From positions 1-64,000 of the forward strand of contig DAIDHW010000008.1 in NCBI GenBank assembly GCA_027451865.1: DNA of 64,000 bases. The letters run 5' to 3'. The stretch is from Leptolyngbyaceae cyanobacterium clean351 (GTDB taxonomy: Bacteria > Cyanobacteriota > Cyanobacteriia > DAIDHW01). Shown here piece after piece: positions 1 to 64,000 of this stretch (position 1 is the stretch's first letter; each line of letters starts with the position of its first letter). Below the pieces are notes generated by a model that saw only the letters and a program-made list of their open reading frames with translations, was not told the origin of the DNA and searched no databases. The position numbers were made by a program, and so were the translations under genes.

Positions 1-81
1 TAGGGCGAGGGCGGGGGGGGTGATGGCTCCGAGCCCCAATAACACTAGGGCACTGAGGGCGGTGCGGCTGGGGGTAGTCAT
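1..81 (-). CDS. Start of a secreted protein, cut by the window edge
   Basis: An ATG on the minus strand at 81 opens a frame that stays open to the window edge. The 27 visible codons begin MTTPSRTALSALVLLGLG and end in a hydrophobic stretch finishing ALAL. This is a polar start, a hydrophobic core and an AxA-like end, so it reads as a Sec signal peptide. Nothing of the mature protein is visible and no function can be given. The 292 bases between this start and the end of ffh show no gene or RNA that I recognise. Confidence 0.5.
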   Translation of the reverse strand, partial: MTTPSRTALSALVLLGLGAITPPALAL

Positions 82-373
82 AACAGCAGGGGACTGGGAT
101 AACGGCTACAAGGGTATCACCCAATTCTCACCCGGTCAATACTAGTCGGGGGGGTGTGTTAATAACTCGACAAATTTTGGTCAAAGGCTAGGGGTCACTT
201 GCTGGAGGGAGGGAACTAGTCACCGTGATGGTGGCCGTTACACTGGGGCAGGTCTCCCGCTGGCTCGACGTTGGTACACAGGCGGGGCTCAGTGGGGGTG
301 GGGGGTAATACCGACACCAAGACCGATTAGAGTGCTGCAGTGCCGTTAGGGTCTATGGGGATTAGTGAGGCCT

Positions 374-1822
374 CTAGAGGTTGCCGAAGCCCTTCTTTTT
401 TTTATCTTTTTTGTCTTTCTTTTTCTTTTGCGCGGGGGCGGCCCCTGGGTAGCCCCGCCACCCGGGTCTACCCGGCTCTTCACCTCCCCCTAGCCCCGCC
501 AAGCCCGGCATCCCCGGTAATCCCCCCCCTTGGCCTAGCTGCTGCATCATCCGGCGCATCTGTTGAAACTCACTCACCAGGCGGGTTACGTCAACTTCCT
601 GGTATCCGGAACCCCGAGCAATCCGGCGCCGGCGACTAGGGGCCCCGGCCAGAAGATCAGGGTTAGAGCGCTCCGCAGCAGTCATGGAGTTGATCATCGC
701 TTCCGCCTGTTTGAGCTTGCTTTCCCCTTGCCGCAGCTGCTCATCGTTGATCTTGTTCATACCCGGGATCATCTTTAGCAGGTTGCCAATAGAACCCATA
801 TTCTTTAGCAGCCGCATCTGCTTCAGAAAGTCCGTAAAGTCAAACTGAGCTGTGAGGATTTTGGCTTGGAGTTTCTCGGCATCGGCGATGTCCACCGCCT
901 CTTGAGCCCGCTCTACCAGGGTCAGCACGTCTCCCATCCCTAGAATTCGAGAAGCCATCCGCTCCGGGTAAAAAGGCTGCAGGGCCTCAACCTTCTCCCC
1001 CACCCCGATAAATTTAATCGGCTGTTGGGAAATCTGCCGTACCGACAGGGCAGCGCCACCCCGGGTGTCCCCGTCTAGCTTAGTGAGGATTGCCCCGGTC
1101 ACCCCCACCTGCTCATGGAAGGTGCGGGTGAGAGTGGCGGCCTCTTGGCCAGTCATGGCGTCCACTACTAGCAGGGTCTCGTGGGGGCTGATGGCAGCTT
1201 TGATTTGCACCAGCTCCGCCATCATGGCGCTGTCAATTTGCAGCCGACCGGCCGTATCCACAATCACCGTGTCCACCCCCCGAAGGCGGCCCTCCTCTAC
1301 CCCCCGTCGGGCAATCTCCACCGGGCTGACCTGGGTGCCTAGTTCGAAAACGGGCACCCCAACCTGGGCCCCCAGGGTCACTAGTTGGTCAATGGCCGCC
1401 GGACGGTAGACGTCAGTGGCCACCAGCAGAGCTAGGCGGTCTTGCTTTTGCAGGTAAAGCGCTAGTTTAGCCGCCGCGGTGGTTTTACCGGTTCCCTGCA
1501 GCCCTGCCAGGAGAATGACCGTAGGGGAATTCGGGGCCTGGGCGAGGGGGCTTTCCGTAGTGCCCATCAACTGTACCAGCTGGTCGTAGACTATCTTGAT
1601 AAACTGCTGGTCTGGACGGACCCCAGTTAGGACCTCGGCCCCGAAGGCTTGTTCCTGGACTTTGGCGACGAAGTCCTTGACCACCTGGAGATTGACATCC
1701 GCTTCCAGCAGAGCCCGCCGTACCTCTCGCAGAGCCATTTGGATATTGGCTTCGCTAATCCGGTCTTGGCCACGCAGCTTTTTCCAAGCTGCCTCCATTT
1801 GGTCTGCAAGGGCGTCAAACAT
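374..1822 (-). CDS. ffh: Signal recognition particle protein Ffh (SRP54)
   Basis: Ffh is the GTPase of the signal recognition particle. It binds 4.5S RNA and hydrophobic signal sequences and brings ribosomes to the FtsY receptor at the membrane. The 482 residues show the N domain, then the G domain with P-loop GLQGTGKTT (about 107), DVYRPAA, DTAGR and TKLDGDTRGG. A methionine-rich M domain follows (MRLLKNMGSIGNLLKMIPGM) and a glycine-rich tail. The end is a lysine run (QKKKKDKKDKKKK) before GFGNL, which is more basic than I expect for the family. The ATG start fits the usual MFDAL beginning. It is monocistronic or led from the short gap after glyS. Confidence 0.97.
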   Translation of the reverse strand: MFDALADQMEAAWKKLRGQDRISEANIQMALREVRRALLEADVNLQVVKDFVAKVQEQAFGAEVLTGVRPDQQFIKIVYDQLVQLMGTTESPLAQAPNSPTVILLAGLQGTGKTTAAAKLALYLQKQDRLALLVATDVYRPAAIDQLVTLGAQVGVPVFELGTQVSPVEIARRGVEEGRLRGVDTVIVDTAGRLQIDSAMMAELVQIKAAISPHETLLVVDAMTGQEAATLTRTFHEQVGVTGAILTKLDGDTRGGAALSVRQISQQPIKFIGVGEKVEALQPFYPERMASRILGMGDVLTLVERAQEAVDIADAEKLQAKILTAQFDFTDFLKQMRLLKNMGSIGNLLKMIPGMNKINDEQLRQGESKLKQAEAMINSMTAAERSNPDLLAGAPSRRRRIARGSGYQEVDVTRLVSEFQQMRRMMQQLGQGGGLPGMPGLAGLGGGEEPGRPGWRGYPGAAPAQKKKKDKKDKKKKGFGNL

Positions 1823-1909
1823 GGGAAAGTTACAGGATAGTAATAACTAATTGTACTTTTTCCCTCGGCGGCTGCAGGAACTACTCCAGCTAGGCGGGTG
1901 CCCCTGCCC

Positions 1910-4072
1910 TTAACCGAGGTTAACAATTACCCCAAAGTCCGCCAGTAAGGCTGCTTGGTTGCGCAACAGCCCCAGCAGGTTCAGGCGATTACGGCGGCGC
2001 ACCGGGTCGGGGTCCATTACCAACACGCTCTCCGGGCCATCAAAAAAGCGCTCCAGGACCGGAGTCATAGCCTGCAGCACCTCGGTTAATCGGGGGTAGT
2101 CGCCCGGGTGAGAAGTAATTACCCCATGGGCATCCTGGAGGGCTTGGGCTAAGGCTAGTTCAACCGGGGCGCTCAGGTACTGCACCTCTAACACCTGCTG
2201 GGGGTCAAGAACGTCGGCGGGCAAGTCTCCCTGGGCAGCCAGGCGCGTGGCTCGGTTGACGGTCGGATAGATTTTCCCCAGAGTACCCTGGACTCGGCTA
2301 GTGCGTAGCCACTGGGCCCGGCGCTGCAGGTCACCTAAGTCCTCTAGGGCCCGCCTGAGGAGCCTAAGGTCTCCCGGGTCTCCCTGGGTTTTACCCAACA
2401 CTCCATCCACTAGGTCATAGTCAATCCCTAAGTCCTCTTGGAGGTAGGAGCGCAGCCGCCGCCCCCAAAAGACCAGCAGTTGTGCTTCTAGGGAGGCTAA
2501 GTCGGGGGAGGGGAGGAGATGGGGGTAGGCGCTACTGAAGCTAGTGATCTGTTCGCGCAGTAGCCGGAGTAGGTCGAGGTTGAGGGGAGATTCGAGCACC
2601 ACCTGAACCACCGCATTGGCGGCCCGGCGCAGGGCAAAGGGATCTGAGGAACCGGTCGGGGCCAGCCCCAGGCCGAAAATGCTGACCAAGGTATCTAGCC
2701 GGTCTGCTATCCCTACCACCTGTCCGGCATAGCTTTGGGGTAGGTCATCCCCGGGATGACGGGGCAGGTAGTGCTCCCGGATGCCCTGGGCTACCAGGAG
2801 AGGCTCACCACTGGCGGCGGCGTAGGTTTCTCCCATGATGCCCTGGAGTTCAGGGAATTCTCCCACCATCTGGGTAACCAGGTCTGCTTTGCACAGCAGG
2901 GCCGTCCGCTCCACTACTAACCTCTCGGAGGGGGTGAGGGCAAGTTGTTGAGCAATCCGCGCCGCCCCCTGACCAATCCGCTCCACCTTAGCGGCCATAG
3001 ACCCGAGGGCCTCTTGAAAAGTAACTGTCTCTAACCGCGGCAGATAGTCTACTAGGGGCTGACTCAAGTCGGCCTGATAGAAGAAGCGAGCATCAGCCAA
3101 CCGGGCGCGGATCACCCGCTCGTTCCCCAATAGGATCTCAGAGACTCGGTCTGGGTTACCGTTGCTGACGGCAATAAAGTGGGGCAACAAAGACCGCCGT
3201 CTCTCACTGTCCCAAACCGGAAAATAGCGTTGGTGAGTGATCATCACTGTGGTGGTCACCGCAGCCGGCAGACTAAGAAACTCGGGCTCAAAGTTGCCTA
3301 GTCCAGCCGACGGCCACTCCACCAGATGCACCACCTCCGCCAGCAGGCTGGCAGGTACCTCCGCCCAGCCCCCCACGGCGGCCGCCTGGGCCTGGACTTG
3401 GGAGAGGATCTGCTGGCGGCGCCGGTCTGGGTCTACCTGCACCCAGGCCGCCTCTAGACAACCTTGGTAGGCTCCAGCCCCGTTAATGGTCACCCTCTGG
3501 GGATGCATAACCCGGTGGCCGGGAGAGGTTTGGCCACTAGTTAAGGCCCCCAAGGTCAGGGGCAAGACCTGGTCTTCCCAGAGGCTAACTAGCCAGCGGA
3601 TTGGCCGGGAGAACTTGAGGTTGCCCGTCCCCCAGCGCATCATCCGGGGGGCCTCCAGGCCTAAGATCCACTCTTGCCCCAGGGCCGGGAGAATTTCCTG
3701 GGTGGGCCGCCCCGGTAGGACCTGACGCAAAAATAAGAACTCACCCTTCTCGGTGGTTCTTCGCTCTAGGTCTTCTATTTGCACTCCCCGGGAGCGGGCA
3801 AAGCCTAGGGCCGCCGGGGTAGGCTGCCCCTGACTGAAGGCTGCCTGTACCGAAGGACCTTTGTATTCTACTTCTTGGTCAGTTTGCCTGGGGGGGAGAC
3901 CTTCGAGAACCAGAGCCAACCTGCGGGGAGTACCGTAGAGCCGGACAGTCCGGGCAGACAGCTGGTGGAGGGCTAGGCTGGCAGGGACTAGTTGTTCCCA
4001 CTGGGCTAGGGCACTGGTGACGAAGCCAGCAGGCATGTCCTCGGTACCCAATTCTAATAAAAATGTACTCAT
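1910..4072 (-). CDS. glyS: Glycyl-tRNA synthetase beta subunit
   Basis: This is the beta chain of the tetrameric bacterial glycyl-tRNA synthetase (alpha2beta2), which charges tRNA-Gly. The beta chain contributes tRNA recognition. Length (720 residues) and the start MSTFLLELGTEDMPAGF are typical of the family. So are the segments SRPIRWLVSLW, VMITHQRYFPV and DPFALRRAANAVVQV, and a C-terminal anticodon-binding-like domain with FFDGPESVLVMD. The alpha subunit gene glyQ is not in the window, so the two chains are encoded apart, as is usual in cyanobacteria. The ATG start at 4072 is directly supported by the family N-terminus. Confidence 0.96.
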   Translation of the reverse strand: MSTFLLELGTEDMPAGFVTSALAQWEQLVPASLALHQLSARTVRLYGTPRRLALVLEGLPPRQTDQEVEYKGPSVQAAFSQGQPTPAALGFARSRGVQIEDLERRTTEKGEFLFLRQVLPGRPTQEILPALGQEWILGLEAPRMMRWGTGNLKFSRPIRWLVSLWEDQVLPLTLGALTSGQTSPGHRVMHPQRVTINGAGAYQGCLEAAWVQVDPDRRRQQILSQVQAQAAAVGGWAEVPASLLAEVVHLVEWPSAGLGNFEPEFLSLPAAVTTTVMITHQRYFPVWDSERRRSLLPHFIAVSNGNPDRVSEILLGNERVIRARLADARFFYQADLSQPLVDYLPRLETVTFQEALGSMAAKVERIGQGAARIAQQLALTPSERLVVERTALLCKADLVTQMVGEFPELQGIMGETYAAASGEPLLVAQGIREHYLPRHPGDDLPQSYAGQVVGIADRLDTLVSIFGLGLAPTGSSDPFALRRAANAVVQVVLESPLNLDLLRLLREQITSFSSAYPHLLPSPDLASLEAQLLVFWGRRLRSYLQEDLGIDYDLVDGVLGKTQGDPGDLRLLRRALEDLGDLQRRAQWLRTSRVQGTLGKIYPTVNRATRLAAQGDLPADVLDPQQVLEVQYLSAPVELALAQALQDAHGVITSHPGDYPRLTEVLQAMTPVLERFFDGPESVLVMDPDPVRRRNRLNLLGLLRNQAALLADFGVIVNLG

Positions 4073-4119
4073 CTAGGCCTTCATAAATCTAATACTGCAC
4101 CGGGAGGTCAAGGGGAGGG

Positions 4120-4563
4120 CTACTGGTAAAAGTGGTCCTCGGGTTCCGGGTCTAGGGGCCAATCGGTATTCTCACCCCCGATGAGCAGGCGGTGAATCTC
4201 CCCGTAGTCCCGGTCAAATTGACTGAGGGTGTTGATCAACACATCAAGAGCCAAGGCGTCACTAGTGCCTAGGTCGAACCAGCAGCGGGCCCAGTTACCT
4301 TGGTATTCCACCTGCCCCATGTTATGCATCAGAGACATTAAGCTGTTCTCCGCCCGCTCCTGATCATAGTGCATGTGACTTATATCAACTCCTGCCTCCT
4401 GAACCTGGAGATTTTCGGCATTGAACCCCCCCAACTTACCGATCACATACCAGGAAGTGAGAATCTCCTCGAGGTATTCCCTGACCATGGGTTCGGGGGG
4501 CTGGTCAAACTCTAGCCACATCCATAGATCAAAGGTATTGCACTCCCGAAATTCTACTTGCAA
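4120..4563 (-). CDS. DUF3531 family protein
   Basis: This 147-residue soluble protein belongs, by recall of its conserved pattern, to the DUF3531 family of cyanobacteria and plastids. Supporting segments are FDLWMWLEF, SWYVIGKLGGFNAENLQVQ, MHNMGQVEYQGNWARCWFDLGTSDA and LIGGENTDWP. No catalytic motif or membrane segment is visible and the function is unknown. The start is a TTG at 4563, chosen because the family begins MQVEFRE and because a GGAG lies about seven bases upstream. It sits between glyS and a secreted TPR gene on the same strand, with gaps of 47 and 75 bases. Confidence 0.88.
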   Translation of the reverse strand: MQVEFRECNTFDLWMWLEFDQPPEPMVREYLEEILTSWYVIGKLGGFNAENLQVQEAGVDISHMHYDQERAENSLMSLMHNMGQVEYQGNWARCWFDLGTSDALALDVLINTLSQFDRDYGEIHRLLIGGENTDWPLDPEPEDHFYQ

Positions 4564-4638
4564 GGCGCTCCGTTACTCCCTTCACGTTTCCCATTACCGA
4601 TCCTAACTTGCTTAGGGTCCCCTAGGGGCACTGACCTC

Positions 4639-5628
4639 CTAGGGAGTAGGCGGCCCGGGGATTAAAGGCATGATACTCGGAGTAGGCGAGGGGCTTGCCA
4701 AGACAGTCGGAGTGGGCGAGGGCAAAGGTGGGGAGGAGGGAGGAGTGACCAGGGGACTAGGTTGGGGAATGTGGGCCGCATCGCGGTTTCTCTCACTCTG
4801 AATTTCCTGGACAATGCTAGTCGGCAGCTGCGCTTGTTTTTCCAAGGCCTGGTCAAAAAAGCTTAGGGCTAACTGGTATTCCCCTTGGGCTGCCAAGATC
4901 TGGGCTTTGAGGTACATGATCTCTGGGTTATCAGGGGTTTCCTGGAGATTCTCGTCTACCGCCGTCATAGCAGCGGGGTAGCGGTGCAGGTTCAGGTAGG
5001 CGATTGCTAGGCCCCGATTCACCAGGTAGTCGGGGGCTCCGTAACGTTTTAGCCGATCAATCGCCTCCTCAGGACTAGTGAAGGGGAGGTAAAGGGCAAT
5101 GAAAACATCCATGTAGCCCTTAATCAAATTTAACTCCGGATCCTGGGGGGCTAGGGCTGCCGCCTGGTTCATGTACTGCAGGACCTGCTGCAGAGTCAAT
5201 AGGGCATCCGGGGCGGCGGTGATCTTGTTGGTGCTGGTGATGTAGTTATAGCCCCCCTGTAGAAATGTCCCTACTCCCAGGTAGATGTCCGAGCGCAGAG
5301 GGTCTTGGATGCTCAGACTCTGGGCCGCCGCCACAGTTTGATCGGCATTAGTTTTGAGACCTTGCAGATCACCATCGAGGTAGGCAATAAAAGCTCTAAG
5401 GGCGAAAGCCAAGGGGTCGTTAGGGGCAGGATGGCGTAGGTCTTGGCTGGCTAGGGGGTAGTTGCCGTCCTTGAACAGGGCTACAAAGCCGGCGGCAGTT
5501 TGGTTGGGGATGGAGTGGGGATTAGTGCTACGAAAGGGGTCCCGGGCTAGGGCTGGCTGCGTAACAAGTACCGCCAGGAGGGTCAGCAGGCTAATAGCAC
5601 TTAAGCACAGGCGCTTGAGGGTAGTCAT
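4639..5628 (-). CDS. Secreted TPR-repeat protein (Sll0314/Alr1548-like)
   Basis: A 329-residue protein with an N-terminal signal peptide (hydrophobic core LCLSAISLLTLLAVLV, cleavage near ALA-RDPFR). A helical domain with at least three TPR-like units follows (about 150-270), then a proline/serine/threonine-rich tail of about 45 residues (PSPLVTPPSSPPLPSPTPT). It resembles the cyanobacterial Sll0314/Alr1548 TPR family, from memory. It probably acts as a protein-protein scaffold in the periplasm; the partner is unknown. Its ATG overlaps the stop of the upstream penicillin-binding protein gene (ATGA, 5625-5628). The two are therefore likely co-transcribed and translationally coupled, which suggests a role near the cell wall (inference). 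Confidence 0.85.
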   Translation of the reverse strand: MTTLKRLCLSAISLLTLLAVLVTQPALARDPFRSTNPHSIPNQTAAGFVALFKDGNYPLASQDLRHPAPNDPLAFALRAFIAYLDGDLQGLKTNADQTVAAAQSLSIQDPLRSDIYLGVGTFLQGGYNYITSTNKITAAPDALLTLQQVLQYMNQAAALAPQDPELNLIKGYMDVFIALYLPFTSPEEAIDRLKRYGAPDYLVNRGLAIAYLNLHRYPAAMTAVDENLQETPDNPEIMYLKAQILAAQGEYQLALSFFDQALEKQAQLPTSIVQEIQSERNRDAAHIPQPSPLVTPPSSPPLPSPTPTVLASPSPTPSIMPLIPGPPTP

Positions 5629-7430
5629 GGGGAAGGGGAAAGAGTGGGTATGGGTTGGCTAGGGGGGATAGCCTGCAGCGTCAACAGAGCCTCCATAATT
5701 GTCTTGGCCACCGGCGCCGCCACAGTGGCTCCGAAGGCATCAGGACTCTGGGGATTTTCCACTACCACCGCCACTACGTACCGGGGATTTTCCACCGGTA
5801 AAATGCCGATAAAGCTATCAATGGTGCGACCGTGATAGTAGCCTCCTTGGGGATCGGGAATCTGGGCGGTGCCGGTTTTGCCCCCAATACGGTAGCCAGG
5901 AATCTGAGCTGGCACCCCTGTGCCTCTCTGTACAACTGCCTCCATCATCTCCAACACTTGGTGAGTGATTTCCGGAGCAAAAATCCGGGGTGCAGAAATA
6001 GTCTGCAGGGGCCACACCTTCTCCCCATCGGGGTTGTAGAGCCCATCCACTACGTGGGGCTCAAGGAGCAATCCGCCGCTAGCAATGATGCCGTGCAATT
6101 GGACCAACTGGAGGGGGGTGAGGGACAAACCCTGACCAAAGGCGGCAGTGGCTGGCTCAATGGGGTAATTAGCGAAGGTGTTGATATCGGTCAGATAGCT
6201 AGCGGCGGCGAAGGGTAAATCGGTAGTGACTGGTTTGCCTAGCCCCAAGCGCTCCAGCCAATGGTAGTAGACCCGGGGTGGAAGGCGCAGCATAATCCGA
6301 GCCATACCCACATTACTGGAGTACTCAAGGACCTTAGTGACACTAATCGGCCCCATTCCCCCGGAGGTGGAGTACTCGAAGTCTTCAATCGGCCATCCCC
6401 CCACCATGATTTTGCCTGGGTCGTCGATGATGCTGTCGGGCTTAATCACCCCTAGGGTGAGGGCGATGGACAGGTTGAGGGGTTTGATGGTGGAACCTGG
6501 TTCGTACAGATCAGCTACAGCCCAATCCTTAAACAGGTTGTAGGGGGCATCGTAGTACTTGTTGGGATTGTAGGTGGGAGAGGTAACCAGGGTAAGCAGC
6601 GCCCCGGTGTGGGCGTCCATAACAATAGCAGCCCCCCGGTCGGCTTTGTCCTTAAGGACCTGTTGGGCCAGAGCAGTTTGGGCAACCCGTTGCAGCCGAC
6701 CATCAAGGGTCAATTTGAGGGTCAGGTCCCTGCGTTCTCGGAGATTTTCCGGCAGGGTATATCCCTCTCCGGTGCGGTAGATACTGAAGGGGCGCTGCTC
6801 GTAGGCAATGAGAGACTCCTGGCTGTACTCAACCCCCGCTTGACCCTGCATGGCCTGATTAACAAACCCCACCACCTCAGCAAATAGGTCCTGCTGGGGA
6901 TAAAACCGATAGTCGTGGGGCTCTAGTTCCAAACCATCCTGGTATAGGGCTTTGATCTGGTCAGCTACCTGGGGGGTTAAGTCATCCGCAACCCGAATCC
7001 CTGTAGGGGCAGTGCCCAAGAGAGCTTCTAGTGCCGCGACCGGCTGATGGATCAGGGGTGCCAAGGCCACTGCCATGGCGTGGCGAGAGATGTGGTTAAA
7101 CTGGATCGGGTGGGCATAGAGGGTGAAAACTGGTTGGTCTAGGGCGAGGGTCTCACCCTGGGCGTCCTGGATAGGCCGCCGCTTAGTCATAGCCGGGAAG
7201 GTAATCTGCTGCTGCATCCTGGCTCTGGCTTTGAGAAAACCCGCCTCCTGCACCTGAAGGTGATAAAGGTTCCCGGCCAACCCTAGGCAGGCTAGCACCA
7301 AGACCACCCACACCAGCACTGCCCTCGCCCGGGTGACCCGCAGCACTGAGCGGGGTTGACGGTCCTGAGGTATACCGGTAGGCGGTGACCTCCGGGGACG
7401 GCGGCCAGAGGAGTCACGCTTTACCTTCAA
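5625..7430 (-). CDS. ftsI: Penicillin-binding protein 2 / FtsI-type transpeptidase
   Basis: A class B penicillin-binding protein that cross-links peptidoglycan peptides at the outer face of the membrane. The 601 residues show a basic cytoplasmic start and one membrane anchor (about 30-55, VLVWVVLVLACLGLAG). A dimerisation/pedestal domain follows, then the transpeptidase domain with SxxK (EPGSTIKPL), SxN (SSNVG) and KTG (GGKTGTAQ). A short proline-rich end (IPPSQPIPTLSPSP) follows. The shape fits the FtsI/PBP3 division enzyme, but an elongation-type PBP2 is not excluded. The listed start is a TTG; a GTG in the first 35 codons, before the anchor, is an alternative. It is coupled to the TPR gene downstream. 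Confidence 0.9.
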   Translation of the reverse strand: MKVKRDSSGRRPRRSPPTGIPQDRQPRSVLRVTRARAVLVWVVLVLACLGLAGNLYHLQVQEAGFLKARARMQQQITFPAMTKRRPIQDAQGETLALDQPVFTLYAHPIQFNHISRHAMAVALAPLIHQPVAALEALLGTAPTGIRVADDLTPQVADQIKALYQDGLELEPHDYRFYPQQDLFAEVVGFVNQAMQGQAGVEYSQESLIAYEQRPFSIYRTGEGYTLPENLRERRDLTLKLTLDGRLQRVAQTALAQQVLKDKADRGAAIVMDAHTGALLTLVTSPTYNPNKYYDAPYNLFKDWAVADLYEPGSTIKPLNLSIALTLGVIKPDSIIDDPGKIMVGGWPIEDFEYSTSGGMGPISVTKVLEYSSNVGMARIMLRLPPRVYYHWLERLGLGKPVTTDLPFAAASYLTDINTFANYPIEPATAAFGQGLSLTPLQLVQLHGIIASGGLLLEPHVVDGLYNPDGEKVWPLQTISAPRIFAPEITHQVLEMMEAVVQRGTGVPAQIPGYRIGGKTGTAQIPDPQGGYYHGRTIDSFIGILPVENPRYVVAVVVENPQSPDAFGATVAAPVAKTIMEALLTLQAIPPSQPIPTLSPSP

Positions 7431-7494
7431 AGCACCACTTCCCTTTGTTTACCTTGCTGCAAGGGGCTTCCCTCCGTTACTCCAGTGATCATTT

Positions 7495-8190
7495 TCAGGT
7501 ATTAGCCCTGGGTTTAACTACCGCGGCCGGCCCAAGCCCCCGGAAAATCCACCAGGAAACTACATGGGTGGCTCCTACCCCTAAACCGCGATCGAGCAGA
7601 ATTAGGGTCAATGCTACCACTTGAACGCTGAAGGAGCTCACCGGTGACCAGACCTGGAACCCGGCTAACATGGTCTGCAGGATGTAATGTACATCGGCCG
7701 AGGTATAGCGCCAAAGGTTCTCCCCGGCCAAGAGGGAGAATAAACCCAGCTGAGCGAAAAATCCCATAGTTTTAAGGACTGTCCCTAGGGTAATGCTAAG
7801 CAGCCAGGGCACTTTGCGCCGCCACAACCATCCCAAACCCAGGGCCAGAACACCGGTCGAAACCAGGTAAGAGAACCCCTGCAGTGGCCCTAATAAGAGA
7901 CCGATCAGCAGGGCGGCTACTCCCGCACTCATCCGGGCCGTCCTACCATCCCAGCGCAGGTAGGCTAGGGCAGTCGGAGTGACAAAAAAAACCCGCAAGA
8001 CCCCTGTAGGGATGTAGGTATCAATCAGCCACAGCAGGGCAGTAGTGCTAGCAAGGAAGGCTGTTTCCACTAATCGGCGAGTTTCCGAGCAGCCAAGGGG
8101 CAACAAAACTACTTTCAGGCTAGTGTTTGCAGGGTACCAGACTGATCCTAGCCTACCTAAGGGTGGCAGTGGCAAACGCCTGTCCTCCAT
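7495..8190 (-). CDS. DUF2232 multi-spanning membrane protein
   Basis: A 231-residue integral membrane protein with about six hydrophobic helices. Recognisable segments are STTALLWLIDTYIPTGVLRVFFVTP, RMSAGVAALLIGLLLGPLQG and LQTMLAGFQVWSP. The pattern matches the DUF2232 family (YybS-like, related to the ECF-transporter S-component fold) as I recall it. Substrate and function are unknown. The N-terminal 30 residues are soluble and proline-rich. The gene lies 64 bases upstream of the penicillin-binding protein gene on the same strand and may belong to the same transcript. The ATG start at 8190 is the first in frame. Confidence 0.8.
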   Translation of the reverse strand: MEDRRLPLPPLGRLGSVWYPANTSLKVVLLPLGCSETRRLVETAFLASTTALLWLIDTYIPTGVLRVFFVTPTALAYLRWDGRTARMSAGVAALLIGLLLGPLQGFSYLVSTGVLALGLGWLWRRKVPWLLSITLGTVLKTMGFFAQLGLFSLLAGENLWRYTSADVHYILQTMLAGFQVWSPVSSFSVQVVALTLILLDRGLGVGATHVVSWWIFRGLGPAAVVKPRANT

Positions 8191-8452
8191 CCGGGGGCAG
8201 GTACCTCACCGAGGGGCGGACAAACCGCTAATGAAATGTCTAGAATCTTAACCATGAGTTAATTGCCTCTGAGGCCATCCTACCCTTGTCTAAGGACCTC
8301 AACTAGGTCGGGCTTCGCTGTCCTTAATTTAAGGTGCCCCACCTGGGGTCCGGCCTGACCCTACCCCTATTCTCTGTGAACGATTGTCATCCCCGTGCGC
8401 TCTCCATGGCTTAAGCACCCCCTAGGGGTAGGCTAATTACCATCTTTTAACT

Positions 8453-9037
8453 ATGATTCCTTTGCTTGCAGTACTCTCAGCTTCAGCAGCGGCCGGCATC
8501 AGAATCGCCGTGCCCTTACTGCTGACCGGTCTGTTGTACGGCGATAGCTTGTGGTCTCACACCCCCATCCTAGAGAACCTATCAACCCGGGCGGTGCTGC
8601 TGCTGCTAGTGAGCTGGTCTTTGTTTGAGCTGTTGGCTTCAAAGCGCTTCCCGGGCCAAAGGATCCTGCAGCTCATCCAATTGTTTCTCAGTCCCTTGGT
8701 TGGAGCCCTGATGGGTCTGACAGTTGCCCACGTGCAGACCGCTCACCTGTCAATTCCCGCCTGGGTTTTGGCGGTGATTGGGGGATTGACCGCCTTGTCC
8801 ATGCAGTTAGTCCAGGCGGCCTGGTTCTATGAGCTCCATGGAATTCCCCCTTGGGTTATTCTCCTGGAAGATATTCTTTGCGGCCTCCTGGTCGTTCTCG
8901 CATTTCACGCCCCAGCCCAAGGGGGGTTACTGGCCTTGCTGATTCTCTGGCTAGTCCTTAGGAGTGCAGGGGATTGGCGGGCCCGATACTTGCGGCGTAA
9001 AAATCCGGGAGCCGAGGGGCAAAGATGGAAATCTTGA
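8453..9037 (+). CDS. DUF4126 family membrane protein
   Basis: A 194-residue protein of five or more hydrophobic helices, starting MIPLLAVLSASAAAGIRIA. The alanine/glycine-rich first helix and the segment FPGQRILQLIQLFLSPLVGALMG resemble DUF4126, a family of unknown function. Its last 13 bases overlap the start of a response regulator gene in another frame, so the two are probably one transcript. A basic C-terminus (RARYLRRKNPG) would lie in the cytoplasm. The 262-base gap upstream holds AT-poor sequence with a short palindrome (accccctaggggt, around 8418-8430) but no RNA that I recognise. Confidence 0.8.
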   Translation: MIPLLAVLSASAAAGIRIAVPLLLTGLLYGDSLWSHTPILENLSTRAVLLLLVSWSLFELLASKRFPGQRILQLIQLFLSPLVGALMGLTVAHVQTAHLSIPAWVLAVIGGLTALSMQLVQAAWFYELHGIPPWVILLEDILCGLLVVLAFHAPAQGGLLALLILWLVLRSAGDWRARYLRRKNPGAEGQRWKS

Positions 9038-9726
9038 TTGTTGAAGATGAGCGAGACATCGCCCAACTGATCCGACTTTACTTAGAGAAGGAGGGGTTTG
9101 TTTGTCGGGTTTGTCGAGACGGCCTAGCGGCTCTGTCTACCTACCAAGAGCAACAACCAGACCTGGTGATTCTGGACTTAATGATCCCGGGCCTAGATGG
9201 CTTGGAGGTGTGCACCAGAATTCGCCAGAGGTCCGGTTCCAAAGACCCCTACATCTTAATGCTGACCGCCAAGGGGGAGGAAATTGACCGGATTGTCGGC
9301 CTCTCGACGGGGGCGGATGACTACCTAGTCAAACCCTTTAGTCCCCGGGAACTAGTAGCCCGGGTGCGGGCCCTGCTGCGGCGTACCCTGCGCCAGGGGG
9401 GCCAACCCCAAATTCATCGCACTCCCCACTTCAGCTTAAATCTAGAGCAACGCCAAGCCACCTATAGGACCGAGGACCGAGAGGTGGAATTAGACCTGAC
9501 TACCCTGGAATTCGAACTGTTTTCAGCTTTTATCAGTCACCCAGGCCGGGTCTGGAATCGCGAGCAGTTGATTGACCGGCTGTGGGGGAGTAACTTCTTT
9601 GGCGACGAACGGGTAGTAGACACCCACGTAGCCCGGCTGCGCAAGAAGGTAGAACCGGACCCAAGCAGTCCTACCTTTATTAAAACGGTGATTGGCGTGG
9701 GCTATCGGTTTGAGGATAAGGGTTGA
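9025..9726 (+). CDS. OmpR/PhoB-family response regulator
   Basis: A 233-residue two-component regulator. The receiver domain (1-120) shows the acidic pair in VEDERD, the phospho-acceptor Asp in LVILDLMIPG (about 51), the switch Thr in LTAKGEE and the Lys in DYLVKPFSP (about 104). A winged-helix DNA-binding domain follows (about 135-230) with LTTLEFELF, GRVWNREQLIDRLWG and VDTHVARLRKK. It should bind DNA as a phosphorylated dimer. No partner kinase is adjacent, so it is an orphan regulator here. It starts inside the last codons of the DUF4126 gene and ends five bases from the convergent hemF stop. Confidence 0.93.
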   Translation: MEILIVEDERDIAQLIRLYLEKEGFVCRVCRDGLAALSTYQEQQPDLVILDLMIPGLDGLEVCTRIRQRSGSKDPYILMLTAKGEEIDRIVGLSTGADDYLVKPFSPRELVARVRALLRRTLRQGGQPQIHRTPHFSLNLEQRQATYRTEDREVELDLTTLEFELFSAFISHPGRVWNREQLIDRLWGSNFFGDERVVDTHVARLRKKVEPDPSSPTFIKTVIGVGYRFEDKG

Positions 9727-9731
9727 GTCGA

Positions 9732-10739
9732 CTAGTCAGGCCAGTTAAGCCAGTCCTGGGGCCGTAGGAATGTTTCGTACAACTCCATTTCTGGGGTACC
9801 TGGGGCAGGATGGTAGTCGTACTCCCAACGCACTAAGGGGGGTAGGGACATTAGGATTGACTCGGTACGGCCGTTGGTTTGCAAACCAAATATAGTCCCC
9901 CGGTCATAGACCAGATTGAACTCTACGTAGCGCCCCCGGCGGTAAAGCTGGAATTGGCGCTCCCGGTCACCGTAGTCTAGGGTATGGCGGCGCTCAACAA
10001 TCGGCAGGTAGCTAGGCAAGAAAGCTCTGCCGCAGGATTGAATCAGGGCGAATAGACTTTCCCAATCTCGGTCCCCCACCTCCCCCACCTGGTGGCTGTA
10101 CTGGGCTGCAGCCCCCTGGGGACAAGGACCGTGGTAAAGCTCACCTAGACCATTTTGATAGTCGAAAAATATCCCCCCCACACCCCGGTTCTCCTGGCGA
10201 TGCTTGAGGTAAAAGTATTCGTCACACCAAAGCTTGAAGACAGGATAGTAGTCCGAGTGATGAAGGCTACAAGCTTCAGCCAGACAGGCATGGAAGTGGT
10301 GGGCATCAGCAGCGAAGGGATAGTAGGGGGTCAAGTCGGCACCCCCGCCGAACCACCAAACCGGGCCCGCCTCAAAATAGCGATAGTTAAGGTGCACAGT
10401 TGGCACGTAGGGATTGCGGGGGTGCAGCACCATGGAAGTCCCGGTCGCCATGAAAGCGTGTCCCTCAGCAGCCGGCCACTCGTTGAGGATGGAGGGAGGC
10501 AGCTTCTCTCCCCAAACCTCGGAAAAGTTGACCCCGGCCTGTTCAAAAATTCTCCCCTCCCGCAATACCCGGGAGCGGCCACCCCCCCCCTCAGGTCTTT
10601 CCCAGCTATCCTGACGGAATTGTGCTCCCCCGTCTAGAACTTCAAGGGCAGCGCAGATCTGGTCCTGGAGAGACTGCAGGAAACTTGTGGCCCGCAATCG
10701 CGAGTCTGGAGGGGGAGGGGTCAAGGAATTGGCGGCCAT
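9732..10739 (-). CDS. hemF: Aerobic coproporphyrinogen III oxidase
   Basis: HemF oxidatively decarboxylates coproporphyrinogen III to protoporphyrinogen IX with O2, a step in heme and chlorophyll synthesis, in the cytoplasm. The 335 residues carry the family blocks [74 protein letters not shown] and [18 protein letters not shown]. Length and start ([17 protein letters not shown]) are normal for cyanobacteria. An oxygen-dependent enzyme is in keeping with an oxygenic phototroph. It converges with the response regulator gene with a five-base gap, leaving no room for a separate terminator. Confidence 0.97.
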
Positions 10740-10952
10740 AGGATGCGGGAAGGTAAAAGGTCAGAGTACGCAGGGGGTGTAAAAGCCTGGCAGTCCTCCT
10801 GAAGAGCCACCTAACCGGGAACAGGCTCGAGTAGAGGTAAAACTATGACTTTACTCATCAGGGCCGAACCAAGGAGAACCAACACTGCCCACCCTTGCAG
10901 TCATCCATGATAGCCTGTAAGGGCAACACAGACTCCCCTTGCCGGCTGCCTA

Positions 10953-12098
10953 GTGGATCTACATCTGCTGTTTCCCTTCACCGACCGCTCAGTACCCACC
11001 TGGTCCGTGGAAGCTAGGCTGTTGCGCTGGTTAACGCTCCTGTGGGTAACCCTGGGTTTAGTGGTGCTCTATTCGGCCTCCTATCCGGTGGCGGCGGCAG
11101 ACCACGGGGATGGTCTTTACTTTTGCAAACGCCAGATCCTAGGGATTTTAGTAGGGCTAGTGGTTTTCAACACGGTTGTCCACACCAGTCTAGAACGCAC
11201 CCTCAAGATCTCCCCCTACCTATTCTTTGGCTGTTTGAGTTTACTGCTAGTCACCCTGGTGCCCCACCTGGGTACCCAGGTGAACGGGGCTGCTCGCTGG
11301 TTAGTTCTCGGCCCGGTGGAAATCCAGCCCTCCGAGTTGATCAAGCCCTTTTTACTCCTCCAGGGAGCCTGGCTATTTGGGCGGTGGCGCAGTCTAAACC
11401 CCTCGGCCATCCTGGTTTGGTTGGGATTGTTTGGGTTGATGCTGCTCGCGATTCTCATGCAGCCTAATCTTAGCAATACAGCCCTGTGCGGCATGACCCT
11501 GTGGTTGATTGCCCTGGGGGCTGGGTTACCTTTTACCTATCTGGGACTAACGGCCCTAAGTGGCATCTTGGTAGCCGGCTTAAGCATCAGTGTCAGGTCC
11601 TATCAGCGACGGCGGGTGATGTCTTTTCTTGACCCCTTTGCTGACCCGGAAGGGGATGGTTATCAATTGGTTCAAAGTCTTCTAGCGGTAGGTTCGGGGG
11701 GTCTGTGGGGCAGCGGCTTTGGCTTGTCGGCCCAGAAGTTGTTTTATCTGCCCATTCAGTATACGGACTTTATTTTCGCCGTCTTTGCGGAGGAATTTGG
11801 CCTGTTAGGTTGCCTGGCGCTGTTGGTATTTTTAGTTGCCTACGCCACCCTCTGTCTGCGGATTGCCCTGCGGTCTCAACAACTAGTCCATCGCCTGATT
11901 ACCCTGGGAGGTATGGTGCTGCTGGTGGGTCAGGCTTTACTGAATATTGGGGTAGCTACGGGGGCTTTACCAACTACTGGTTTGCCCTTTCCCCTATTCA
12001 GCTACGGCATCAATTCCGTGGTGTCTAGTTTAATGATTGCCGGGTTGATCGTCAGAGTGGCTCGTGAGTCTAGCTTGATGAAAACCAAGGCGAGCTAG
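10953..12098 (+). CDS. ftsW: Cell division protein FtsW (SEDS glycosyltransferase)
   Basis: A 381-residue polytopic protein of the SEDS family. Members polymerise lipid II into glycan strands, and FtsW does so at the division septum with its class B PBP partner. The sequence has about ten hydrophobic helices and the family segments GAARWLVLGPVEIQPSELIKP, RRRVMSFLDPFADPEGDGYQ and FIFAVFAEEFGLLG. Near the C-terminus is GALPTTGLPFPLFSYGINSV, close to the SEDS consensus G-PTTGLPLPFxSYGGSS. The start is a GTG with no obvious Shine-Dalgarno sequence. Its N-terminus (SVEARLLRWLTLLW) matches cyanobacterial FtsW as I recall it. RodA is the alternative. Confidence 0.9.
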   Translation: MDLHLLFPFTDRSVPTWSVEARLLRWLTLLWVTLGLVVLYSASYPVAAADHGDGLYFCKRQILGILVGLVVFNTVVHTSLERTLKISPYLFFGCLSLLLVTLVPHLGTQVNGAARWLVLGPVEIQPSELIKPFLLLQGAWLFGRWRSLNPSAILVWLGLFGLMLLAILMQPNLSNTALCGMTLWLIALGAGLPFTYLGLTALSGILVAGLSISVRSYQRRRVMSFLDPFADPEGDGYQLVQSLLAVGSGGLWGSGFGLSAQKLFYLPIQYTDFIFAVFAEEFGLLGCLALLVFLVAYATLCLRIALRSQQLVHRLITLGGMVLLVGQALLNIGVATGALPTTGLPFPLFSYGINSVVSSLMIAGLIVRVARESSLMKTKAS

Positions 12099-12244
12099 CT
12101 AGACCTAGACAAACCCTGGGCGGTCAAATCAGCCGGGTGCCTCCCTTGTGTTACCATGACGGGTGTAGTATGGTGCCGGTGCGGCTCTCTAAGCTAGTCC
12201 CGGGCGGTTGTCAAATTTCGACAAGTTCAATTGAGGTTGACTCT

Positions 12245-12562
12245 ATGGAGTTTGAAGCGTTGCTGTTGGGCATGGAACCACTAACCGCTGTGGCCATCGG
12301 TGTGGGTTCTCTAGTGATCACACCCCTGGTAAAAGCGGTACAGACTTTTAACGATGAGCACGCCGACTTGAGAGAATCCCTAGCCGAGTCTGCCCGGGTT
12401 ACTGCCAAGAATGGCCTGATCTTGGCCCTAGACACGGTGGAAAAAACCCAGACCTTTTGGGCAGAAACCGGGGAGTCATTCCAGGACCTGCTAGCCGAGG
12501 CTGCCCGGGAACGTAAGGTCCGGGCCCATGCCCCCGTCCAAGAAGTCAAAATTGAGGTCTAG
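12245..12562 (+). CDS. Small membrane-associated protein, DUF5132-like
   Basis: I choose the ATG at 12245, preceded by GAGG, over a longer frame starting at 12137 whose extra 36 residues look non-coding. The resulting 105 residues begin MEFEALLLGMEPLTAVAIGVG, with one hydrophobic helix (about 12-30). An amphipathic region follows with KTQTFWAETGESFQDLLAEA. The pattern of short hydrophobic start plus acidic WAETGExFxDLxAEA is like DUF5132 proteins (recall, moderate). The function is unknown. It lies 21 bases before the Ca2+/H+ antiporter gene on the same strand, so co-expression is likely. Confidence 0.7.
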   Translation: MEFEALLLGMEPLTAVAIGVGSLVITPLVKAVQTFNDEHADLRESLAESARVTAKNGLILALDTVEKTQTFWAETGESFQDLLAEAARERKVRAHAPVQEVKIEV

Positions 12563-12583
12563 CCCTTACCTGCGGGAGTTATT

Positions 12584-13660
12584 GTGTCCCTGAGTCAGAA
12601 GATTTTCCTGGGGCTGGCAGTGTTTATCCCCGTCTCCTTGGCTACCCACTGGTTCCACGTCCATCCGGTGTTGGGATTTGTCCTAGCAGGGTTAGGCATA
12701 GTCCCCCTGGCTGCCTGGATCGCTGGTTCGACCGAGGAGATTGCCACAGTCATCGGCCCCACCTTTGGTGGCCTGCTCAATGCCACCTTTGGCAATGCTA
12801 CCGAAATGATCATTGCCATCGTGGCCCTAAGCAATGGGCTTGTGAGCGTGGTGCAGGCGAGCATTGCTGGCTCTGTAATTGCCAACTTGCTTCTGGCTCT
12901 AGGTTTAGCGATTTTCTTGGGGGGCCTACGGTTTTCTGAGCAAAAGTTCCCGCCGGCCGTGGCCCGGATCAACGCCTCTTCTTTGACCTTAGCGGTGATC
13001 GTCCTATTTGCCCCTACAGCTATCCAAATTACCTCCCAGGGTTTAACCAGTGCCACCTTGCTCAACTTCTCCCACGTGGCGGCGGGGTTGTTGTTGCTCT
13101 TCTACGGCCTGATGCTTTTTTTCTCCCTGAAAACCCATCGCAGCATTTACCAGCTTGAGGAGATCGAAGCCGCCGCCGAGTCGCCCCCAGACCACCACCC
13201 AGTAAACCTAAAACTCCAGGTTGGTATCCTCCTTGGCTGCACCATAGTCCTGGTTTTTGTCTCTGAGACCCTGGTGTACAACCTGGAGCAGGCCATTGAT
13301 ACTTTGCACTTTACCGATCTGTTCACCGGCGTGATCCTAATCCCCATCTTCGGTGGGGTGGTGGAATACATCACTTGTATTAGTTTTGCCCTCAATAACA
13401 AGATGGAAGTGGCGGTTTCCGTGGCCATTGGTTCGAGCCTCCAAATTGCCCTGTTTATGGCCCCCGTCCTAGTCCTAGCCGGCTGGGTAATTGGTCAGCC
13501 CATGGGTTTAGACTTTAATCTGTTTGAGGTAATTGCCGTGGCCATGGCCGTAGTGATCACTAACTCCATCTCCACCGACGGCAACTGTAATTGGCTGGAG
13601 GGGACTCTGTTGTTAATTACCTACGCAGTCCTAGGGGTAGCCTTCTATGTCCATCCTTAA
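12584..13660 (+). CDS. cax: Ca2+/H+ antiporter (CaCA family, Cax type)
   Basis: A 358-residue membrane antiporter expected to expel or store Ca2+ in exchange for protons. The two inverted alpha-repeats are clear. The first has NATFGNATEMIIAIVAL (about residue 65) and the second GGVVEYITCISFALNNKMEVAVSV (about 260). Both carry the acidic residue used for cation binding. An acidic loop (EEIEAAAESPPDHH) links the halves. The start is a GTG at 12584 with GGGAG about eight bases upstream. About eleven hydrophobic helices fit the family. It follows the small DUF5132-like gene and is six bases before a binding-protein gene. Confidence 0.93.
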   Translation: MSLSQKIFLGLAVFIPVSLATHWFHVHPVLGFVLAGLGIVPLAAWIAGSTEEIATVIGPTFGGLLNATFGNATEMIIAIVALSNGLVSVVQASIAGSVIANLLLALGLAIFLGGLRFSEQKFPPAVARINASSLTLAVIVLFAPTAIQITSQGLTSATLLNFSHVAAGLLLLFYGLMLFFSLKTHRSIYQLEEIEAAAESPPDHHPVNLKLQVGILLGCTIVLVFVSETLVYNLEQAIDTLHFTDLFTGVILIPIFGGVVEYITCISFALNNKMEVAVSVAIGSSLQIALFMAPVLVLAGWVIGQPMGLDFNLFEVIAVAMAVVITNSISTDGNCNWLEGTLLLITYAVLGVAFYVHP

Positions 13661-13666
13661 GGGGCA

Positions 13667-14950
13667 ATGAGGAGAATCTCCCGCTGGGGGCGACTGGTTA
13701 TCTTAGGTAGCTTGGCTCTCCTGCTAAGTTGGCTGGTTGGCTGCAGCCAAAGCACCGCCCCCAAGCAGCAGATCGAGTTTTGGACGATGCAATTGCAGCC
13801 GGAGTTTACCAGCTACTTCGATCACCTGATTGCTGAATTTGAGCGGGCTCATCCTCCTGCCAAGGTCCACTGGGTAGATGTACCCTGGACAGCCATGGAA
13901 AGCAAGATCCTCACCGCTGTCTCCGCCGGTACGGCCCCGGACGTGGTGAACCTCAATCCGGATTTTGCTCTCCGGCTGGCGGGAGAGCATGCCTGGTTGA
14001 ACCTGGAAACCCAAGTAACCAAAGCTCAACAAGCCCTCTACCTACCAAAGATCTGGCAGGCGAGTACCCTAGATGGCCACACCTTCGGGTTGCCCTGGTA
14101 TCTAACTTCTCGGGTAACCATTTACAACCGGCAGATCCTCAAGCAGGCCAGCCTAGAACATCCCCCGGCCACCTACGCTGAACTAGCCGGGGTAGCTCGG
14201 CAGATCAAACAAAGGACCGGCAAGTATGCCTTCTTTATCACCTTTGTGACTGACGACTCGGCTGAAGTCCTAGAGTCTCTTGTCCAGATGGGGGTGCAGC
14301 TGCTAGACCCCCAGGGGAAGGCCGCCTTTACCACCCCCCAGGGGAAAGCCGCCTTCCAGTACTGGGTAGACCTTTATCGGCAGGGGCTCCTGCCCCCCGA
14401 GGTCCTCACCCAGGGTCATCGCCAGGCGGTAGAAATGTATCAGTCTGGGCAGACTGCTCTACTGGCCTCTGGTCCAGAGTTTCTCACTAGCATTGCCACC
14501 AATGCCCCCACCATTGCCCGGGTCTCGGGGGTTGCCCCCCAGATAAGCGGGCCCGGTGACAAGGTAAACGTAGCGGTTATGAACCTGGTTATCCCAGCCC
14601 AGACTCAGCAGGTTCAAACGGCCCTAGACTTTGCTCTGTTTGTAACCAATAACCCCAATCAGCTATCCTTTGCCCAGGCCGCTAACGTCTTGCCTTCCAC
14701 TAGGGAGGCCCTCAAGCAATACACCGCCGCCCTAGCCGGGATAAAGAACCCCACCCCCCTCCAGCAGGCTCGGGTAGTCAGTGCCGAGCAGCTCCCCCAG
14801 GCCGAGCCACTCCTGCCCGTCCGCCAGGACCTGCTAGTACTGCAACGGGCAATCTACGAGAATCTCCAGGCCGCCATGCTCGGTCAAAAGACCGTAGACC
14901 AAGCGCTCACCGACGCGGCCCAGGCCTGGGACAACCGCGATAACTCCTAG
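13667..14950 (+). CDS. Family 1 extracellular solute-binding lipoprotein (sugar ABC type)
   Basis: A 427-residue periplasmic binding protein. It has a lipoprotein signal ending in the lipobox LVGC (Cys25), then the type 1 solute-binding fold: FWTMQLQPEFTSYFDHLIAEFE, VDVPWTAMESKILTAVSAGTAPDVV and LPWYLTSRVTIYN. The family usually binds sugars or oligosaccharides for ABC import. No permease or ATPase gene is next to it, so the transporter must be elsewhere. It converges with malQ, an alpha-glucan enzyme, and the two genes share four bases (CTAG, 14947-14950) as their stop codons. A maltose- or glucoside-type ligand is a guess from that context only. Confidence 0.87.
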   Translation: MRRISRWGRLVILGSLALLLSWLVGCSQSTAPKQQIEFWTMQLQPEFTSYFDHLIAEFERAHPPAKVHWVDVPWTAMESKILTAVSAGTAPDVVNLNPDFALRLAGEHAWLNLETQVTKAQQALYLPKIWQASTLDGHTFGLPWYLTSRVTIYNRQILKQASLEHPPATYAELAGVARQIKQRTGKYAFFITFVTDDSAEVLESLVQMGVQLLDPQGKAAFTTPQGKAAFQYWVDLYRQGLLPPEVLTQGHRQAVEMYQSGQTALLASGPEFLTSIATNAPTIARVSGVAPQISGPGDKVNVAVMNLVIPAQTQQVQTALDFALFVTNNPNQLSFAQAANVLPSTREALKQYTAALAGIKNPTPLQQARVVSAEQLPQAEPLLPVRQDLLVLQRAIYENLQAAMLGQKTVDQALTDAAQAWDNRDNS

Positions 14951-16458
14951 GAGCTAGCAGCCCGCCCATAAATTTGGGTTAGATTGCGCAGCTGGTCTTT
15001 GATTTTCCCGGTGATGGCCTCCGCCCGGTAGCGCCAACGCCAATTTCCCTGGGCCGTACCCGGTAAGTTCATCCGGGCCTCGGCCCCCAAACCTAAAACG
15101 TCCTGGAGGGGGAATATCGCTTGTTTAGCTACCGAGCCCATGGCCAAACGTATCAGGTCCCAGGTGATCCCCGCGGGGCTGATGCCCCCTAGATAACTGA
15201 CCACTCGGTCTTTTTCCTCGTCCCCGAGGGCTTCAAACCAGCCCCGGGTGGTGTTATTGTCGTGGGTGCCGGTGTAGACAGTGGCAAAGTTGTGGTCGTA
15301 GTTGTGGGGCAGAAAGGGATTGTGGACATCTGACCCGAAGGCAAAGTGCAGTACCTTCATCCCCGGAAAGCCAAACTTATCCCGTAGGGCAACCACCTCC
15401 GGGGTAATCACACCTAAGTCCTCCGCCAGGATGGGCAGGTCTCCTAGCTGCCGGGATAGTTCTTGGAAAAACTCCACTCCCGGAGCCTCCATCCACTTGC
15501 CATTTACCGCCGTGGTTTCCCCTTGAGGCACCGCCCAGTAGGCTTCAAAGCCCCGGAAGTGGTCAATCCTAACCAGATCCACGTAGTCAAGCAAAGCCTT
15601 CTGGAAGCGATCAATCCACCAGGCAAACCCAGATTTGCGCAGATACTCCCAGTTATAGGTAGGATTGCCCCACAGTTGGCCATCATTACTGAAGTAGTCC
15701 GGGGGCACACCAGCCATCCAGAGGGGCTTGAGAGTCTCGGGGTCAAGGGAGAAGTTCTCCCGGTGAGACCAGACATCGGCGCTGTCGTAGGCCACGTAGA
15801 TCGGTATGTCACCGATGATCTGTACTCCCCGGGAATGGGCATAACGGCGCACGGACCGCCACTGACAAAGAAATTGGTACTGGAGAAACTGGTGATAGAG
15901 GATCGACGCCTCTAGGGACTGGGCGGCTCGGTGGAGGGCCTTGGGTTGGCGGCCGGCCAACTCCTCCGGCCACTCACTCCAACTGCTGTCCCCATGAGCC
16001 TCCTTCAGGGCCATGAACAGGGCGTAGTCATTTAGCCAGTCGGCCTTCTCTTGACAGAAATCAGCAAACTCCTGCCGCTGCTGAGGGGTGGCCTGAGTGA
16101 GGAAAGCCTGACAGGCCCGCTTCAGGAGGGGGATCTTCAGGTGCTGTACCCGGTGAAAATCCACCTGGTCCCGGTTTAATTCCCCTAAGGGCTTGAGGTC
16201 CTCAGGGGCCAAAAGACCCTGGTCTTGCAGCCATTCTAGACTGATCAGCAGGGGGTTACCCGCCATGGCCGAGTAACTCATGTAGGGAGAGTCACCAAAA
16301 CCGGTCGGACCAAGGGGCAACACCTGCCACAATCCCTGGTTAGTGTCCGCCAGGAAATCGACAAACTCGTAGGCCGCGGGCCCTAGTTCCCCAATGCCCC
16401 CGGGGCCGGGAAGGGAGGTGGGGTGAAGGAGAATGCCGCTAGAGCGCCGAAAGGCCAT
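14947..16458 (-). CDS. malQ: 4-alpha-glucanotransferase (amylomaltase)
   Basis: MalQ transfers alpha-1,4-glucan segments between oligosaccharides and works in glycogen breakdown in the cytoplasm. The 503 residues form a family 77 glycoside hydrolase barrel. The nucleophile region is LVRIDHFRGFEAYW, the acid/base region ILAEDLGVITPEV, and the third catalytic Asp lies in YTGTHDNNTTRGW. The start MAFRRSSGILLHPTSLPGPGG is typical. It stands alone on the minus strand after the convergent binding-protein gene. Upstream, 55 bases separate it from hemJ. Confidence 0.96.
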   Translation of the reverse strand: MAFRRSSGILLHPTSLPGPGGIGELGPAAYEFVDFLADTNQGLWQVLPLGPTGFGDSPYMSYSAMAGNPLLISLEWLQDQGLLAPEDLKPLGELNRDQVDFHRVQHLKIPLLKRACQAFLTQATPQQRQEFADFCQEKADWLNDYALFMALKEAHGDSSWSEWPEELAGRQPKALHRAAQSLEASILYHQFLQYQFLCQWRSVRRYAHSRGVQIIGDIPIYVAYDSADVWSHRENFSLDPETLKPLWMAGVPPDYFSNDGQLWGNPTYNWEYLRKSGFAWWIDRFQKALLDYVDLVRIDHFRGFEAYWAVPQGETTAVNGKWMEAPGVEFFQELSRQLGDLPILAEDLGVITPEVVALRDKFGFPGMKVLHFAFGSDVHNPFLPHNYDHNFATVYTGTHDNNTTRGWFEALGDEEKDRVVSYLGGISPAGITWDLIRLAMGSVAKQAIFPLQDVLGLGAEARMNLPGTAQGNWRWRYRAEAITGKIKDQLRNLTQIYGRAASS

Positions 16459-16513
16459 GGAGTTTAGTACCCATAAAAAAATCTAGTTTGCCGTCGAATT
16501 TCCTGGACAATTA

Positions 16514-17080
16514 TCAACTGCCAAGCGCCTTCTGTTGGTCCAACCGCCGCTTACGGGCGTACAGTTGCAGGGTGGCGATCATTGCTACCACCATTGCCAC
16601 CACTACCCAGGCCGTCCAGCTAGTGGGCAGGTCATTCTTAAACACCGCCAACATCACTACCACCACAAAAAGTACCGTGGGCACTTCGTTGAACCAGCGA
16701 AACTGTTGGCCGGAGATCTGGCAGGTACCGGCTGCCAACTGGGTCATTACCCACCCACACAAGACGTGGTAAGCCACAAGGAGGGCTACTAGGGCGAGTT
16801 TTATGTGCAACCAGGGTTCCTGGAGTAACTCCGGGCTCAGCGCCACCAAGCCCGCCGCCATGGCCAAGGCCAGGACCATGGCGGGGGTCATGATGATCCG
16901 ATAGAGACGTTTTTCCATAATCTGGTACTGCCCCTGGAGGATGCTCCGGGCTGGTTCCGGCTTCTCCCTGGCTTCAGCGTGGTAGACAAATAGCCGGGGC
17001 AGGTAGAACACCCCGGCAAACCAAGCTACAACACCGACAATATGAAAGGCTTTTAGCCAAAGGTAGGTCATGGGAAGCAT
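16514..17080 (-). CDS. hemJ: Protoporphyrinogen IX oxidase HemJ
   Basis: HemJ is the cyanobacterial type of protoporphyrinogen oxidase, a membrane protein that makes protoporphyrin IX. The 188 residues hold four to five hydrophobic helices with the family signatures WLKAFHIVGVVAWFAGVFYLPRLFVYH (conserved His and Arg), MEKRLYRIIMTPAM and WLHIKLALV. The C-terminus is basic (YARKRRLDQQ). The ATG at 17080 is used; an ATG three codons later is equally possible. Together with hemF, two successive steps of tetrapyrrole synthesis lie in this window. A DUF2811 gene is 24 bases upstream on the same strand. Confidence 0.9.
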   Translation of the reverse strand: MLPMTYLWLKAFHIVGVVAWFAGVFYLPRLFVYHAEAREKPEPARSILQGQYQIMEKRLYRIIMTPAMVLALAMAAGLVALSPELLQEPWLHIKLALVALLVAYHVLCGWVMTQLAAGTCQISGQQFRWFNEVPTVLFVVVVMLAVFKNDLPTSWTAWVVVAMVVAMIATLQLYARKRRLDQQKALGS

Positions 17081-17104
17081 CAGGCACAGATGAGGAAGGG
17101 CGAT

Positions 17105-17305
17105 TTAGGCTGGGTACTTGAATAGAGTATCCAGATAAACCCGGGAGGCGCGGTGGTCTCCCTTCCCATTCTGCAACAAAAACAGGGACAAGGCGGCGGT
17201 AAAAACCCGGTCTTGGTCCCAGTCGGGGTGGGTTTCGAGGTAGTTAGTCAGGGATTCGTGGAGGACTTCGGGAATCTCTGCGAGGATGCTGACGGTTGCT
17301 TGCAT
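17105..17305 (-). CDS. DUF2811 small protein
   Basis: A 66-residue protein that matches the cyanobacterial DUF2811 family as I recall it. Characteristic segments are SILAEIPEVLHESLTNYLETHP, DWDQDRVFTAALSLFLLQNG and RVYLDTLFKYP. It appears soluble and mostly helical, with no cysteines. The function is unknown. The shape (short, one conserved alpha-helical unit starting with a strand) is like ribbon-helix-helix proteins, which is only an impression. It is followed after 24 bases by hemJ and is likely on the same transcript. Confidence 0.88.
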   Translation of the reverse strand: MQATVSILAEIPEVLHESLTNYLETHPDWDQDRVFTAALSLFLLQNGKGDHRASRVYLDTLFKYPA

Positions 17306-17844
17306 GGTCGGTGGTCCCGTGGATGAATGTGGGGTAGGACAGGAGATAAGGCCCCTGACTCCCCGGCTCGAGGTGAGGTCATCCCCCCAAGTGCGTCTAA
17401 AGATTGTGCGCCAAGGGGGGGTGGGTTTGTCAATGCTGCGAAGTGTTAAGCTCGCCCCCTACAGCAAAATTCCCCAACGAAGAATCAGGCTTTTGCGGGA
17501 TTTTCTGTTACATAACTTCATGAAGTCAAGGGGCCGAAGCCCTAATTTAGCCCCAAAAATAATCCCCAAGTCCGCCCCCGAGGTTCGACAGGGTGGCAGC
17601 CGACCTGGGGAAAACCTGGGGAAAACCTGGGGAAAGAGAGGGCAAAATGATAAGAATTAAAATTGTCATGATTTCCCGGTCTAGGTACCTGGCAAGCTGC
17701 CAAGTTAGGTTCTATACAAAACTTCAAACTCACCACAGCCAAACAGGTTACCGGCCAATGGCATGATATTGGTATTAAAACGCCTTAATCCCAGGGCTTA
17801 GCCATGGCAGTTGGCAGTCCCTTTAGTCAAAGATAAGGAGAATT
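17306..17844. other. Long intergenic region upstream of psbV
   Basis: No gene is visible in these 539 bases between the divergent DUF2811 and psbV genes. It holds a perfect 12-base palindrome (acttcatgaagt, around 17515-17526), an 11-base tandem repeat (17604-17635) and AT-rich stretches near 17648-17670 and 17765-17785 that could be promoters. A strong ribosome-binding site (aaggag) stands just before the psbV ATG. The size suggests regulatory sequence for both directions. The 124-codon plus-strand frame at 17286-17660 has no family features and I do not accept it. Confidence 0.5.
17604..17635. repeat. 11-base tandem repeat (about 2.9 copies)
   Basis: The unit cctggggaaaa is repeated head to tail at 17604-17614, 17615-17625 and 17626-17635 (the last copy lacks one base). 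The copies are identical. The repeat lies about 210 bases upstream of the psbV start. It could be a binding site array or a slippage product; nothing here decides. Confidence 0.85.
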
Positions 17845-18336
17845 ATGCTCAGAAAATCCCTCTGGATTGGGGTGGTGACAATGTTTCTGGCTCTGCAGAC
17901 CCTGGTAGGTCGGGCTTGGGCCTCAGACCTGGACCCCCTCACCCGGACTGTGCCCGCTAATGACCAAGGCCAGACTCTGGTCCTGAGTCTTCAACAAGTC
18001 AAACAAGGCAAACGTCTGTTCAACTACGCCTGCGCCCAGTGCCATGCGGGGGGAGTCACCAAAACTGACCCCAATATTGGCCTTGACCCGGAAGCTTTAT
18101 CTCTTGCCACTCCGCGGCGGGATAATATTCAGGCCCTGGTCAACTACATGGAAAACCCTACCACCTACGACGGGATGACCTCGATCGCCGAATTACACCC
18201 GAGCCTAAAAAGTACTGATATTTTCCCCAAGATGCGCAATTTGACCCAAGATGACTTGGTAGCAATTGCCGGTCATATTCTCCTGCAACCTAAGGTGGTT
18301 GGCGAACAATGGGGGGGAGGCAAAGTTTACCGTTAA
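17845..18336 (+). CDS. psbV: Photosystem II cytochrome c550
   Basis: PsbV is a lumenal extrinsic subunit of photosystem II that stabilises the manganese cluster and its chloride and calcium. The 163 residues start with a signal peptide ending AWA (about residue 26), then mature ASDLDPLTRTVPAND. The single heme site is CAQCH (about 57-67 of the precursor). The expected distal histidine is in IAELHPSLKS. The C-terminus (VVGEQWGGGKVYR) is typical of the family. A good Shine-Dalgarno sequence (aaggag) precedes the ATG. It is followed after 19 bases by its paralogue psbV2 and then petJ, so the three lumenal cytochromes are probably co-expressed. Confidence 0.97.
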   Translation: MLRKSLWIGVVTMFLALQTLVGRAWASDLDPLTRTVPANDQGQTLVLSLQQVKQGKRLFNYACAQCHAGGVTKTDPNIGLDPEALSLATPRRDNIQALVNYMENPTTYDGMTSIAELHPSLKSTDIFPKMRNLTQDDLVAIAGHILLQPKVVGEQWGGGKVYR

Positions 18337-18355
18337 TTACTCTCCCGGGAGGGGT

Positions 18356-18829
18356 ATGTTCCTAAGACTTTTGACCTGGTTAATGGTGTTTAGCCTAGGC
18401 GTAGTTCCTTGGGCCTGGGCTGAGAACGTAGATGCTTACGTGAGTCACTACCTTCACGTGCGTGAGCCCATTTCCCTGGCTAAAGATGCCGCCGGTCATC
18501 TTCAGGAATTTACCCCGGAGGATATTTCCCGAGGCAAAAGCGCCTTTGAGGGCAGCTGCAAGACCTGCCACGTGGGGGGGGCGACCTTACCGAACCCTCT
18601 GGTTTCTCTGGCTTTGGCTGACCTCCAAGGGGCCACCCCTCCCCGGGATAACATTGACGCCTTGGTAGCCTACATCCGAGCTCCCCGTACCTACGACGGC
18701 ACTGAGGTAATGGACTGGTGCCGTCAAGTCCCCCCCTCTTGGATGAATCAACAACAGGCTGAAAATCTGGCCGCCTTCGTCCTGACGGCAGCCCAGAAAG
18801 CCCCCGGCTGGGGCAGCAAATCATTCTAG
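18356..18829 (+). CDS. psbV2: Cytochrome c550-like protein PsbV2
   Basis: A 157-residue paralogue of PsbV. The ATG at 18356, preceded by gggagggg, gives a clean signal peptide (MFLRLLTWLMVFSLGVVPWAWA) and a mature start ENVDAY. The longer frame from 18266 overlaps psbV and is rejected. The heme motif is CKTCH (His at mature position 50). The segment that carries the distal histidine in PsbV (YDGMTSIAELHPS) is replaced by YDGTEVMDWCRQVPPSW, with Cys at mature position 100. The T. elongatus PsbV2 crystal structure, as I recall it, has a His/Cys-ligated heme with a Cys at nearly this position. The role of PsbV2 is not settled. Confidence 0.92.
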   Translation: MFLRLLTWLMVFSLGVVPWAWAENVDAYVSHYLHVREPISLAKDAAGHLQEFTPEDISRGKSAFEGSCKTCHVGGATLPNPLVSLALADLQGATPPRDNIDALVAYIRAPRTYDGTEVMDWCRQVPPSWMNQQQAENLAAFVLTAAQKAPGWGSKSF

Positions 18830-18910
18830 AATAGGAAGGGGATTCAGGTTAGGAGGCTTAGCCGAATCCTCATCCAGCCTAATTCTGCTCTTAACTCCAG
18901 GAGAACACCC

Positions 18911-19243
18911 TTGAAGAGACTGCTTTCTGTTGTCGCCCTAGTCACGGTTTTATTCACCTTCAGCTTCAGTGCCCCGGTCCTCGCCGGAGATGCTGTCAAC
19001 GGGGCAAAGGTCTTCACTGCCAACTGCGCCGCCTGCCACATGGGTGGTGCCAACGTGATCATGGCCAATAAGACCCTGAAAAAAGAAGCCCTCGATAAGT
19101 ACTCCATGCGCTCCCTTGAGGCCATCACCTATCAGGTGAAAAACGGCAAAAATGCCATGCCTGCGTTTGGCGGCCGTCTCAGTGATGCCCAAGTAGAAGA
19201 TGTAGCCACCTACGTGCTTGCCCAGGCTGAAAAGGGTTGGTAG
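18911..19243 (+). CDS. petJ: Cytochrome c6 (cytochrome c553)
   Basis: PetJ carries electrons in the thylakoid lumen from the cytochrome b6f complex to photosystem I or to the terminal oxidase. The 110 residues comprise a signal peptide (to VLAG, about residue 25) and a mature protein of about 85. The heme motif is CAACH in [12 protein letters not shown]. The axial Met is in [11 protein letters not shown]. The start is TTG at 18911 with AGGAGA a few bases upstream. It lies 81 bases after psbV2 and is followed by a strong terminator. Plastocyanin, the copper alternative, is not in the window. Confidence 0.96.
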
Positions 19244-19335
19244 TCATAACCCCGGCGAACCAGACTTTAGGTGCTTCTACTCACTCTGGCTGGCGGACTG
19301 ATGGGCTAACCGGGTTGGAGGCCGTAAACCTTAAG

Positions 19336-19362
19336 ACCCCCTAGAACTCCTAGGGGGTTTTT
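19336..19362 (+). terminator. Rho-independent terminator after petJ
   Basis: ACCCCCTAG (19336-19344) pairs perfectly with CTAGGGGGT (19350-19358) around the five-base loop AACTC. A T-run follows (19358-19362). The position, 93 bases after the petJ stop, fits the end of the psbV-psbV2-petJ unit. The minus-strand gene at 19382 would read through the same stem but lacks a T-run on its side. Confidence 0.88.
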
Positions 19363-19381
19363 GTTATGCTGCAGCACCAAG

Positions 19382-19795
19382 TCAATAGATGTAGACTCCT
19401 CCGGTGGCATTGACGTTAACGGCGTGGTCACCCGGAGACCCATTGGACTCGCGGGTAACCACCACCACCACCAGATTCTTATTGGCTTTAACGGTAAACT
19501 TAAGGGCAGCCAAGTCATTGGTGGCCGGATTGATTAGCATGCTTGTAGGTAGGCTAACCTTGAAGGTTTTGACCGTCTTGCCGACTCCTAGGGAGTAAAT
19601 GGAACTAGCTTGGGAAAACCCATACTGCAGGACCAAATTGCTCTTATTTACTATGTCTACTTCCACCAGCTTACCGGGACTTACCCGGGCCTTGGGTTGC
19701 CAAAAACCTGGGTGGTAAGTATCAGCCAAGATTTTGCCGGGTAATAAAGCCGAAATACCAATCAAGGAGCCCCAAAGCCAGATGTTTCTGCGCAT
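19382..19795 (-). CDS. Secreted protein of unknown family
   Basis: A 137-residue protein with a signal peptide (MRRNIWLWGSLIGISALLPG, cleavage near LADTYH). The mature part of about 110 residues is rich in Val, Asn, Lys and Thr. It reads as alternating strands (KLVEVDIVNKSNLVLQYGF, KTVKTFKVSLP, LKFTVKANKNLVVVVVTRE), so a beta-sandwich is likely. No cysteine, no metal-ligand cluster and no family that I recognise. An AT-rich stretch at 19826-19855 could hold its promoter. It stands alone between the petJ terminator and ureC. Confidence 0.7.
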   Translation of the reverse strand: MRRNIWLWGSLIGISALLPGKILADTYHPGFWQPKARVSPGKLVEVDIVNKSNLVLQYGFSQASSIYSLGVGKTVKTFKVSLPTSMLINPATNDLAALKFTVKANKNLVVVVVTRESNGSPGDHAVNVNATGGVYIY

Positions 19796-19906
19796 AATAT
19801 TCCCTCAACTAGGGCCAGCCGCTAAAGTATAACGAGAATATATCAGAATATCCCCGTTGGTGGTTATCGATTCGAGCATTCCCTAGGGCAACTGCCAGGA
19901 GCGAGC

Positions 19907-21616
19907 GTGAATTATTCCATGGACCGTCGTGCCTACGCCGAAACCTTTGGCCCTACCGTGGGTGACCGCTTGCGCCTAGCAGACACGGATTTAATTATTG
20001 AAGTGGAGCAGGACCACACCATCTACGGGGAGGAGGTCAAGTTTGGCGGCGGTAAAGTAATCCGGGATGGTATGGGTCAGTCAGGGTTCTCTCGGGCCCA
20101 AGGAGCGGTGGACCTGGTGATTACTAATGCCTTGGTCTTGGACTGGTGGGGGGTGGTCAAGGCGGATGTGGGCATCCTCGATGGCCGAATTTATCGCCTA
20201 GGTAAGGCGGGCAACCCCCAGACTCAAACTGGGGTTGACATTATTATCGGTCCGGGCACAGAGGTGATTGCCGGGGAGGGTATGATTCTGACCGCCGGGG
20301 GTGTAGACACCCACATCCACTTCATCTGCCCCCAACAGATTTCCGTTGCCCTAGCCTCGGGGATCACTACTATGATCGGCGGGGGCACTGGTCCGGCCGC
20401 CGGCACTAACGCGACTACCTGTACTCCTGGTCCTTGGTATTTAGCCCGGATGCTCCAGGCCGCTGAGGCTTTCCCCATCAACCTTGGATTTATGGGTAAG
20501 GGTAATAGTGCTCAGCCCCAGGGGCTGTGGGAGCAGATCCAGGGGGGAGCTATGGGCCTAAAGCTCCATGAGGACTGGGGCACCACCCCTGCGGCCATCG
20601 ACACCTGTTTAGGGGTGGCTGAGGAGGCGGATGTACAGGTGGCCATTCATACGGACACCCTGAATGAGGCGGGGTTTGTGGAAGCTACCATTGCTGCCTT
20701 TAAGGGCCGGACCATCCACACCTACCACACCGAAGGGGCCGGGGGAGGCCACGCCCCAGACATCATCCGGGTGTGTGGCTTAGGGAATGTGCTGCCTTCC
20801 TCCACCAATCCTACCCGCCCCTACACGCGCAATACCCTAGATGAGCACCTGGACATGCTGATGGTTTGCCATCATCTAGACCCCAACATTCCTGAGGATG
20901 TGGCCTTTGCCGAGTCGCGGATCCGCCGGGAAACCATCGCGGCAGAAGACATCCTCCACGACCTGGGGGCCTTTAGTATGATTTCCTCCGACTCCCAAGC
21001 CATGGGCCGAGTCGGAGAGGTAATCCTGCGCACCTGGCAGACTGCCCACAAGATGAAACAGCAGCGCGGTCCTCTAGCTGGGGATAGTTCGGGCAATGAC
21101 AACCTCAGGGCCCGTCGCTACGTTGCCAAGTACACCATCAATCCAGCCATTACCCACGGTATCAGCCACGAGGTGGGCTCGGTGGAGGCGGGGAAGCTAG
21201 CGGACCTGTGTCTATGGCGGCCTGCCTTCTTTGGGGTTAAACCAGAACTAGTACTCAAGGGCGGGATGATTGCCTGGGCCCAGATGGGGGATGCCAACGC
21301 CAGCATTCCTACCCCGCAACCCCAGCACATGCAACCCATGTTTGCCGACTTCGGCCGCGCCCCGGCAGCTACGGCTGTGACCTTTGTCTCTCAGGCTGCC
21401 CTGGGAGCTGGCCTGCGGGAAACTCTAGGCTTGACCAAACCCCTGGTAGCAGTACGCAACACCCGTCGGATCTCCAAGGCCGACATGGTCCTCAACCAGG
21501 CTCAGCCGCAGATGGCCGTGGACCCGGAAACCTACGAGGTGCGGGCGGACGGCGAGCTGCTCACCTGTGAACCAGCTACGGAGTTACCCATGGCCCAGCG
21601 CTACTTTCTGTTTTAG
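19907..21616 (+). CDS. ureC: Urease alpha (catalytic) subunit
   Basis: UreC is the nickel-binding catalytic chain of urease (urea to ammonia and carbamate). The 569 residues hold all expected sites: the His pair in [14 protein letters not shown], the carbamylated Lys in GLKLHEDWG, His ligands in [10 protein letters not shown] and [16 protein letters not shown], the mobile-flap Cys-His in LMVCHHLDP, and the Asp in [10 protein letters not shown]. The GTG start has AGGAG upstream; an ATG four codons later is an alternative. The beta, gamma and accessory urease genes are absent from the window, so the urease genes are scattered in this genome. Confidence 0.97.
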
Positions 21617-21623
21617 GTGGTTT

Positions 21624-22817
21624 TTAGGTGCCCTTGCGCAGGTCCTTCGCCTTCCTTTGCAACTGTTGAAAGTAGTCCGTCTCCGTGATTTCCGCCACTT
21701 GCCGGGCGCGCTTGGACTGGTCTATTTCGATGCGCAGGGACTGGATCTGCTGCTTGAGGCGTTGCTCACGCAAGTAAACCTCCTGGGCCATGCGCTGGAA
21801 CACCCGGGCCAAATTACCCAGGGCATCCCGGCGGGCGGCCACTCCTGCTAAGCTGACCGGGTCGAAGGTGGCTGTCTCCACCGCCGCCGCGGCCGCCGTC
21901 AGGGAGGCCACTTGGCGCAGGTATTCTACTTCTTGGTCCCGCAGGCGTTTTTTTTCGAGGCAGGCGTTGATCCGTGCCTGCAGGAGCACGGGGTTAAAGG
22001 GTTTTTGCAGGTAGTCCTCAGCGCCGATCTCAATGCAGTAGACTACACTATCTAGTTCGTCTAGGGCGGAGATCATAATTACCGGGATATCCCGCCAGCG
22101 TTGGTCCGCCTTGAGGGTCTGCAGCACCTGCAACCCATTCATCTGGGGCATGATCACATCCAACAGAAGCAGGTCTACGACCGCCGTGGCCAAATGCTCT
22201 AGGGCCTCTTGACCATCAGCGGCGGTGGTGACTTCGTAGCCTTGGCGGCTGAGGCGCTGCAGGAGCAGGTCGCGGTTAACGGGGTTATCATCCACCACCA
22301 GAATCTTCCCCTGGTTGACCGTGGGCAGTGAAGAAGTAGGGGAGTGGAGGGAGGTGGCCACCGACTGGATCAGGGCGACAGTTGGGTCTTGCTCAACCGT
22401 TACCCCGGCAAGTCCTCCCTCCTGGGCTAGGTTAATCACATCTTGGATCAGCTCTAGCATCCTTAGGGCAGCACTATGGATTTTCACCAGGTCCGGAGCC
22501 TGGTCAGGGTCAGCCTCCTCCAGGAGCAATTCCGTGTAGCCAATCACAGCCGTTAAGGGAGTGCGCAGGTGGTGGTGGACCTGGTCGGCCAAACTCTGCA
22601 GGTCCAGGGATTCACCTTTGCCATTAGCCGGGGCGAGCAATTGGTTAACCTGGGTCAGGAGTTGCCTACCTCCGAGGAGCACCTTCTCCAAGTCTGGGTC
22701 AGGAGGCTGCTGCTCCTCCAGGAGCATTTCACTGTAGCCGATGATGGCATTGATGGGAGTGCGCAACTCATGGCGCAGATTAGTCAAGTAGGCCCGCTCT
22801 ACCCACTGGTCAGTCAT
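21624..22817 (-). CDS. Signalling protein: two DHp-like helices, receiver domain, coiled coil
   Basis: A 397-residue protein with an unusual build. Residues about 10-60 contain LRHELRTPINAIIGYSEMLLEE and about 75-130 contain HHHLRTPLTAVIGYTELLLEE. Both look like HisKA phospho-acceptor (DHp) helices with a histidine. No HATPase domain (N, G1 or G2 box) follows. A complete receiver domain comes next (about 170-290: VVDDNPVNRD, LLLLDVIMPQMNG, ISALDE, DYLQKPFNP). A helical end follows (ARVFQRMAQEVYLREQRLKQQ, TETDYFQQLQRKAKDLR) that I recall from other cyanobacterial signalling proteins. It shares ATGA with the upstream receiver gene. It may be a phosphotransfer scaffold. Confidence 0.85.
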   Translation of the reverse strand: MTDQWVERAYLTNLRHELRTPINAIIGYSEMLLEEQQPPDPDLEKVLLGGRQLLTQVNQLLAPANGKGESLDLQSLADQVHHHLRTPLTAVIGYTELLLEEADPDQAPDLVKIHSAALRMLELIQDVINLAQEGGLAGVTVEQDPTVALIQSVATSLHSPTSSLPTVNQGKILVVDDNPVNRDLLLQRLSRQGYEVTTAADGQEALEHLATAVVDLLLLDVIMPQMNGLQVLQTLKADQRWRDIPVIMISALDELDSVVYCIEIGAEDYLQKPFNPVLLQARINACLEKKRLRDQEVEYLRQVASLTAAAAAVETATFDPVSLAGVAARRDALGNLARVFQRMAQEVYLREQRLKQQIQSLRIEIDQSKRARQVAEITETDYFQQLQRKAKDLRKGT

Positions 22818-23188
22818 GGAGCGGTTTTTTCCAGCAGGAGCGCTATCTTACCTAGGAGTTGCGGTAGTTCGATGGGTTTAGTATCGTAGTCATCACAGCC
22901 GGCCGCCAGGGCCTTCTCCCGGTCCCCCGACATGGCGTGGGCAGTGAGGGCAATGATGGGGATGTGGCTGGTCTGGGGGTCACTTTTGAGGCGCTCAGTG
23001 GCTGCCCAGCCATCTAGCACTGGCAAGCTCATATCCATCAGTACCAGGTCGGGGAACTCGGTTTGGGCCTTAGCCACACCCTCGGCACCATCCACGGCGA
23101 TCACCACTTCAAAGCCCTTGCGCACGAGACGCCGGGAAAGCATATCCCGATTCATTTCGTTATCTTCTACCAGCAGGATCTTAGTCAT
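22814..23188 (-). CDS. Single-domain response regulator (CheY-like)
   Basis: A 124-residue stand-alone receiver domain with acidic pair VEDNEMN, phospho-acceptor Asp in LVLMDMSLPVLDGW (about 53), Thr in ALTAHAM and Lys in DDYDTKPIELPQLL. The EDNExNxDMLxRRL start and DTKPI motif are typical of receivers that work with hybrid kinases in phosphorelays. There is no output domain. It overlaps the downstream DHp/receiver protein gene by four bases (ATGA), so the two products are made together and probably belong to one relay. No kinase gene is adjacent. Confidence 0.92.
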   Translation of the reverse strand: MTKILLVEDNEMNRDMLSRRLVRKGFEVVIAVDGAEGVAKAQTEFPDLVLMDMSLPVLDGWAATERLKSDPQTSHIPIIALTAHAMSGDREKALAAGCDDYDTKPIELPQLLGKIALLLEKTAP

Positions 23189-23437
23189 GGTAGTCTTCTT
23201 GGGGATTGGAGAGCTAACATCAAAGTGCCTGGGGATGCCGCTTAGGTTATCCCCCGAGGAAAGGGCCCAAGGCTATTATGCCCAACCCCGGTTGGATTAT
23301 GACAAGGACAGTCTGGTCGGGCTGCCTCAAGGACACAAGAAACAATTCCCCGAGCATAAACCACAATAGCCTAGCCGGTCAAATTAACCCTGTTACAGTC
23401 TACCTAAGTCTGAACTTCACCCCCCCACCAGCCTCCC

Positions 23438-24031
23438 ATGAGCACCCGTACTCCCCCTCCCATCCGCCAAGCCTGGCCAGCCATGGTCTTTCACGGCTTA
23501 AATATCCTTGCCTTAGTACTGATGGCCGCCAGCGGACTACAGATCTACAATGCTAACCCCGTATTTGGGGGCCGGGCCGGTTGGGACATCCCAGTTGTCT
23601 TCACCCTGGGCGGGTGGCTGGCCGGAGGTCGCCACTGGCACTTTGCGGTGATGTGGTTATACGCCCTGAATCTGCTGTTTTACGGTCTGTATATCGCCTG
23701 GACTCGCCGTTGGCGAATCCGTTTTGTCAGCAACAAGGACTTCAAGGCCCTTAAGACCAGTCGAAACCCCCGTCTCAGGGTCTTTGCCTGGCACCGGCTG
23801 GCGTACACCGGGATTATCCCCTTTTTACTCCTTGGCTTGCTCACTGGCCTGGGCATGTACAGGCCAGCCCAGTTGGCTTGGATTGTAGACTTGTTTGGGA
23901 ATGACTGGCAGACCCTGCGGGTAGTACATCTGAGCACTATTCCCGTAGTCTTGGCTTTTAGTCTGGTGCACTCCTTCCTCGGCTTTAGCGCCGGGGGAGT
24001 GAGGATGATCCGGTCAATGTTCTTACCCTAG
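23438..24031 (+). CDS. Cytochrome b561-like membrane subunit
   Basis: A 197-residue membrane protein with four or five hydrophobic helices and histidines placed as b-type heme ligands (FHGLNILAL, RHWHFAVMWLYAL, RVVHLSTIPVVL, LVHSFLGFSAGG). The pattern is like the cytochrome b/b6 subunits of formate dehydrogenase and thiosulfate reductase, and of the PF01292 type. It is eight bases upstream of a sulfite-oxidase-fold molybdoenzyme gene, so it most likely links that enzyme to the quinone pool, in the way YedZ does for YedY. The physiological substrate is not known. Confidence 0.87.
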   Translation: MSTRTPPPIRQAWPAMVFHGLNILALVLMAASGLQIYNANPVFGGRAGWDIPVVFTLGGWLAGGRHWHFAVMWLYALNLLFYGLYIAWTRRWRIRFVSNKDFKALKTSRNPRLRVFAWHRLAYTGIIPFLLLGLLTGLGMYRPAQLAWIVDLFGNDWQTLRVVHLSTIPVVLAFSLVHSFLGFSAGGVRMIRSMFLP

Positions 24032-24039
24032 AGGCGGTC

Positions 24040-24741
24040 ATGACAATTTTTTCCCGGCGTCATCTGCTGCAGGTCCTCGGTCTATCGGGCCTGGGAATAC
24101 TTTCAGGGGGCTGTGGGACCTCCCTATTTGAAAGCAATCTCGGCAATGCCTTTGAACCTTTAAACCAGGCCGTGGGTTCTCTGATGCTCGACCCCCACCG
24201 TCTAGTACCGGAATTCCCCCTCAGCGCTATCCAGCCTGATGCTTTGATTGTCAACACCTACGACGTCACCCCCACCATCGATCCGGCCGCCTACCGATTG
24301 ACAGTCAATGGTCTAGTAGACCATCCCCTGCGCCTGAGTTTGGCAGACTTGAAATCTCTGCCCTTCCAGTCCATGGTGATCAGACACGTGTGTGTGGAGG
24401 GCTGGGCAGCCATTGTCCAGTGGGGAGGGGTGCCTTTGGCGCACCTAATAGCCCTGGCTGGGCCTCACCCCCAAGCTCGCTACGCCTACTTCTACTCCGC
24501 CGATGGCTACTACGAAAGCTGGGACCTAGCTTCTGCCTGTCATCCCCAGACCCTCATGGCCTACCAGAAAAACCAGGCCCCCCTGACGGTGGATAATGGT
24601 GCTCCCCTGCGCCTAGCTTCCCCGATTAAGTTGGGCTACAAACAAAGTAAGTGGGTGACTCGGGTCACCTTGACTGACCACCTGGCCGTCACTCAGGGCT
24701 ACTGGGAAGACCAAGGCTACGAGTGGTTTGGGGGGCTTTAG
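24040..24741 (+). CDS. Molybdopterin-dependent oxidoreductase (YedY/sulfite-oxidase fold)
   Basis: A 233-residue exported molybdoenzyme. The N-terminus has [14 protein letters not shown], a twin-arginine-like signal, followed by ILSGGCG, which may be a lipobox. The Mo-binding domain shows the cysteine ligand in [23 protein letters not shown] (about residue 115). It also shows [16 protein letters not shown] and the end [17 protein letters not shown], which is typical of the family. Substrates of family members include sulfite and protein methionine sulfoxide; which applies here is not visible. It forms a unit with the cytochrome b gene just upstream. The Moco synthesis genes moaC and moeA are elsewhere in this window. 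Confidence 0.9.
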
Positions 24742-24874
24742 GGTATCCATACCTCCCCTCGCCGCGCCCAGGGCGAGAGTTGATAAGATAAATGGAACCT
24801 GTCATGCGTCTCGGCCAGACCTAGTGATTCCCCAGACCCACCCTCCCCTCTCCCCTGCCGCCCCGGAGCGCTTG

Positions 24875-26431
24875 GTGCACCACAGCCTAGTCATCCTTGA
24901 CTTTGGCTCCCAGTATTCCGAACTGATTGCCCGCCGGATCCGGGAGACCCAGGTTTATTCCCAGGTGCTGTCTCACCGCACAAGTGCTGAGCAAATTCGC
25001 CGCTTAGCCCCCCAGGGAATAATTCTTTCCGGGGGGCCCCAATCGGTTTACACCCCCGGGGCGCCCCAGTGCGACCAGGGGATTTGGGAGCTGGGCATCC
25101 CAATCCTGGGGGTCTGCTATGGCATGCAGCTAATGGTGCAGCAGCTAGGGGGAGAAGTGGCAGCTGCGGAGCGGGGGGAGTACGGCAAGGCTAGTCTTTG
25201 GGTGGATGAGGCCGGGGAACTGTTAGCCCAAGTGGTGGATGGTACCACCATGTGGATGAGCCACGGGGACTCGGTAGTCTGTCTGCCAGAGGGCTTTCAG
25301 GTGCTCGCTCACACCGATAACACCCCCGCCGCCGCGGTTGCCGAACCCCGCCGCCGCTTCTACGGGGTGCAGTTTCACCCGGAGGTTGTGCACTCCCTAG
25401 GGGGCATGACCCTGATCCGCAACTTTGTCTACCACATTTGTGGTTGCCAGCCCACCTGGACTACCGCTGCCTTCGTGGAAGAGTCGGTGCGGGATATCCG
25501 GGCTCAAGTGGGAGATAAACGGGTCCTGCTAGCCCTTTCCGGGGGGGTTGACTCCTCGACCCTCGCTTTTTTGCTGTACCGGGCCATCGGCGACCAGCTC
25601 ACCTGCATGTTTATTGACCAGGGGTTCATGCGCAAGCAGGAGCCAGAACGGCTGTTGAAGGTATTTCGCGAGCAGTTTCACATCCCGGTGCAGTACGTGG
25701 ATGCGGGAGAGCGGTTCCTCCAGGCAATCGAGGGGGTGACTGACCCAGAGGAGAAGCGTAAGATCATTGGGCGGGAGTTTATCCAGGTGTTTGAGCTAGA
25801 ATCCCAACGCCTAGGGCCCTTTGATTACTTAGCCCAAGGGACCCTCTACCCGGATGTGATCGAGTCCGCCGATGCCAACGTTGACCCCAAAACCGGCGAG
25901 CGCACGGCGGTTAAGATCAAAAGCCACCACAACGTCGGGGGGCTGCCCAAGGACCTGAGGTTCAAGCTCGTGGAGCCCCTGCGCAACCTTTTTAAGGATG
26001 AGGTGCGCCAGCTAGGCCGGGCCATCGGTTTGCCTGAGGAAATAGTCCAGCGCCACCCCTTCCCCGGTCCCGGGTTGGCGATCCGGATCCTCGGTGAGGT
26101 AACAGCGGAGAAGTTGGCCATCCTGCGGGAGGCTGATTTTATCGTCCGGCAGGAAATCAACCGCCAAGGGGTCTACGGTCAACTTTGGCAAGCCTTTGCG
26201 GTCCTGCTACCGATCCGGACTGTGGGGGTGATGGGGGACCAGCGCACCTACGCCTACCCAGTGGTGCTGCGGTTAGTGGCGAGCGAAGACGGCATGACCG
26301 CTGACTGGGCCCGGGTGCCCTACGATCTCCTCGAGTGTATATCAACGCGGATCGTCAACGAAGTACGGGGGGTAAATCGGGTGGTTTACGATATCACCTC
26401 CAAGCCCCCCGGCACGATTGAGTGGGAGTAA
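24875..26431 (+). CDS. guaA: GMP synthase (glutamine-hydrolysing)
   Basis: GuaA converts XMP to GMP using glutamine and ATP. It has an N-terminal class I amidotransferase domain ([17 protein letters not shown], the Cys in [11 protein letters not shown], the His/Glu in QFHPEVVHS). An ATP-pyrophosphatase domain follows ([11 protein letters not shown]) with a dimerisation domain ending [18 protein letters not shown]. The frame is open from 24728 (TTG), but the first 49 codons look non-coding and overlap the previous gene. I use GTG 24875 because GGAG lies six bases upstream and the protein then starts just before [13 protein letters not shown] 24824 is a possible longer start. Confidence 0.93.
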
Positions 26432-26631
26432 GCGGGGGTCTTGTACTGACTAGTGTTGCAGGGCGTCGAGAGTGGCACGAGTACATGTCAGATGTGGGTC
26501 ACCCTGTTCCGTGACTACTGTGTCCCGGTGATCAGAGACGCCACCAAGTTTTTTCTTACTATAGTATAATAGAGGCTAAAACTAAATCGCTGATGTCATG
26601 TCAACAGCAAGCTGCCATCAGAGGATAGTTC
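26432..26631. other. Gap between guaA and the SIR2 locus
   Basis: No gene is visible here. The base composition changes to AT-rich around 26549-26590, where a TATAAT hexamer stands at 26565-26570 inside actatagtataatag. No matching -35 box at the usual distance is convincing. The region probably marks the junction between the guaA core segment and an acquired defence segment. I see no tRNA, repeat pair or insertion sequence end that would define the border. Confidence 0.4.
26565..26570 (+). promoter_or_regulatory. Possible -10 box for the SIR2 locus
   Basis: TATAAT, a perfect consensus -10 hexamer, lies 62 bases before the first ATG of the small upstream frame and about 197 bases before the SIR2 start. 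No clear -35 hexamer accompanies it, so the call rests on the -10 and the AT-rich context. Confidence 0.35.
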
Positions 26632-26766
26632 ATGATGTCTGACTTGTGGGGTCTGATGAAAAAAAACAATCTACCGTGCTTTAAGTTTAAGTGGGCTGCC
26701 TCCCACACAGCGCCATGGGGGCTGCCGTCCGTGGCGCTGGAACGGGATACTGCCGGGGGCGAGTAG
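26632..26766 (+). CDS. Possible 44-codon leader ORF abutting the SIR2 gene
   Basis: An ATG at 26632 (and another at 26635) opens a 44-residue frame with AGAGGA six bases upstream. It contains LWGLMKKNNLPCFKFKW and ends SVALERDTAGGE, then TAG at 26764-26766. The GTG start of the SIR2 gene follows at once in the same frame, so only the amber codon separates the two. It may be a small leader protein giving translational coupling. It could also be the relic of an N-terminal extension or of another defence gene. I recognise no family. Confidence 0.35.
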   Translation: MMSDLWGLMKKNNLPCFKFKWAASHTAPWGLPSVALERDTAGGE

Positions 26767-29700
26767 GTGCAATTCGTCCCCGACGGCCCCGACATCCCAA
26801 ATGAACTTCTGCAGGCGCACGAGGAAGGGCGCGTTGTGTTTTTCTGTGGTGCAGGCATTTCCTACCCCGCAGGGCTGCCGGGCTTTGAGGGGCTAGTAGA
26901 GGGTATCTACACGTTGACTTATGCAGTGCGATTGGGTGTCGAGCAGAGAGCCTTCTGTTCCAAGGAGTACGACAAATGCCTACATCTGCTTGAGCAGCGC
27001 TTGCCTGGGGGGAGTTCGGCCGTCCGTCTCGCCTTGGAAAAGATTCTGACCCCTAAACCCGAGAGTGCCACTGATACCCAGGCTGCCCTGTTGCGACTAG
27101 GGCGCAGCCGTGAAGGCAAGCTGCAGCTGGTTACCACCAACTTCGACCGCCTCTTTCACTGGGCTGCCAAACGTACAGGGCAAGATTTCAAAAGCTACAC
27201 CGCTCCAGAGCTGCCGATTCCGAAAAACAGCCGCTGGGACGGACTGGTTTACCTACATGGCCTACTCCCTGCCGATGGGGGAGACGAGAGGGCATTGGAC
27301 CAACTGGTGGTTACTAGCGGTGACTTCGGTTTGGCCTATCTGAGTGAAGGCTGGGCAGCCCGCTTTGTGAGGGAGCTATTCCGTAACTACGTGGTCTGCT
27401 TTGTGGGCTACAGCATCAGCGACCCAATGCTGCGCTACATGATGGATGCCCTGGCGGCTGACCGGATGCGGGGTGAGGACGCGCCGCGGGCCTGGGCCCT
27501 AGGCAGTTTTGAGTCAGGGCAAGAGTCCCAGGAAGCCACTAGAGAGTCCCAGGAAGCCACTAGTTGGAAAGCTAAGGGCGTTGAACCTATTCTCTACAGG
27601 TCACACACTGCACACGATCACTCGTTGCTGCACCAGACCCTGGACAAATGGGCAGACACCTACCGTGATGACATGCAAGGTAAGGAAGCCATTGTTACTA
27701 AGTACGCCTGCTCCGAACTACGGGGGAGCACAAAGCAAGACAATTTCGTGGGCCGGATGCTGTGGGCGCTGTCGGACAAATCAGGCGTACCCGCCAAACA
27801 CTTTGCAGGCCTCAACCCAGCCCCGCCCCTAGACTGGCTGTATTGTTTCTCTGGGCAGAACGAAGTCATATCCCAGCCCCATCTGGCAGACTGGCTGGCA
27901 CGCCATTTGGATGACCCAAAGCTACTCATCTGGATGGCAAAAGAAAGTGGACAACTAGGCGACGGTTGGCCGTCGGTGATCAGACAGCAACTAAATTACC
28001 TTGCTTCACTAGAGCGGGATGGCAAGAATGATGAGCTAGATGGAATCCGCCTGAATTCCCCTAGAGCCATTCCCGGCCCCTCGATGCGAACCTTGTGGCG
28101 TCTTCTGCTCAGCGGTCGGGTGAAATCACCCCAGCAGAACACCGACCAGTATCCCTTACATGACTGGGAAAGGTGTCTTGAGCTAGAAGGACTGACCACC
28201 CCTCTTCGCCTGGAGTTGCGCGGACTGCTCGCGCCTCGGGTGACCTTAAAGCCACCGTTTCCTTGGGGCAACGATATGAGCACTGATCAGCTAGATAGCA
28301 TCAGTCAGTTGGTGAACTGGGAGATCGTCCTAGCAGCCGATGATGTGCGTTATACACTGGGCAACCTGGCCAATAACGAACACTGGAAATCAGGTCTGCC
28401 GCACCTACTGGGGGATTTTCAGCAGCTATTGCGTGATGCTCTGGACCTATCACGGGAACTGGGGGGAGCTAACGACCATCACGACCAGTCATTACTGCAT
28501 TTGCCATCTATTGAGCCGCACTGGCAAAACCGCGACTTCCGTGACTGGGTGATTCTGATCGAAGTGCTGCGCGATGCGTGGCTGGAGGTTCGCATCACCG
28601 AAAGTGCCCGCGCCGCGCACATCACCCGGGATTGGTTTGAGTTGCCCTACCCCACCTTCAAACGCCTCGCCCTATTTGCCGCTAGTCGGGATGATGGTTG
28701 CATTCCGTCCGAGCAGTGGGTTGAGTGGCTGCTGGCCGACAGCGGGCGGTGGCTGTGGTCTGAACATACACAACGGGAGGTGTGTAGGCTGTTCGCGCAG
28801 CAAGGGCAACGGTTGACAAGGACAGCACAGGAGCGCTTGGAGGCTGCCATCTTAGCTGGACCGCCCCACCGGGATGATCTAGAGCCTGATAGGTGGCTAG
28901 GTTTAGTGGATCGCCCTATCTGGCTGCGTTTAGACAAGCTGAAGCAGTCTGGCCTCATTCTGGGAGAGTTTGCATCAGCACGCCCGGCAGAAATTTCCCA
29001 AGCCAACGAGAGCGACGAGTTTCCGTACTGGATGGAGGACAACCTAGAGGTCGATATAGCCCCACGCAAGCGGCAGGATCTAGTGCAATGGCTCAAGAGG
29101 CCGCCTGAGAGAGGACCGTTCTCTGAAGACACATGGGGTGATGTCTGCCGAAAACACATGTTAAATAGCCTATGTGCACTGAGGGATTTAGCAGATGATG
29201 GTGTATGGCCTCTCCAGCGATGGACCGAAGCGCTGAGAGTCTGGGGCAGAGAGGGGAAAGGCAGAAGAGTTAAGCGGTCATGGCGTTATGCTGCGCCGCT
29301 GGTGCTACAGATGCTTAAGAATATTCCTGGGGAAATGGCAATGGCACACACCGTCACGTGGTGGATGCAGGCCACATCCAAGGCAATTACCCTCAACGCC
29401 GAAGATGAGAGCATTCTGCTGCAACTGTGCGATTGCGTGCTGGATTTGCCGCTGGAAGCTGCTACTGGCAGTAGCGACTCTGTTTTTGGAGCTATCAATC
29501 ATCCCGTCGAGCACATCACAGAGGTGCTGGTCAAGCTCTGTCTCAGACGTGATCCAAACGACGGCGATCAAATCCCAGACAACATTAAGCCCTTCTTCAC
29601 CAGGATCTGTGATGTGCAGGTGGACTGGTTTCGCCCCGGCCGGGTGGACTGGTTTCGCCCCGGCCGGGTGGTGTTGGGTTTATACCTGATCACACTTTTC

Positions 29701-30441
29701 CGCCTAGACCGGCTGTGGACTGATGAGCACCTTCTGCCGTTATTTAGTTGGGATAATCCAACCGAAGCCAAGGCAATGTGGCAACACTTCCTCCGTTCAC
29801 CGCGCGTGCACCTGCCCTTGTTTACAGCTCCAGCCTTCAAGCCGCAGTTTCTCGAGAGTGCAAGGCACTACGATGACCTTGGTGAACACCGCCAGGTTTT
29901 TGCTAGCTTCCTAACGAGCGCCGCCTTAGAACCAATCGAAGGATACACGACCGATGATTTCCGGTCTGTAATTGCTGCACTGCCACTAGAGGGCCTAGAA
30001 CAGTCCGCGCGAGAATTATCTAAGGCCATCGAAGGTGCCGCTAGCCAACGTGAGGAGTACTGGAAGAATCGCGTACAACCTTTCTGGCAAAACGTCTGGC
30101 CCAAGGACCGCAAACTGGTCACCCCTCGTATAATCCAGTCCTTGATCCTGATGGCCCTTGCCGCCCGGGGTGAGTTTCCGGCCGCCTTGGCTGAGGTGAA
30201 ATACTGGCTGCAACCCATTGGATACCTGCACTACATTCTTGATCGTCTGAGCGGGTCTGGTCTGTGCAGTAAATCCCCAGAGGCAGCATTGCAACTGCTA
30301 TATGAAGTGATTAACGCTCAATCGTCGTGGTCCCCGGATTTGGGTCAATGCTTAGACAAGATCGCGCAGGCCGATCCAAACCTTGCCCAAGATCCCCGTT
30401 ATCTCAGACTCCGAGAGCATTGCCGTCAGCATGGAATGTAG
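26767..30441 (+). CDS. Large SIR2-domain protein, probable Dsr1-type phage defence
   Basis: The 1224 residues begin with a SIR2-like NAD-binding domain (about 20-290): FFCGAGISYPAG (GAGIS at 28-32), TTNFDRLF (123-130), YLHG (His164) and VCFVGYSISDPML. About 900 helical residues follow, which I compare from memory with the DUF4020 region of defence-associated sirtuin 1 (Dsr1). Such proteins sense phage infection and deplete NAD+ to stop phage growth. The start is GTG 26767, directly after a TAG. Two perfect in-frame tandem duplications occur (27522-27563 and 29619-29666). No second defence gene is adjacent; chrA starts 15 bases downstream. The Dsr1 assignment is inference; the SIR2 domain is clear. 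Confidence 0.88.
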   Translation: MQFVPDGPDIPNELLQAHEEGRVVFFCGAGISYPAGLPGFEGLVEGIYTLTYAVRLGVEQRAFCSKEYDKCLHLLEQRLPGGSSAVRLALEKILTPKPESATDTQAALLRLGRSREGKLQLVTTNFDRLFHWAAKRTGQDFKSYTAPELPIPKNSRWDGLVYLHGLLPADGGDERALDQLVVTSGDFGLAYLSEGWAARFVRELFRNYVVCFVGYSISDPMLRYMMDALAADRMRGEDAPRAWALGSFESGQESQEATRESQEATSWKAKGVEPILYRSHTAHDHSLLHQTLDKWADTYRDDMQGKEAIVTKYACSELRGSTKQDNFVGRMLWALSDKSGVPAKHFAGLNPAPPLDWLYCFSGQNEVISQPHLADWLARHLDDPKLLIWMAKESGQLGDGWPSVIRQQLNYLASLERDGKNDELDGIRLNSPRAIPGPSMRTLWRLLLSGRVKSPQQNTDQYPLHDWERCLELEGLTTPLRLELRGLLAPRVTLKPPFPWGNDMSTDQLDSISQLVNWEIVLAADDVRYTLGNLANNEHWKSGLPHLLGDFQQLLRDALDLSRELGGANDHHDQSLLHLPSIEPHWQNRDFRDWVILIEVLRDAWLEVRITESARAAHITRDWFELPYPTFKRLALFAASRDDGCIPSEQWVEWLLADSGRWLWSEHTQREVCRLFAQQGQRLTRTAQERLEAAILAGPPHRDDLEPDRWLGLVDRPIWLRLDKLKQSGLILGEFASARPAEISQANESDEFPYWMEDNLEVDIAPRKRQDLVQWLKRPPERGPFSEDTWGDVCRKHMLNSLCALRDLADDGVWPLQRWTEALRVWGREGKGRRVKRSWRYAAPLVLQMLKNIPGEMAMAHTVTWWMQATSKAITLNAEDESILLQLCDCVLDLPLEAATGSSDSVFGAINHPVEHITEVLVKLCLRRDPNDGDQIPDNIKPFFTRICDVQVDWFRPGRVDWFRPGRVVLGLYLITLFRLDRLWTDEHLLPLFSWDNPTEAKAMWQHFLRSPRVHLPLFTAPAFKPQFLESARHYDDLGEHRQVFASFLTSAALEPIEGYTTDDFRSVIAALPLEGLEQSARELSKAIEGAASQREEYWKNRVQPFWQNVWPKDRKLVTPRIIQSLILMALAARGEFPAALAEVKYWLQPIGYLHYILDRLSGSGLCSKSPEAALQLLYEVINAQSSWSPDLGQCLDKIAQADPNLAQDPRYLRLREHCRQHGM
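27522..27563 (+). repeat. Perfect 21-base tandem duplication in the SIR2 gene
   Basis: Two identical 21-base copies (27522-27542 and 27543-27563) encode ESQEATR/ESQEATS in a charged linker after the SIR2 domain (about residues 253-266). The length is a multiple of three, so the frame is kept. Perfect identity suggests a recent duplication. Confidence 0.9.
29619..29666 (+). repeat. Perfect 24-base tandem duplication in the SIR2 gene
   Basis: Copies 29619-29642 and 29643-29666 are identical and encode VDWFRPGR twice in a row (about residues 952-966), followed by a few matching bases of a third copy. The frame is kept. This lies inside the C-terminal helical region, so the protein has eight extra residues compared with an unduplicated form. 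Confidence 0.92.
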
Positions 30442-30456
30442 GCAAAGGCAGGCTAA

Positions 30457-31638
30457 ATGGGACCAGAGGCCGGTAAACCAACCTACGATGCTCTGTCCGC
30501 CGAGCAAAAACGCCACAGACTCCTAGAAGTGGCGGGGTCATTTTTGCGCCTAGGTACCATCGCTTTCGGGGGGCCGGCGGCCCACATCGCCATGATGGAC
30601 CAAGAGTTTGTCGGGCGGCGCCAGTGGGTCAGCCGCGAAAAGCTCCTAGACCTGTTGGGCATTACCAACCTCATCCCCGGTCCCAACTCCACAGAGTTGG
30701 TGATGCATCTAGGCTGCGAGCAAGCCGGGTGGCGGGGCCTGATCCTGGCAGGGACCTGTTTTGTCTTGCCAGCCATGGGGATGGTATGGGCCTTGGCTAT
30801 CCTGTACAGCCACTATCAGACGCTTCCCCAGCTCCAAGCCCTGCTCTACGGGATCAAACCGGTGATCATTGCCATCACCCTCCAGGCCCTCGGGAATTTA
30901 GGTCGCAAGGCCGTTAAGGATATTCCTACGGCCCTGGCAGTCTTGGGGGCCGGGGCAGGTTATTTCAGTGGTTTCAGTCCCATCCTCCTGGTGGTGGGCT
31001 TGGGGGCGGGGGTGATGGTGGTTAAGAACTGGCAGCGCCTCAGTTCCCCCCTGGGACTAATTCCTATACCCGGGTCCTGGGTCCTGGCCGTCAGTAGTTC
31101 ACCCCCTAGCTCTGTGGGCTGGCTGAGTGTGTTGACGTTCTTTCTCAAGATTGGCTGCGTGCTCTACGGCAGTGGCTACGTCCTGTTGGCCTTTCTCCAG
31201 CAGGACTTAGTGGAGCGCCACCATTGGCTGACGTCCCAGCAGCTTTTGGACGCAGTGGCAATCGGCCAATTCACCCCAGGGCCAGTATTCACCACGGCTA
31301 CCTTTATTGGTTACCTCCTGGCGGGTAACCCCGGCGCTATCGCCGCCACGGTGGGCATTTTTTTGCCGGCCTTTTTCTTCGTGTGGCTAGTGCGCCCTGC
31401 AGCCGCCTGGCTACGTCAATCCCGGTGGGCAAGCAGCCTCCTAGACGGGGTGAATGCTGCCTCCCTAGGGTTGATGGCCAGTGTTACCTGGGTACTGGCC
31501 TGGTCCGCCCTAGTTGACAAACTAACCCTTACTCTGGGGGTGGTGAGTCTAGGGGTACTGCTGCGCTGGCGGCCCAATTCAGTTTGGCTAGTGCTAGCCG
31601 GTGGCGGGGCTGGGGTCCTCGCCTGGATCAACAAATGA
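30457..31638 (+). CDS. chrA: Chromate transporter ChrA
   Basis: A 393-residue CHR-family membrane protein made of two homologous halves, expected to export chromate. The first half has GTIAFGGPAAHIAMMDQEFV, WVSREKLLDLLGITNLIPGPNSTEL and YGIKPVIIAITLQALG. The second has GCVLYGSGYVLLAFLQQDLV and LLDAVAIGQFTPGPVFTTATFIGYL. The paired (G)FGGP/YGSGY and PGPN/PGPV motifs are family hallmarks. The ATG starts 15 bases after the SIR2 gene stop, so it may be read from the same transcript. Whether it arrived with the SIR2 gene or was there before cannot be told. Confidence 0.94.
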   Translation: MGPEAGKPTYDALSAEQKRHRLLEVAGSFLRLGTIAFGGPAAHIAMMDQEFVGRRQWVSREKLLDLLGITNLIPGPNSTELVMHLGCEQAGWRGLILAGTCFVLPAMGMVWALAILYSHYQTLPQLQALLYGIKPVIIAITLQALGNLGRKAVKDIPTALAVLGAGAGYFSGFSPILLVVGLGAGVMVVKNWQRLSSPLGLIPIPGSWVLAVSSSPPSSVGWLSVLTFFLKIGCVLYGSGYVLLAFLQQDLVERHHWLTSQQLLDAVAIGQFTPGPVFTTATFIGYLLAGNPGAIAATVGIFLPAFFFVWLVRPAAAWLRQSRWASSLLDGVNAASLGLMASVTWVLAWSALVDKLTLTLGVVSLGVLLRWRPNSVWLVLAGGGAGVLAWINK

Positions 31639-31647
31639 GCACCCTTA

Positions 31648-34194
31648 TCAATCCCCAGTCACCTTCAATTTCTCAAATAGGACCGCCAAGGGGCGGGGAT
31701 CCGGGGGCAAGGCAGCCGAGTCGCGGTAGGCAATCTCAACCTGATGGATACCAGGCTGAGCAGCCAGGGGCACCCTGAGGTCCTGAAATTGACCAGTCCG
31801 GGGGAAGTGATAGACGTATACCCGGGTGCCATCTAACCTAATAGTCATCACTTGCCCGGGCTTGAGGGTCAGGCAGCGCAGCTGCAGGACCGCAGCACCG
31901 GTGGCGGGAATGTTTACCTGGAAGCTAGTCACAGGACCAAGGCCCCAGCGGACTTGCTTGGTGGCCCCGAGCTGGGGGTAGGGGCCTTCTAGGGCACCCA
32001 GGTTGACTGGATTGGCCAAGCCCTGGAAGGGCGAGGGGAGGCTATAGGTGGCCACAAAGGGGCCGTTGGCCTGGGCGACGTAATTTGAGACTGAGAACAG
32101 CTTCAACTCCTTAAATAGGACCGCCAGGGGCCGGGGGTCGCGGGCGGTAGAGGTCCAGTGCTGGTAATTGATTTCTATCCGGTGAGCGCCCGGGGGTACC
32201 GGTACTTCCCAGGAGTCGTACTGAGCGAGTTTGGTAAAGCGATGGACTGATACTAGCTGCCCGTCTACTTTAATGCTCATAACCTGGCCGGGGGTCAGGG
32301 CCGTGGCAGTCAGGACTAATTTAGCGCTCTGGCCTGGGTTGACCTTGACCCCAAAGGTGGTTCGGGGACCAAGGCCCCAGCGCCCCGACCAAGGGCCACT
32401 CCCGGGGAGCTTTTCCGGGGGGCCTAAATTAGTGGGCTGGCTGAGACCGGCAAAGGGAGGAGTCTTTACGTACAGCAACACTTTGCCTCCGCCGTAGGGA
32501 TTGGGATAAGTCTGTAAGAGATTAAAGTTGGGGTCTTGATCCAAAGCCGCCAGCAACTGAGCCTGGAGGTTGGCAGCGGGTAGGTAGGGGATCAAGTCTT
32601 GATCGTCAGCACTGAAGGCTACCACGTACTCCCTGGTCTCATCCATGTAGTTCACGTAGGCAGGGACCTGGTTAGGGTTTTGGGAGTGCTGCTGCAGCCA
32701 CAGGTTCAGAACCGAGACGTTGGGAAGGCCACCGCGAGAGATGTTGGGGATGGGGATGATACCGAGAGATGGGACAAATCGATCGGGGAAATAGTCTCGT
32801 TTGCTAACAAAGTCCAGAGTCCCGTCATTTAGGTAGGGAGTGACACCCACAAAGAAGGGCTGAATCAGCTGCTGGTCGAGGTGAGCGATGCCATGGCGGT
32901 AGACGGCATCCCGGGTGATGGTCTGGTAGATCAGCTCCACGAGTCCCCGCCGGTATTTGATCTCGGCGGCTGTGCCGATGGTTTCTCCTCCTTGAAGGTT
33001 GCGCAGGGGCCAATGGAACCCCCCGAGGGCAATGGCCCCCAGAGCGGTCATCCCCAGGGTTTTGAGCCACCCCCGGCCCCAGTCCGAAATCCCGTGGAGC
33101 CAAGCTACCATCTGCACTGTATTGAGGAGAATTAAGCTCTGCAGTTGCACACCGAAGAAAGGGCTGAGAACCCCTCCCTTAACTGCTGATACGGTCACGA
33201 TGAGGTAGGCTGTACCCACCAGGACCGCCAATCCCAAGCCCCGACCCACCCCCCGGCGGCCCCTCAAAACTACCCCTGCACAAAGACTCACCAAACCCAA
33301 CCAAACCCACCACCAAGCCCCCAGCATAAAAGCACCGCCCGGGCCGGTTAGATAATAGGTTAGGTTCGCCTGCAGGCTTTGATGAACTTCCCAGGCGGCG
33401 AGGGTGCTCCCGAAGACATCGACTATGTACTCAGTGAGGGCAGGGAGAGCCATCAGGTAGTACGGCAACGCCACCACCAGGGCGACCCCTAGGGTGAGGG
33501 CATTCACGGCCAGGAGCCGCTGCCGGCCGGTGCCCGCTATCCAGTCAATTAGGCTAGCCACCAGTAAAGCCAGCACTACAGTGGTGAGCGTAACGGGAAA
33601 TGTAGATGCCTTGGTGAGCAGGGCTAGGCCTATCAGGCAGCCAACTACCACCTGGGTTCTAGGGCTACTAGTTAACCAAGGCTGTTCAAAAATCAAAATT
33701 ATGGTGCTGGCACTCAGCAGGCCCCAGATAATATCCGGCCGACACTCCAAAATCAAATTCTCCGTCAGCGGCCAACTTAGGGTACTCGCCACTAGGGTTA
33801 CCCTCAGGACAACGGGCAACTCCCGCCCGAGATATTCTCCAAACACCAGCAGCAACCAGACTAGAACTCCATTGAGGAGGGGAGGAGCCCAAGGATGGAC
33901 ACCAAAAATTGCAAAGGCGAGAAAAGCCTCTAGGGTGCTAAAGGGAGAGTGGGGCGGATGTTTGACCAGATCGGCACCTAGGGCGCCAAAGCCGCCGTTG
34001 TAAAAGATTTGCAGCCGGTCCAAGCCATCGTTGAAATAGGTGATGTCATCGAAGGTGGGGGGAAAAGCTAAACTGCCCTGCCGGAGGGACTGCAGTACAA
34101 TGACGAGGGTATATAGGAGCGCCACCGCTAGCCAGACTCGGTAGTGAATCTGCCCTGATTGGCCGCCTTGTGGTGCTAGGTTGCTCGTAGTCAT
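31648..34194 (-). CDS. Large membrane protein with duplicated C-terminal domain, GT-C-like
   Basis: The 848 residues start with about 400 residues of ten or so hydrophobic helices. An acidic pair in FDDITYFNDGLDRLQ in the first extracytoplasmic loop is like GT-C sugar transferases (PMT/ArnT type). A soluble region and two homologous beta-rich domains follow (about 600-705 and 740-848). Each has the pattern RWGLGPxTxFxVxxxxG, LTPGQVMSIKVDG or LKPGQVMTIRLDG, and DPRPLAVLFxxLK near its end. It is probably involved in surface glycan assembly, but the donor and acceptor are unknown. A paralogue lies at 36809-38965. The region upstream holds a scrap of a third copy. Confidence 0.82.
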   Translation of the reverse strand: MTTSNLAPQGGQSGQIHYRVWLAVALLYTLVIVLQSLRQGSLAFPPTFDDITYFNDGLDRLQIFYNGGFGALGADLVKHPPHSPFSTLEAFLAFAIFGVHPWAPPLLNGVLVWLLLVFGEYLGRELPVVLRVTLVASTLSWPLTENLILECRPDIIWGLLSASTIILIFEQPWLTSSPRTQVVVGCLIGLALLTKASTFPVTLTTVVLALLVASLIDWIAGTGRQRLLAVNALTLGVALVVALPYYLMALPALTEYIVDVFGSTLAAWEVHQSLQANLTYYLTGPGGAFMLGAWWWVWLGLVSLCAGVVLRGRRGVGRGLGLAVLVGTAYLIVTVSAVKGGVLSPFFGVQLQSLILLNTVQMVAWLHGISDWGRGWLKTLGMTALGAIALGGFHWPLRNLQGGETIGTAAEIKYRRGLVELIYQTITRDAVYRHGIAHLDQQLIQPFFVGVTPYLNDGTLDFVSKRDYFPDRFVPSLGIIPIPNISRGGLPNVSVLNLWLQQHSQNPNQVPAYVNYMDETREYVVAFSADDQDLIPYLPAANLQAQLLAALDQDPNFNLLQTYPNPYGGGKVLLYVKTPPFAGLSQPTNLGPPEKLPGSGPWSGRWGLGPRTTFGVKVNPGQSAKLVLTATALTPGQVMSIKVDGQLVSVHRFTKLAQYDSWEVPVPPGAHRIEINYQHWTSTARDPRPLAVLFKELKLFSVSNYVAQANGPFVATYSLPSPFQGLANPVNLGALEGPYPQLGATKQVRWGLGPVTSFQVNIPATGAAVLQLRCLTLKPGQVMTIRLDGTRVYVYHFPRTGQFQDLRVPLAAQPGIHQVEIAYRDSAALPPDPRPLAVLFEKLKVTGD

Positions 34195-34301
34195 AGGGTT
34201 GATTGGTGGGCTGTAGCAGGTGGGAGGAGGATTATTAATCTGGGGCGCCTGACCCGCAAGGGTGCATAGGGTTAAGTCAGCTAGATTGTAAAGCAGTAGC
34301 T
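34195..34301. other. Short gap upstream of the 848-residue gene
   Basis: These bases hold the leader of the minus-strand gene that starts at 34194. Weak similarity to the 3' part of the paralogues (agcagtagctgtccag against gcggtagaggtccag) runs into it from the decayed copy at 34302-34400, so the border of that remnant is uncertain. No gene is present. Confidence 0.4.
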
Positions 34302-34400
34302 GTCCAGGGTTGGTAACTGATTTTCACCTAGGAAGCGCCCTACCGGCACCTCCCGGGAGTCGGAACTGAGCCAGTTTGGTAAAACCATAGACCAGGCACC
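34302..34400 (-). pseudogene. 3' scrap of a third GT-C-like paralogue
   Basis: Read on the minus strand, this stretch aligns with the first C-terminal domain of the genes at 31648 and 36809. VYGFTKLAQF here corresponds to VSVHRFTKLAQY there. The plus-strand bases tggtaactgatttt, taccggcacctccc and gagccagtttggtaaa match with scattered changes. A four-base deletion where the intact genes read gggg breaks the frame. It lies upstream of an intact copy in the same orientation. With the 5' scrap at 36753-36812 it frames the glycosyltransferase island. Confidence 0.75.
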
Positions 34401-34893
34401 CGTTTGCCTTTTGCGTACCTGGAAATCCGTCTTTAAACCTCAAAATTTAATACTGATGTTCGCAAATACATCCTGCGTGTGTTGCAACCTATGGAGGACT
34501 AGAATCCATGGCGGCCCCACAAAGCGTTTATCCTCATGCCAGTTTTATCCCTCGGGAGGTTACAGAAGCGTCTCCGCCCCGTAGGACCTACGGATTCGAC
34601 TTGCCGATGAATTGGCACAAATGACTGTAAGCCAGGTGTTTGAGCCCCTGCAAGACTTGTCTTCAGGCAAGGGTGTATCGAGGGACAATCACTTGCCCTG
34701 GTGAGATTGACCTAGCCCCAGATGCCATGTAAGATGCCATACGGGAGCACGGCGAGTGGGTTCCGGCTTGAGCCAGCGGGACTGTTGCGCCGGCCATTCT
34801 GGTTTGGGCAGTAAAAGGCCAAGAAATCCGGCAACTGTTCGCCTGACGGCAGGAGTTAGGACTTTCCCGATTGTGGAGATGGTTACCTAAAAA
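34401..34893. other. Non-coding, possibly decayed sequence before the glycosyltransferase
   Basis: No intact gene is visible. Frames on both strands are short and broken. One plus-strand frame reads GTITCPGEIDLAPDAM, then a stop, then DAIREHGEWVPA, a stop and AILVWAVKGQEIRQLFA. This looks like a gene worn by stop codons, but I cannot assign it. The base composition is less GC-rich than the flanking paralogues. It may hold remains of the element that brought in the next two genes. The ribosome-binding site for the glycosyltransferase (tggag) is near 34874. Confidence 0.4.
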
Positions 34894-35841
34894 ATGGATC
34901 ACGTTACTCTATCTGTCATAGTGCCATGCTACAACGAAGAGCGCGGTATACATGAGTTGCACTATCGCGTCACCAGAGTCTGCCAGGCGCACATTGGTGA
35001 TTCCTATGAACTGCTCCTCATTAACGATGGATCTCGTGATACAACTTGGCAACTCATGAAGGAAATCGCCGGGTTGGACCACCATGTGGTGGCCATTAAC
35101 CTATCGCGGAACTTTGGGCACCAATTGGCTCTGTCCGCTGGTCTTCAACTATGTCGCGGAGAACTGATATTTATGTTGGATGCTGATTTACAGGATCCAC
35201 CAGAGTTACTTCCTGATATGGTAGCCCGCCTTAATGAGGGTTTTGACGTGGTGTATGGCCAGCGGATTAAGCGTGAGGGTGAGACACTCTTCAAGAAAGC
35301 TTCGGCATTCGCTTTCTATCGGCTACTTAACAAGTTAGTTGACATCGACATCCCCCCTGATACAGGAGACTTCAGACTTATCAATAGGCGGGTGGTGGAT
35401 ATCCTGAACAAAATGCCAGAGCACTATAGATTCATCCGAGGTATGGTGAGTTGGATTGGTTTACGTCAAACGGCTTTCCCCTATGAGCGTGCTGCCCGCT
35501 TCGCAGGGGAAAGTAAATATCCTATACGGAAGATGCTAAGGTTCTCCATGGACGCGATCACTAGCTTCTCCGTACGCCCCCTCCGCCTCGCATCCTATAT
35601 TGGGATTCTCTTCGGTGTTTGTGCATTCTTCTTACTGCTGTACATAATAATTAACTATTTCCTTGGTTATAGCGTGAAGGGGTGGACATCCCTAGTAGTA
35701 CTCATCCTCTTTCTCGGAGGCATTCAGCTAATAGTTGCAGGGGTGATGGGTGAATACCTAGGAAGGCTTTATATTGAGGCTAAAGGGCGTCCTATGTTCG
35801 TCATCCAGGAGATCATCTCGAACTCCACATCACAGTCCTGA
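34894..35841 (+). CDS. Group 2 glycosyltransferase, polyprenyl-phosphate sugar type
   Basis: A 315-residue inverting GT-A enzyme. The nucleotide-sugar domain has VIVPCYNEERGIHEL, NDGSRD, the metal-binding motif in LDADLQDPPELL (about 92-96) and GDFRLINRRVVD. Two hydrophobic helices follow (about 232-285) in a C-terminal part ending GRLYIEAKGRPMFVI. This is the dolichyl/undecaprenyl-phosphate sugar synthase type (GtrB, Dpm1-like), which loads a lipid carrier used by GT-C transferases. That fits the flanking GT-C-like membrane proteins. Codons are more AT-rich than those of the neighbours, and the gene runs against the flanking genes, which suggests insertion. Confidence 0.92.
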   Translation: MDHVTLSVIVPCYNEERGIHELHYRVTRVCQAHIGDSYELLLINDGSRDTTWQLMKEIAGLDHHVVAINLSRNFGHQLALSAGLQLCRGELIFMLDADLQDPPELLPDMVARLNEGFDVVYGQRIKREGETLFKKASAFAFYRLLNKLVDIDIPPDTGDFRLINRRVVDILNKMPEHYRFIRGMVSWIGLRQTAFPYERAARFAGESKYPIRKMLRFSMDAITSFSVRPLRLASYIGILFGVCAFFLLLYIIINYFLGYSVKGWTSLVVLILFLGGIQLIVAGVMGEYLGRLYIEAKGRPMFVIQEIISNSTSQS

Positions 35842-35871
35842 TCATAAAGACCTACAAGAAGGTGATATAAA

Positions 35872-36609
35872 ATGCAGAACAATCCGCCTCCCCAACCGCA
35901 CGATGTGGAACGCCTGCGTGCCGAATTTGATCTGTTAGCCGACGAATACCGTGATCAACATGCTATAAACGTGGCTATCACGGGCGAGGGGCCAGAATAT
36001 TTTGCCGAGTACAAGATAGCTGACCTGTCAGACCTCGTGGGCACCAAAGGGCTTAGTGCTCGGCAAATCCTTGATTTCGGCAGCGGTATCGGAAACTCGA
36101 TTCCCTATTTCCGCAAGTACTTCCCTGCAAGTGAGTTGCACTGTGCCGACGTGTCTGCGCGTAGTATCGAAATTGCCCAGACACGTTTCCCTGGAGCAGA
36201 GCAGTATCACCTACTCGTTGATCGTCATATTCCACTACCACCACAAAGCATTGATATAGTGTTTTCAGCCTGTGTGTTTCATCACATAGCACACGAGGAA
36301 CATGAACACTGGCTGACCGAATTGCGACGCATTACGAAACCGGGAGGGCTTCTGGCAATATATGAACACAACCCGCTGAATCCACTCACGGTTAGGGCTG
36401 TGAATACCTGTCCACTAGACGTCAATGCCAAACTCATCCGTGCTAGTGTGATGCGCCAGCGGGTACTGGCGAGCGGATGGACAGGGGCCCATAAAGACTA
36501 CCGGTTGTTCTTTCCATCGTTACTTAGATCCTTGCGTCCCGCCGAACGGCATTTAGGGTGGCTTTTCCTTGGGGCCCAATACCGCATAGCTGCCACGTGC
36601 TCGATATGA
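35872..36609 (+). CDS. Class I SAM-dependent methyltransferase
   Basis: A 245-residue methyltransferase with the SAM-binding motif ILDFGSGIGNSIPYFRKYFP (about 64-83), the acidic second strand ELHCADVSARSIEIAQ, DIVFSACVFHHIAHEEH and KPGGLLAIYEHNPLNPLT. The acceptor is unknown. The arrangement with a lipid-linked sugar synthase suggests methylation of a sugar or glycolipid (inference). A Shine-Dalgarno sequence (gaagg) precedes the ATG, and 30 bases separate it from the glycosyltransferase. Both genes share the more AT-rich composition and orientation and probably moved together. Confidence 0.92.
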   Translation: MQNNPPPQPHDVERLRAEFDLLADEYRDQHAINVAITGEGPEYFAEYKIADLSDLVGTKGLSARQILDFGSGIGNSIPYFRKYFPASELHCADVSARSIEIAQTRFPGAEQYHLLVDRHIPLPPQSIDIVFSACVFHHIAHEEHEHWLTELRRITKPGGLLAIYEHNPLNPLTVRAVNTCPLDVNAKLIRASVMRQRVLASGWTGAHKDYRLFFPSLLRSLRPAERHLGWLFLGAQYRIAATCSI

Positions 36610-36752
36610 TGGACATGTCACGCCAGTCAGTGCGGCACCGTTGGCACCATTAACACATCTATTAACCCGGCCATAATCTGCGCGCCTATGCTTTTTTTGC
36701 AGGCGACAGCAGTTGGCCGGCGCCGGCGATCGCTAGGGAGTTTCACAAATAG

Positions 36753-36812
36753 TCAGGGGAACTCTTTCTGCCCCAGTTGGCCGCCTTGTGGTGCTAGGTT
36801 GCTCGTAGTCAT
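36753..36812 (-). pseudogene. 5' scrap of a third GT-C-like paralogue
   Basis: On the minus strand an ATG at 36812 reads MTTSNLAPQGGQLGQKEFP and then a stop. The first 36 bases (36777-36812) are identical to the start of the gene at 34194 (34159-34194), which reads MTTSNLAPQGGQSGQ. Similarity ends within a few codons. Its ATG overlaps the TGA of the intact paralogue (ATGA), as expected if a third copy once followed directly in tandem. With the 3' scrap at 34302-34400 it marks a copy whose body was replaced by the plus-strand island. Confidence 0.78.
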
Positions 36813-38965
36813 GGGGGGGATTGGTTCCTGGGGCCGTAGAGGGCAGTAAAGCGGCTATTAAGTTGAAGCTCCTGCTCTGGAACCATAAATAGTGCTAGGC
36901 GGCGAAAGAGTACTGCCAAGGGCCGGGGGTCTCGGGCGGTAGATGTCCAGTGTTGGTAACTAATTTCTACCCGGTGAGCGCCCGGGGGTACCGACACCCC
37001 CCAGGAGTCGTACTGAGCTGGTTTGGTAAAGCGATGGACTGACACCAACCGCCCGTCTACTTTAATGCTCATAACTTGGCCTGGGGTCAAGGCCGTGGCT
37101 GTTAGGAGTAATTTGGCGCTCTGGCTTGGGTTGACGTTGACCCCAAAGGTGGTCCGGGGACCATAGCCCCAGCGGCCTGACCAGGGGTCACCCCCGGGGA
37201 GCTTTTCCAGGGGACCTAAATTGGTGGGCTGGGCAAGGCCAGTAAAGGGAGGAGTCTTCACGTACAGCAGCACTTTGCCCCCCCCGTAGGGATTGGGATA
37301 AGTCTGTAAGAGATTAAAGTTGGGGTCTTGATCCAAAGCCGCCAGCAGCTGAGCCTGGAGGTTGGCACCAGGTTCGAAGGTGAACCGATCCTGGTTGTCA
37401 GCACTAAACGCCACCACGTAGTCTGCGGCAGGGTCTATCTCCCTCAGGTAAGCAAGGGGCTGGTCAGGGTTTTTTGACGACTGTATCCCTAGGGCCAAGG
37501 AGGCGTAATTGTGCAGGTTGCGGGCATTAATGAATGTGTCGGGATAGTAATTGTGCTTAAACATAAAGTCGAGTATGGAGTCATTCAGATAAGCAGTAGA
37601 ACCAAGGAAAAAGGGCACAATTGGCCGCTGGTCTAAGTGGGTAATTCCCTGGCGGTAGGCCGCGTCCTGGGTGATGGTCTGGTAGAGCAGCTGAGCAATC
37701 CCGCGGCGGTATTTGATCTCAGAGGCTGTAGCTATGGTTTCCACGTCATCACGGTTACGCAGATGCCACTTAAAGGTCCCAAGGCTGATGGCTGCTAGGG
37801 CTAAAACTCCTAAGGTTTTGACCCACCCCAGGGATGGTCGAGAACCCAAAGCCCCATGGAGCCAAGCGGTCATCTGAATCATAGTCAGGAGGATTAGGCT
37901 GTGCAGCTCAGACCCCAGAAAAGGGTTAAGGATGCCTCCTTTAACTGCCGAGACGGTCACAATTAAGTAGGCCAAGCCTATCATAATGGCCAAGCCTAGG
38001 GCTCGCTCCACCTGCCCAAACAAGCGACGGCTAAGAACTACTCCTGAACAAAGACCAACCAAGGCTCCCCAGACCCATAACCATTGTCCCAGCACAAATC
38101 CGCCACGGTCTGCATCCAGATAATAGGTCAAGTTGTCTAGCAGACCTTGCTGAATGGCCCAAGCCCCATAGAAGCCGTTATAGTTATCGACTATGTACTG
38201 GGTGATAGCAGAAAGAGCGGTGAGGTAGTAGGGCAGGGCAATTAGGAAGGCAATACCCAGGGTAAGCCCATTCACCACCAGGACTCGCCGCCACTTTAAG
38301 CAATTACCCCCTAGCAGGTCAATGACGCTGGCAATCCCGAGGGAGGCAACTGCCGTGACGATGGTCACCGGAAATGCTGAGGGCTTGGTTAACAGCGCCA
38401 GACCAAACAGAACCCCTGCAGCCACTCGCGGGAGAGTCTGCCTGGTTAACCAGGGCCCCTCAAAAACCAGAACCACAGCAGCGGCGTTTAGCAAGCCCCA
38501 CAGGGTATCTGGGCGACACTCCAAAATCAAGTTCTCAGTCAGTGGCCAACTTAGACAACTACTGACCAGGACCAATCTCGCTGCAGGGGGTAATTCCCGA
38601 CCTAGGTACTCCACAAATGCCAGCAGTGGCAACACTAACAGCCCATTTAGGAGCGCAGGAGCCCAATGATGGACGCCAAAGATTGCAAAGGCGAAAAAAG
38701 CCTCCAGGGTACTGAAGGGAGAGTGGGGCGGACTATTAATTAGGTCCTTGGTCAGGGCCAGGAAACCGCCGTTGTAAAAGACCTGAAGACGGTCTAGGCC
38801 GTCGTTAAAATAAATAATGTCATCGTAGGTAGGCGGGAGGGCCAAGACCCCTTGCCGGAGGGACTCGTTGACAGTCACTAGAGTATAGATGAGAGTGACA
38901 ATCAGCCAGACTAAATAATGAATTCGTACTGATTTTCCAGCTTGAGGTATTAGGTCACTCATCAC
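36809..38965 (-). CDS. Large membrane protein, paralogue with one C-terminal domain
   Basis: A 718-residue paralogue of the 848-residue protein. It has the same N-terminal region of about ten hydrophobic helices with YDDIIYFNDGLDRLQVFYNGGF, and the same soluble middle. It has only one beta-rich C-terminal domain (about 590-700) ending DPRPLAVLFRRL. The last 150 residues are nearly identical to the first C-terminal domain of the other copy, while the middle is much more divergent. The protein ends RNQSPP, using bases that belong to the start of a lost neighbour. It is probably a surface-glycan GT-C-type transferase; direct evidence of activity is lacking. Confidence 0.82.
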   Translation of the reverse strand: MMSDLIPQAGKSVRIHYLVWLIVTLIYTLVTVNESLRQGVLALPPTYDDIIYFNDGLDRLQVFYNGGFLALTKDLINSPPHSPFSTLEAFFAFAIFGVHHWAPALLNGLLVLPLLAFVEYLGRELPPAARLVLVSSCLSWPLTENLILECRPDTLWGLLNAAAVVLVFEGPWLTRQTLPRVAAGVLFGLALLTKPSAFPVTIVTAVASLGIASVIDLLGGNCLKWRRVLVVNGLTLGIAFLIALPYYLTALSAITQYIVDNYNGFYGAWAIQQGLLDNLTYYLDADRGGFVLGQWLWVWGALVGLCSGVVLSRRLFGQVERALGLAIMIGLAYLIVTVSAVKGGILNPFLGSELHSLILLTMIQMTAWLHGALGSRPSLGWVKTLGVLALAAISLGTFKWHLRNRDDVETIATASEIKYRRGIAQLLYQTITQDAAYRQGITHLDQRPIVPFFLGSTAYLNDSILDFMFKHNYYPDTFINARNLHNYASLALGIQSSKNPDQPLAYLREIDPAADYVVAFSADNQDRFTFEPGANLQAQLLAALDQDPNFNLLQTYPNPYGGGKVLLYVKTPPFTGLAQPTNLGPLEKLPGGDPWSGRWGYGPRTTFGVNVNPSQSAKLLLTATALTPGQVMSIKVDGRLVSVHRFTKPAQYDSWGVSVPPGAHRVEISYQHWTSTARDPRPLAVLFRRLALFMVPEQELQLNSRFTALYGPRNQSPP

Positions 38966-39270
38966 AAAAATGGTCTAGAAGTATCATCTCGGACGAGGGT
39001 GGAGGGAGCAGCACGCAAAAACGGCCTAGCAGTCCTAGGCAGGGATTTTGACTTGCAGATCTTTTTACCATGGCCACTACTCCATCTTCAGTCATGATCA
39101 TGCCAGCTAATCAGCTGCAGGATTGATCCTGACTAGGGTCCGACAAATCCTAGGCGCGCCAAAGGCTAGGGTCAATCCCATCTATTTCCAGTCACACCGA
39201 GAAAAACCTACTAACCAACTTGGCAGCAAGGGGACAGGCGTTGATTTTATGAGCCTCGCCTAGAATTCAT
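38966..39270. other. Intergenic region without a recognised feature
   Basis: These 305 bases separate the sulfatase-like gene and the 718-residue gene, both on the minus strand. The part next to 38966 should hold the promoter of the large gene. A short inverted repeat (cggcctagcagtcctaggc, near 39024-39042) is visible. I find no tRNA, no coding frame with family features and no insertion sequence end. Confidence 0.4.
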
Positions 39271-40101
39271 CTAAGCTAATTCCGGCCGCAAACCCTCCAA
39301 GAAGGGCACTTCAAAGCACTTTTCATGCATTACCGGCCCATGGCCAAAGTACCCATCTTCCCCAAACAACTCACCATGGTCAGCAGTGACAATGAAGTAG
39401 GTGTTAGCAGGACACTTAGCAAACAGTTTTCCCACCAAATTATCTATGTACTCCACACAGGTAACCTGTTGCCGGCGCAGCCGTTCCATCTCCTGGGGGT
39501 CAAAAAATTCCCCGGGTTGACTTTGCTCATCGGTCAACAGGAACTCGTCCATTTGTTTAAATACCCCATGGACCCCAGAAATATGGGGTAGGGCGTCCCC
39601 CTCAAGCATGTAGGGGTAGTGTGTCTCACCTAAATTCAAAAAGTAGAAACACAAGTCGTCATCAAAGTCCATCTGCTCCACCATAGTGGCAAAGTCGTTA
39701 TGGTGAGGCATTTGAATGTATTCGTGAAAGTATTTATTGATACTGGTGAAAGGATTGAGTACTGGTAGGGAAACCCGAGCCATGGTAGTGTAGCCCAGGC
39801 CCTGGAGAACTTTGGGCAGGGATAGTTGCGGCAGGAAATTTTTGAAGGATAGCTCAGTGACTCCTAACCGACCAACCCACTTGCTAAATTCTTTTTTGTA
39901 GACCTCAGAGGCAAACACCCCGCGGGGACTGGTGTGGGGAATCATGCCCATGAGTAGGGCATAGTGAGAGGGAGAGGTCCAAGAGGCGTAGCTGTAGCGT
40001 CTCTGCACTTGCCCCAACCGGTCCAGATTTGGGGTTGCCGCTGCCACGTAGGTGTCGTAGCGACAGCTATCTAGAATAATGTAGACAAGATGATGGGCCA
40101 T
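39271..40101 (-). CDS. Sulfatase-like metalloenzyme (alkaline phosphatase superfamily)
   Basis: A 276-residue protein of the sulfatase/phosphoglycerate-mutase fold. The N-terminus has YIILDSCRYDTYVAAATPNLDRL, with the metal Asp and a Ser/Cys where the nucleophile lies. The C-terminal part has FIVTADHGELFGEDGYFGHG and MHEKCFEVPFL, with the metal Asp/His pair. It lacks the long C-terminal domain of true sulfatases. Short members of this type are often found with polysaccharide genes, and two GT-C-like proteins lie next door. No signal peptide is present, so it should be cytoplasmic. The substrate is unknown. Confidence 0.87.
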   Translation of the reverse strand: MAHHLVYIILDSCRYDTYVAAATPNLDRLGQVQRRYSYASWTSPSHYALLMGMIPHTSPRGVFASEVYKKEFSKWVGRLGVTELSFKNFLPQLSLPKVLQGLGYTTMARVSLPVLNPFTSINKYFHEYIQMPHHNDFATMVEQMDFDDDLCFYFLNLGETHYPYMLEGDALPHISGVHGVFKQMDEFLLTDEQSQPGEFFDPQEMERLRRQQVTCVEYIDNLVGKLFAKCPANTYFIVTADHGELFGEDGYFGHGPVMHEKCFEVPFLEGLRPELA

Positions 40102-40257
40102 GAGGGGCGGGGACTAGGGTCAGGGGAATCTAGAGTAAACTGACAATACGGACTGCGAAGCCTCACTACTCTGGCAGTACCAAGAGGCCAAAGCTCACCG
40201 GTAGGCGCCCCGGAGTGAGGCGATACAGCCCCAGGTTCAATCCCTCACCACCATCTC

Positions 40258-41253
40258 TCAAGGGATTAGCCTACGCCGCTGGTGACGGTCGGACAGGAGC
40301 GCCTTGGCTGAGGCGCGATAGTTATTGGCCAACTCTTCCCAGTCTTCCAGGTCATCACTAAGTTCTAGAGAGTCCAGATCCAGGCTCCCCGCCCCGCCCT
40401 CCGCCGCCAAGAGGGTGGAAGCGCGATACTCTTCGGTAGCTTCCTTATGCAAGCCTTGGCCAGCAAATATGTCGCCCCAAAGTTTGTGCACCAGGGGGGC
40501 TAGGCGGGGACTCTGGGGCAACTGCCGCAGCATGCGACTCGCCTCATCCCAGACCTTGGCCGCGGTCAGCTTGACCACCAAATTTATGGTGGCAGAGGGG
40601 GGTAGGTCTCCATGGAGCCTGGTCACTTCCTGGAAAGCCTCCTTTGCTAAGGTCACCTCTCCTTGGCTGAGGTAGACTTTCCCCAGTTGCACCCGGGCTA
40701 GCCAGTTTTCCGGGTCAATGGCTAGCCAGCTTTTCAACTCCTGGGCGGCCTCGTCCAACTTATTCTGATTGGCGTAGGCCTGGGCTAGGCCCATCCGGGC
40801 TGGCCCTAGCTGCGGGTCTAGGCGCAGGGCCTTCTTGAACTGTTCAATTGCCTCGGGAAACTGCTTCTGCTTAGTTAAAACCTGCCCCAAACCAGCGTAG
40901 GCTTGAGCTAACTTCGGGTCAAGGTTGAGGGCTGATCTGAACTCTTCCGCAGCCTTTGCAAGATTTTCCTGACGTGAGTACACCTGACCGGCAGCGAGGA
41001 AGGCTTTAGGGTTCAGGGGGTCAAGACGCATGACCGTTTGCAGATGCACAAGAGCTTGGTCGTAATCCTTCTGCCGCAGGAGGGTCAAACCTAAGCCAAG
41101 ATGAGCGCCTTTAGAGTTGGGATTCTCCTCTAGAAGATTGGCAAACAGAGTGCGAGCGTCCGTCAGGCGCTTTTGCTGCATCAGAGACATACCTAGTCTC
41201 AGTTGCTCTTGATTATCTTTACCCAGGCGTTTAATTTTAGGGGTGAAGGACAT
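40258..41253 (-). CDS. TPR-repeat protein
   Basis: A 331-residue soluble protein made almost wholly of tetratricopeptide repeats (about 18-250). Repeating units include AHLGLGLTLLRQKDYDQALVH, AFLAAGQVYSRQENLAKAAEE and AYAGLGQVLTKQKQFPEAIEQ. An acidic end (LDLDSLELSDDLEDWEELA) leads to a basic tail (DRHQRRRLIP). There is no signal peptide or membrane segment. TPR arrays bind other proteins; no partner can be inferred. It starts 38 bases from the glutaredoxin gene stop on the same strand and may share its transcript. Confidence 0.9.
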   Translation of the reverse strand: MSFTPKIKRLGKDNQEQLRLGMSLMQQKRLTDARTLFANLLEENPNSKGAHLGLGLTLLRQKDYDQALVHLQTVMRLDPLNPKAFLAAGQVYSRQENLAKAAEEFRSALNLDPKLAQAYAGLGQVLTKQKQFPEAIEQFKKALRLDPQLGPARMGLAQAYANQNKLDEAAQELKSWLAIDPENWLARVQLGKVYLSQGEVTLAKEAFQEVTRLHGDLPPSATINLVVKLTAAKVWDEASRMLRQLPQSPRLAPLVHKLWGDIFAGQGLHKEATEEYRASTLLAAEGGAGSLDLDSLELSDDLEDWEELANNYRASAKALLSDRHQRRRLIP

Positions 41254-41291
41254 AGGAAAGAGGAGAGTTAACTGGAGGAGAGGATTCAGGA

Positions 41292-41615
41292 TTAGGAAAC
41301 ACCGGCAGCCTGAATCATTTCGGCCAATTGACCTTCTTGGTAGAGCTGAATTAGAACATCGGAGCCACCCACAAACTGACCGTTGATGTAGACCTGGGGA
41401 ATTGTAGGCCAGTTGGAGTATTCTTTAATCCCCTGACGAATATCCCAGTCTTCTAACACGTCTACGGTTTCGTAGTTGGCACCTAAGGAGTTCAAAATCT
41501 GCACCACATTGTTAGAAAAGCCACACTGGGGCATTAGCTTATTGCCCTTCATAAACACTACAATCTTGTGGCTTTGGGTCAGGGTTTCTAGGCGGGTCTG
41601 GAGTTCAGGGGTCAT
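41292..41615 (-). CDS. grxD: Monothiol glutaredoxin (Grx4/GrxD type)
   Basis: A 107-residue CGFS-type glutaredoxin with KIVVFMKGNKLMPQCGFSNN, WPTIPQVYINGQFVGGSD and the cis-proline TIP. Such proteins bind a [2Fe-2S] cluster between two monomers with glutathione and hand iron-sulfur clusters on or sense iron. The BolA gene is directly upstream (seven-base gap). CGFS glutaredoxins and BolA proteins form heterocomplexes, and the gene pair is a well-known arrangement. Length is normal for the family. Confidence 0.96.
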   Translation of the reverse strand: MTPELQTRLETLTQSHKIVVFMKGNKLMPQCGFSNNVVQILNSLGANYETVDVLEDWDIRQGIKEYSNWPTIPQVYINGQFVGGSDVLIQLYQEGQLAEMIQAAGVS

Positions 41616-41622
41616 AGGGGAT

Positions 41623-41853
41623 TTAGGGAGTAAGGGTTTTTAGGCTCAAGGCATGAATCGCTTCCGTGGCCATGGCTTGCTGAAGGGCAGCATAGACGAG
41701 TTGGTGTTGTTGCACCAGGCCTTTGCCTGCGAATTCCCGGGAAACTACGATCACCTCGTAGTGGTCACCTCCCCCAGTCAGGTCATTAACCTGGACTTGG
41801 GCATCGGGCAGAGCCCCTTGAATCATTTCCTTGACTTGAGTAGGGCTGATCAT
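41623..41853 (-). CDS. BolA-family protein
   Basis: A 76-residue BolA/IbaG-type protein with [53 protein letters not shown] and the end [15 protein letters not shown]. The conserved His in the HQLVYAAL region serves as a cluster ligand in Grx-BolA complexes. It is just upstream of the CGFS glutaredoxin gene, so the two products very likely act together in iron-sulfur cluster handling. The start ATG is the natural one for the family. Confidence 0.95.
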
Positions 41854-42231
41854 GCAGGCTACAATCTCACCACAATTGTCCCCATTCTAACCCATGGGAT
41901 TCTGGTCAGACCCAGGGAATCGGGATGACCACCCCCTCATCTGCCGACCAGGGGGGTGCCACTGCCCCGCTCGGGAGCTAGGACAGAAACCCTCGACAGG
42001 GCCAGCCATTGATGTTGCCGGCCTTACCAGGGTCAAGCCAGCCGTCCTTATAACCATTCACCCCCAACAGGGCCCCCAGAATTTTCACCGTCAGGCTGTA
42101 ACGGCTAATCAGGTCCGATAGCTAGGAACCGGCACCCGGGTCTAGGTAAGGCTCCCAGATGCCTCAAACTGCGGTGATTCGATACTTTCGTTGGGAAAAA
42201 CCTTCAATCCGGACTGAGGCTCAATGAGCTC
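41854..42231. other. Intergenic region without a recognised feature
   Basis: These 378 bases lie between the cysW stop and the bolA start (both minus strand). A plus-strand frame of 75 codons (41894-42121) has no family features. No good hairpin with a T-run is seen after cysW, and no RNA gene was recognised. The part next to bolA should hold its promoter. Confidence 0.4.
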
Positions 42232-43098
42232 CTAGTGACTTTTGTGGCGCATCCCGGCCCAGCGCCCCACAAAGTGTTTAGCAATCAAGGTAATAAAGGC
42301 CAGACAAGCCAGAAGGACAGCGGCAGAGTAGGCGGCTTGCGTGTCGTACCCCACGTAAGCTTCCCAGACGTACAGGGGTAAGGTTTGAGTTTTACCAATG
42401 ATGTTGCCAGAGACCACGGCGACAGCCCCGAATTCCCCCATGGCGCGGGCGTTGCAGAGAATTAAGCTGTATAGCAGGCTCCAGCGAATGGATGGCAGGG
42501 TAACCCGCCAGAAGGTTTGCCAAGGGGTAGCTCCTAGGGTCAGGGCAGCTTGCTCTTGCTCGGTACCGTTTTCTTCTAGGGCCGGCATCACCTCCCGAGC
42601 AATGAAGGGCATGGTCACAAAGACCGTGGCCATAATAATTCCTGGTAGGGCAAAGATAACCTTGATTTGGTGGCCTTCTAACCAAGGTCCAAACCAGCCG
42701 TTTTTGCCGTACAGCAACACTAACATTAGTCCGGCCACAACCGGGGAGATAGAGAAGGGCAAGTCAATAATGCTGATCAATAGGGTGCGGCCAGGAAACT
42801 GGTGATGAGCAATTGCCACTGCTGCCGCTAACCCGAAGATGGTGTTTAGGAGCACGGCGATGGCCGCAGCCATCAGGGTCAAACCCGCGGCATGCAAGAA
42901 TGGGGGATTTGTCAGAGCCGTCAGAAAACCATTCAAGCCACCCCTGAAGGCTTGGACAAAGATGTTTAGAGCCGGCAGCAGGAGCACCAAGGTCAGGAAA
43001 ATTACCACAAAGCCAATCAACAACCACTGGCGCCAGACCCTTGACCGGGGCCCCGGCAGCCGTGGTCCGTCAATCGGTAATGGGGGAGGCTCAACCAT
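42232..43098 (-). CDS. cysW: Sulfate ABC transporter permease CysW
   Basis: One of the two membrane subunits of the sulfate/thiosulfate importer. The 288 residues contain six hydrophobic helices and the ATPase-contact (EAA) loop EQAALTLGATPWQTFWRVTLPSI. The segment CNARAMGEFGAVAVVSGNI is characteristic of sulfate permeases. The start overlaps the cysT stop by eight bases, so the two are translationally coupled. The ATPase gene cysA does not follow, and the gap after cysW has no gene. Confidence 0.94.
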   Translation of the reverse strand: MVEPPPLPIDGPRLPGPRSRVWRQWLLIGFVVIFLTLVLLLPALNIFVQAFRGGLNGFLTALTNPPFLHAAGLTLMAAAIAVLLNTIFGLAAAVAIAHHQFPGRTLLISIIDLPFSISPVVAGLMLVLLYGKNGWFGPWLEGHQIKVIFALPGIIMATVFVTMPFIAREVMPALEENGTEQEQAALTLGATPWQTFWRVTLPSIRWSLLYSLILCNARAMGEFGAVAVVSGNIIGKTQTLPLYVWEAYVGYDTQAAYSAAVLLACLAFITLIAKHFVGRWAGMRHKSH

Positions 43099-43942
43099 AA
43101 CGGTGTCCTAGGGCTTGCAGAAGATTAATCACCACCAAAATCGCCAGGGAAATCAGCAGCAGCACAGTCCCAATCACCGTGGCCCCAGTGTAGTCAAACT
43201 CTTCTAGGTGCTGGTAGATTAACACCGGGGCGATTAGGTCCCGGAAGGGAATGTTGCCAGAGATTATCACCACCGACCCGTACTCGCCCACGGCCCGGGA
43301 AAAGCCTTGGGCTACTCCGGTTAAGATGGCTGGCATCAGGGGAGGCAGCAAGACCCGCCTGAAGGTTTGCCAATCTGAAGCCCCCAGGAGCCAAGCTGCC
43401 TCCTCGGTCTCCACTTCCAACATCTGGAGGACGGATTGGACAGTCCGCACCACAAACGGCAGGGAGATAAAAATCATAGCTACCATTACCCCCAAGCGGG
43501 TAAAGGATACCTTGATCCCCAGGGGCGCTAACCAGGATCCAATCCAACCGGCATCACTGTAAATGGTTGACAGGGTGAGGCCGGCCACCGCCGTGGGAAT
43601 CGCAAAGGGTAGGTCAATAGCGGCATCCAGCAGACGTCTACCGGGAAACTCGTAGCGCACTAGTACCCAGGCAATTACTACCCCCGCTAGACCATTGATC
43701 ATGGCAGCACTCAACCCGGTAGTGAAGGTGACATTGTAGGCGGACAGGGCTACTGGATTAGTGGCGATGGCCCAGATATCTTTGAGGTCGAGGCTACTAG
43801 CCCGTAACACTAGAGCCGCTATGGGCAGCAGGAGGACCACGGTCAAATACAGCCAGGTGATTCGCCAGGGCCAAGAAAGACGGCCCAGACTACCTAGTCG
43901 AGTAATTAACGTGGAGACCAGGTTCTGAAAGGTCTTAGCCAT
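43091..43942 (-). CDS. cysT: Sulfate ABC transporter permease CysT (CysU)
   Basis: The second membrane subunit of the sulfate importer, 283 residues with six hydrophobic helices. The EAA loop is EEAAWLLGASDWQTFRRVLLPPL, and the sulfate-permease motif is FSRAVGEYGSVVIISGNI. It follows the binding-protein gene sbpA after 42 bases and overlaps cysW. The order sbpA-cysT-cysW is the usual cyanobacterial one, apart from the missing cysA. Confidence 0.95.
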   Translation of the reverse strand: MAKTFQNLVSTLITRLGSLGRLSWPWRITWLYLTVVLLLPIAALVLRASSLDLKDIWAIATNPVALSAYNVTFTTGLSAAMINGLAGVVIAWVLVRYEFPGRRLLDAAIDLPFAIPTAVAGLTLSTIYSDAGWIGSWLAPLGIKVSFTRLGVMVAMIFISLPFVVRTVQSVLQMLEVETEEAAWLLGASDWQTFRRVLLPPLMPAILTGVAQGFSRAVGEYGSVVIISGNIPFRDLIAPVLIYQHLEEFDYTGATVIGTVLLLISLAILVVINLLQALGHRYG

Positions 43943-43984
43943 GGGGGTCTTGGTAACAGGGAGGGCACTAGAGGCAACACTTAA

Positions 43985-45094
43985 CTACTGGCCGAGTTTG
44001 GATTGGATCTGGTCAAATAGAGCCCCATCGGCAAAGAACTCCTTTTGCACCACATCCCAACCCCCCAGGTCCTGAACCGTAAAGAGTTTAGTGACCTGGG
44101 GAAACTGGCGAGAAAACTCCTTAGCCACCCCGGGGTCGCTAGGTCGAAAGCCCGCCTTAGCAAACTCTCGTTGGGCAAAGGGAGTGAACAGAAACTTGAC
44201 AAAAGCCTCGGCAACTTCCCGAGTCCCGTGTTTATCTACATTCGCATCAACTACCGCCACCGGATTATCTACGGAAATGTTTACCTCCGGCACCAGGTAG
44301 GGTTGGCTATTCCCTCTGCGTTTTGCCAGGAGTACCTCATTTTCGTAGTCAATTAGCACATCACCCTGGCCTTGCCGATAAAAAGCGCCCGTGGCTTGGC
44401 GAGAATCCTCAGGCAGTATGGGTGTATGCTGATATACCTGGGTGACGAAATTTGTCGCCGCCGCTGTAGTCCCCCCAGTCTGGGTGACGGACCCCCAAAG
44501 GGCCATAAAGTTCCAGCGGGCTCCCCCTGAGGTTTTCGGGTTAGCGGTGATCACCTGGACATCATCTTTGACTAAGTCTGACCAGGAATTAATCCCCTTG
44601 GGGTTGTTGGGCCGGGTCACCAGGGCCACCACCGACTTGGCGACAATGGCATGGTTGGGGGCTCTTGTTTCCCAACCAGGTTTGATTAGACCTTTTTTCG
44701 CCATCTTATCCACATCCGGGGCCAGGGATAGGGCTACTACATCGGCATCCAGACCATCGATTACGGCTCGGGCTTGGGCACCGGACCCCCCGTAGCTCTG
44801 ATTGATCGTCACCCTCTGGTTGTGCTCTTGCTGCCACTGCTGGGTGAACTGAGGAATAATTTTGGCGTAGGCAGCCTCGGTGACCGCGTAGGATACCAGG
44901 GTCAGCTCTAGGGGTTTGGGTCCCACAGCATTAGTTGGGTTGGGTTGGTTGGAAGCCGTGCAAGCCGCCATCCCTGCCAAGACCCAAAATCCCACCACAA
45001 ACGGCACTACCCAGCCGGGATAGTTGGCCATCCAGGGGCGTAGGCGGCGGGTTGACTGTCTCGATTTAGACAGCAAATCCCGAGGGGTGGTCAT
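43985..45094 (-). CDS. sbpA: Sulfate-binding protein
   Basis: The periplasmic sulfate receptor, 369 residues. The N-terminus is long and basic before a hydrophobic stretch (VVPFVVGFWVLAGMAAC) whose Cys may be lipid-modified. The mature domain has ELTLVSYAVTEAAYAKIIPQF, INQSYGGSGAQARAV, DVVALSLAPDVDKM, NPKTSGGARWNFMALWG, QGDVLIDYENEV and the end RPSDPGVAKEF. These are typical of sulfate-binding proteins. Family members are induced by sulfur starvation in cyanobacteria; a palindromic candidate operator lies upstream. A ribosome-binding site (aggaga) is just before the ATG. Confidence 0.95.
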   Translation of the reverse strand: MTTPRDLLSKSRQSTRRLRPWMANYPGWVVPFVVGFWVLAGMAACTASNQPNPTNAVGPKPLELTLVSYAVTEAAYAKIIPQFTQQWQQEHNQRVTINQSYGGSGAQARAVIDGLDADVVALSLAPDVDKMAKKGLIKPGWETRAPNHAIVAKSVVALVTRPNNPKGINSWSDLVKDDVQVITANPKTSGGARWNFMALWGSVTQTGGTTAAATNFVTQVYQHTPILPEDSRQATGAFYRQGQGDVLIDYENEVLLAKRRGNSQPYLVPEVNISVDNPVAVVDANVDKHGTREVAEAFVKFLFTPFAQREFAKAGFRPSDPGVAKEFSRQFPQVTKLFTVQDLGGWDVVQKEFFADGALFDQIQSKLGQ

Positions 45095-45126
45095 GGCTGG
45101 GTCTCCTGAGATTACGGTATTCCGAT

Positions 45127-45144
45127 AGAAATTTAGTAATTTCT
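45127..45144 (-). promoter_or_regulatory. Inverted repeat upstream of sbpA, candidate operator
   Basis: AGAAATT (45127-45133) and AATTTCT (45138-45144) form a perfect 7-base inverted repeat with a 4-base centre (TAGT). It lies 33-50 bases upstream of the sbpA start, and a likely -10 element (TATGAT) is further up on the minus strand. The position suits a regulator of the sulfate-uptake genes such as a CysR-type protein, but no site consensus was checked. Confidence 0.45.
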
Positions 45145-45265
45145 CCAGGAGAGTTTATCATATCCCCCGAGAAGCTGCCAGGAAAATGCTAAGTTCCGTC
45201 GCCCTCAGCAATCACCCGACTACTCCCTACCTAGGCACTCACCAGGCTCTGGTAATCATGGATCA

Positions 45266-45976
45266 CTACTGCCCTTGGTTTTGCTGCCAAGTAGCCCACA
45301 AGTCCGGGCGGCGGGTACGGGTGCGCTCCTGTTGTTGGTCTCGACGCCAGGCGGCAATGTCGCCGTGGTGACCGGACAAGAGCACCTCGGGAACAGCCCA
45401 ACCCCGGAAAACCGGCGGCCGGGTGTATTGGGGATAGTCTAAAAGCCCTTCAGCAAAACTCTCAGTGGCTAGGGAGGCAGCCTTGCCTACGGTGCCCGGG
45501 AGGAGCCGCACCACCCCATTAATCAGCGCTAAAGCCGGAATCTCGCCCCCCGTGAGCACAAAGTCGCCGAGGGATATTTCCCGGTCCGCCAGGTAACTTA
45601 CCCGCTCGTCTACCCCTTCGTAGTGGCCACAGATTAAAACCAGCTGGTCGTAGCTAGCGGCCAGGCTCTGCACTAGGGCTTGGTTAAGGGTTTCCCCCTG
45701 GGGGGTGAGCAAAATCACCTGATGGCGCTCCCGGCGAGGCAAGGACTCCACCGCTGCAAAAATTGGTTCTGGTTTCAAGACCATGCCCACCCCCCCCCCG
45801 TAGGGCTCATCATCTACCCGCCGGTGCTTATCGGTACTGAAGTCCCGGGGGTTGACGAGGTTGACTTGGGCAATTCCCCTAGTCAGGGCTCGGCCAAGCA
45901 GACCAATGGTCAGAGGGGCCAGGAAAAACTCGGGGAAGAGGGTGACTACATCAACCCGGTAGGGTAGGAAAACCAT
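45266..45976 (-). CDS. trmD: tRNA (guanine37-N1)-methyltransferase
   Basis: TrmD methylates G37 next to the anticodon of several tRNAs and prevents frameshifting. The 236 residues include RVDVVTLFPEFF, VDDEPYGGGVGMVLKPEP, LICGHYEGVDERV and LGDFVLTGGEIPALALINGVVRLLPG. These form the SPOUT trefoil knot and the SAM site. It lies downstream of moaC on the same strand with a 32-base gap. The other genes of the enterobacterial trmD operon (rpsP, rimM, rplS) are not here. Confidence 0.97.
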   Translation of the reverse strand: MVFLPYRVDVVTLFPEFFLAPLTIGLLGRALTRGIAQVNLVNPRDFSTDKHRRVDDEPYGGGVGMVLKPEPIFAAVESLPRRERHQVILLTPQGETLNQALVQSLAASYDQLVLICGHYEGVDERVSYLADREISLGDFVLTGGEIPALALINGVVRLLPGTVGKAASLATESFAEGLLDYPQYTRPPVFRGWAVPEVLLSGHHGDIAAWRRDQQQERTRTRRPDLWATWQQNQGQ

Positions 45977-46008
45977 AGGCTAGGGAGGGGATAGGCACGG
46001 GGCGACCC

Positions 46009-46485
46009 TTAGGAAGCAGTGTAATCCCCCGACTCTCCCCCCGTTTTACTTAGGAGCCCAATGGCCTCAATCTGGATCGTCTTCTCCAGCGCTTTAGCCA
46101 TATCGTAGAGGGTCAAGGCAGCCACACTAACTGCCGTCAGGGCTTCCATCTCCACCCCAGTTTCCGCCTTAGTTTTCACCTGGGCGCAGATCTGATAACC
46201 AGGCAGGTCGGGGTCAGGGATTAGTTCCACCTTAATGCTCTGGAGCGGTAGGGGATGGCAAAGGGGGATGAGGTTAGCGGTTTGCTTAGCAGCCATGATC
46301 CCCGCCAGACGAGCTGTCCCGACCACGTCCCCCTTAGGAGCATTCCCAGCAGCAATGGCCGCAAAGGTCTCCGGCAGCATGCGCACCCGCGCCCCGGCTG
46401 AGGCCTGACGGAGGGTGACCGCCTTGGCCGACACGTCCACCATCCCAGCTTGGCCTTGGGAGTCTAGATGGCTTAAGGTACTCAA
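46009..46485 (-). CDS. moaC: Cyclic pyranopterin monophosphate synthase MoaC
   Basis: MoaC completes the first stage of molybdenum cofactor synthesis by forming cyclic pyranopterin monophosphate. The 158 residues show the family blocks [67 protein letters not shown] and [20 protein letters not shown]. The start overlaps the proS stop (ATGA, 46482-46485). Moco is used by the molybdoenzyme at 24040 and by nitrate reductase elsewhere. moeA, the later step, is about 9 kb away. Confidence 0.97.
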
Positions 46486-48266
46486 GCGCCTAGGGCCTCG
46501 GCAACCTCGGTCAGGAGCAGCTCTTGGCTGGTGCGGTCTTGGCGGCGCACCACCTCCACTTTCCCCTGGGCCAGGGACCGGCCGGGGACGATCCGGAAGG
46601 GAATACCAATCAGGTCTGCGTCCTTAAACTTGACTCCAGCAGACTCCGGGCGGTCGTCTAGCAGGACCGAGATACCAGCCGCGGTGAGCTGGGCGTACAA
46701 TTGCTCGGCGGCCGCCATCTGCGCCGTATCGGTGATCCGGGGCACCGAAATGATCGCCCGGTAGGGAGCAATGGCCAGGGGCCAGATAATACCGTCCTGG
46801 TCGTGGGACTGTTCGACTGCCGCTTGGGCCAGGCGGGAGACTCCCAGACCATAGCAGCCCATCACTAGGGGGACCTCTTCTCCCTTCTCGTTGGTATAGG
46901 TGGCCCCGAGAGCTTTAGAGTACTTCCGACCTAACTGGAAGATATGACCCACCTCAATCCCCCGGGCACTTTGGAGTAATTGCCCGGGGTCATGAACTGC
47001 CTGGTCCCCAGCCTTGGCTAGACGCACATCAACAACCCTGGTTGGTTCGGGCAGGGGAAACTGTTGGCCCCAATTAGCCCCTACCCAGTGGTAGTCAATC
47101 TGGTTTGCCCCGGTAACGAAGTTCTTCAGGTTCAGGGCTGTAGGGTCCACCAAACGTAATAGACCGGCGATGTAATCTGGGGCATGAGGCCTCCAGTCAG
47201 CCCCCAAGTCTGGCCCCAGGTAGCCCCAGGGTGGAGAGCAGCCCAGGTGTGCAGAAGTTTGGTCCAAGACCTGCAGACTGAGCACCTGCTTAGCTCCGTA
47301 GTCTGGTGCCCGCTCGGTGAGGGCATTGAACAACTTCACCTGGTTGACCTCCTGGTCACCCCGGATACTGACCAACACCCCGAGGCGACGGCCATCCTCA
47401 AAGGTCACCTGGTAAAGGATGTTCTTGACTATCAGGGTCGGACTGCAACCTAGGTAGGTGGCTAGGGCCGCGACAGTGGTAGTCTGGGGGGTCTCCTGGC
47501 GCGTGCAGGCAGCAAAGGGGGATAGGACCGCCAAGGGAGGCACAGATACCGCCTTCTCAGAGTTAGCGGCGTACTGACCATCCTCGGTGTAGAGTACTTC
47601 ATCCTCACCGGCCGCGGCTAGGATCATAAATTCCTGGGAGGCAGCGCCGCCGATTGCTCCGGAATCCGCCTGGACAGCACGGAAGTCTAGGCCGCAGCGT
47701 CGGAGGATGTTACTGTAAGCCTGATACATTTGGTCGTAGGTCTGCTGCAGACTAGGCTCATCTTCGTGGAAGGAGTAACCATCCTTCATGATGAACTCCC
47801 GCCCCCGCATCAGGCCAAACCGGGGCCGAATCTCGTCCCGAAACTTAGTCTGAATTTGGTACAAATGTAGGGGTAACTGACGATAGGAGCGGATCATCCC
47901 CCGAGCCACATCGGTGATTACCTCCTCGTGGGTAGGGCCTAGGCCCAGGTGGTGCTCCTGGCGGTCCTTCAGGGTAAACATAATCCCCTCAGCCCGGGTG
48001 TAGGTGTCCCAACGACCACTCTCCTGCCACAGCTGGGCGGGCTGCAGTTGGGGTAAGAGGCACTCCTGGGCACCGGTGGCGTCCATTTCCTCCCGGACAA
48101 TCTGGGAAATGTTTTGGAGCACTCGCCACATTAGGGGCAGGTAAGCGTAGACACCGCTGGCGATGCGACGGATGTAGCCGGCCCGCAGCAACAACTTGTG
48201 ACTGGGAATCTCCGCCTCGGCTGGGTCCTGGCGTTGGGTGACAAAGAGGATCTTGGACAGGCGCAT
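46482..48266 (-). CDS. proS: Prolyl-tRNA synthetase (bacterial type, with editing insertion)
   Basis: A class II synthetase of 594 residues that charges tRNA-Pro. Motif 1 and 2 regions are visible ([51 protein letters not shown]), and motif 3 is in [14 protein letters not shown] YbaK-like editing insertion lies at about 235-390 ([27 protein letters not shown]). The anticodon domain is at the end ([21 protein letters not shown]). Length is the normal bacterial type. It is coupled to moaC through overlapping ATGA. Confidence 0.96.
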
Positions 48267-48312
48267 GAAGAACAGAGGTATTGGATCAGGGGGTTCCCTG
48301 ACCCGCGGGTGA

Positions 48313-50150
<1,838 letters not shown>

Positions 50151-50219
50151 GCTCTTGGTAGGTTATTGAAACATCAAACAGCAGCATGGCGAATTACCCC
50201 GGCCTAAGTCAAGCATCCC

Positions 50220-51068
50220 CTAGGCAAGCACCAGGTCGGCTTTGGCCACCCCCGTGGGGTTGAGGTAGAAGTCCGAAAGCAGAGAAAAGACATCCCGGTC
50301 CGGAGCATCTTTAGGAACCACCCCCTCGGGCCGGGCCAGGATCTGGTCGGCGATGTTTAGGTAGTAGTCACACACGTAGTTCAGGGAAGGGTCGGTCTCC
50401 GCCATCTCAAAGAGAGTTTTGCCCTTAACCCGCGAAACCCGAATGTCTTCAATCAGGGGTAGGACCTCCAGCACGGGCATGGCCACGGATTCTACGTACT
50501 TATCGATGAGGTCCCGCTTGGCAGTCCGGTTACCGATCAGGCCAGCTAGGCGCAGAGGATGGGTACGAGCTTTCTCCCGGACTGAGGCGGCAATTCGATT
50601 AGCGGCAAACAAAGCATCAAAGCCATTGTCGGTAACTATCAGGCAGTAGTCAGCATAGTTGAGGGGGGCGGCAAAGCCACCACAAACCACGTCACCTAAC
50701 ACATCAAACAGGATGACATCGTATTCATCAAAGGCGTTGAGTTCCTTGAGGAGTTTGACGGTCTCTCCCACCACGTAGCCGCCACAGCCGGCCCCTGCCG
50801 GAGGGCCCCCCGCCTCCACACAGTCTACGCTTCCGTAACCCTTGTAGATTACATCCTCAGCCCAGACGTCTTCGTAGTGGTAGTCCTTGGCCTGGAGGGT
50901 ATCAATGATCGTGGGGATGAGAAAGCCGGTCAGGGTAAAGGTGCTGTCGTGTTTGGGGTCACAGCCGATCTGCAACACCTTCTTGCCCCGGCGAGCGAGG
51001 GCGACGGAAATATTGCAGCTGGTAGTGGATTTGCCGATACCGCCTTTGCCGTAAACTGCGAGTTTCAC
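50220..51068 (-). CDS. chlL: Light-independent protochlorophyllide reductase ATP-binding subunit L
   Basis: ChlL is the nitrogenase-iron-protein-like ATPase that passes electrons to ChlN-ChlB. The 282 residues have the P-loop [11 protein letters not shown] (7-17), CDPKHDST, the two cysteines that bridge the [4Fe-4S] cluster (GAGCGGY and DVVCGGF) and [15 protein letters not shown]. The start is GTG with aggaga about 11 bases upstream. The leader contains two stable hairpins (51103-51148) that may control expression. The enzyme is oxygen-sensitive, so its expression is normally adapted to light and oxygen. Confidence 0.98.
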
Positions 51069-51102
51069 GCGGGGTACTCTCCTAGTAGTTGTTTTAGCTG
51101 GT

Positions 51103-51148
51103 GGACATCAGCTGGTGATGTCCTTCTGGGCTCTAGGCCCCCAGAAGG
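51103..51148 (-). promoter_or_regulatory. Two stable hairpins in the chlL leader
   Basis: GGACATCA (51103-51110) pairs with TGATGTCC (51116-51123) around a five-base loop. CCTTCTGGG (51122-51130) pairs with CCCAGAAGG (51140-51148) around a nine-base loop. The two stems share two bases (51122-51123), so they are adjacent or mutually exclusive at their base. They lie 35-80 bases upstream of the chlL start. On the plus strand the second stem is followed by gcttttg, which is only weakly terminator-like. Confidence 0.55.
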
Positions 51149-51269
51149 GCTTTTGAGTACAGTTAGATGTCTTCTCCATCCTCAGTATGGGATCCCTGTC
51201 TTCTCCTGGGGCGATCCGTCACCAAAATTAATACTGGCTCGGGAAGCGATGGGAACAGAAGATGTCACC

Positions 51270-51304
51270 AATAAAAATCACCCCAGAGGATTTTCTGGGG
51301 TGAT
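51270..51304 (-). terminator. Rho-independent terminator after rlpA
   Basis: ATCACCCCAGA (51277-51287) and TCTGGGGTGAT (51294-51304) form a perfect 11-base stem with a 6-base loop. On the minus strand it is followed by TTTTTAT. It lies 44 bases after the rlpA stop and so ends that transcript before the chlL promoter region. Confidence 0.88.
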
Positions 51305-51347
51305 CAGGCCAAGACCACAGGTCTTGAATTGAGCTATCTTCCTGGGC

Positions 51348-52223
51348 CTACAGTCCAGGTTGGCTGAGAATATCGAGTCTGACCGGGGCAATCCCGCTGC
51401 GCAGAATCCCGATCACCCGGGCTGCAGCCGCTGATAGATCAATAATCCGGTTAGCAACGTAGGGACCCCGGTCGTTGATGCGCACAACCACCGAGCGGCC
51501 GTTGTCCAGGTTGGTAACCAGGACCTTAGTGCCAAAGGGTAGGGTGCGGTGGGCAGCAGTCAGGGCCTCGGGATTGAACACCGCACCACTTGCACTAGGT
51601 TCACCACTGAATCCAGGACCATACCAGGAGGCGATGCCCTCCAGGGGCCGGCCCAGGGATGGTTTAATCTTAGAGGTCCCAAAGGCGGTCAGGGGCGGCG
51701 CGTCACCTAGGAGGCGGCGCAGGCGATTGGCAACTTGCAGCGCTTCGGTGGCGCTATCATGGCCATTGCCTCCGGCCAGGATCGTTTGACGGTCTAAGGT
51801 CACCAAGGTTTTGCCTTGCACAGAGACCAGGTATTGATTCCTTAGACCCCGCCGGACAACAATCTGCTGCGCCTGCTGGTTAGACCAGGGCAGTTGGTTG
51901 ATGGTCTGGGCTACTTGGGCGGCGCGGAGGGCCGGATCTGAGTATCTCCTCGCACTGCTTTGCTTGGCCCCTGAGGCCGAGCTAATGAAAGTGACGACTG
52001 GGATATCGCGGACGTAGAGAGTGGTTACAGGTCGCTCCCCATCCAGGTAAGACTGGGTGATAGCTACCGGAACCGGTAGGCTGGGGGTTGTAGAAGTCGT
52101 AGGGTTATTCGGAACCAGGTTGGGTTCCGGACCGGGAGTGACTGTATCGGCGTGGGCAGCCTGAGTTGCTCCGGTCAGGAGTAGGATTAGGGCTGTGCAG
52201 CCTACCCAGAGTCTTTGTTTCAT
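51348..52223 (-). CDS. RlpA-family septal ring lytic transglycosylase
   Basis: A secreted protein with a signal peptide (MKQRLWVGCTALILLLTGATQAAHA) and a C-terminal double-psi beta-barrel: GIASWYGPGFSGEPSASGAVFNPEALTAAHRTLPFGTKVLV, then VVVRINDRGPYVANRIIDLS. The barrel has the Asp seen in expansin- and RlpA-type enzymes that act on peptidoglycan. The middle (about 60-190) is a domain of unknown type. The ATG at 52223 is preferred over a GTG nine codons earlier because it gives a clean signal peptide. It is followed by a strong terminator. Confidence 0.9.
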   Translation of the reverse strand: MKQRLWVGCTALILLLTGATQAAHADTVTPGPEPNLVPNNPTTSTTPSLPVPVAITQSYLDGERPVTTLYVRDIPVVTFISSASGAKQSSARRYSDPALRAAQVAQTINQLPWSNQQAQQIVVRRGLRNQYLVSVQGKTLVTLDRQTILAGGNGHDSATEALQVANRLRRLLGDAPPLTAFGTSKIKPSLGRPLEGIASWYGPGFSGEPSASGAVFNPEALTAAHRTLPFGTKVLVTNLDNGRSVVVRINDRGPYVANRIIDLSAAAARVIGILRSGIAPVRLDILSQPGL

Positions 52224-52411
52224 GGATCTTGTCACTGCTGAAAATGACACAACGCGCCCAAAAGGCGCTCTGGGGATGGTATCACATAGGCGCTTAATTT
52301 CCTAGACCTGAAGGTTGGTTTTTTCGGCACCGCCGATAAGATATCTTGGGATGGGAACTCAAACTCCTAACCAGACCCCGTGGCTATAGTAATCTAACAC
52401 CACCAGTACCT

Positions 52412-53344
52412 ATGGTTGAAACCTGTAAAATTGCTGTGGTGGGAGATGTTCACGACTGCTGGAATCCACAGGACCATACAGCCCTCCACGGCCTGGGAGT
52501 TGACTTGGTGCTACTGGTGGGGGATTTTGGCAACGAGTCAGTAGAGGTGGTGGGACAGATCGCCAGTTTGGACCTGCCCAAGGCAGTGGTCCTAGGTAAC
52601 CACGATGCCTGGTATAGCCTAGCCAAGTGGCAACCCTGTCCCTACGACCGCTCCCGGGAAGACCGGGTTCAGCAGCAGTTGGACCTGCTCGGACCGGTCC
52701 ACGTTGGCTATGGGGCCCTGGATTTTCCCCACTTGGAGTTGACGGTAGTAGGCTCGCGGCCCTTTAGTTGGGGCGGGATACCCTGGCTGAATCGAGACTT
52801 CTACCAACAACGTTACGGCGTCACCACCCCGGACCAGTCGACCACCAAAATCATTGGTGCTCTGGAACGAGCGGCCCACAGAACGATCATCTTCCTTGGC
52901 CACTGCGGGCCGGCCGGTCTTGGGAGCCAGCCCCACGACATCTGCGGTCGGGACTGGCCACCGGTAGGAGGGGATCACGGTGACCTTGACTTTGCTGACG
53001 CTATTGCCTACGCCCAAAGCACTGGGTACCAAATCCCCCTGGTAGCCTTCGGACACATGCATCACCAGCTCCGCCATACCCGGACCCGGGAACGCACCCG
53101 TCTCCACCAGGGTCCGTCGGGAACTGTCTACCTCAACGCAGCCCGAGTACCACGGATTCGCCATACCAACCAGGGTCCTGAGCATAACTTTTCCCTAGTG
53201 TCCCTGACGGACGGGAAAGTAACCGAAGTCTCCCTGGTCTGGGCTAGCCCGGAGGGCCAGGTAATGGCCAGAGAATCCCTTTTAGGCCCAGGGCAGACAT
53301 CCCCTACCTCAGCATCAACCAACCCCCGAACGAGTTGTCCCTAG
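52412..53344 (+). CDS. Metallophosphoesterase, TIGR04168-type
   Basis: A calcineurin-like phosphoesterase with the metal-binding blocks AVVGDVHDCWN, LLVGDFGNESV, VLGNHDAWYS, FLGHCGPAGLGS and FGHMHHQLRH. The family TIGR04168, found in cyanobacteria and plastids, fits as I recall it. The substrate is unknown. The start ATG 52412 puts the first block at the N-terminus; the frame is open from a TTG at 52346, but that extension lacks family features. It is followed after five bases by a large membrane protein gene on the same strand. Confidence 0.9.
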   Translation: MVETCKIAVVGDVHDCWNPQDHTALHGLGVDLVLLVGDFGNESVEVVGQIASLDLPKAVVLGNHDAWYSLAKWQPCPYDRSREDRVQQQLDLLGPVHVGYGALDFPHLELTVVGSRPFSWGGIPWLNRDFYQQRYGVTTPDQSTTKIIGALERAAHRTIIFLGHCGPAGLGSQPHDICGRDWPPVGGDHGDLDFADAIAYAQSTGYQIPLVAFGHMHHQLRHTRTRERTRLHQGPSGTVYLNAARVPRIRHTNQGPEHNFSLVSLTDGKVTEVSLVWASPEGQVMARESLLGPGQTSPTSASTNPRTSCP

Positions 53345-53349
53345 CCTCC

Positions 53350-55068
53350 ATGACTAATTACCCCATCCCTGCCTTCCCCAAATCCGGCCTGAGTCTTTGG
53401 TTTGCTGCTAGCCTTGCGTTTGCAGCCCTCTACGGTGGGATTGAATTACATTTTGCCCTAAGCAGCCCTTACGTCGTTGAGGGGAATGCCCGGGTATTTT
53501 TGATTTGGCTGCAGAGGTTTACTAATCCCGCCCTCCTGCCTGGGGATTTAATTGCTGATTATTTTGAAACTGTCACCCCCTGGGCTTACGGACAGACTTA
53601 CCATCTGGCCGCCATTCTCGGCCTTACACCCCTGGAATTTAGCCGGTTCCTACCCATCGTCCTGGGAGTGATAACAGCTGGCTATGCCTTCTGGTTCTGT
53701 TTTGAGCTTTTCCCTGTCCCCTCATCAGCTTTCATTGGCTCTATCCTCCTCAGCCAAAGCATGTGGTTCAAAGATGACCTGCTGTCGGCTACTCCTCGGG
53801 CTTTTTTGTACCCAATTTTGACTGCTTTTTTATACTATAGCTTGCGCGATAACTGGTTCCTGATTCATATTTGCGTGTTTTTAATTGGTACTTTTTACCC
53901 GCCGATTTTGCTACTAGTTGCAGGGGTAATTTTCCTGCGTCTAGGGCGCAATCTGCTGCACCTGCGCCAGGCTGCTACAGCCGCTGCTTTTTCCCGCCGG
54001 GACTTGATACTCAGTCTCACCAGCCTGGGGCTAGGGTTACTGGTAATGCTCGCCTACGCCTGGCACCAAAATACCTTTGGTCCTATTGTCACCGGGGCTG
54101 AAGCGAGGTCCTGGCCTGAATTTTCCCAGATTGGCCGGATTCCCTTTTTTGATGACGCTCACCCCTGGCACTTTTGGTTTAAGGGGATTCACAGCGGTAT
54201 CAAACTATCCATCAATCCACCCCTTGTGGCAGCGGCCTTGGTTCTACCTTGGTTAATCAAAGCTCCTGACCGGTTCCCCCTAGCCCGGGCAGTTAACCCC
54301 CAGATATCAATCCTCGTTGATCTAACTATCTCCTCCTTTGCTTGGTTTTTCATTGCCCATCTACTCATTTTCAATCTCTACCTACCTAGTCGCTACACTC
54401 AACACAGTCTCAAGATCATCCTGGCAGCGGCTGCCGGGATTGCCATCACCTTGCTCCTGGATGCTCTGCGCTCTAGTCTGAGCTCCCGCCAGTCTTGGCA
54501 GCGCTTTGGGATAAGAGCGGTAACCCTGGGGGTATGGGTAATGATCCTGTTTTATCCCAACTTGTTTTGGCAGGGGTCCTTCCCAGATAACAACTATGTG
54601 GTGGGTACTAGCCCTCCCTTGTACGCCTTCCTCCAGCAACAACCCCTCAACACAACCGTTGCCTCCCTAGCTGGAGAGGCAGACAACGTGCCGATCTTCG
54701 GTCAGCGGCTGACCCTAGTGGGAGAGGAGTATGCCGACCCCTACGATGTAGGCTACTACCTGCGATTCCGCCGGCGGGTCGTAGATCTAATCAATGCCCA
54801 ATATAGCCCCAGTCTTAACGTAATCCGGGACTTCATCCACCGCTACCACATAAATTTCTGGCTCTTGGAGAAGTCAGCCTTTGAACCTGGCTATATTAGC
54901 CCCAAATCCTGGCTATGGGAGTACTATACCTTTGCCCCCGAGGCCATATCAAGGCTGAACAGTGGTGGGGGCACCCTAGCTCTGGCAGCCCAGGTGTCCG
55001 CCTGCTCAGTCTTAACCACGGACACCTTGTGGTTACTAGACAGTCAGTGCCTCTTAAATCGCCCCTAG
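53350..55068 (+). CDS. Polytopic membrane protein of unknown function
   Basis: A protein of 572 residues from ATG 53350, with ten or more hydrophobic helices through residue 420. A soluble end of about 140 residues follows. The loop PYVVEGNARVFLIWLQRF and the motif DLIADYFETVTPWAYGQTYHL look like the first extracytoplasmic loop of GT-C-type proteins. No clear catalytic pair is seen, so a sugar-transfer role is a guess. The region has many AT-rich codons. Its stop codon shares the bases CTAG (55065-55068) with the convergent moeA stop. It is five bases downstream of the phosphoesterase gene. Confidence 0.8.
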   Translation: MTNYPIPAFPKSGLSLWFAASLAFAALYGGIELHFALSSPYVVEGNARVFLIWLQRFTNPALLPGDLIADYFETVTPWAYGQTYHLAAILGLTPLEFSRFLPIVLGVITAGYAFWFCFELFPVPSSAFIGSILLSQSMWFKDDLLSATPRAFLYPILTAFLYYSLRDNWFLIHICVFLIGTFYPPILLLVAGVIFLRLGRNLLHLRQAATAAAFSRRDLILSLTSLGLGLLVMLAYAWHQNTFGPIVTGAEARSWPEFSQIGRIPFFDDAHPWHFWFKGIHSGIKLSINPPLVAAALVLPWLIKAPDRFPLARAVNPQISILVDLTISSFAWFFIAHLLIFNLYLPSRYTQHSLKIILAAAAGIAITLLLDALRSSLSSRQSWQRFGIRAVTLGVWVMILFYPNLFWQGSFPDNNYVVGTSPPLYAFLQQQPLNTTVASLAGEADNVPIFGQRLTLVGEEYADPYDVGYYLRFRRRVVDLINAQYSPSLNVIRDFIHRYHINFWLLEKSAFEPGYISPKSWLWEYYTFAPEAISRLNSGGGTLALAAQVSACSVLTTDTLWLLDSQCLLNRP

Positions 55069-56273
55069 GTGAGGGGCCGGGTGAGCAGGACTCGCACCAA
55101 CTCCCCGGATTCAACGACCCGAGAACCCACAGGCAGCACCGCCAGGGCAGTGGTTTGGGCCAGGTTAACCAGGTTTCCAGAACTAAAGCTGCCTGGGGCG
55201 GGCACAAACTCCCACTTTTCATCCCGAGGCAACAACTGTCCCCAGAGGTAGATTTCCCGCGGGCCACCCCCTAGGAGCTGGTCCCGGGAATGCACCCACA
55301 TAAACTGAGGTTCCCAGGCCGCCAAGCCTGCCAGTCGACGGATCAGTGGCTGCACGAAGCGCCAGAACAGTACTAGGGCTGAGGCCGGATTCCCAGGCAG
55401 CCCCAGGTATAGTCCCGGCCCAGTAGCTACTAGCAGGGGCTTACCCGGCTTGATGGCCACCCCATGTACGGGAATACTCATCCCCAGAGCTGCCAACACT
55501 TGGGGGATGTAGTCGTAGTCACCCACGGAAACTCCACCGGTCGAGACTACCAGATCCGCTCCCCCTAAGGCCTGCCCAATCACCCGTGCTAAGGCGGCCG
55601 GCTGGTCGGGGACAATGCCAAGATTGGTAACTTCTCCCCCCGCCTCACGGATCAGGGCTGCCAGGGCCAGTTGATTGGAGTCGACAATCTGACCTGGATT
55701 GAGGGGATGGCCGGGCTGGACCAGTTCGTTCCCCGTAGAAAAAAGAGCTATCCGCGGCCGCCGCCAAACCGCTACCCGCAGGGACTGAACAGCTGCCAGC
55801 AGGGCCAACTCTGGCCCCCTCAGGCGCAGACCCGCCGCCAAGAGAGGAGTGCCGCGGCGATAAAACTCCCCCTGACGACGGACAAACTCCCCGGGGCAGG
55901 GAGGCTGTAGCACCTTCACCCTTGATCCTTGAGCCTCAACCTGTTCCTGAGGGACTACAGTGTCCGCACCGGGGGGGAGAATAGCCCCTGTAAAAATTCG
56001 GGCACAGGTGCCGGCAGTCAGGACTACTGCAGGTACGGTACCGGCGGCAATCGACTCCACCAAGGTCAACTCGGTCGGACCGGCAGTTACATCTTCCCCC
56101 CGCAGGGCGTAACCATCCATGGCCGAGGTGTCCCAGCCGGGCAAATCCAAGAACCCCACCACTGACTCCGCCAAGACCCGCCCGACCGCTTGGTCAAGGG
56201 GAAGAATCTCCCGCTGGCAGACAGGCTGGCCAAGATTCAGAAGACAGGTTTCTACCTGGTCAATGGGGAGCAC
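55065..56273 (-). CDS. moeA: Molybdopterin molybdenumtransferase
   Basis: MoeA inserts molybdenum into adenylated molybdopterin at the end of cofactor synthesis. The 402 residues have the family blocks LPGWDTSAMDGYALRGEDV, CARIFTGAILPPGADTVVPQE, STGNELVQPGHPLNPGQIVDSN, VSTGGVSVGDYDYIP and KPLLVATGPGLYLGLPGNPASA. It lies six bases from the stop of a pentapeptide-repeat gene on the same strand and converges with the membrane protein gene. moaC is also in this window, not linked. Confidence 0.96.
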   Translation of the reverse strand: MLPIDQVETCLLNLGQPVCQREILPLDQAVGRVLAESVVGFLDLPGWDTSAMDGYALRGEDVTAGPTELTLVESIAAGTVPAVVLTAGTCARIFTGAILPPGADTVVPQEQVEAQGSRVKVLQPPCPGEFVRRQGEFYRRGTPLLAAGLRLRGPELALLAAVQSLRVAVWRRPRIALFSTGNELVQPGHPLNPGQIVDSNQLALAALIREAGGEVTNLGIVPDQPAALARVIGQALGGADLVVSTGGVSVGDYDYIPQVLAALGMSIPVHGVAIKPGKPLLVATGPGLYLGLPGNPASALVLFWRFVQPLIRRLAGLAAWEPQFMWVHSRDQLLGGGPREIYLWGQLLPRDEKWEFVPAPGSFSSGNLVNLAQTTALAVLPVGSRVVESGELVRVLLTRPLT

Positions 56274-56279
56274 CGGCGG

Positions 56280-56909
56280 CTAGGGAAGCAGCTGCATAGC
56301 CCGCAGCTGCGGGGGGACCCCAGGATTCAGCTTAGTGGTTTGATCGTAGAAGGCACCACTGAAGTTTGTACCTTTGGCAATAGTCTGCTGCAGGTTAGTC
56401 CCCTTCAGGTTAGCTACACTCAGATCGGTCTGACTGAGGTTGGCCCCCTCAAGATTGCTGCCGGTCAAGTCTGCACTTATCAGATTCGCTGCAGTCAGAT
56501 TAGCTAGCTGCAGGTCAGCTTGGTCCAGGTGAATGGCACTCAGATTCGTGCCAGCCAGGTTAGCGCCCCGCAGGTCAGCTCCTGTTAGGTAAGCGCCCAA
56601 CAGGTTCGCCCCCTCAAGATTTGCCTGCACCAGATTAGTTTTGCTCAAGTTAGCAGCGGCCAGAGTAGCCCCCTGGAGATTAGCACCGCTCAGGTCCGCT
56701 CCCTGCAGGTCGACTCCACTGAGGTCTGCCCCAGCAAGGTCGGCGTGGGCCAGGTTTAGAGGCCCCAGATTGATGTAGCTCAGATCACAACCAGGGCAGT
56801 TTCCGGTGGCGTGTAGTCTCTGCAAATCCTCGGGCTGAGAAGCCAAGGCCCCATGACTCCAGACCAGAACAGTGAGGACGGCCACCATACCAGCCGAGCG
56901 GCTTTTCAT
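56280..56909 (-). CDS. Secreted pentapeptide-repeat protein
   Basis: From ATG 56909 the protein has 209 residues: a signal peptide (MKSRSAGMVAVLTVLVWSHGALA) and then about 30 pentapeptide units A(D/N)LxG/S/T (ADLAGADLSGVDLQGADLSG and so on, about 50-185). These fold as a right-handed four-sided beta-helix. Two cysteines near the start of the mature chain (GNCPGCDLSY) could form a disulfide. The function is unknown; the family is common in cyanobacteria and often periplasmic or lumenal. An upstream ATG at 56933 is nearly on top of the likely transcription start, so I prefer 56909. Confidence 0.9.
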   Translation of the reverse strand: MKSRSAGMVAVLTVLVWSHGALASQPEDLQRLHATGNCPGCDLSYINLGPLNLAHADLAGADLSGVDLQGADLSGANLQGATLAAANLSKTNLVQANLEGANLLGAYLTGADLRGANLAGTNLSAIHLDQADLQLANLTAANLISADLTGSNLEGANLSQTDLSVANLKGTNLQQTIAKGTNFSGAFYDQTTKLNPGVPPQLRAMQLLP

Positions 56910-56940
56910 AGTTAACTCAGGAATCAAGGCCATGGTGGGT

Positions 56941-56946
56941 ATTATA
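56941..56946 (-). promoter_or_regulatory. Possible -10 box of the pentapeptide-repeat gene
   Basis: The minus strand reads TATAAT here, a perfect -10 hexamer, 31 bases upstream of the preferred ATG at 56909. A TTGCCC about 15 bases further up is a weak -35. The resulting transcript would start close to the alternative ATG at 56933, which supports the downstream start. Confidence 0.4.
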
Positions 56947-57014
56947 CAGTAATCAGCCAGGGGGCAACCCCCGGCAGTTGTCGGCGAGCCGGAACCAGTT
57001 CAGCCTAGAGGATT

Positions 57015-57794
57015 ATGGGGCAAATTATTTCCATTCACTCCTTTCGGGGTGGTACAGGTAAATCTAACTTGACTGCTAACTTGGCTGTCACCATTGCGGG
57101 TTGGGGGAACCGGGTCGGGGTAATTGATACGGATATTCAATCCCCTGGCATCCACGTAATTTTTGGGCTAGATGAAGAAAACATGCAGCGTTCCCTTAAC
57201 GATTACCTGTGGGGCCGCTGCACCATTGAGCAAGCAGCCTACGACGTCAGCCACGTATTTTCCGAACTCCCGAAGGAGGGCACGGCCATCTATCTCATCC
57301 CCTCAAGCCTAAAAGCTGGGGAGATCGCCCGAGTCCTCCGGGAGAAGTTTGATTTTGCCCTCCTAAGCGATGGGTTTCAGGAGTTAGTCGAGGCCCTAAA
57401 GCTCGACTACCTACTAATTGACACTCACCCAGGGCTCAATGAAGAAACCCTACTATCCGTGGCCATATCTGATGCTCTGATCGTCATCCTGCGCCCGGAC
57501 CGACAAGACTTCCAGGGCACTGCCGTCACCCTTGATGTGGCCCGGAAGTTAGATGTGCCCAATCTGCTGCTGCTAGTAAACAAGATCCCTAGCAGTTTCA
57601 ATTTGGCTAACCTGAAGCACCAGGTGGAGGAGAACTACAGCGCCACCGTGGCTGGCCTGTTCTGTGAAAACGAGGAGATGCTGCAACTAGGCAGTAGCGG
57701 CGTCTTTTGCTTGATCCATTCCGAACACCCCTTTACGCAGGAGGTGCAGCAGGTAGCTCAGCAGCTAGTCAGCCGTCTATCCCAAGACTCTTAG
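57015..57794 (+). CDS. MinD/ParA-family ATPase
   Basis: A 259-residue P-loop ATPase with the deviant Walker A motif HSFRGGTGKSN (about 9-18), switch I VGVIDTDIQSPGIH, and the Walker B-like YLLIDTHPGLNEE. No C-terminal amphipathic MinD helix is obvious. This group is widespread in cyanobacteria as a stand-alone gene, and its role (positioning of complexes or plasmid/organelle partition) is not known to me. The ATG has agagg upstream. It is followed after 66 bases by mtnA; a functional link is not implied. Confidence 0.9.
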   Translation: MGQIISIHSFRGGTGKSNLTANLAVTIAGWGNRVGVIDTDIQSPGIHVIFGLDEENMQRSLNDYLWGRCTIEQAAYDVSHVFSELPKEGTAIYLIPSSLKAGEIARVLREKFDFALLSDGFQELVEALKLDYLLIDTHPGLNEETLLSVAISDALIVILRPDRQDFQGTAVTLDVARKLDVPNLLLLVNKIPSSFNLANLKHQVEENYSATVAGLFCENEEMLQLGSSGVFCLIHSEHPFTQEVQQVAQQLVSRLSQDS

Positions 57795-57860
57795 GTTGCA
57801 GGCTTGGGATAGGATAGCTGTCGGCCCCTTCGGTTGTGAACCACTCACCGGATTAATTCC

Positions 57861-58922
57861 ATGACCCAGATCTATCCTGTCCTATGGTTTCAAGACCATG
57901 CCCTGCTGATTGATCAAAACCGCCTGCCTCAGGAGTACACCCAAATTAAAATCTCTCGCTCAGGGGAAATGGCCTGGGCCATTAAAACTATGGTGGTGCG
58001 AGGTGCACCGGCCATCGGTGTTGCGGCAGCCTACGGGCTAGTCCTAGGTGCCCAGGAGATTCTGCGGGACCACCCCCCGGACCGGCAGATTTTTCTCGAC
58101 CACCTTAGGAGTATAGCCGAGGAGATCCGGTCGACGCGGCCCACGGCTGTTAACTTGTTCTGGGCCGTAGACAAGATGCTCCGAGCTGCTCACCAATCAG
58201 GGGTGGCAGTTGCCCACCTCCCCGGGATTTTGCTGGAAAAAGCAGAAGAGATCCGCCGCCAGGACCTATACACCTGTCAGCAAATTGGCGCCCATGGTTT
58301 AGCAGTCTTGCCTGCTACCCCCCACCGCTTGCGTCTGCTTACCCACTGCAATGCCGGAGCTTTGGCTACCGCCGGTTATGGTACTGCCCTGGGCGTAGTA
58401 CGCTCCGCCTGGACCGAGGGCCGCTTGGAGCGACTCTACGCCGACGAGACGCGGCCGCGTCTCCAGGGAGCACGGCTAACTGCTTGGGAATGCGTCCAGG
58501 AAGGCATTCCCGTGACCGTGATCACTGACAGTATGGCCGCCCACTGCATGCAGCAGGGGTTGATTGATGCGGTGGTGGTAGGGGCTGACCGGATTGCTGC
58601 CAACGGAGATACAGCCAATAAAATTGGCACCTACAATGTTGCCCTAGCCGCCCAGGCCCACGGTATCCCTTTCTTTGTGGCAGCCCCCCAGTCAACCCTT
58701 GACCTGTCTCTCGCCGACGGTTCTGGCATCCCAATCGAACAAAGGCCGCCGGAGGAGGTAAGCCGTTTAGGTGAGGTGAGCCTCACCCCAGCGGGGGTAT
58801 CCTTCTACAACCCGGCCTTTGACATAACCCCCGCAGCTTTAATCACTGGGATCATCACTGAGCACGGTACCTTCAAGCCCCAGGATCTGGCAGCTAAGTT
58901 CGTCCTGGCCACCTCGGACTAG
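57861..58922 (+). CDS. mtnA: Methylthioribose-1-phosphate isomerase
   Basis: MtnA isomerises 5-methylthioribose 1-phosphate to methylthioribulose 1-phosphate in the methionine salvage pathway. The 353 residues include [52 protein letters not shown] (catalytic Cys) and [20 protein letters not shown] (catalytic Asp). Later mtn genes are not in the window. Its stop shares the four bases CTAG (58919-58922) with the convergent gene that follows. Confidence 0.96.
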
Positions 58923-59704
58923 TTGGGGGAGTCCGTATCAGGACTGTTCATCATCCCTGGGGTGGGACTGTTCATCATCCCTGGGGCGGGACTATTCATC
59001 ATCCCTGGGGTGGGACTGTTCATCATCCCTGGGTTAGGGCCAGCCGGAGTGCTAGGGGGACAACCCATGCCAATACTCAAGCCCGGGAGTAGCTGTTGTA
59101 GGAGGGGATTGACAGCCTTAATGATGTCAGGCAGATTCTGGGCATCCTGCTTGACCTGGGTGTAGATGGCCATGGCCTTTTGGCCATCCAAGGTCATAAC
59201 TGGACTGGGATATGCTTTGATAACGCTCAGGAGAGAAATTTGGTCATTTTGGACCCCCTGAACGAGGGCAGTTTTCAGAGCCTGTACCGGGTCTACCCCC
59301 ACCCCCGGCAAAACTACCAGGCCGACTTGACCGAGGATCACACCACCGATATAGCTATTAACTACTTCGTCCATGGTGGTGGCAGGGAAGGGTATAGCCT
59401 TACTAAACAACTGCCGGACCTGGTCAGGAGATAGATTAGCGGCACTGATCAGCTGGTCTAAGGGCTTGGTGGGGGGTCCCCCTCGGACAAAGGCACTTAG
59501 GTCTTCAACCGCGAGGGTTTGCTGAATCGGACCGTAGGATAGCAAAATCTTATCGGCTGCCAAGGCCCTAGAAGTCTGGGCCACTAGGCTGCTGGCCACA
59601 AGCACAATTACTAGGCTCGCCAAGCCTAGTAACCAAGCTAAACGCTTCCATCTAGGCCACTCTCGGCTGCTCGAGCGCCCACTTTTGATCGGCGTAACTT
59701 TCAT
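58919..59704 (-). CDS. DUF1400-type exported protein with repetitive tail
   Basis: From ATG 59704 the protein has 261 residues. A membrane anchor or signal ([19 protein letters not shown]) is followed by a DUF1400-like domain: [68 protein letters not shown] and [15 protein letters not shown]. In other cyanobacterial proteins this domain precedes an alpha/beta hydrolase, which is missing here. The tail has four 8-residue repeats ([11 protein letters not shown]). A longer frame from 59779 lacks features. The function is unknown. Confidence 0.82.
58941..59036. repeat. 24-base tandem repeat, four copies
   Basis: Units at 58941-58964, 58965-58988, 58989-59012 and 59013-59036 differ at only a few positions. 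They encode the PGMMNSPx repeats at the C-terminus of the DUF1400-type protein on the minus strand. The copy number could vary by slippage without breaking the frame. Confidence 0.93.
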
Positions 59705-59800
59705 AGACAGTACTCCATGCGCTGTGAGAACATACCCTAGACTTCTACATCTTATGACCGATGGCTTCCCTAGACCCACCCCCCCTGCCCTGGGGCAAAC

Positions 59801-60457
59801 CTAGGACCGCTCTAGCCAAATCCCCTGCAAACCGGCACCGCAGGCCCCCAGGTAATCTTCTCGGTAGCTATCCCCCACATGCCAGGCATAGCTAGGATCC
59901 CAAGCGCCGGTTTGTAGGGCCGCCTCGAAGATCTGTGCCTGGGGTTTGGCAGCCCCCACCTGGGTAGAAATGGTGACTGAGGTGAAGTAATCCGCCAAGT
60001 CTAGGGCAGTCAAAATTGGGTATAAGCGACTGTCAAAGTTAGAAATGACTCCTAGGGGTACGGGTGCCTGATGCCAGTGGTCTAGGAAGGGCCGGACATC
60101 TGGGTAAACAAACCATGGTTTAGCCGTTGCAAAGTGGTCGTAGAGACTGATAAAGAAAGCCTCAAAATCGGCAAACTGGCTGACAGCTTCCCCAAAGGTT
60201 TGCTTCACCACCGCCCGCCACCAGTCCCGGGGGGCAAGCGTCCCCACTGGGGCTGGGGCAGTCTGGAAACTGGCCATGAAGGCTAGGTTGAGTGCCTGGG
60301 GGTCAACCATTACCCCGAATTGCGCTGCTAGGTCACCGTAGACTTGGCCAACGCTGCCCTTGACACCAAACAGAGTGCCTACCGCATCCAAAAAAATCAC
60401 CCGGGGGGGAACAGAGGTAAGCCTCAGCGCCGCCAGGGAAGGCAAGCCTCTAGTCAT
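59801..60457 (-). CDS. HAD-superfamily hydrolase
   Basis: A 218-residue phosphatase-like protein from ATG 60457, which overlaps the ndbB stop (ATGA). The motifs are FLDAVGTLFGVKG (motif I, with Asp and VGT in place of DGT), LGVISNFDSRL (motif II Ser), GAAKPQAQIF (motif III Lys) and WHVGDSYREDYLGACGAG (motif IV). The second catalytic Asp of motif I (DxD) is Val here (DAV), as in the REG-2-like/HAD-IA branch with DAVGT. The substrate is unknown. Coupling to ndbB suggests a joint role but the chemistry is not obvious. Confidence 0.9.
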   Translation of the reverse strand: MTRGLPSLAALRLTSVPPRVIFLDAVGTLFGVKGSVGQVYGDLAAQFGVMVDPQALNLAFMASFQTAPAPVGTLAPRDWWRAVVKQTFGEAVSQFADFEAFFISLYDHFATAKPWFVYPDVRPFLDHWHQAPVPLGVISNFDSRLYPILTALDLADYFTSVTISTQVGAAKPQAQIFEAALQTGAWDPSYAWHVGDSYREDYLGACGAGLQGIWLERS

Positions 60458-61641
60458 CGGTGGGTCAGGAGTTTTTGAAAGGGACGCTCTAACCAAGCTC
60501 CCCCTACCCGCAGCTGATGGCGGACCGTGGGGAGGCGAGAGAAGTAGGCTAGCTTACGGGCAGCCTGGGCCACATAGCCCTCTAACTCCACCCCTAGAAC
60601 AGCTACCGAGGCCTTATCAATCCCCAGGGTGATCATCTCGCCGAGGTGCTGATAGGTAAAACCCTCCTGGGGCATGTTGTTGAGGGACGCCCAAAGATTG
60701 CGCGTCAGACAGGCCGCCTGTTGGTAAGCTCCCTGGGCCGTGCTCGGCACCAGTTGTCCCTGGGTGTCTCGACACTCAGCCATGTCTCCCAGGGCATAGA
60801 CCTGCGGGTAATCGAGCACCTGAAGGGTAGGCTTAGTGAGTACTTGGCCCCGGGGATTTTTAGCCAGGGGCAACTGACGTACCAGTGCGGTAATCCGGTT
60901 GCCCACGGTCCACAGCACTAAGTCAGCTGGCAGTACATCGACTTGGCCCTTGTAGTCCAGGGCAATCTGGTCAGGCCCCACATAGGCCACCTTAGTTTCC
61001 AGATTCATCCAGACCCCTAGGCGACTAAGAGTTTGTTCAGCAGCGGCTCGGTTGAAGGGGTCAGCACGATTGAGGATCTGCCGGTCTAATTCCACTAGCC
61101 GCATGTAGCCGCGTTTACCTAGGCGGTCCGCTAGCTTACATGCCAGTTCCACGCCACAGTAGCCGGCCCCCACCACTACCACCCGGATCTGTTTCCGGTT
61201 ACTAGCCTCTAGGGCAGACAAACGCTGCTCCAACTGACGCACATCGGCTAGAGTGCGAAATCCTAACCCGTACTCTACCACCCCCGGCACCAGGTCTAGG
61301 GGGGTTTCATTACCTAGGGCCAATACCAGCCGATCATAGTTGAGGACAGCTCCGGTACTGAGGGTTACCTGAGCGGTATCGAAATTTACCTGCTGAACTT
61401 CTGCCTGTCGGAAGTTGATCCCAGTCCCCACTAATAGGTCGCTGTAGGCGGGAGCTACCTCCCAAGGCTCTAGTTCCCCTGTGACCAGTTCGTACAGCAA
61501 AGGAGAGAACAGAAAGTGGTCCCTTTGGTCGATTAAGGTAATCTCGGGACTAGCGGCGCAGCGAGGCATTTGGCTGAGTCCCACAGCTGTGTATAGCCCA
61601 CCAAAACCTCCGCCTAGGATGCAGATGCGGGATTGAGACAT
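60454..61641 (-). CDS. ndbB: NdbB-type NAD(P)H-quinone oxidoreductase
   Basis: A 395-residue flavoprotein with two nucleotide-binding sites, ICILGGGFGGLYTA (FAD) and VVVVGAGYCGVELACKLADRLG (NAD(P)H). It also has YALGDMAECRD and the C-terminal membrane-association region YLQH-like (TYQHLGEMITLG, RKLAYFSRLPTVRHQL). The sequence fits cyanobacterial NdbB as I recall it. NdbB reduces demethylphylloquinone in phylloquinone synthesis, rather than acting as a respiratory type II NADH dehydrogenase. The distinction from NdbA/NdbC is from memory. It is followed by the HAD gene in an ATGA overlap. Confidence 0.88.
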   Translation of the reverse strand: MSQSRICILGGGFGGLYTAVGLSQMPRCAASPEITLIDQRDHFLFSPLLYELVTGELEPWEVAPAYSDLLVGTGINFRQAEVQQVNFDTAQVTLSTGAVLNYDRLVLALGNETPLDLVPGVVEYGLGFRTLADVRQLEQRLSALEASNRKQIRVVVVGAGYCGVELACKLADRLGKRGYMRLVELDRQILNRADPFNRAAAEQTLSRLGVWMNLETKVAYVGPDQIALDYKGQVDVLPADLVLWTVGNRITALVRQLPLAKNPRGQVLTKPTLQVLDYPQVYALGDMAECRDTQGQLVPSTAQGAYQQAACLTRNLWASLNNMPQEGFTYQHLGEMITLGIDKASVAVLGVELEGYVAQAARKLAYFSRLPTVRHQLRVGGAWLERPFQKLLTHR

Positions 61642-61762
61642 GATTAAGGTAGCCTAGTGAGTTACATTATGGTATCGAAGTTTTTCCTACAGCGGCAGTT
61701 ATAACCACCTAAGGACAGCTGGAGAGACCAGAGCTGCGGCCAAGATTGATGCTAACCCCCCC

Positions 61763-62284
61763 ATGCAAGCCCTCCCCCAACTCCTGCACCGTTGGCAGGC
61801 CAGTCAGCCCAACACCACCCTGGCCCAGATTCAAGCCCTATGGGTTACGGTGGTGGGCTCCACAGTCGCCCTCCAGGCTCATCCCTACCGGCTGGAGCGG
61901 GGCACCCTGTGGGTAGCAACTGCTAACTCGGTTTGGGCTCAAACCCTTAGTTTTAGCCGCTTGCCCATCCTCACCAAGCTCAAAGACCAGCTTGGACCTG
62001 TAGTGCAAGAGGTTCGGTTTGCCGCTATGCCTTTACCTCCTAGTCCGCTGCCCTTCTCCCCGGAGGATCCCTGGCCAAACCACCCGAGTAGGCTGCCTCC
62101 CCAGGTGGTGCCCAAACCCCTAGATTCCCCCAGCAATGCAGTTGACTCCTTTCGTCATTGGGCCAATTTTCTCCAGACCAGGGGGCGCTCTTTACCCCCA
62201 TGTCCCACTTGTAAAATACCCACTCCCCCCGGAGAGTTGCAACGCTGGGGATGCTGCGGTGTCTGCTTAGCGAAGGGTTTATGA
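61763..62284 (+). CDS. DciA/DUF721 protein with C-terminal zinc-ribbon-like cysteines
   Basis: A 173-residue protein with the DUF721 domain (about 1-90: LLHRWQASQPN, IQALWVTVVGSTVALQAHPYRLERGTLWVATANSVWAQTLSF). In other bacteria this is the DciA helicase-loading fold. A linker rich in proline (PLPPSPLPFSPEDPWP) leads to a cysteine cluster (CPTCKIPTPPGELQRWGCCGVCLA) like a zinc ribbon. DciA proteins load the replicative helicase DnaB; the cysteine tail is an addition. It stands alone on the plus strand, divergent from ndbB. Confidence 0.82.
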   Translation: MQALPQLLHRWQASQPNTTLAQIQALWVTVVGSTVALQAHPYRLERGTLWVATANSVWAQTLSFSRLPILTKLKDQLGPVVQEVRFAAMPLPPSPLPFSPEDPWPNHPSRLPPQVVPKPLDSPSNAVDSFRHWANFLQTRGRSLPPCPTCKIPTPPGELQRWGCCGVCLAKGL

Positions 62285-62485
62285 GAGAGTTATGAGAGTA
62301 TATTAACTAAAGTGTTTATTCCTAAACAAAGATAGCGTAAACCTTAAGAAAATATAGAGGAAAAAGTGGGGATCGCTAGAGGCTGTAACTCCTGCCCAGC
62401 CTTCATTTTAGATTAGTTTAGCCGGGGATCGCTCCTGGGGACCCGCCTCGATAATTAAGAGATAGGTCTTGTTTGAGGACTGGCA

Positions 62486-62821
62486 ATGACTAAACACCAT
62501 TTGACCCCCGGGGGCTTCGACTGTCGGCATTGTAACTATTTCTTGCCCCAGGGCCGCCGGGGTGGGATGTGCCAACGGTTGAGTGTGTTAGTCAGCGGCA
62601 ATTGGCCAGCATGTTCGGCGGGTGAACTTGCCCTCTCACCGGTCCGGGAAGAGGAATTCTACGAAGTCCGCCTGGGGGCATGGGAAAAAAATCTACCCCT
62701 TGGCCTCCACGATGACCAGACAGACGAAGGGCTAGTCCCATGGTTGAGCCTGGAAAACCAATCTCTTCAGCATCTCCCCTTACCCAGGGTGCAGGCTATG
62801 GATAATCCCAGAACCTTTTAG
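62486..62821 (+). CDS. Small cysteine-motif protein of unknown function
   Basis: A 111-residue protein with FDCRHCNYFLPQGRRGGMCQRLSVLVSGNWPACSAG near its start. That is four cysteines with spacing C-x2-C, C, C and a GRRGG loop, a likely metal or iron-sulfur site. I recall similar short cyanobacterial proteins (C-R-x-C-x2-Y-x-P-x-GRRGG), without known function. The rest is acidic and has no known domain. The 201-base gap upstream is AT-rich (62285-62400) and may hold its promoter. Confidence 0.75.
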   Translation: MTKHHLTPGGFDCRHCNYFLPQGRRGGMCQRLSVLVSGNWPACSAGELALSPVREEEFYEVRLGAWEKNLPLGLHDDQTDEGLVPWLSLENQSLQHLPLPRVQAMDNPRTF

Positions 62822-62980
62822 ACCTGGCCAGTTGCTAACTTTATGCCACCCTGGGGGCCTGGAAATTGGATTACATTTGAAGTGGGACTGATTTTACCCC
62901 AACCTACCTGACCGGAGGGTCAGGGGACTGGGATGGGACCGGGCCTGGTTTGATGAATGGTAACTACTCCCCCACGCGCC

Positions 62981-63301
62981 ATGGAAAATAACTTCCTCCA
63001 ACAGCTTTTGCTGCTTAGCATCGGCACCACTTCCCTGGTGACCCAAAAGTTGCGGGAGGTGACTGACCAGTGGGTTCAGGAAGGTACCCTGAAGCCGGAT
63101 CAGGCCAAGGCTTTTGTAGATGAGCTGATCCAGCAGCTTAAAACTGATACAGAAGGATTTGAAGTCCAGGTCCACAAGCAAATAGCCGCCATCCTGCAGG
63201 ATTCTGGGGTACCTCAACAAAAGGAAATAGATGAGCTACGGGGCCGCCTAGACCGCCTAGAACGACAGTTCAGGGACTTGGAAAATCGCCTCTGGCGCTA
63301 G
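62981..63301 (+). CDS. Phasin-like coiled-coil protein
   Basis: A 106-residue protein from ATG 62981, starting MENNFLQQLLLLSIGTTSLV. A helical region (REVTDQWVQEGTLKPDQAKAFVDELIQQLK) is followed by a coiled coil (EIDELRGRLDRLERQFRDLENRLWR). The pattern is that of the PhaM/PhaF-type phasin and polyhydroxyalkanoate-synthesis regulator family. An upstream ATG at 62957 would add eight residues that the family lacks, in my recollection. It lies two bases from the convergent hflX stop. Confidence 0.85.
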   Translation: MENNFLQQLLLLSIGTTSLVTQKLREVTDQWVQEGTLKPDQAKAFVDELIQQLKTDTEGFEVQVHKQIAAILQDSGVPQQKEIDELRGRLDRLERQFRDLENRLWR

Positions 63302-63302
63302 G

Positions 63303-64000
63303 TCAGCGAGCACAGGCTAGCTCCACCAACTCCCCCAGGCGCCGTCGGAGGGTTTCTAGCCCTAGGCGGTCTTGCCCTGAAACGAACACAGCCCGGGGGT
63401 ATTGGGCTTGAGCCGCAGCCAGAGCAGAACTGGTGACCTGGTCAACCTTATTAAAAACTACTAGGTGAGGGCCGGGATGAACCGGCATTTCCTGGAGGAT
63501 GTCCATCACTGTCTCCAGGTGTTGCCGCCAATAGCCGTGACTGAGATCCACAACCACTAGCAGGGCATCCGCTTCAGTCACCTCCTCGAGCGTGGCGCGG
63601 AAAGCATCCATCAAGGCAGCGGGTAGGTCGCGGATAAATCCGACGGTGTCCACTAGGAGAACTTCCTGGGGATTCCTCCCTAGGCCAGGGATATGGAGAC
63701 GGCGCGTAGTGGGGTCAAGGGTGGCAAACAGTTGGTCGGCGGTATAAACCTTGGCCTGGGTAAGGCTATTGAGGAGGGTAGACTTGCCGGCATTGGTGTA
63801 GCCTACTAGGGCGACGCAGGGGATCTCTCGCTGTTGGCGTAGCTGTCGTAGGCGTGAGCGGTGGGCCTGCAACTGGTCAACCTCCCTTTGCAGCCTGGAA
63901 ATACGACTTTGGATGAGCCGGCGGTCAGTTTCCAACTTGGTTTCCCCGGGACCCCGGGTGCCGATCCCCCCCCCCAGGCGAGACATAGCTTGACCGCGGC
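63303..64000 (-). CDS. hflX: GTPase HflX (5' end outside the window)
   Basis: A ribosome-associated GTPase that splits stalled ribosomes. The frame is open through the window edge, so the N-terminal glycine-rich domain is missing. Visible are the linker RLGGGIGTRGPGETKLETDRR, a coiled-coil hairpin (RISRLQREVDQLQAHRSRLRQLRQQRE) and the GTPase domain: VALVGYTNAGKSTLLN (P-loop), the switch DQLFATLDPTTR, LLVDTVGFIRDLP and VFNKVDQV. The C-terminus ends ELVELACAR. The ATG at 63986 is an internal methionine, not the start. Confidence 0.95.
   Translation of the reverse strand, partial: RGQAMSRLGGGIGTRGPGETKLETDRRLIQSRISRLQREVDQLQAHRSRLRQLRQQREIPCVALVGYTNAGKSTLLNSLTQAKVYTADQLFATLDPTTRRLHIPGLGRNPQEVLLVDTVGFIRDLPAALMDAFRATLEEVTEADALLVVVDLSHGYWRQHLETVMDILQEMPVHPGPHLVVFNKVDQVTSSALAAAQAQYPRAVFVSGQDRLGLETLRRRLGELVELACAR

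What the first reader, a model, noticed from the sequence alone, without database searches (positions are those of the whole stretch)
26632..30441. Probable Dsr1-type sirtuin defence gene as a lone cassette between guaA and chrA
The 1224-residue protein has an intact SIR2 active-site set (GAGIS, TTNFD, His164) and a long helical region. Such proteins protect bacteria from phage by destroying NAD+. It has no obvious partner and sits in one transcriptional unit with a chromate transporter. A cyanobacterial member is of interest because its phage trigger would be unknown.
Basis: partly seen in the sequence, partly recalled or inferred. Interest (0 to 1): 0.6.

Follow-up and report, generated by a model that had tools for sequence, protein, structure and literature searches.

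The report
Lone Dsr1 antiphage sirtuin in cyanobacterium
A cyanobacterium carries a single-gene, apparently intact copy of Dsr1, a known bacterial anti-phage protein that probably destroys NAD+ when it senses a phage; its closest known relatives are on proteobacterial plasmids and prophages, so it was probably acquired by horizontal transfer, and the find is a rare host for a known system rather than a new system.

Summary
The gene is 26767-30441 (+), 1224 aa, GTG start. The protein passes NCBI's Dsr1 equivalog model (1609 bits, cut-off 1400) and PADLOC's Dsr1 models over nearly its whole length. The sirtuin motifs GAGIS (28-32), TTNFD (123-127) and His164 are present, and N125, D127 and H164 are invariant in aligned relatives. 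A model of moderate quality matches DSR2 structures first: a SIR2 domain plus a helical solenoid. The host is a cyanobacterium. No other full-length Dsr1 was found in 386 genomes of the phylum or 390 of the class. Relatives (40-57% identical) are proteobacterial, many on plasmids and prophage-like contigs; the tree nests this copy among them. It has an unusual excess of in-frame indels (23 events, 111 aa), mostly in predicted loops, and no stop or frameshift, so it is probably functional. Flanking genes are cyanobacterial and no partner was found. The phage trigger is unknown. A new member of a known kind; modest interest.

The parts
26767..30441 (+). dsr1, anti-phage defence-associated sirtuin, 1224 aa, GTG start
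   Evidence: NCBIfam NF041818 1609 bits vs cut-off 1400; PADLOC Dsr1 1680 bits; start aligns with relatives
26767..27666 (+). SIR2 domain (about residues 1-300): GAGIS at 26848, TTNFD at 27133, His164 at 27256
   Evidence: Pfam SIR2_2 2.7e-21; motifs; VIA-align Z about 12 to ThsA, DSR2, KomC SIR2 domains
27667..30438 (+). middle and C-terminal helical solenoid, presumed phage sensor (residues 301-1224)
   Evidence: Dsr1 model match 372-1219; helical repeat model, DSR2 top in Foldseek over the whole chain
27850..27888 (+). site of the largest in-frame loss, about 49-50 aa in two blocks against relatives (about residues 362-374)
   Evidence: alignment; falls mainly in a low-confidence loop of an intact relative
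27522..27563 (+). perfect tandem duplication, 21 bp x2, in frame
   Evidence: 7-aa insertion relative to family
29619..29666 (+). perfect tandem duplication, 24 bp x2, in frame (VDWFRPGR twice)
   Evidence: 8-aa insertion relative to family
30457..31638 (+). chrA-type chromate transporter, 15 nt downstream; cyanobacterial, possibly co-transcribed, not part of the defence system
   Evidence: Pfam Chromate_transp 1.9e-82; up to 67% identity in same-class genomes; absent from all Dsr1 loci of other bacteria held

Best explanation
A horizontally acquired, single-gene Dsr1 defence. The N-terminal SIR2 domain is an NADase held inactive until the C-terminal helical solenoid binds a phage component. 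The SIR2 domain then hydrolyses NAD+ (N125 and H164 catalytic) and stops phage multiplication. Shown here: family membership, intact catalytic motifs, DSR2-like domain order in a model, absence of a partner, foreign phylogenetic position, reading frame kept through many indels. Inferred from relatives: NADase activity, solenoid as sensor, SIR2 oligomerisation. Unknown: the phage trigger, and whether the cell dies.
For: NCBIfam equivalog above cut-off; PADLOC Dsr1; motifs and invariance; Foldseek top 12 PDB hits all DSR2 across the chain, E 6e-7 to 3e-4; SIR2 domain Z about 12 to ThsA, DSR2 and KomC NADases. In DSR2 the tail tube protein binds the C-terminal domain and activates the NADase, and N133/H171 are needed (PMC10981675, PMC10973363, PMC11087589). 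Reported for DSR1: it inhibits phage replication (PMC10952713). Frame kept across 23 indel events; substitutions at conserved sites no higher than in other divergent Dsr1 (17 of 282 vs 18 of 272 and 28 of 280). Homologues on plasmids and prophage-like contigs.
Against: No expression, NADase or phage data. The copy has lost about 80 aa and gained about 31 relative to relatives, far more than any of 14 others, so altered or lost function cannot be excluded. The model is only moderate (pLDDT 65, pTM 0.39) and global TM-scores to DSR2 are low (0.15-0.2). A DSR2-like trigger is analogy: C-terminal sequences of DSR1 and DSR2 share limited homology (PMC10973363). A helical solenoid is a common arrangement (importins score similarly).
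Confidence: 0.85

Rival explanations
1. A decaying or already inactive Dsr1: acquired, then drifting under weak selection, with the catalytic domain still readable.
For: 23 indel events and 111 aa of length change against at most 12 events and 22 aa in relatives; 13 conserved columns lost to gaps, 0-2 elsewhere; two perfect, so recent, tandem duplications. Decayed dsr1 copies exist elsewhere (L006, L030, L034).
Against: All length changes keep the frame, with no stop over 1224 codons. Conserved-site substitutions are not raised. Indels lie in lower-confidence positions (59 vs 65 mean, P about 0.04; deleted stretches in an intact relative 54 vs 73). The catalytic residues are kept.
Confidence: 0.12
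2. A SIR2 NADase stress or signalling gene of the host, linked to chrA and not to phage.
For: Only 15 nt separate it from chrA, with no terminator-like site in the gap; host-like codon usage.
Against: chrA homologues are common in the class without dsr1; no chrA in the other Dsr1 loci held; the family is on plasmids and prophage-like contigs.
Confidence: 0.03

Closest known systems
Dsr1 (NCBIfam NF041818; PADLOC PDLC02183, PDLC04167), e.g. on Shewanella xiamenensis plasmid pHD6416-NDM
   Same: 57% identical end to end; same start, SIR2 motifs and single-gene layout
   Different: Cyanobacterial setting between guaA and chrA; about 50 aa missing after the SIR2 part and 16 aa missing near residues 746-756; two short tandem duplications
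DSR2 (Bacillus subtilis; PDB 8z18, 8wks and others)
   Same: SIR2 NADase domain plus helical solenoid in one chain; top structural match; conserved catalytic Asn and His
   Different: Little sequence similarity (no DSR2 chain in phmmer); the known trigger, tail tube protein, is DSR2's and was not tested for this protein
ThsA (Thoeris) and KomC SIR2 NADases
   Same: SIR2 domain fold and motifs
   Different: Different second domain or partner; those belong to multi-gene systems

Membership tests
Dsr1 (NF041818) | Whole-protein score above the curated equivalog cut-off | tested here: met
   1609 vs 1400 bits; 1606 by six-frame search
Dsr1 (NF041818) | N-terminal SIR2 domain with GAGxS, TTNxD and catalytic His | tested here: met
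   motif definition as in PMC12931631
Dsr1 (NF041818) | Long Dsr1-specific C-terminal region | tested here: met
   Residues 372-1219 match model 414-1262; about 57 model positions between the two matched stretches (357 to 414) are lost
Dsr1 (NF041818) | Single-gene system | tested here: met
   No defence partner among flanking genes tested; annotated relatives have different neighbours from one another
Dsr1 (NF041818) | Phage protection through NAD+ depletion | not testable with these tools
   needs experiment
DUF4020 (PF13212) proteins | Match to PF13212 | tested here: not met
   No match in the window protein or four Dsr1 relatives nor in the own genome (which had no positive control)
DSR2 | Sequence match to DSR2 | tested here: not met
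   phmmer against PDB, which holds DSR2, lists no DSR2 chain at E up to 1; structural resemblance only

The most novel reading that the evidence does not exclude
A Dsr1 whose middle and sensor regions were reshaped after transfer to a cyanobacterium (loss of a loop of about 50 aa and many loop indels), so that it recognises a component of a cyanophage, a trigger different from that of proteobacterial Dsr1.
Probability: 0.2. Interest if true: 0.5.

Novelty: new member of a known kind. Interest (0 to 1): 0.3.

Why it matters
It extends a defence known mainly from proteobacteria to a cyanobacterium, where it appears to be very rare, and gives a natural variant that keeps the Dsr1 core while losing loops. 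Comparing it with proteobacterial Dsr1 could show which parts of the solenoid set phage specificity; the open-access papers found here name no DSR1 trigger, and no DSR1 structure turned up in the PDB searches.

Tried and rejected
DUF4020 as a hallmark: rejected. Start at 26632: rejected, in-frame TAG. Assembly chimera or contaminant contig: unlikely, codon usage sits within its neighbours and both flanking genes match the class (guaA up to 82%, chrA up to 67%). Borders by empty site: not possible, no genome of the same genus or family was among the relatives drawn, and guaA and chrA lie far apart in the relatives where both sit on one contig. Mobile-element borders: the 335 bp upstream occurs once in the genome, no long flanking repeats, no tRNA at the site, one integrase on another contig. 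Phage records: no Dsr1 by tblastn; single-sequence IMG/VR scan empty, the profile scan found 16 loci. Sigma-70 promoter scan: none found. The primary DSR1 paper (Garb et al. 2022) is not held, so DSR1 facts come from later papers. A literature search for Dsr1 in cyanobacteria returned no paper.

Full report
What is there. The + strand ORF 26767-30441 encodes 1224 aa from a GTG. The GTG aligns exactly with the annotated starts of other Dsr1 genes, so the short upstream ORF is not part of the protein.

Identity. The protein exceeds the curated cut-off of NCBI's Dsr1 equivalog model (1609 vs 1400 bits) and matches PADLOC Dsr1 models over residues 1-363 and 372-1223. Pfam sees only SIR2_2 at 121-275. 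GAGIS, TTNFD and His164 are present and N125, D127 and H164 are invariant in the family alignment.

Architecture and mechanism. An AlphaFold model from 13 sequences is only moderate (pLDDT 65). Even so, its twelve best Foldseek matches in the PDB are all DSR2 structures, aligned over about 1,200 columns; global TM-scores are low (about 0.15-0.2), so the domain order is supported more than the exact arrangement. The SIR2 domain aligns with DSR2, ThsA and KomC at Z about 11-13. The rest is a helical solenoid, which by itself is a common arrangement. In DSR2 the solenoid binds the phage tail tube protein and releases SIR2 NADase activity that depends on Asn133 and His171 (PMC10981675, PMC10973363, PMC11087589). 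I infer the same order of events here with N125 and H164. A review reports that DSR1 inhibits phage replication without cell death (PMC10952713). The trigger of this copy is unknown.

Origin. The host is a cyanobacterium: two photosystem II core antenna genes and flanking genes with close homologues throughout the class. No other full-length Dsr1 was found in the 58 nearest other genomes, 386 genomes of the phylum or 390 of the class; these are samples that share members and do not prove it unique. The best relatives are proteobacterial: Shewanella, Pantoea and E. coli records at about 57%, and IMG/VR contigs at up to 57%, two of which carry phage-type genes beside dsr1. In a tree the window copy sits inside this set, though the nearest forks are weakly supported. 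Horizontal acquisition is the simplest reading. Codon usage is now host-like, so transfer was either old or from a donor of similar composition.

Is it intact? This copy is the outlier of the family in length changes: 13 deletion and 10 insertion events, 111 aa, against at most 12 events and 22 aa in 14 others. The largest loss, about 50 aa after residue 361, and a loss of about 16 aa near 746-756 remove mainly low-confidence loops of an intact relative (mean pLDDT about 54 in deleted stretches, 73 elsewhere). Event boundaries depend on the alignment, and the enrichment in low-confidence positions of its own model is modest (P about 0.04). Two perfect tandem duplications of 21 and 24 bp look recent. 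All changes keep the frame and no stop occurs. Substitutions at otherwise invariant positions are no more frequent than in Methylococcus or Thauera Dsr1. I take it as probably functional, with a real chance of altered specificity or decay.

Setting. guaA lies 335 bp upstream and chrA 15 nt downstream; no defence gene was found among the neighbouring genes tested. There is no long repeat, tRNA or recombinase at the borders. Co-transcription with chrA is plausible but untested.

Verdict. A rare cyanobacterial member of a known single-gene defence family.

Noticed in passing
L006:1295-2268 (Accumulibacter sp. SCELSE-10): A dsr1 with an internal deletion joining query residues 168 and 1061; probably a remnant.
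   Followed up: no
L030 and L034 (IMG/VR): dsr1 copies in which one frame read through gives 46 and 62 stops, so frameshifted: decayed dsr1 copies occur on prophage-like contigs.
   Followed up: no
L008, L009, L010 (same phylum, family f45, about 2 Mb genomes): Shorter SIR2-like proteins (open frames 309-346 aa) matching only the SIR2 part of Dsr1, in several genomes of one family.
   Followed up: no
L003, L015, L016, L019 upstream of dsr1: A conserved stretch just before the start (TCGAATGAACATGCACATTGGATAGGAAGAAAAGGA and variants), possibly a shared leader or regulatory element; not seen before the window gene.
   Followed up: no
window:22454-22529: ARAGORN calls a tRNA-Arg (CCG) on the - strand inside the histidine kinase ORF 21624-22817 on the same strand; either a false call or an overlap.
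   Followed up: no
window:26632-26766: 44-codon ORF ending directly at the dsr1 start codon, single copy in the genome; possible leader peptide or chance.
   Followed up: partly
window:34894-36609: Glycosyltransferase and methyltransferase genes with the most deviant codon usage of the window genes compared, and lower GC.
   Followed up: no
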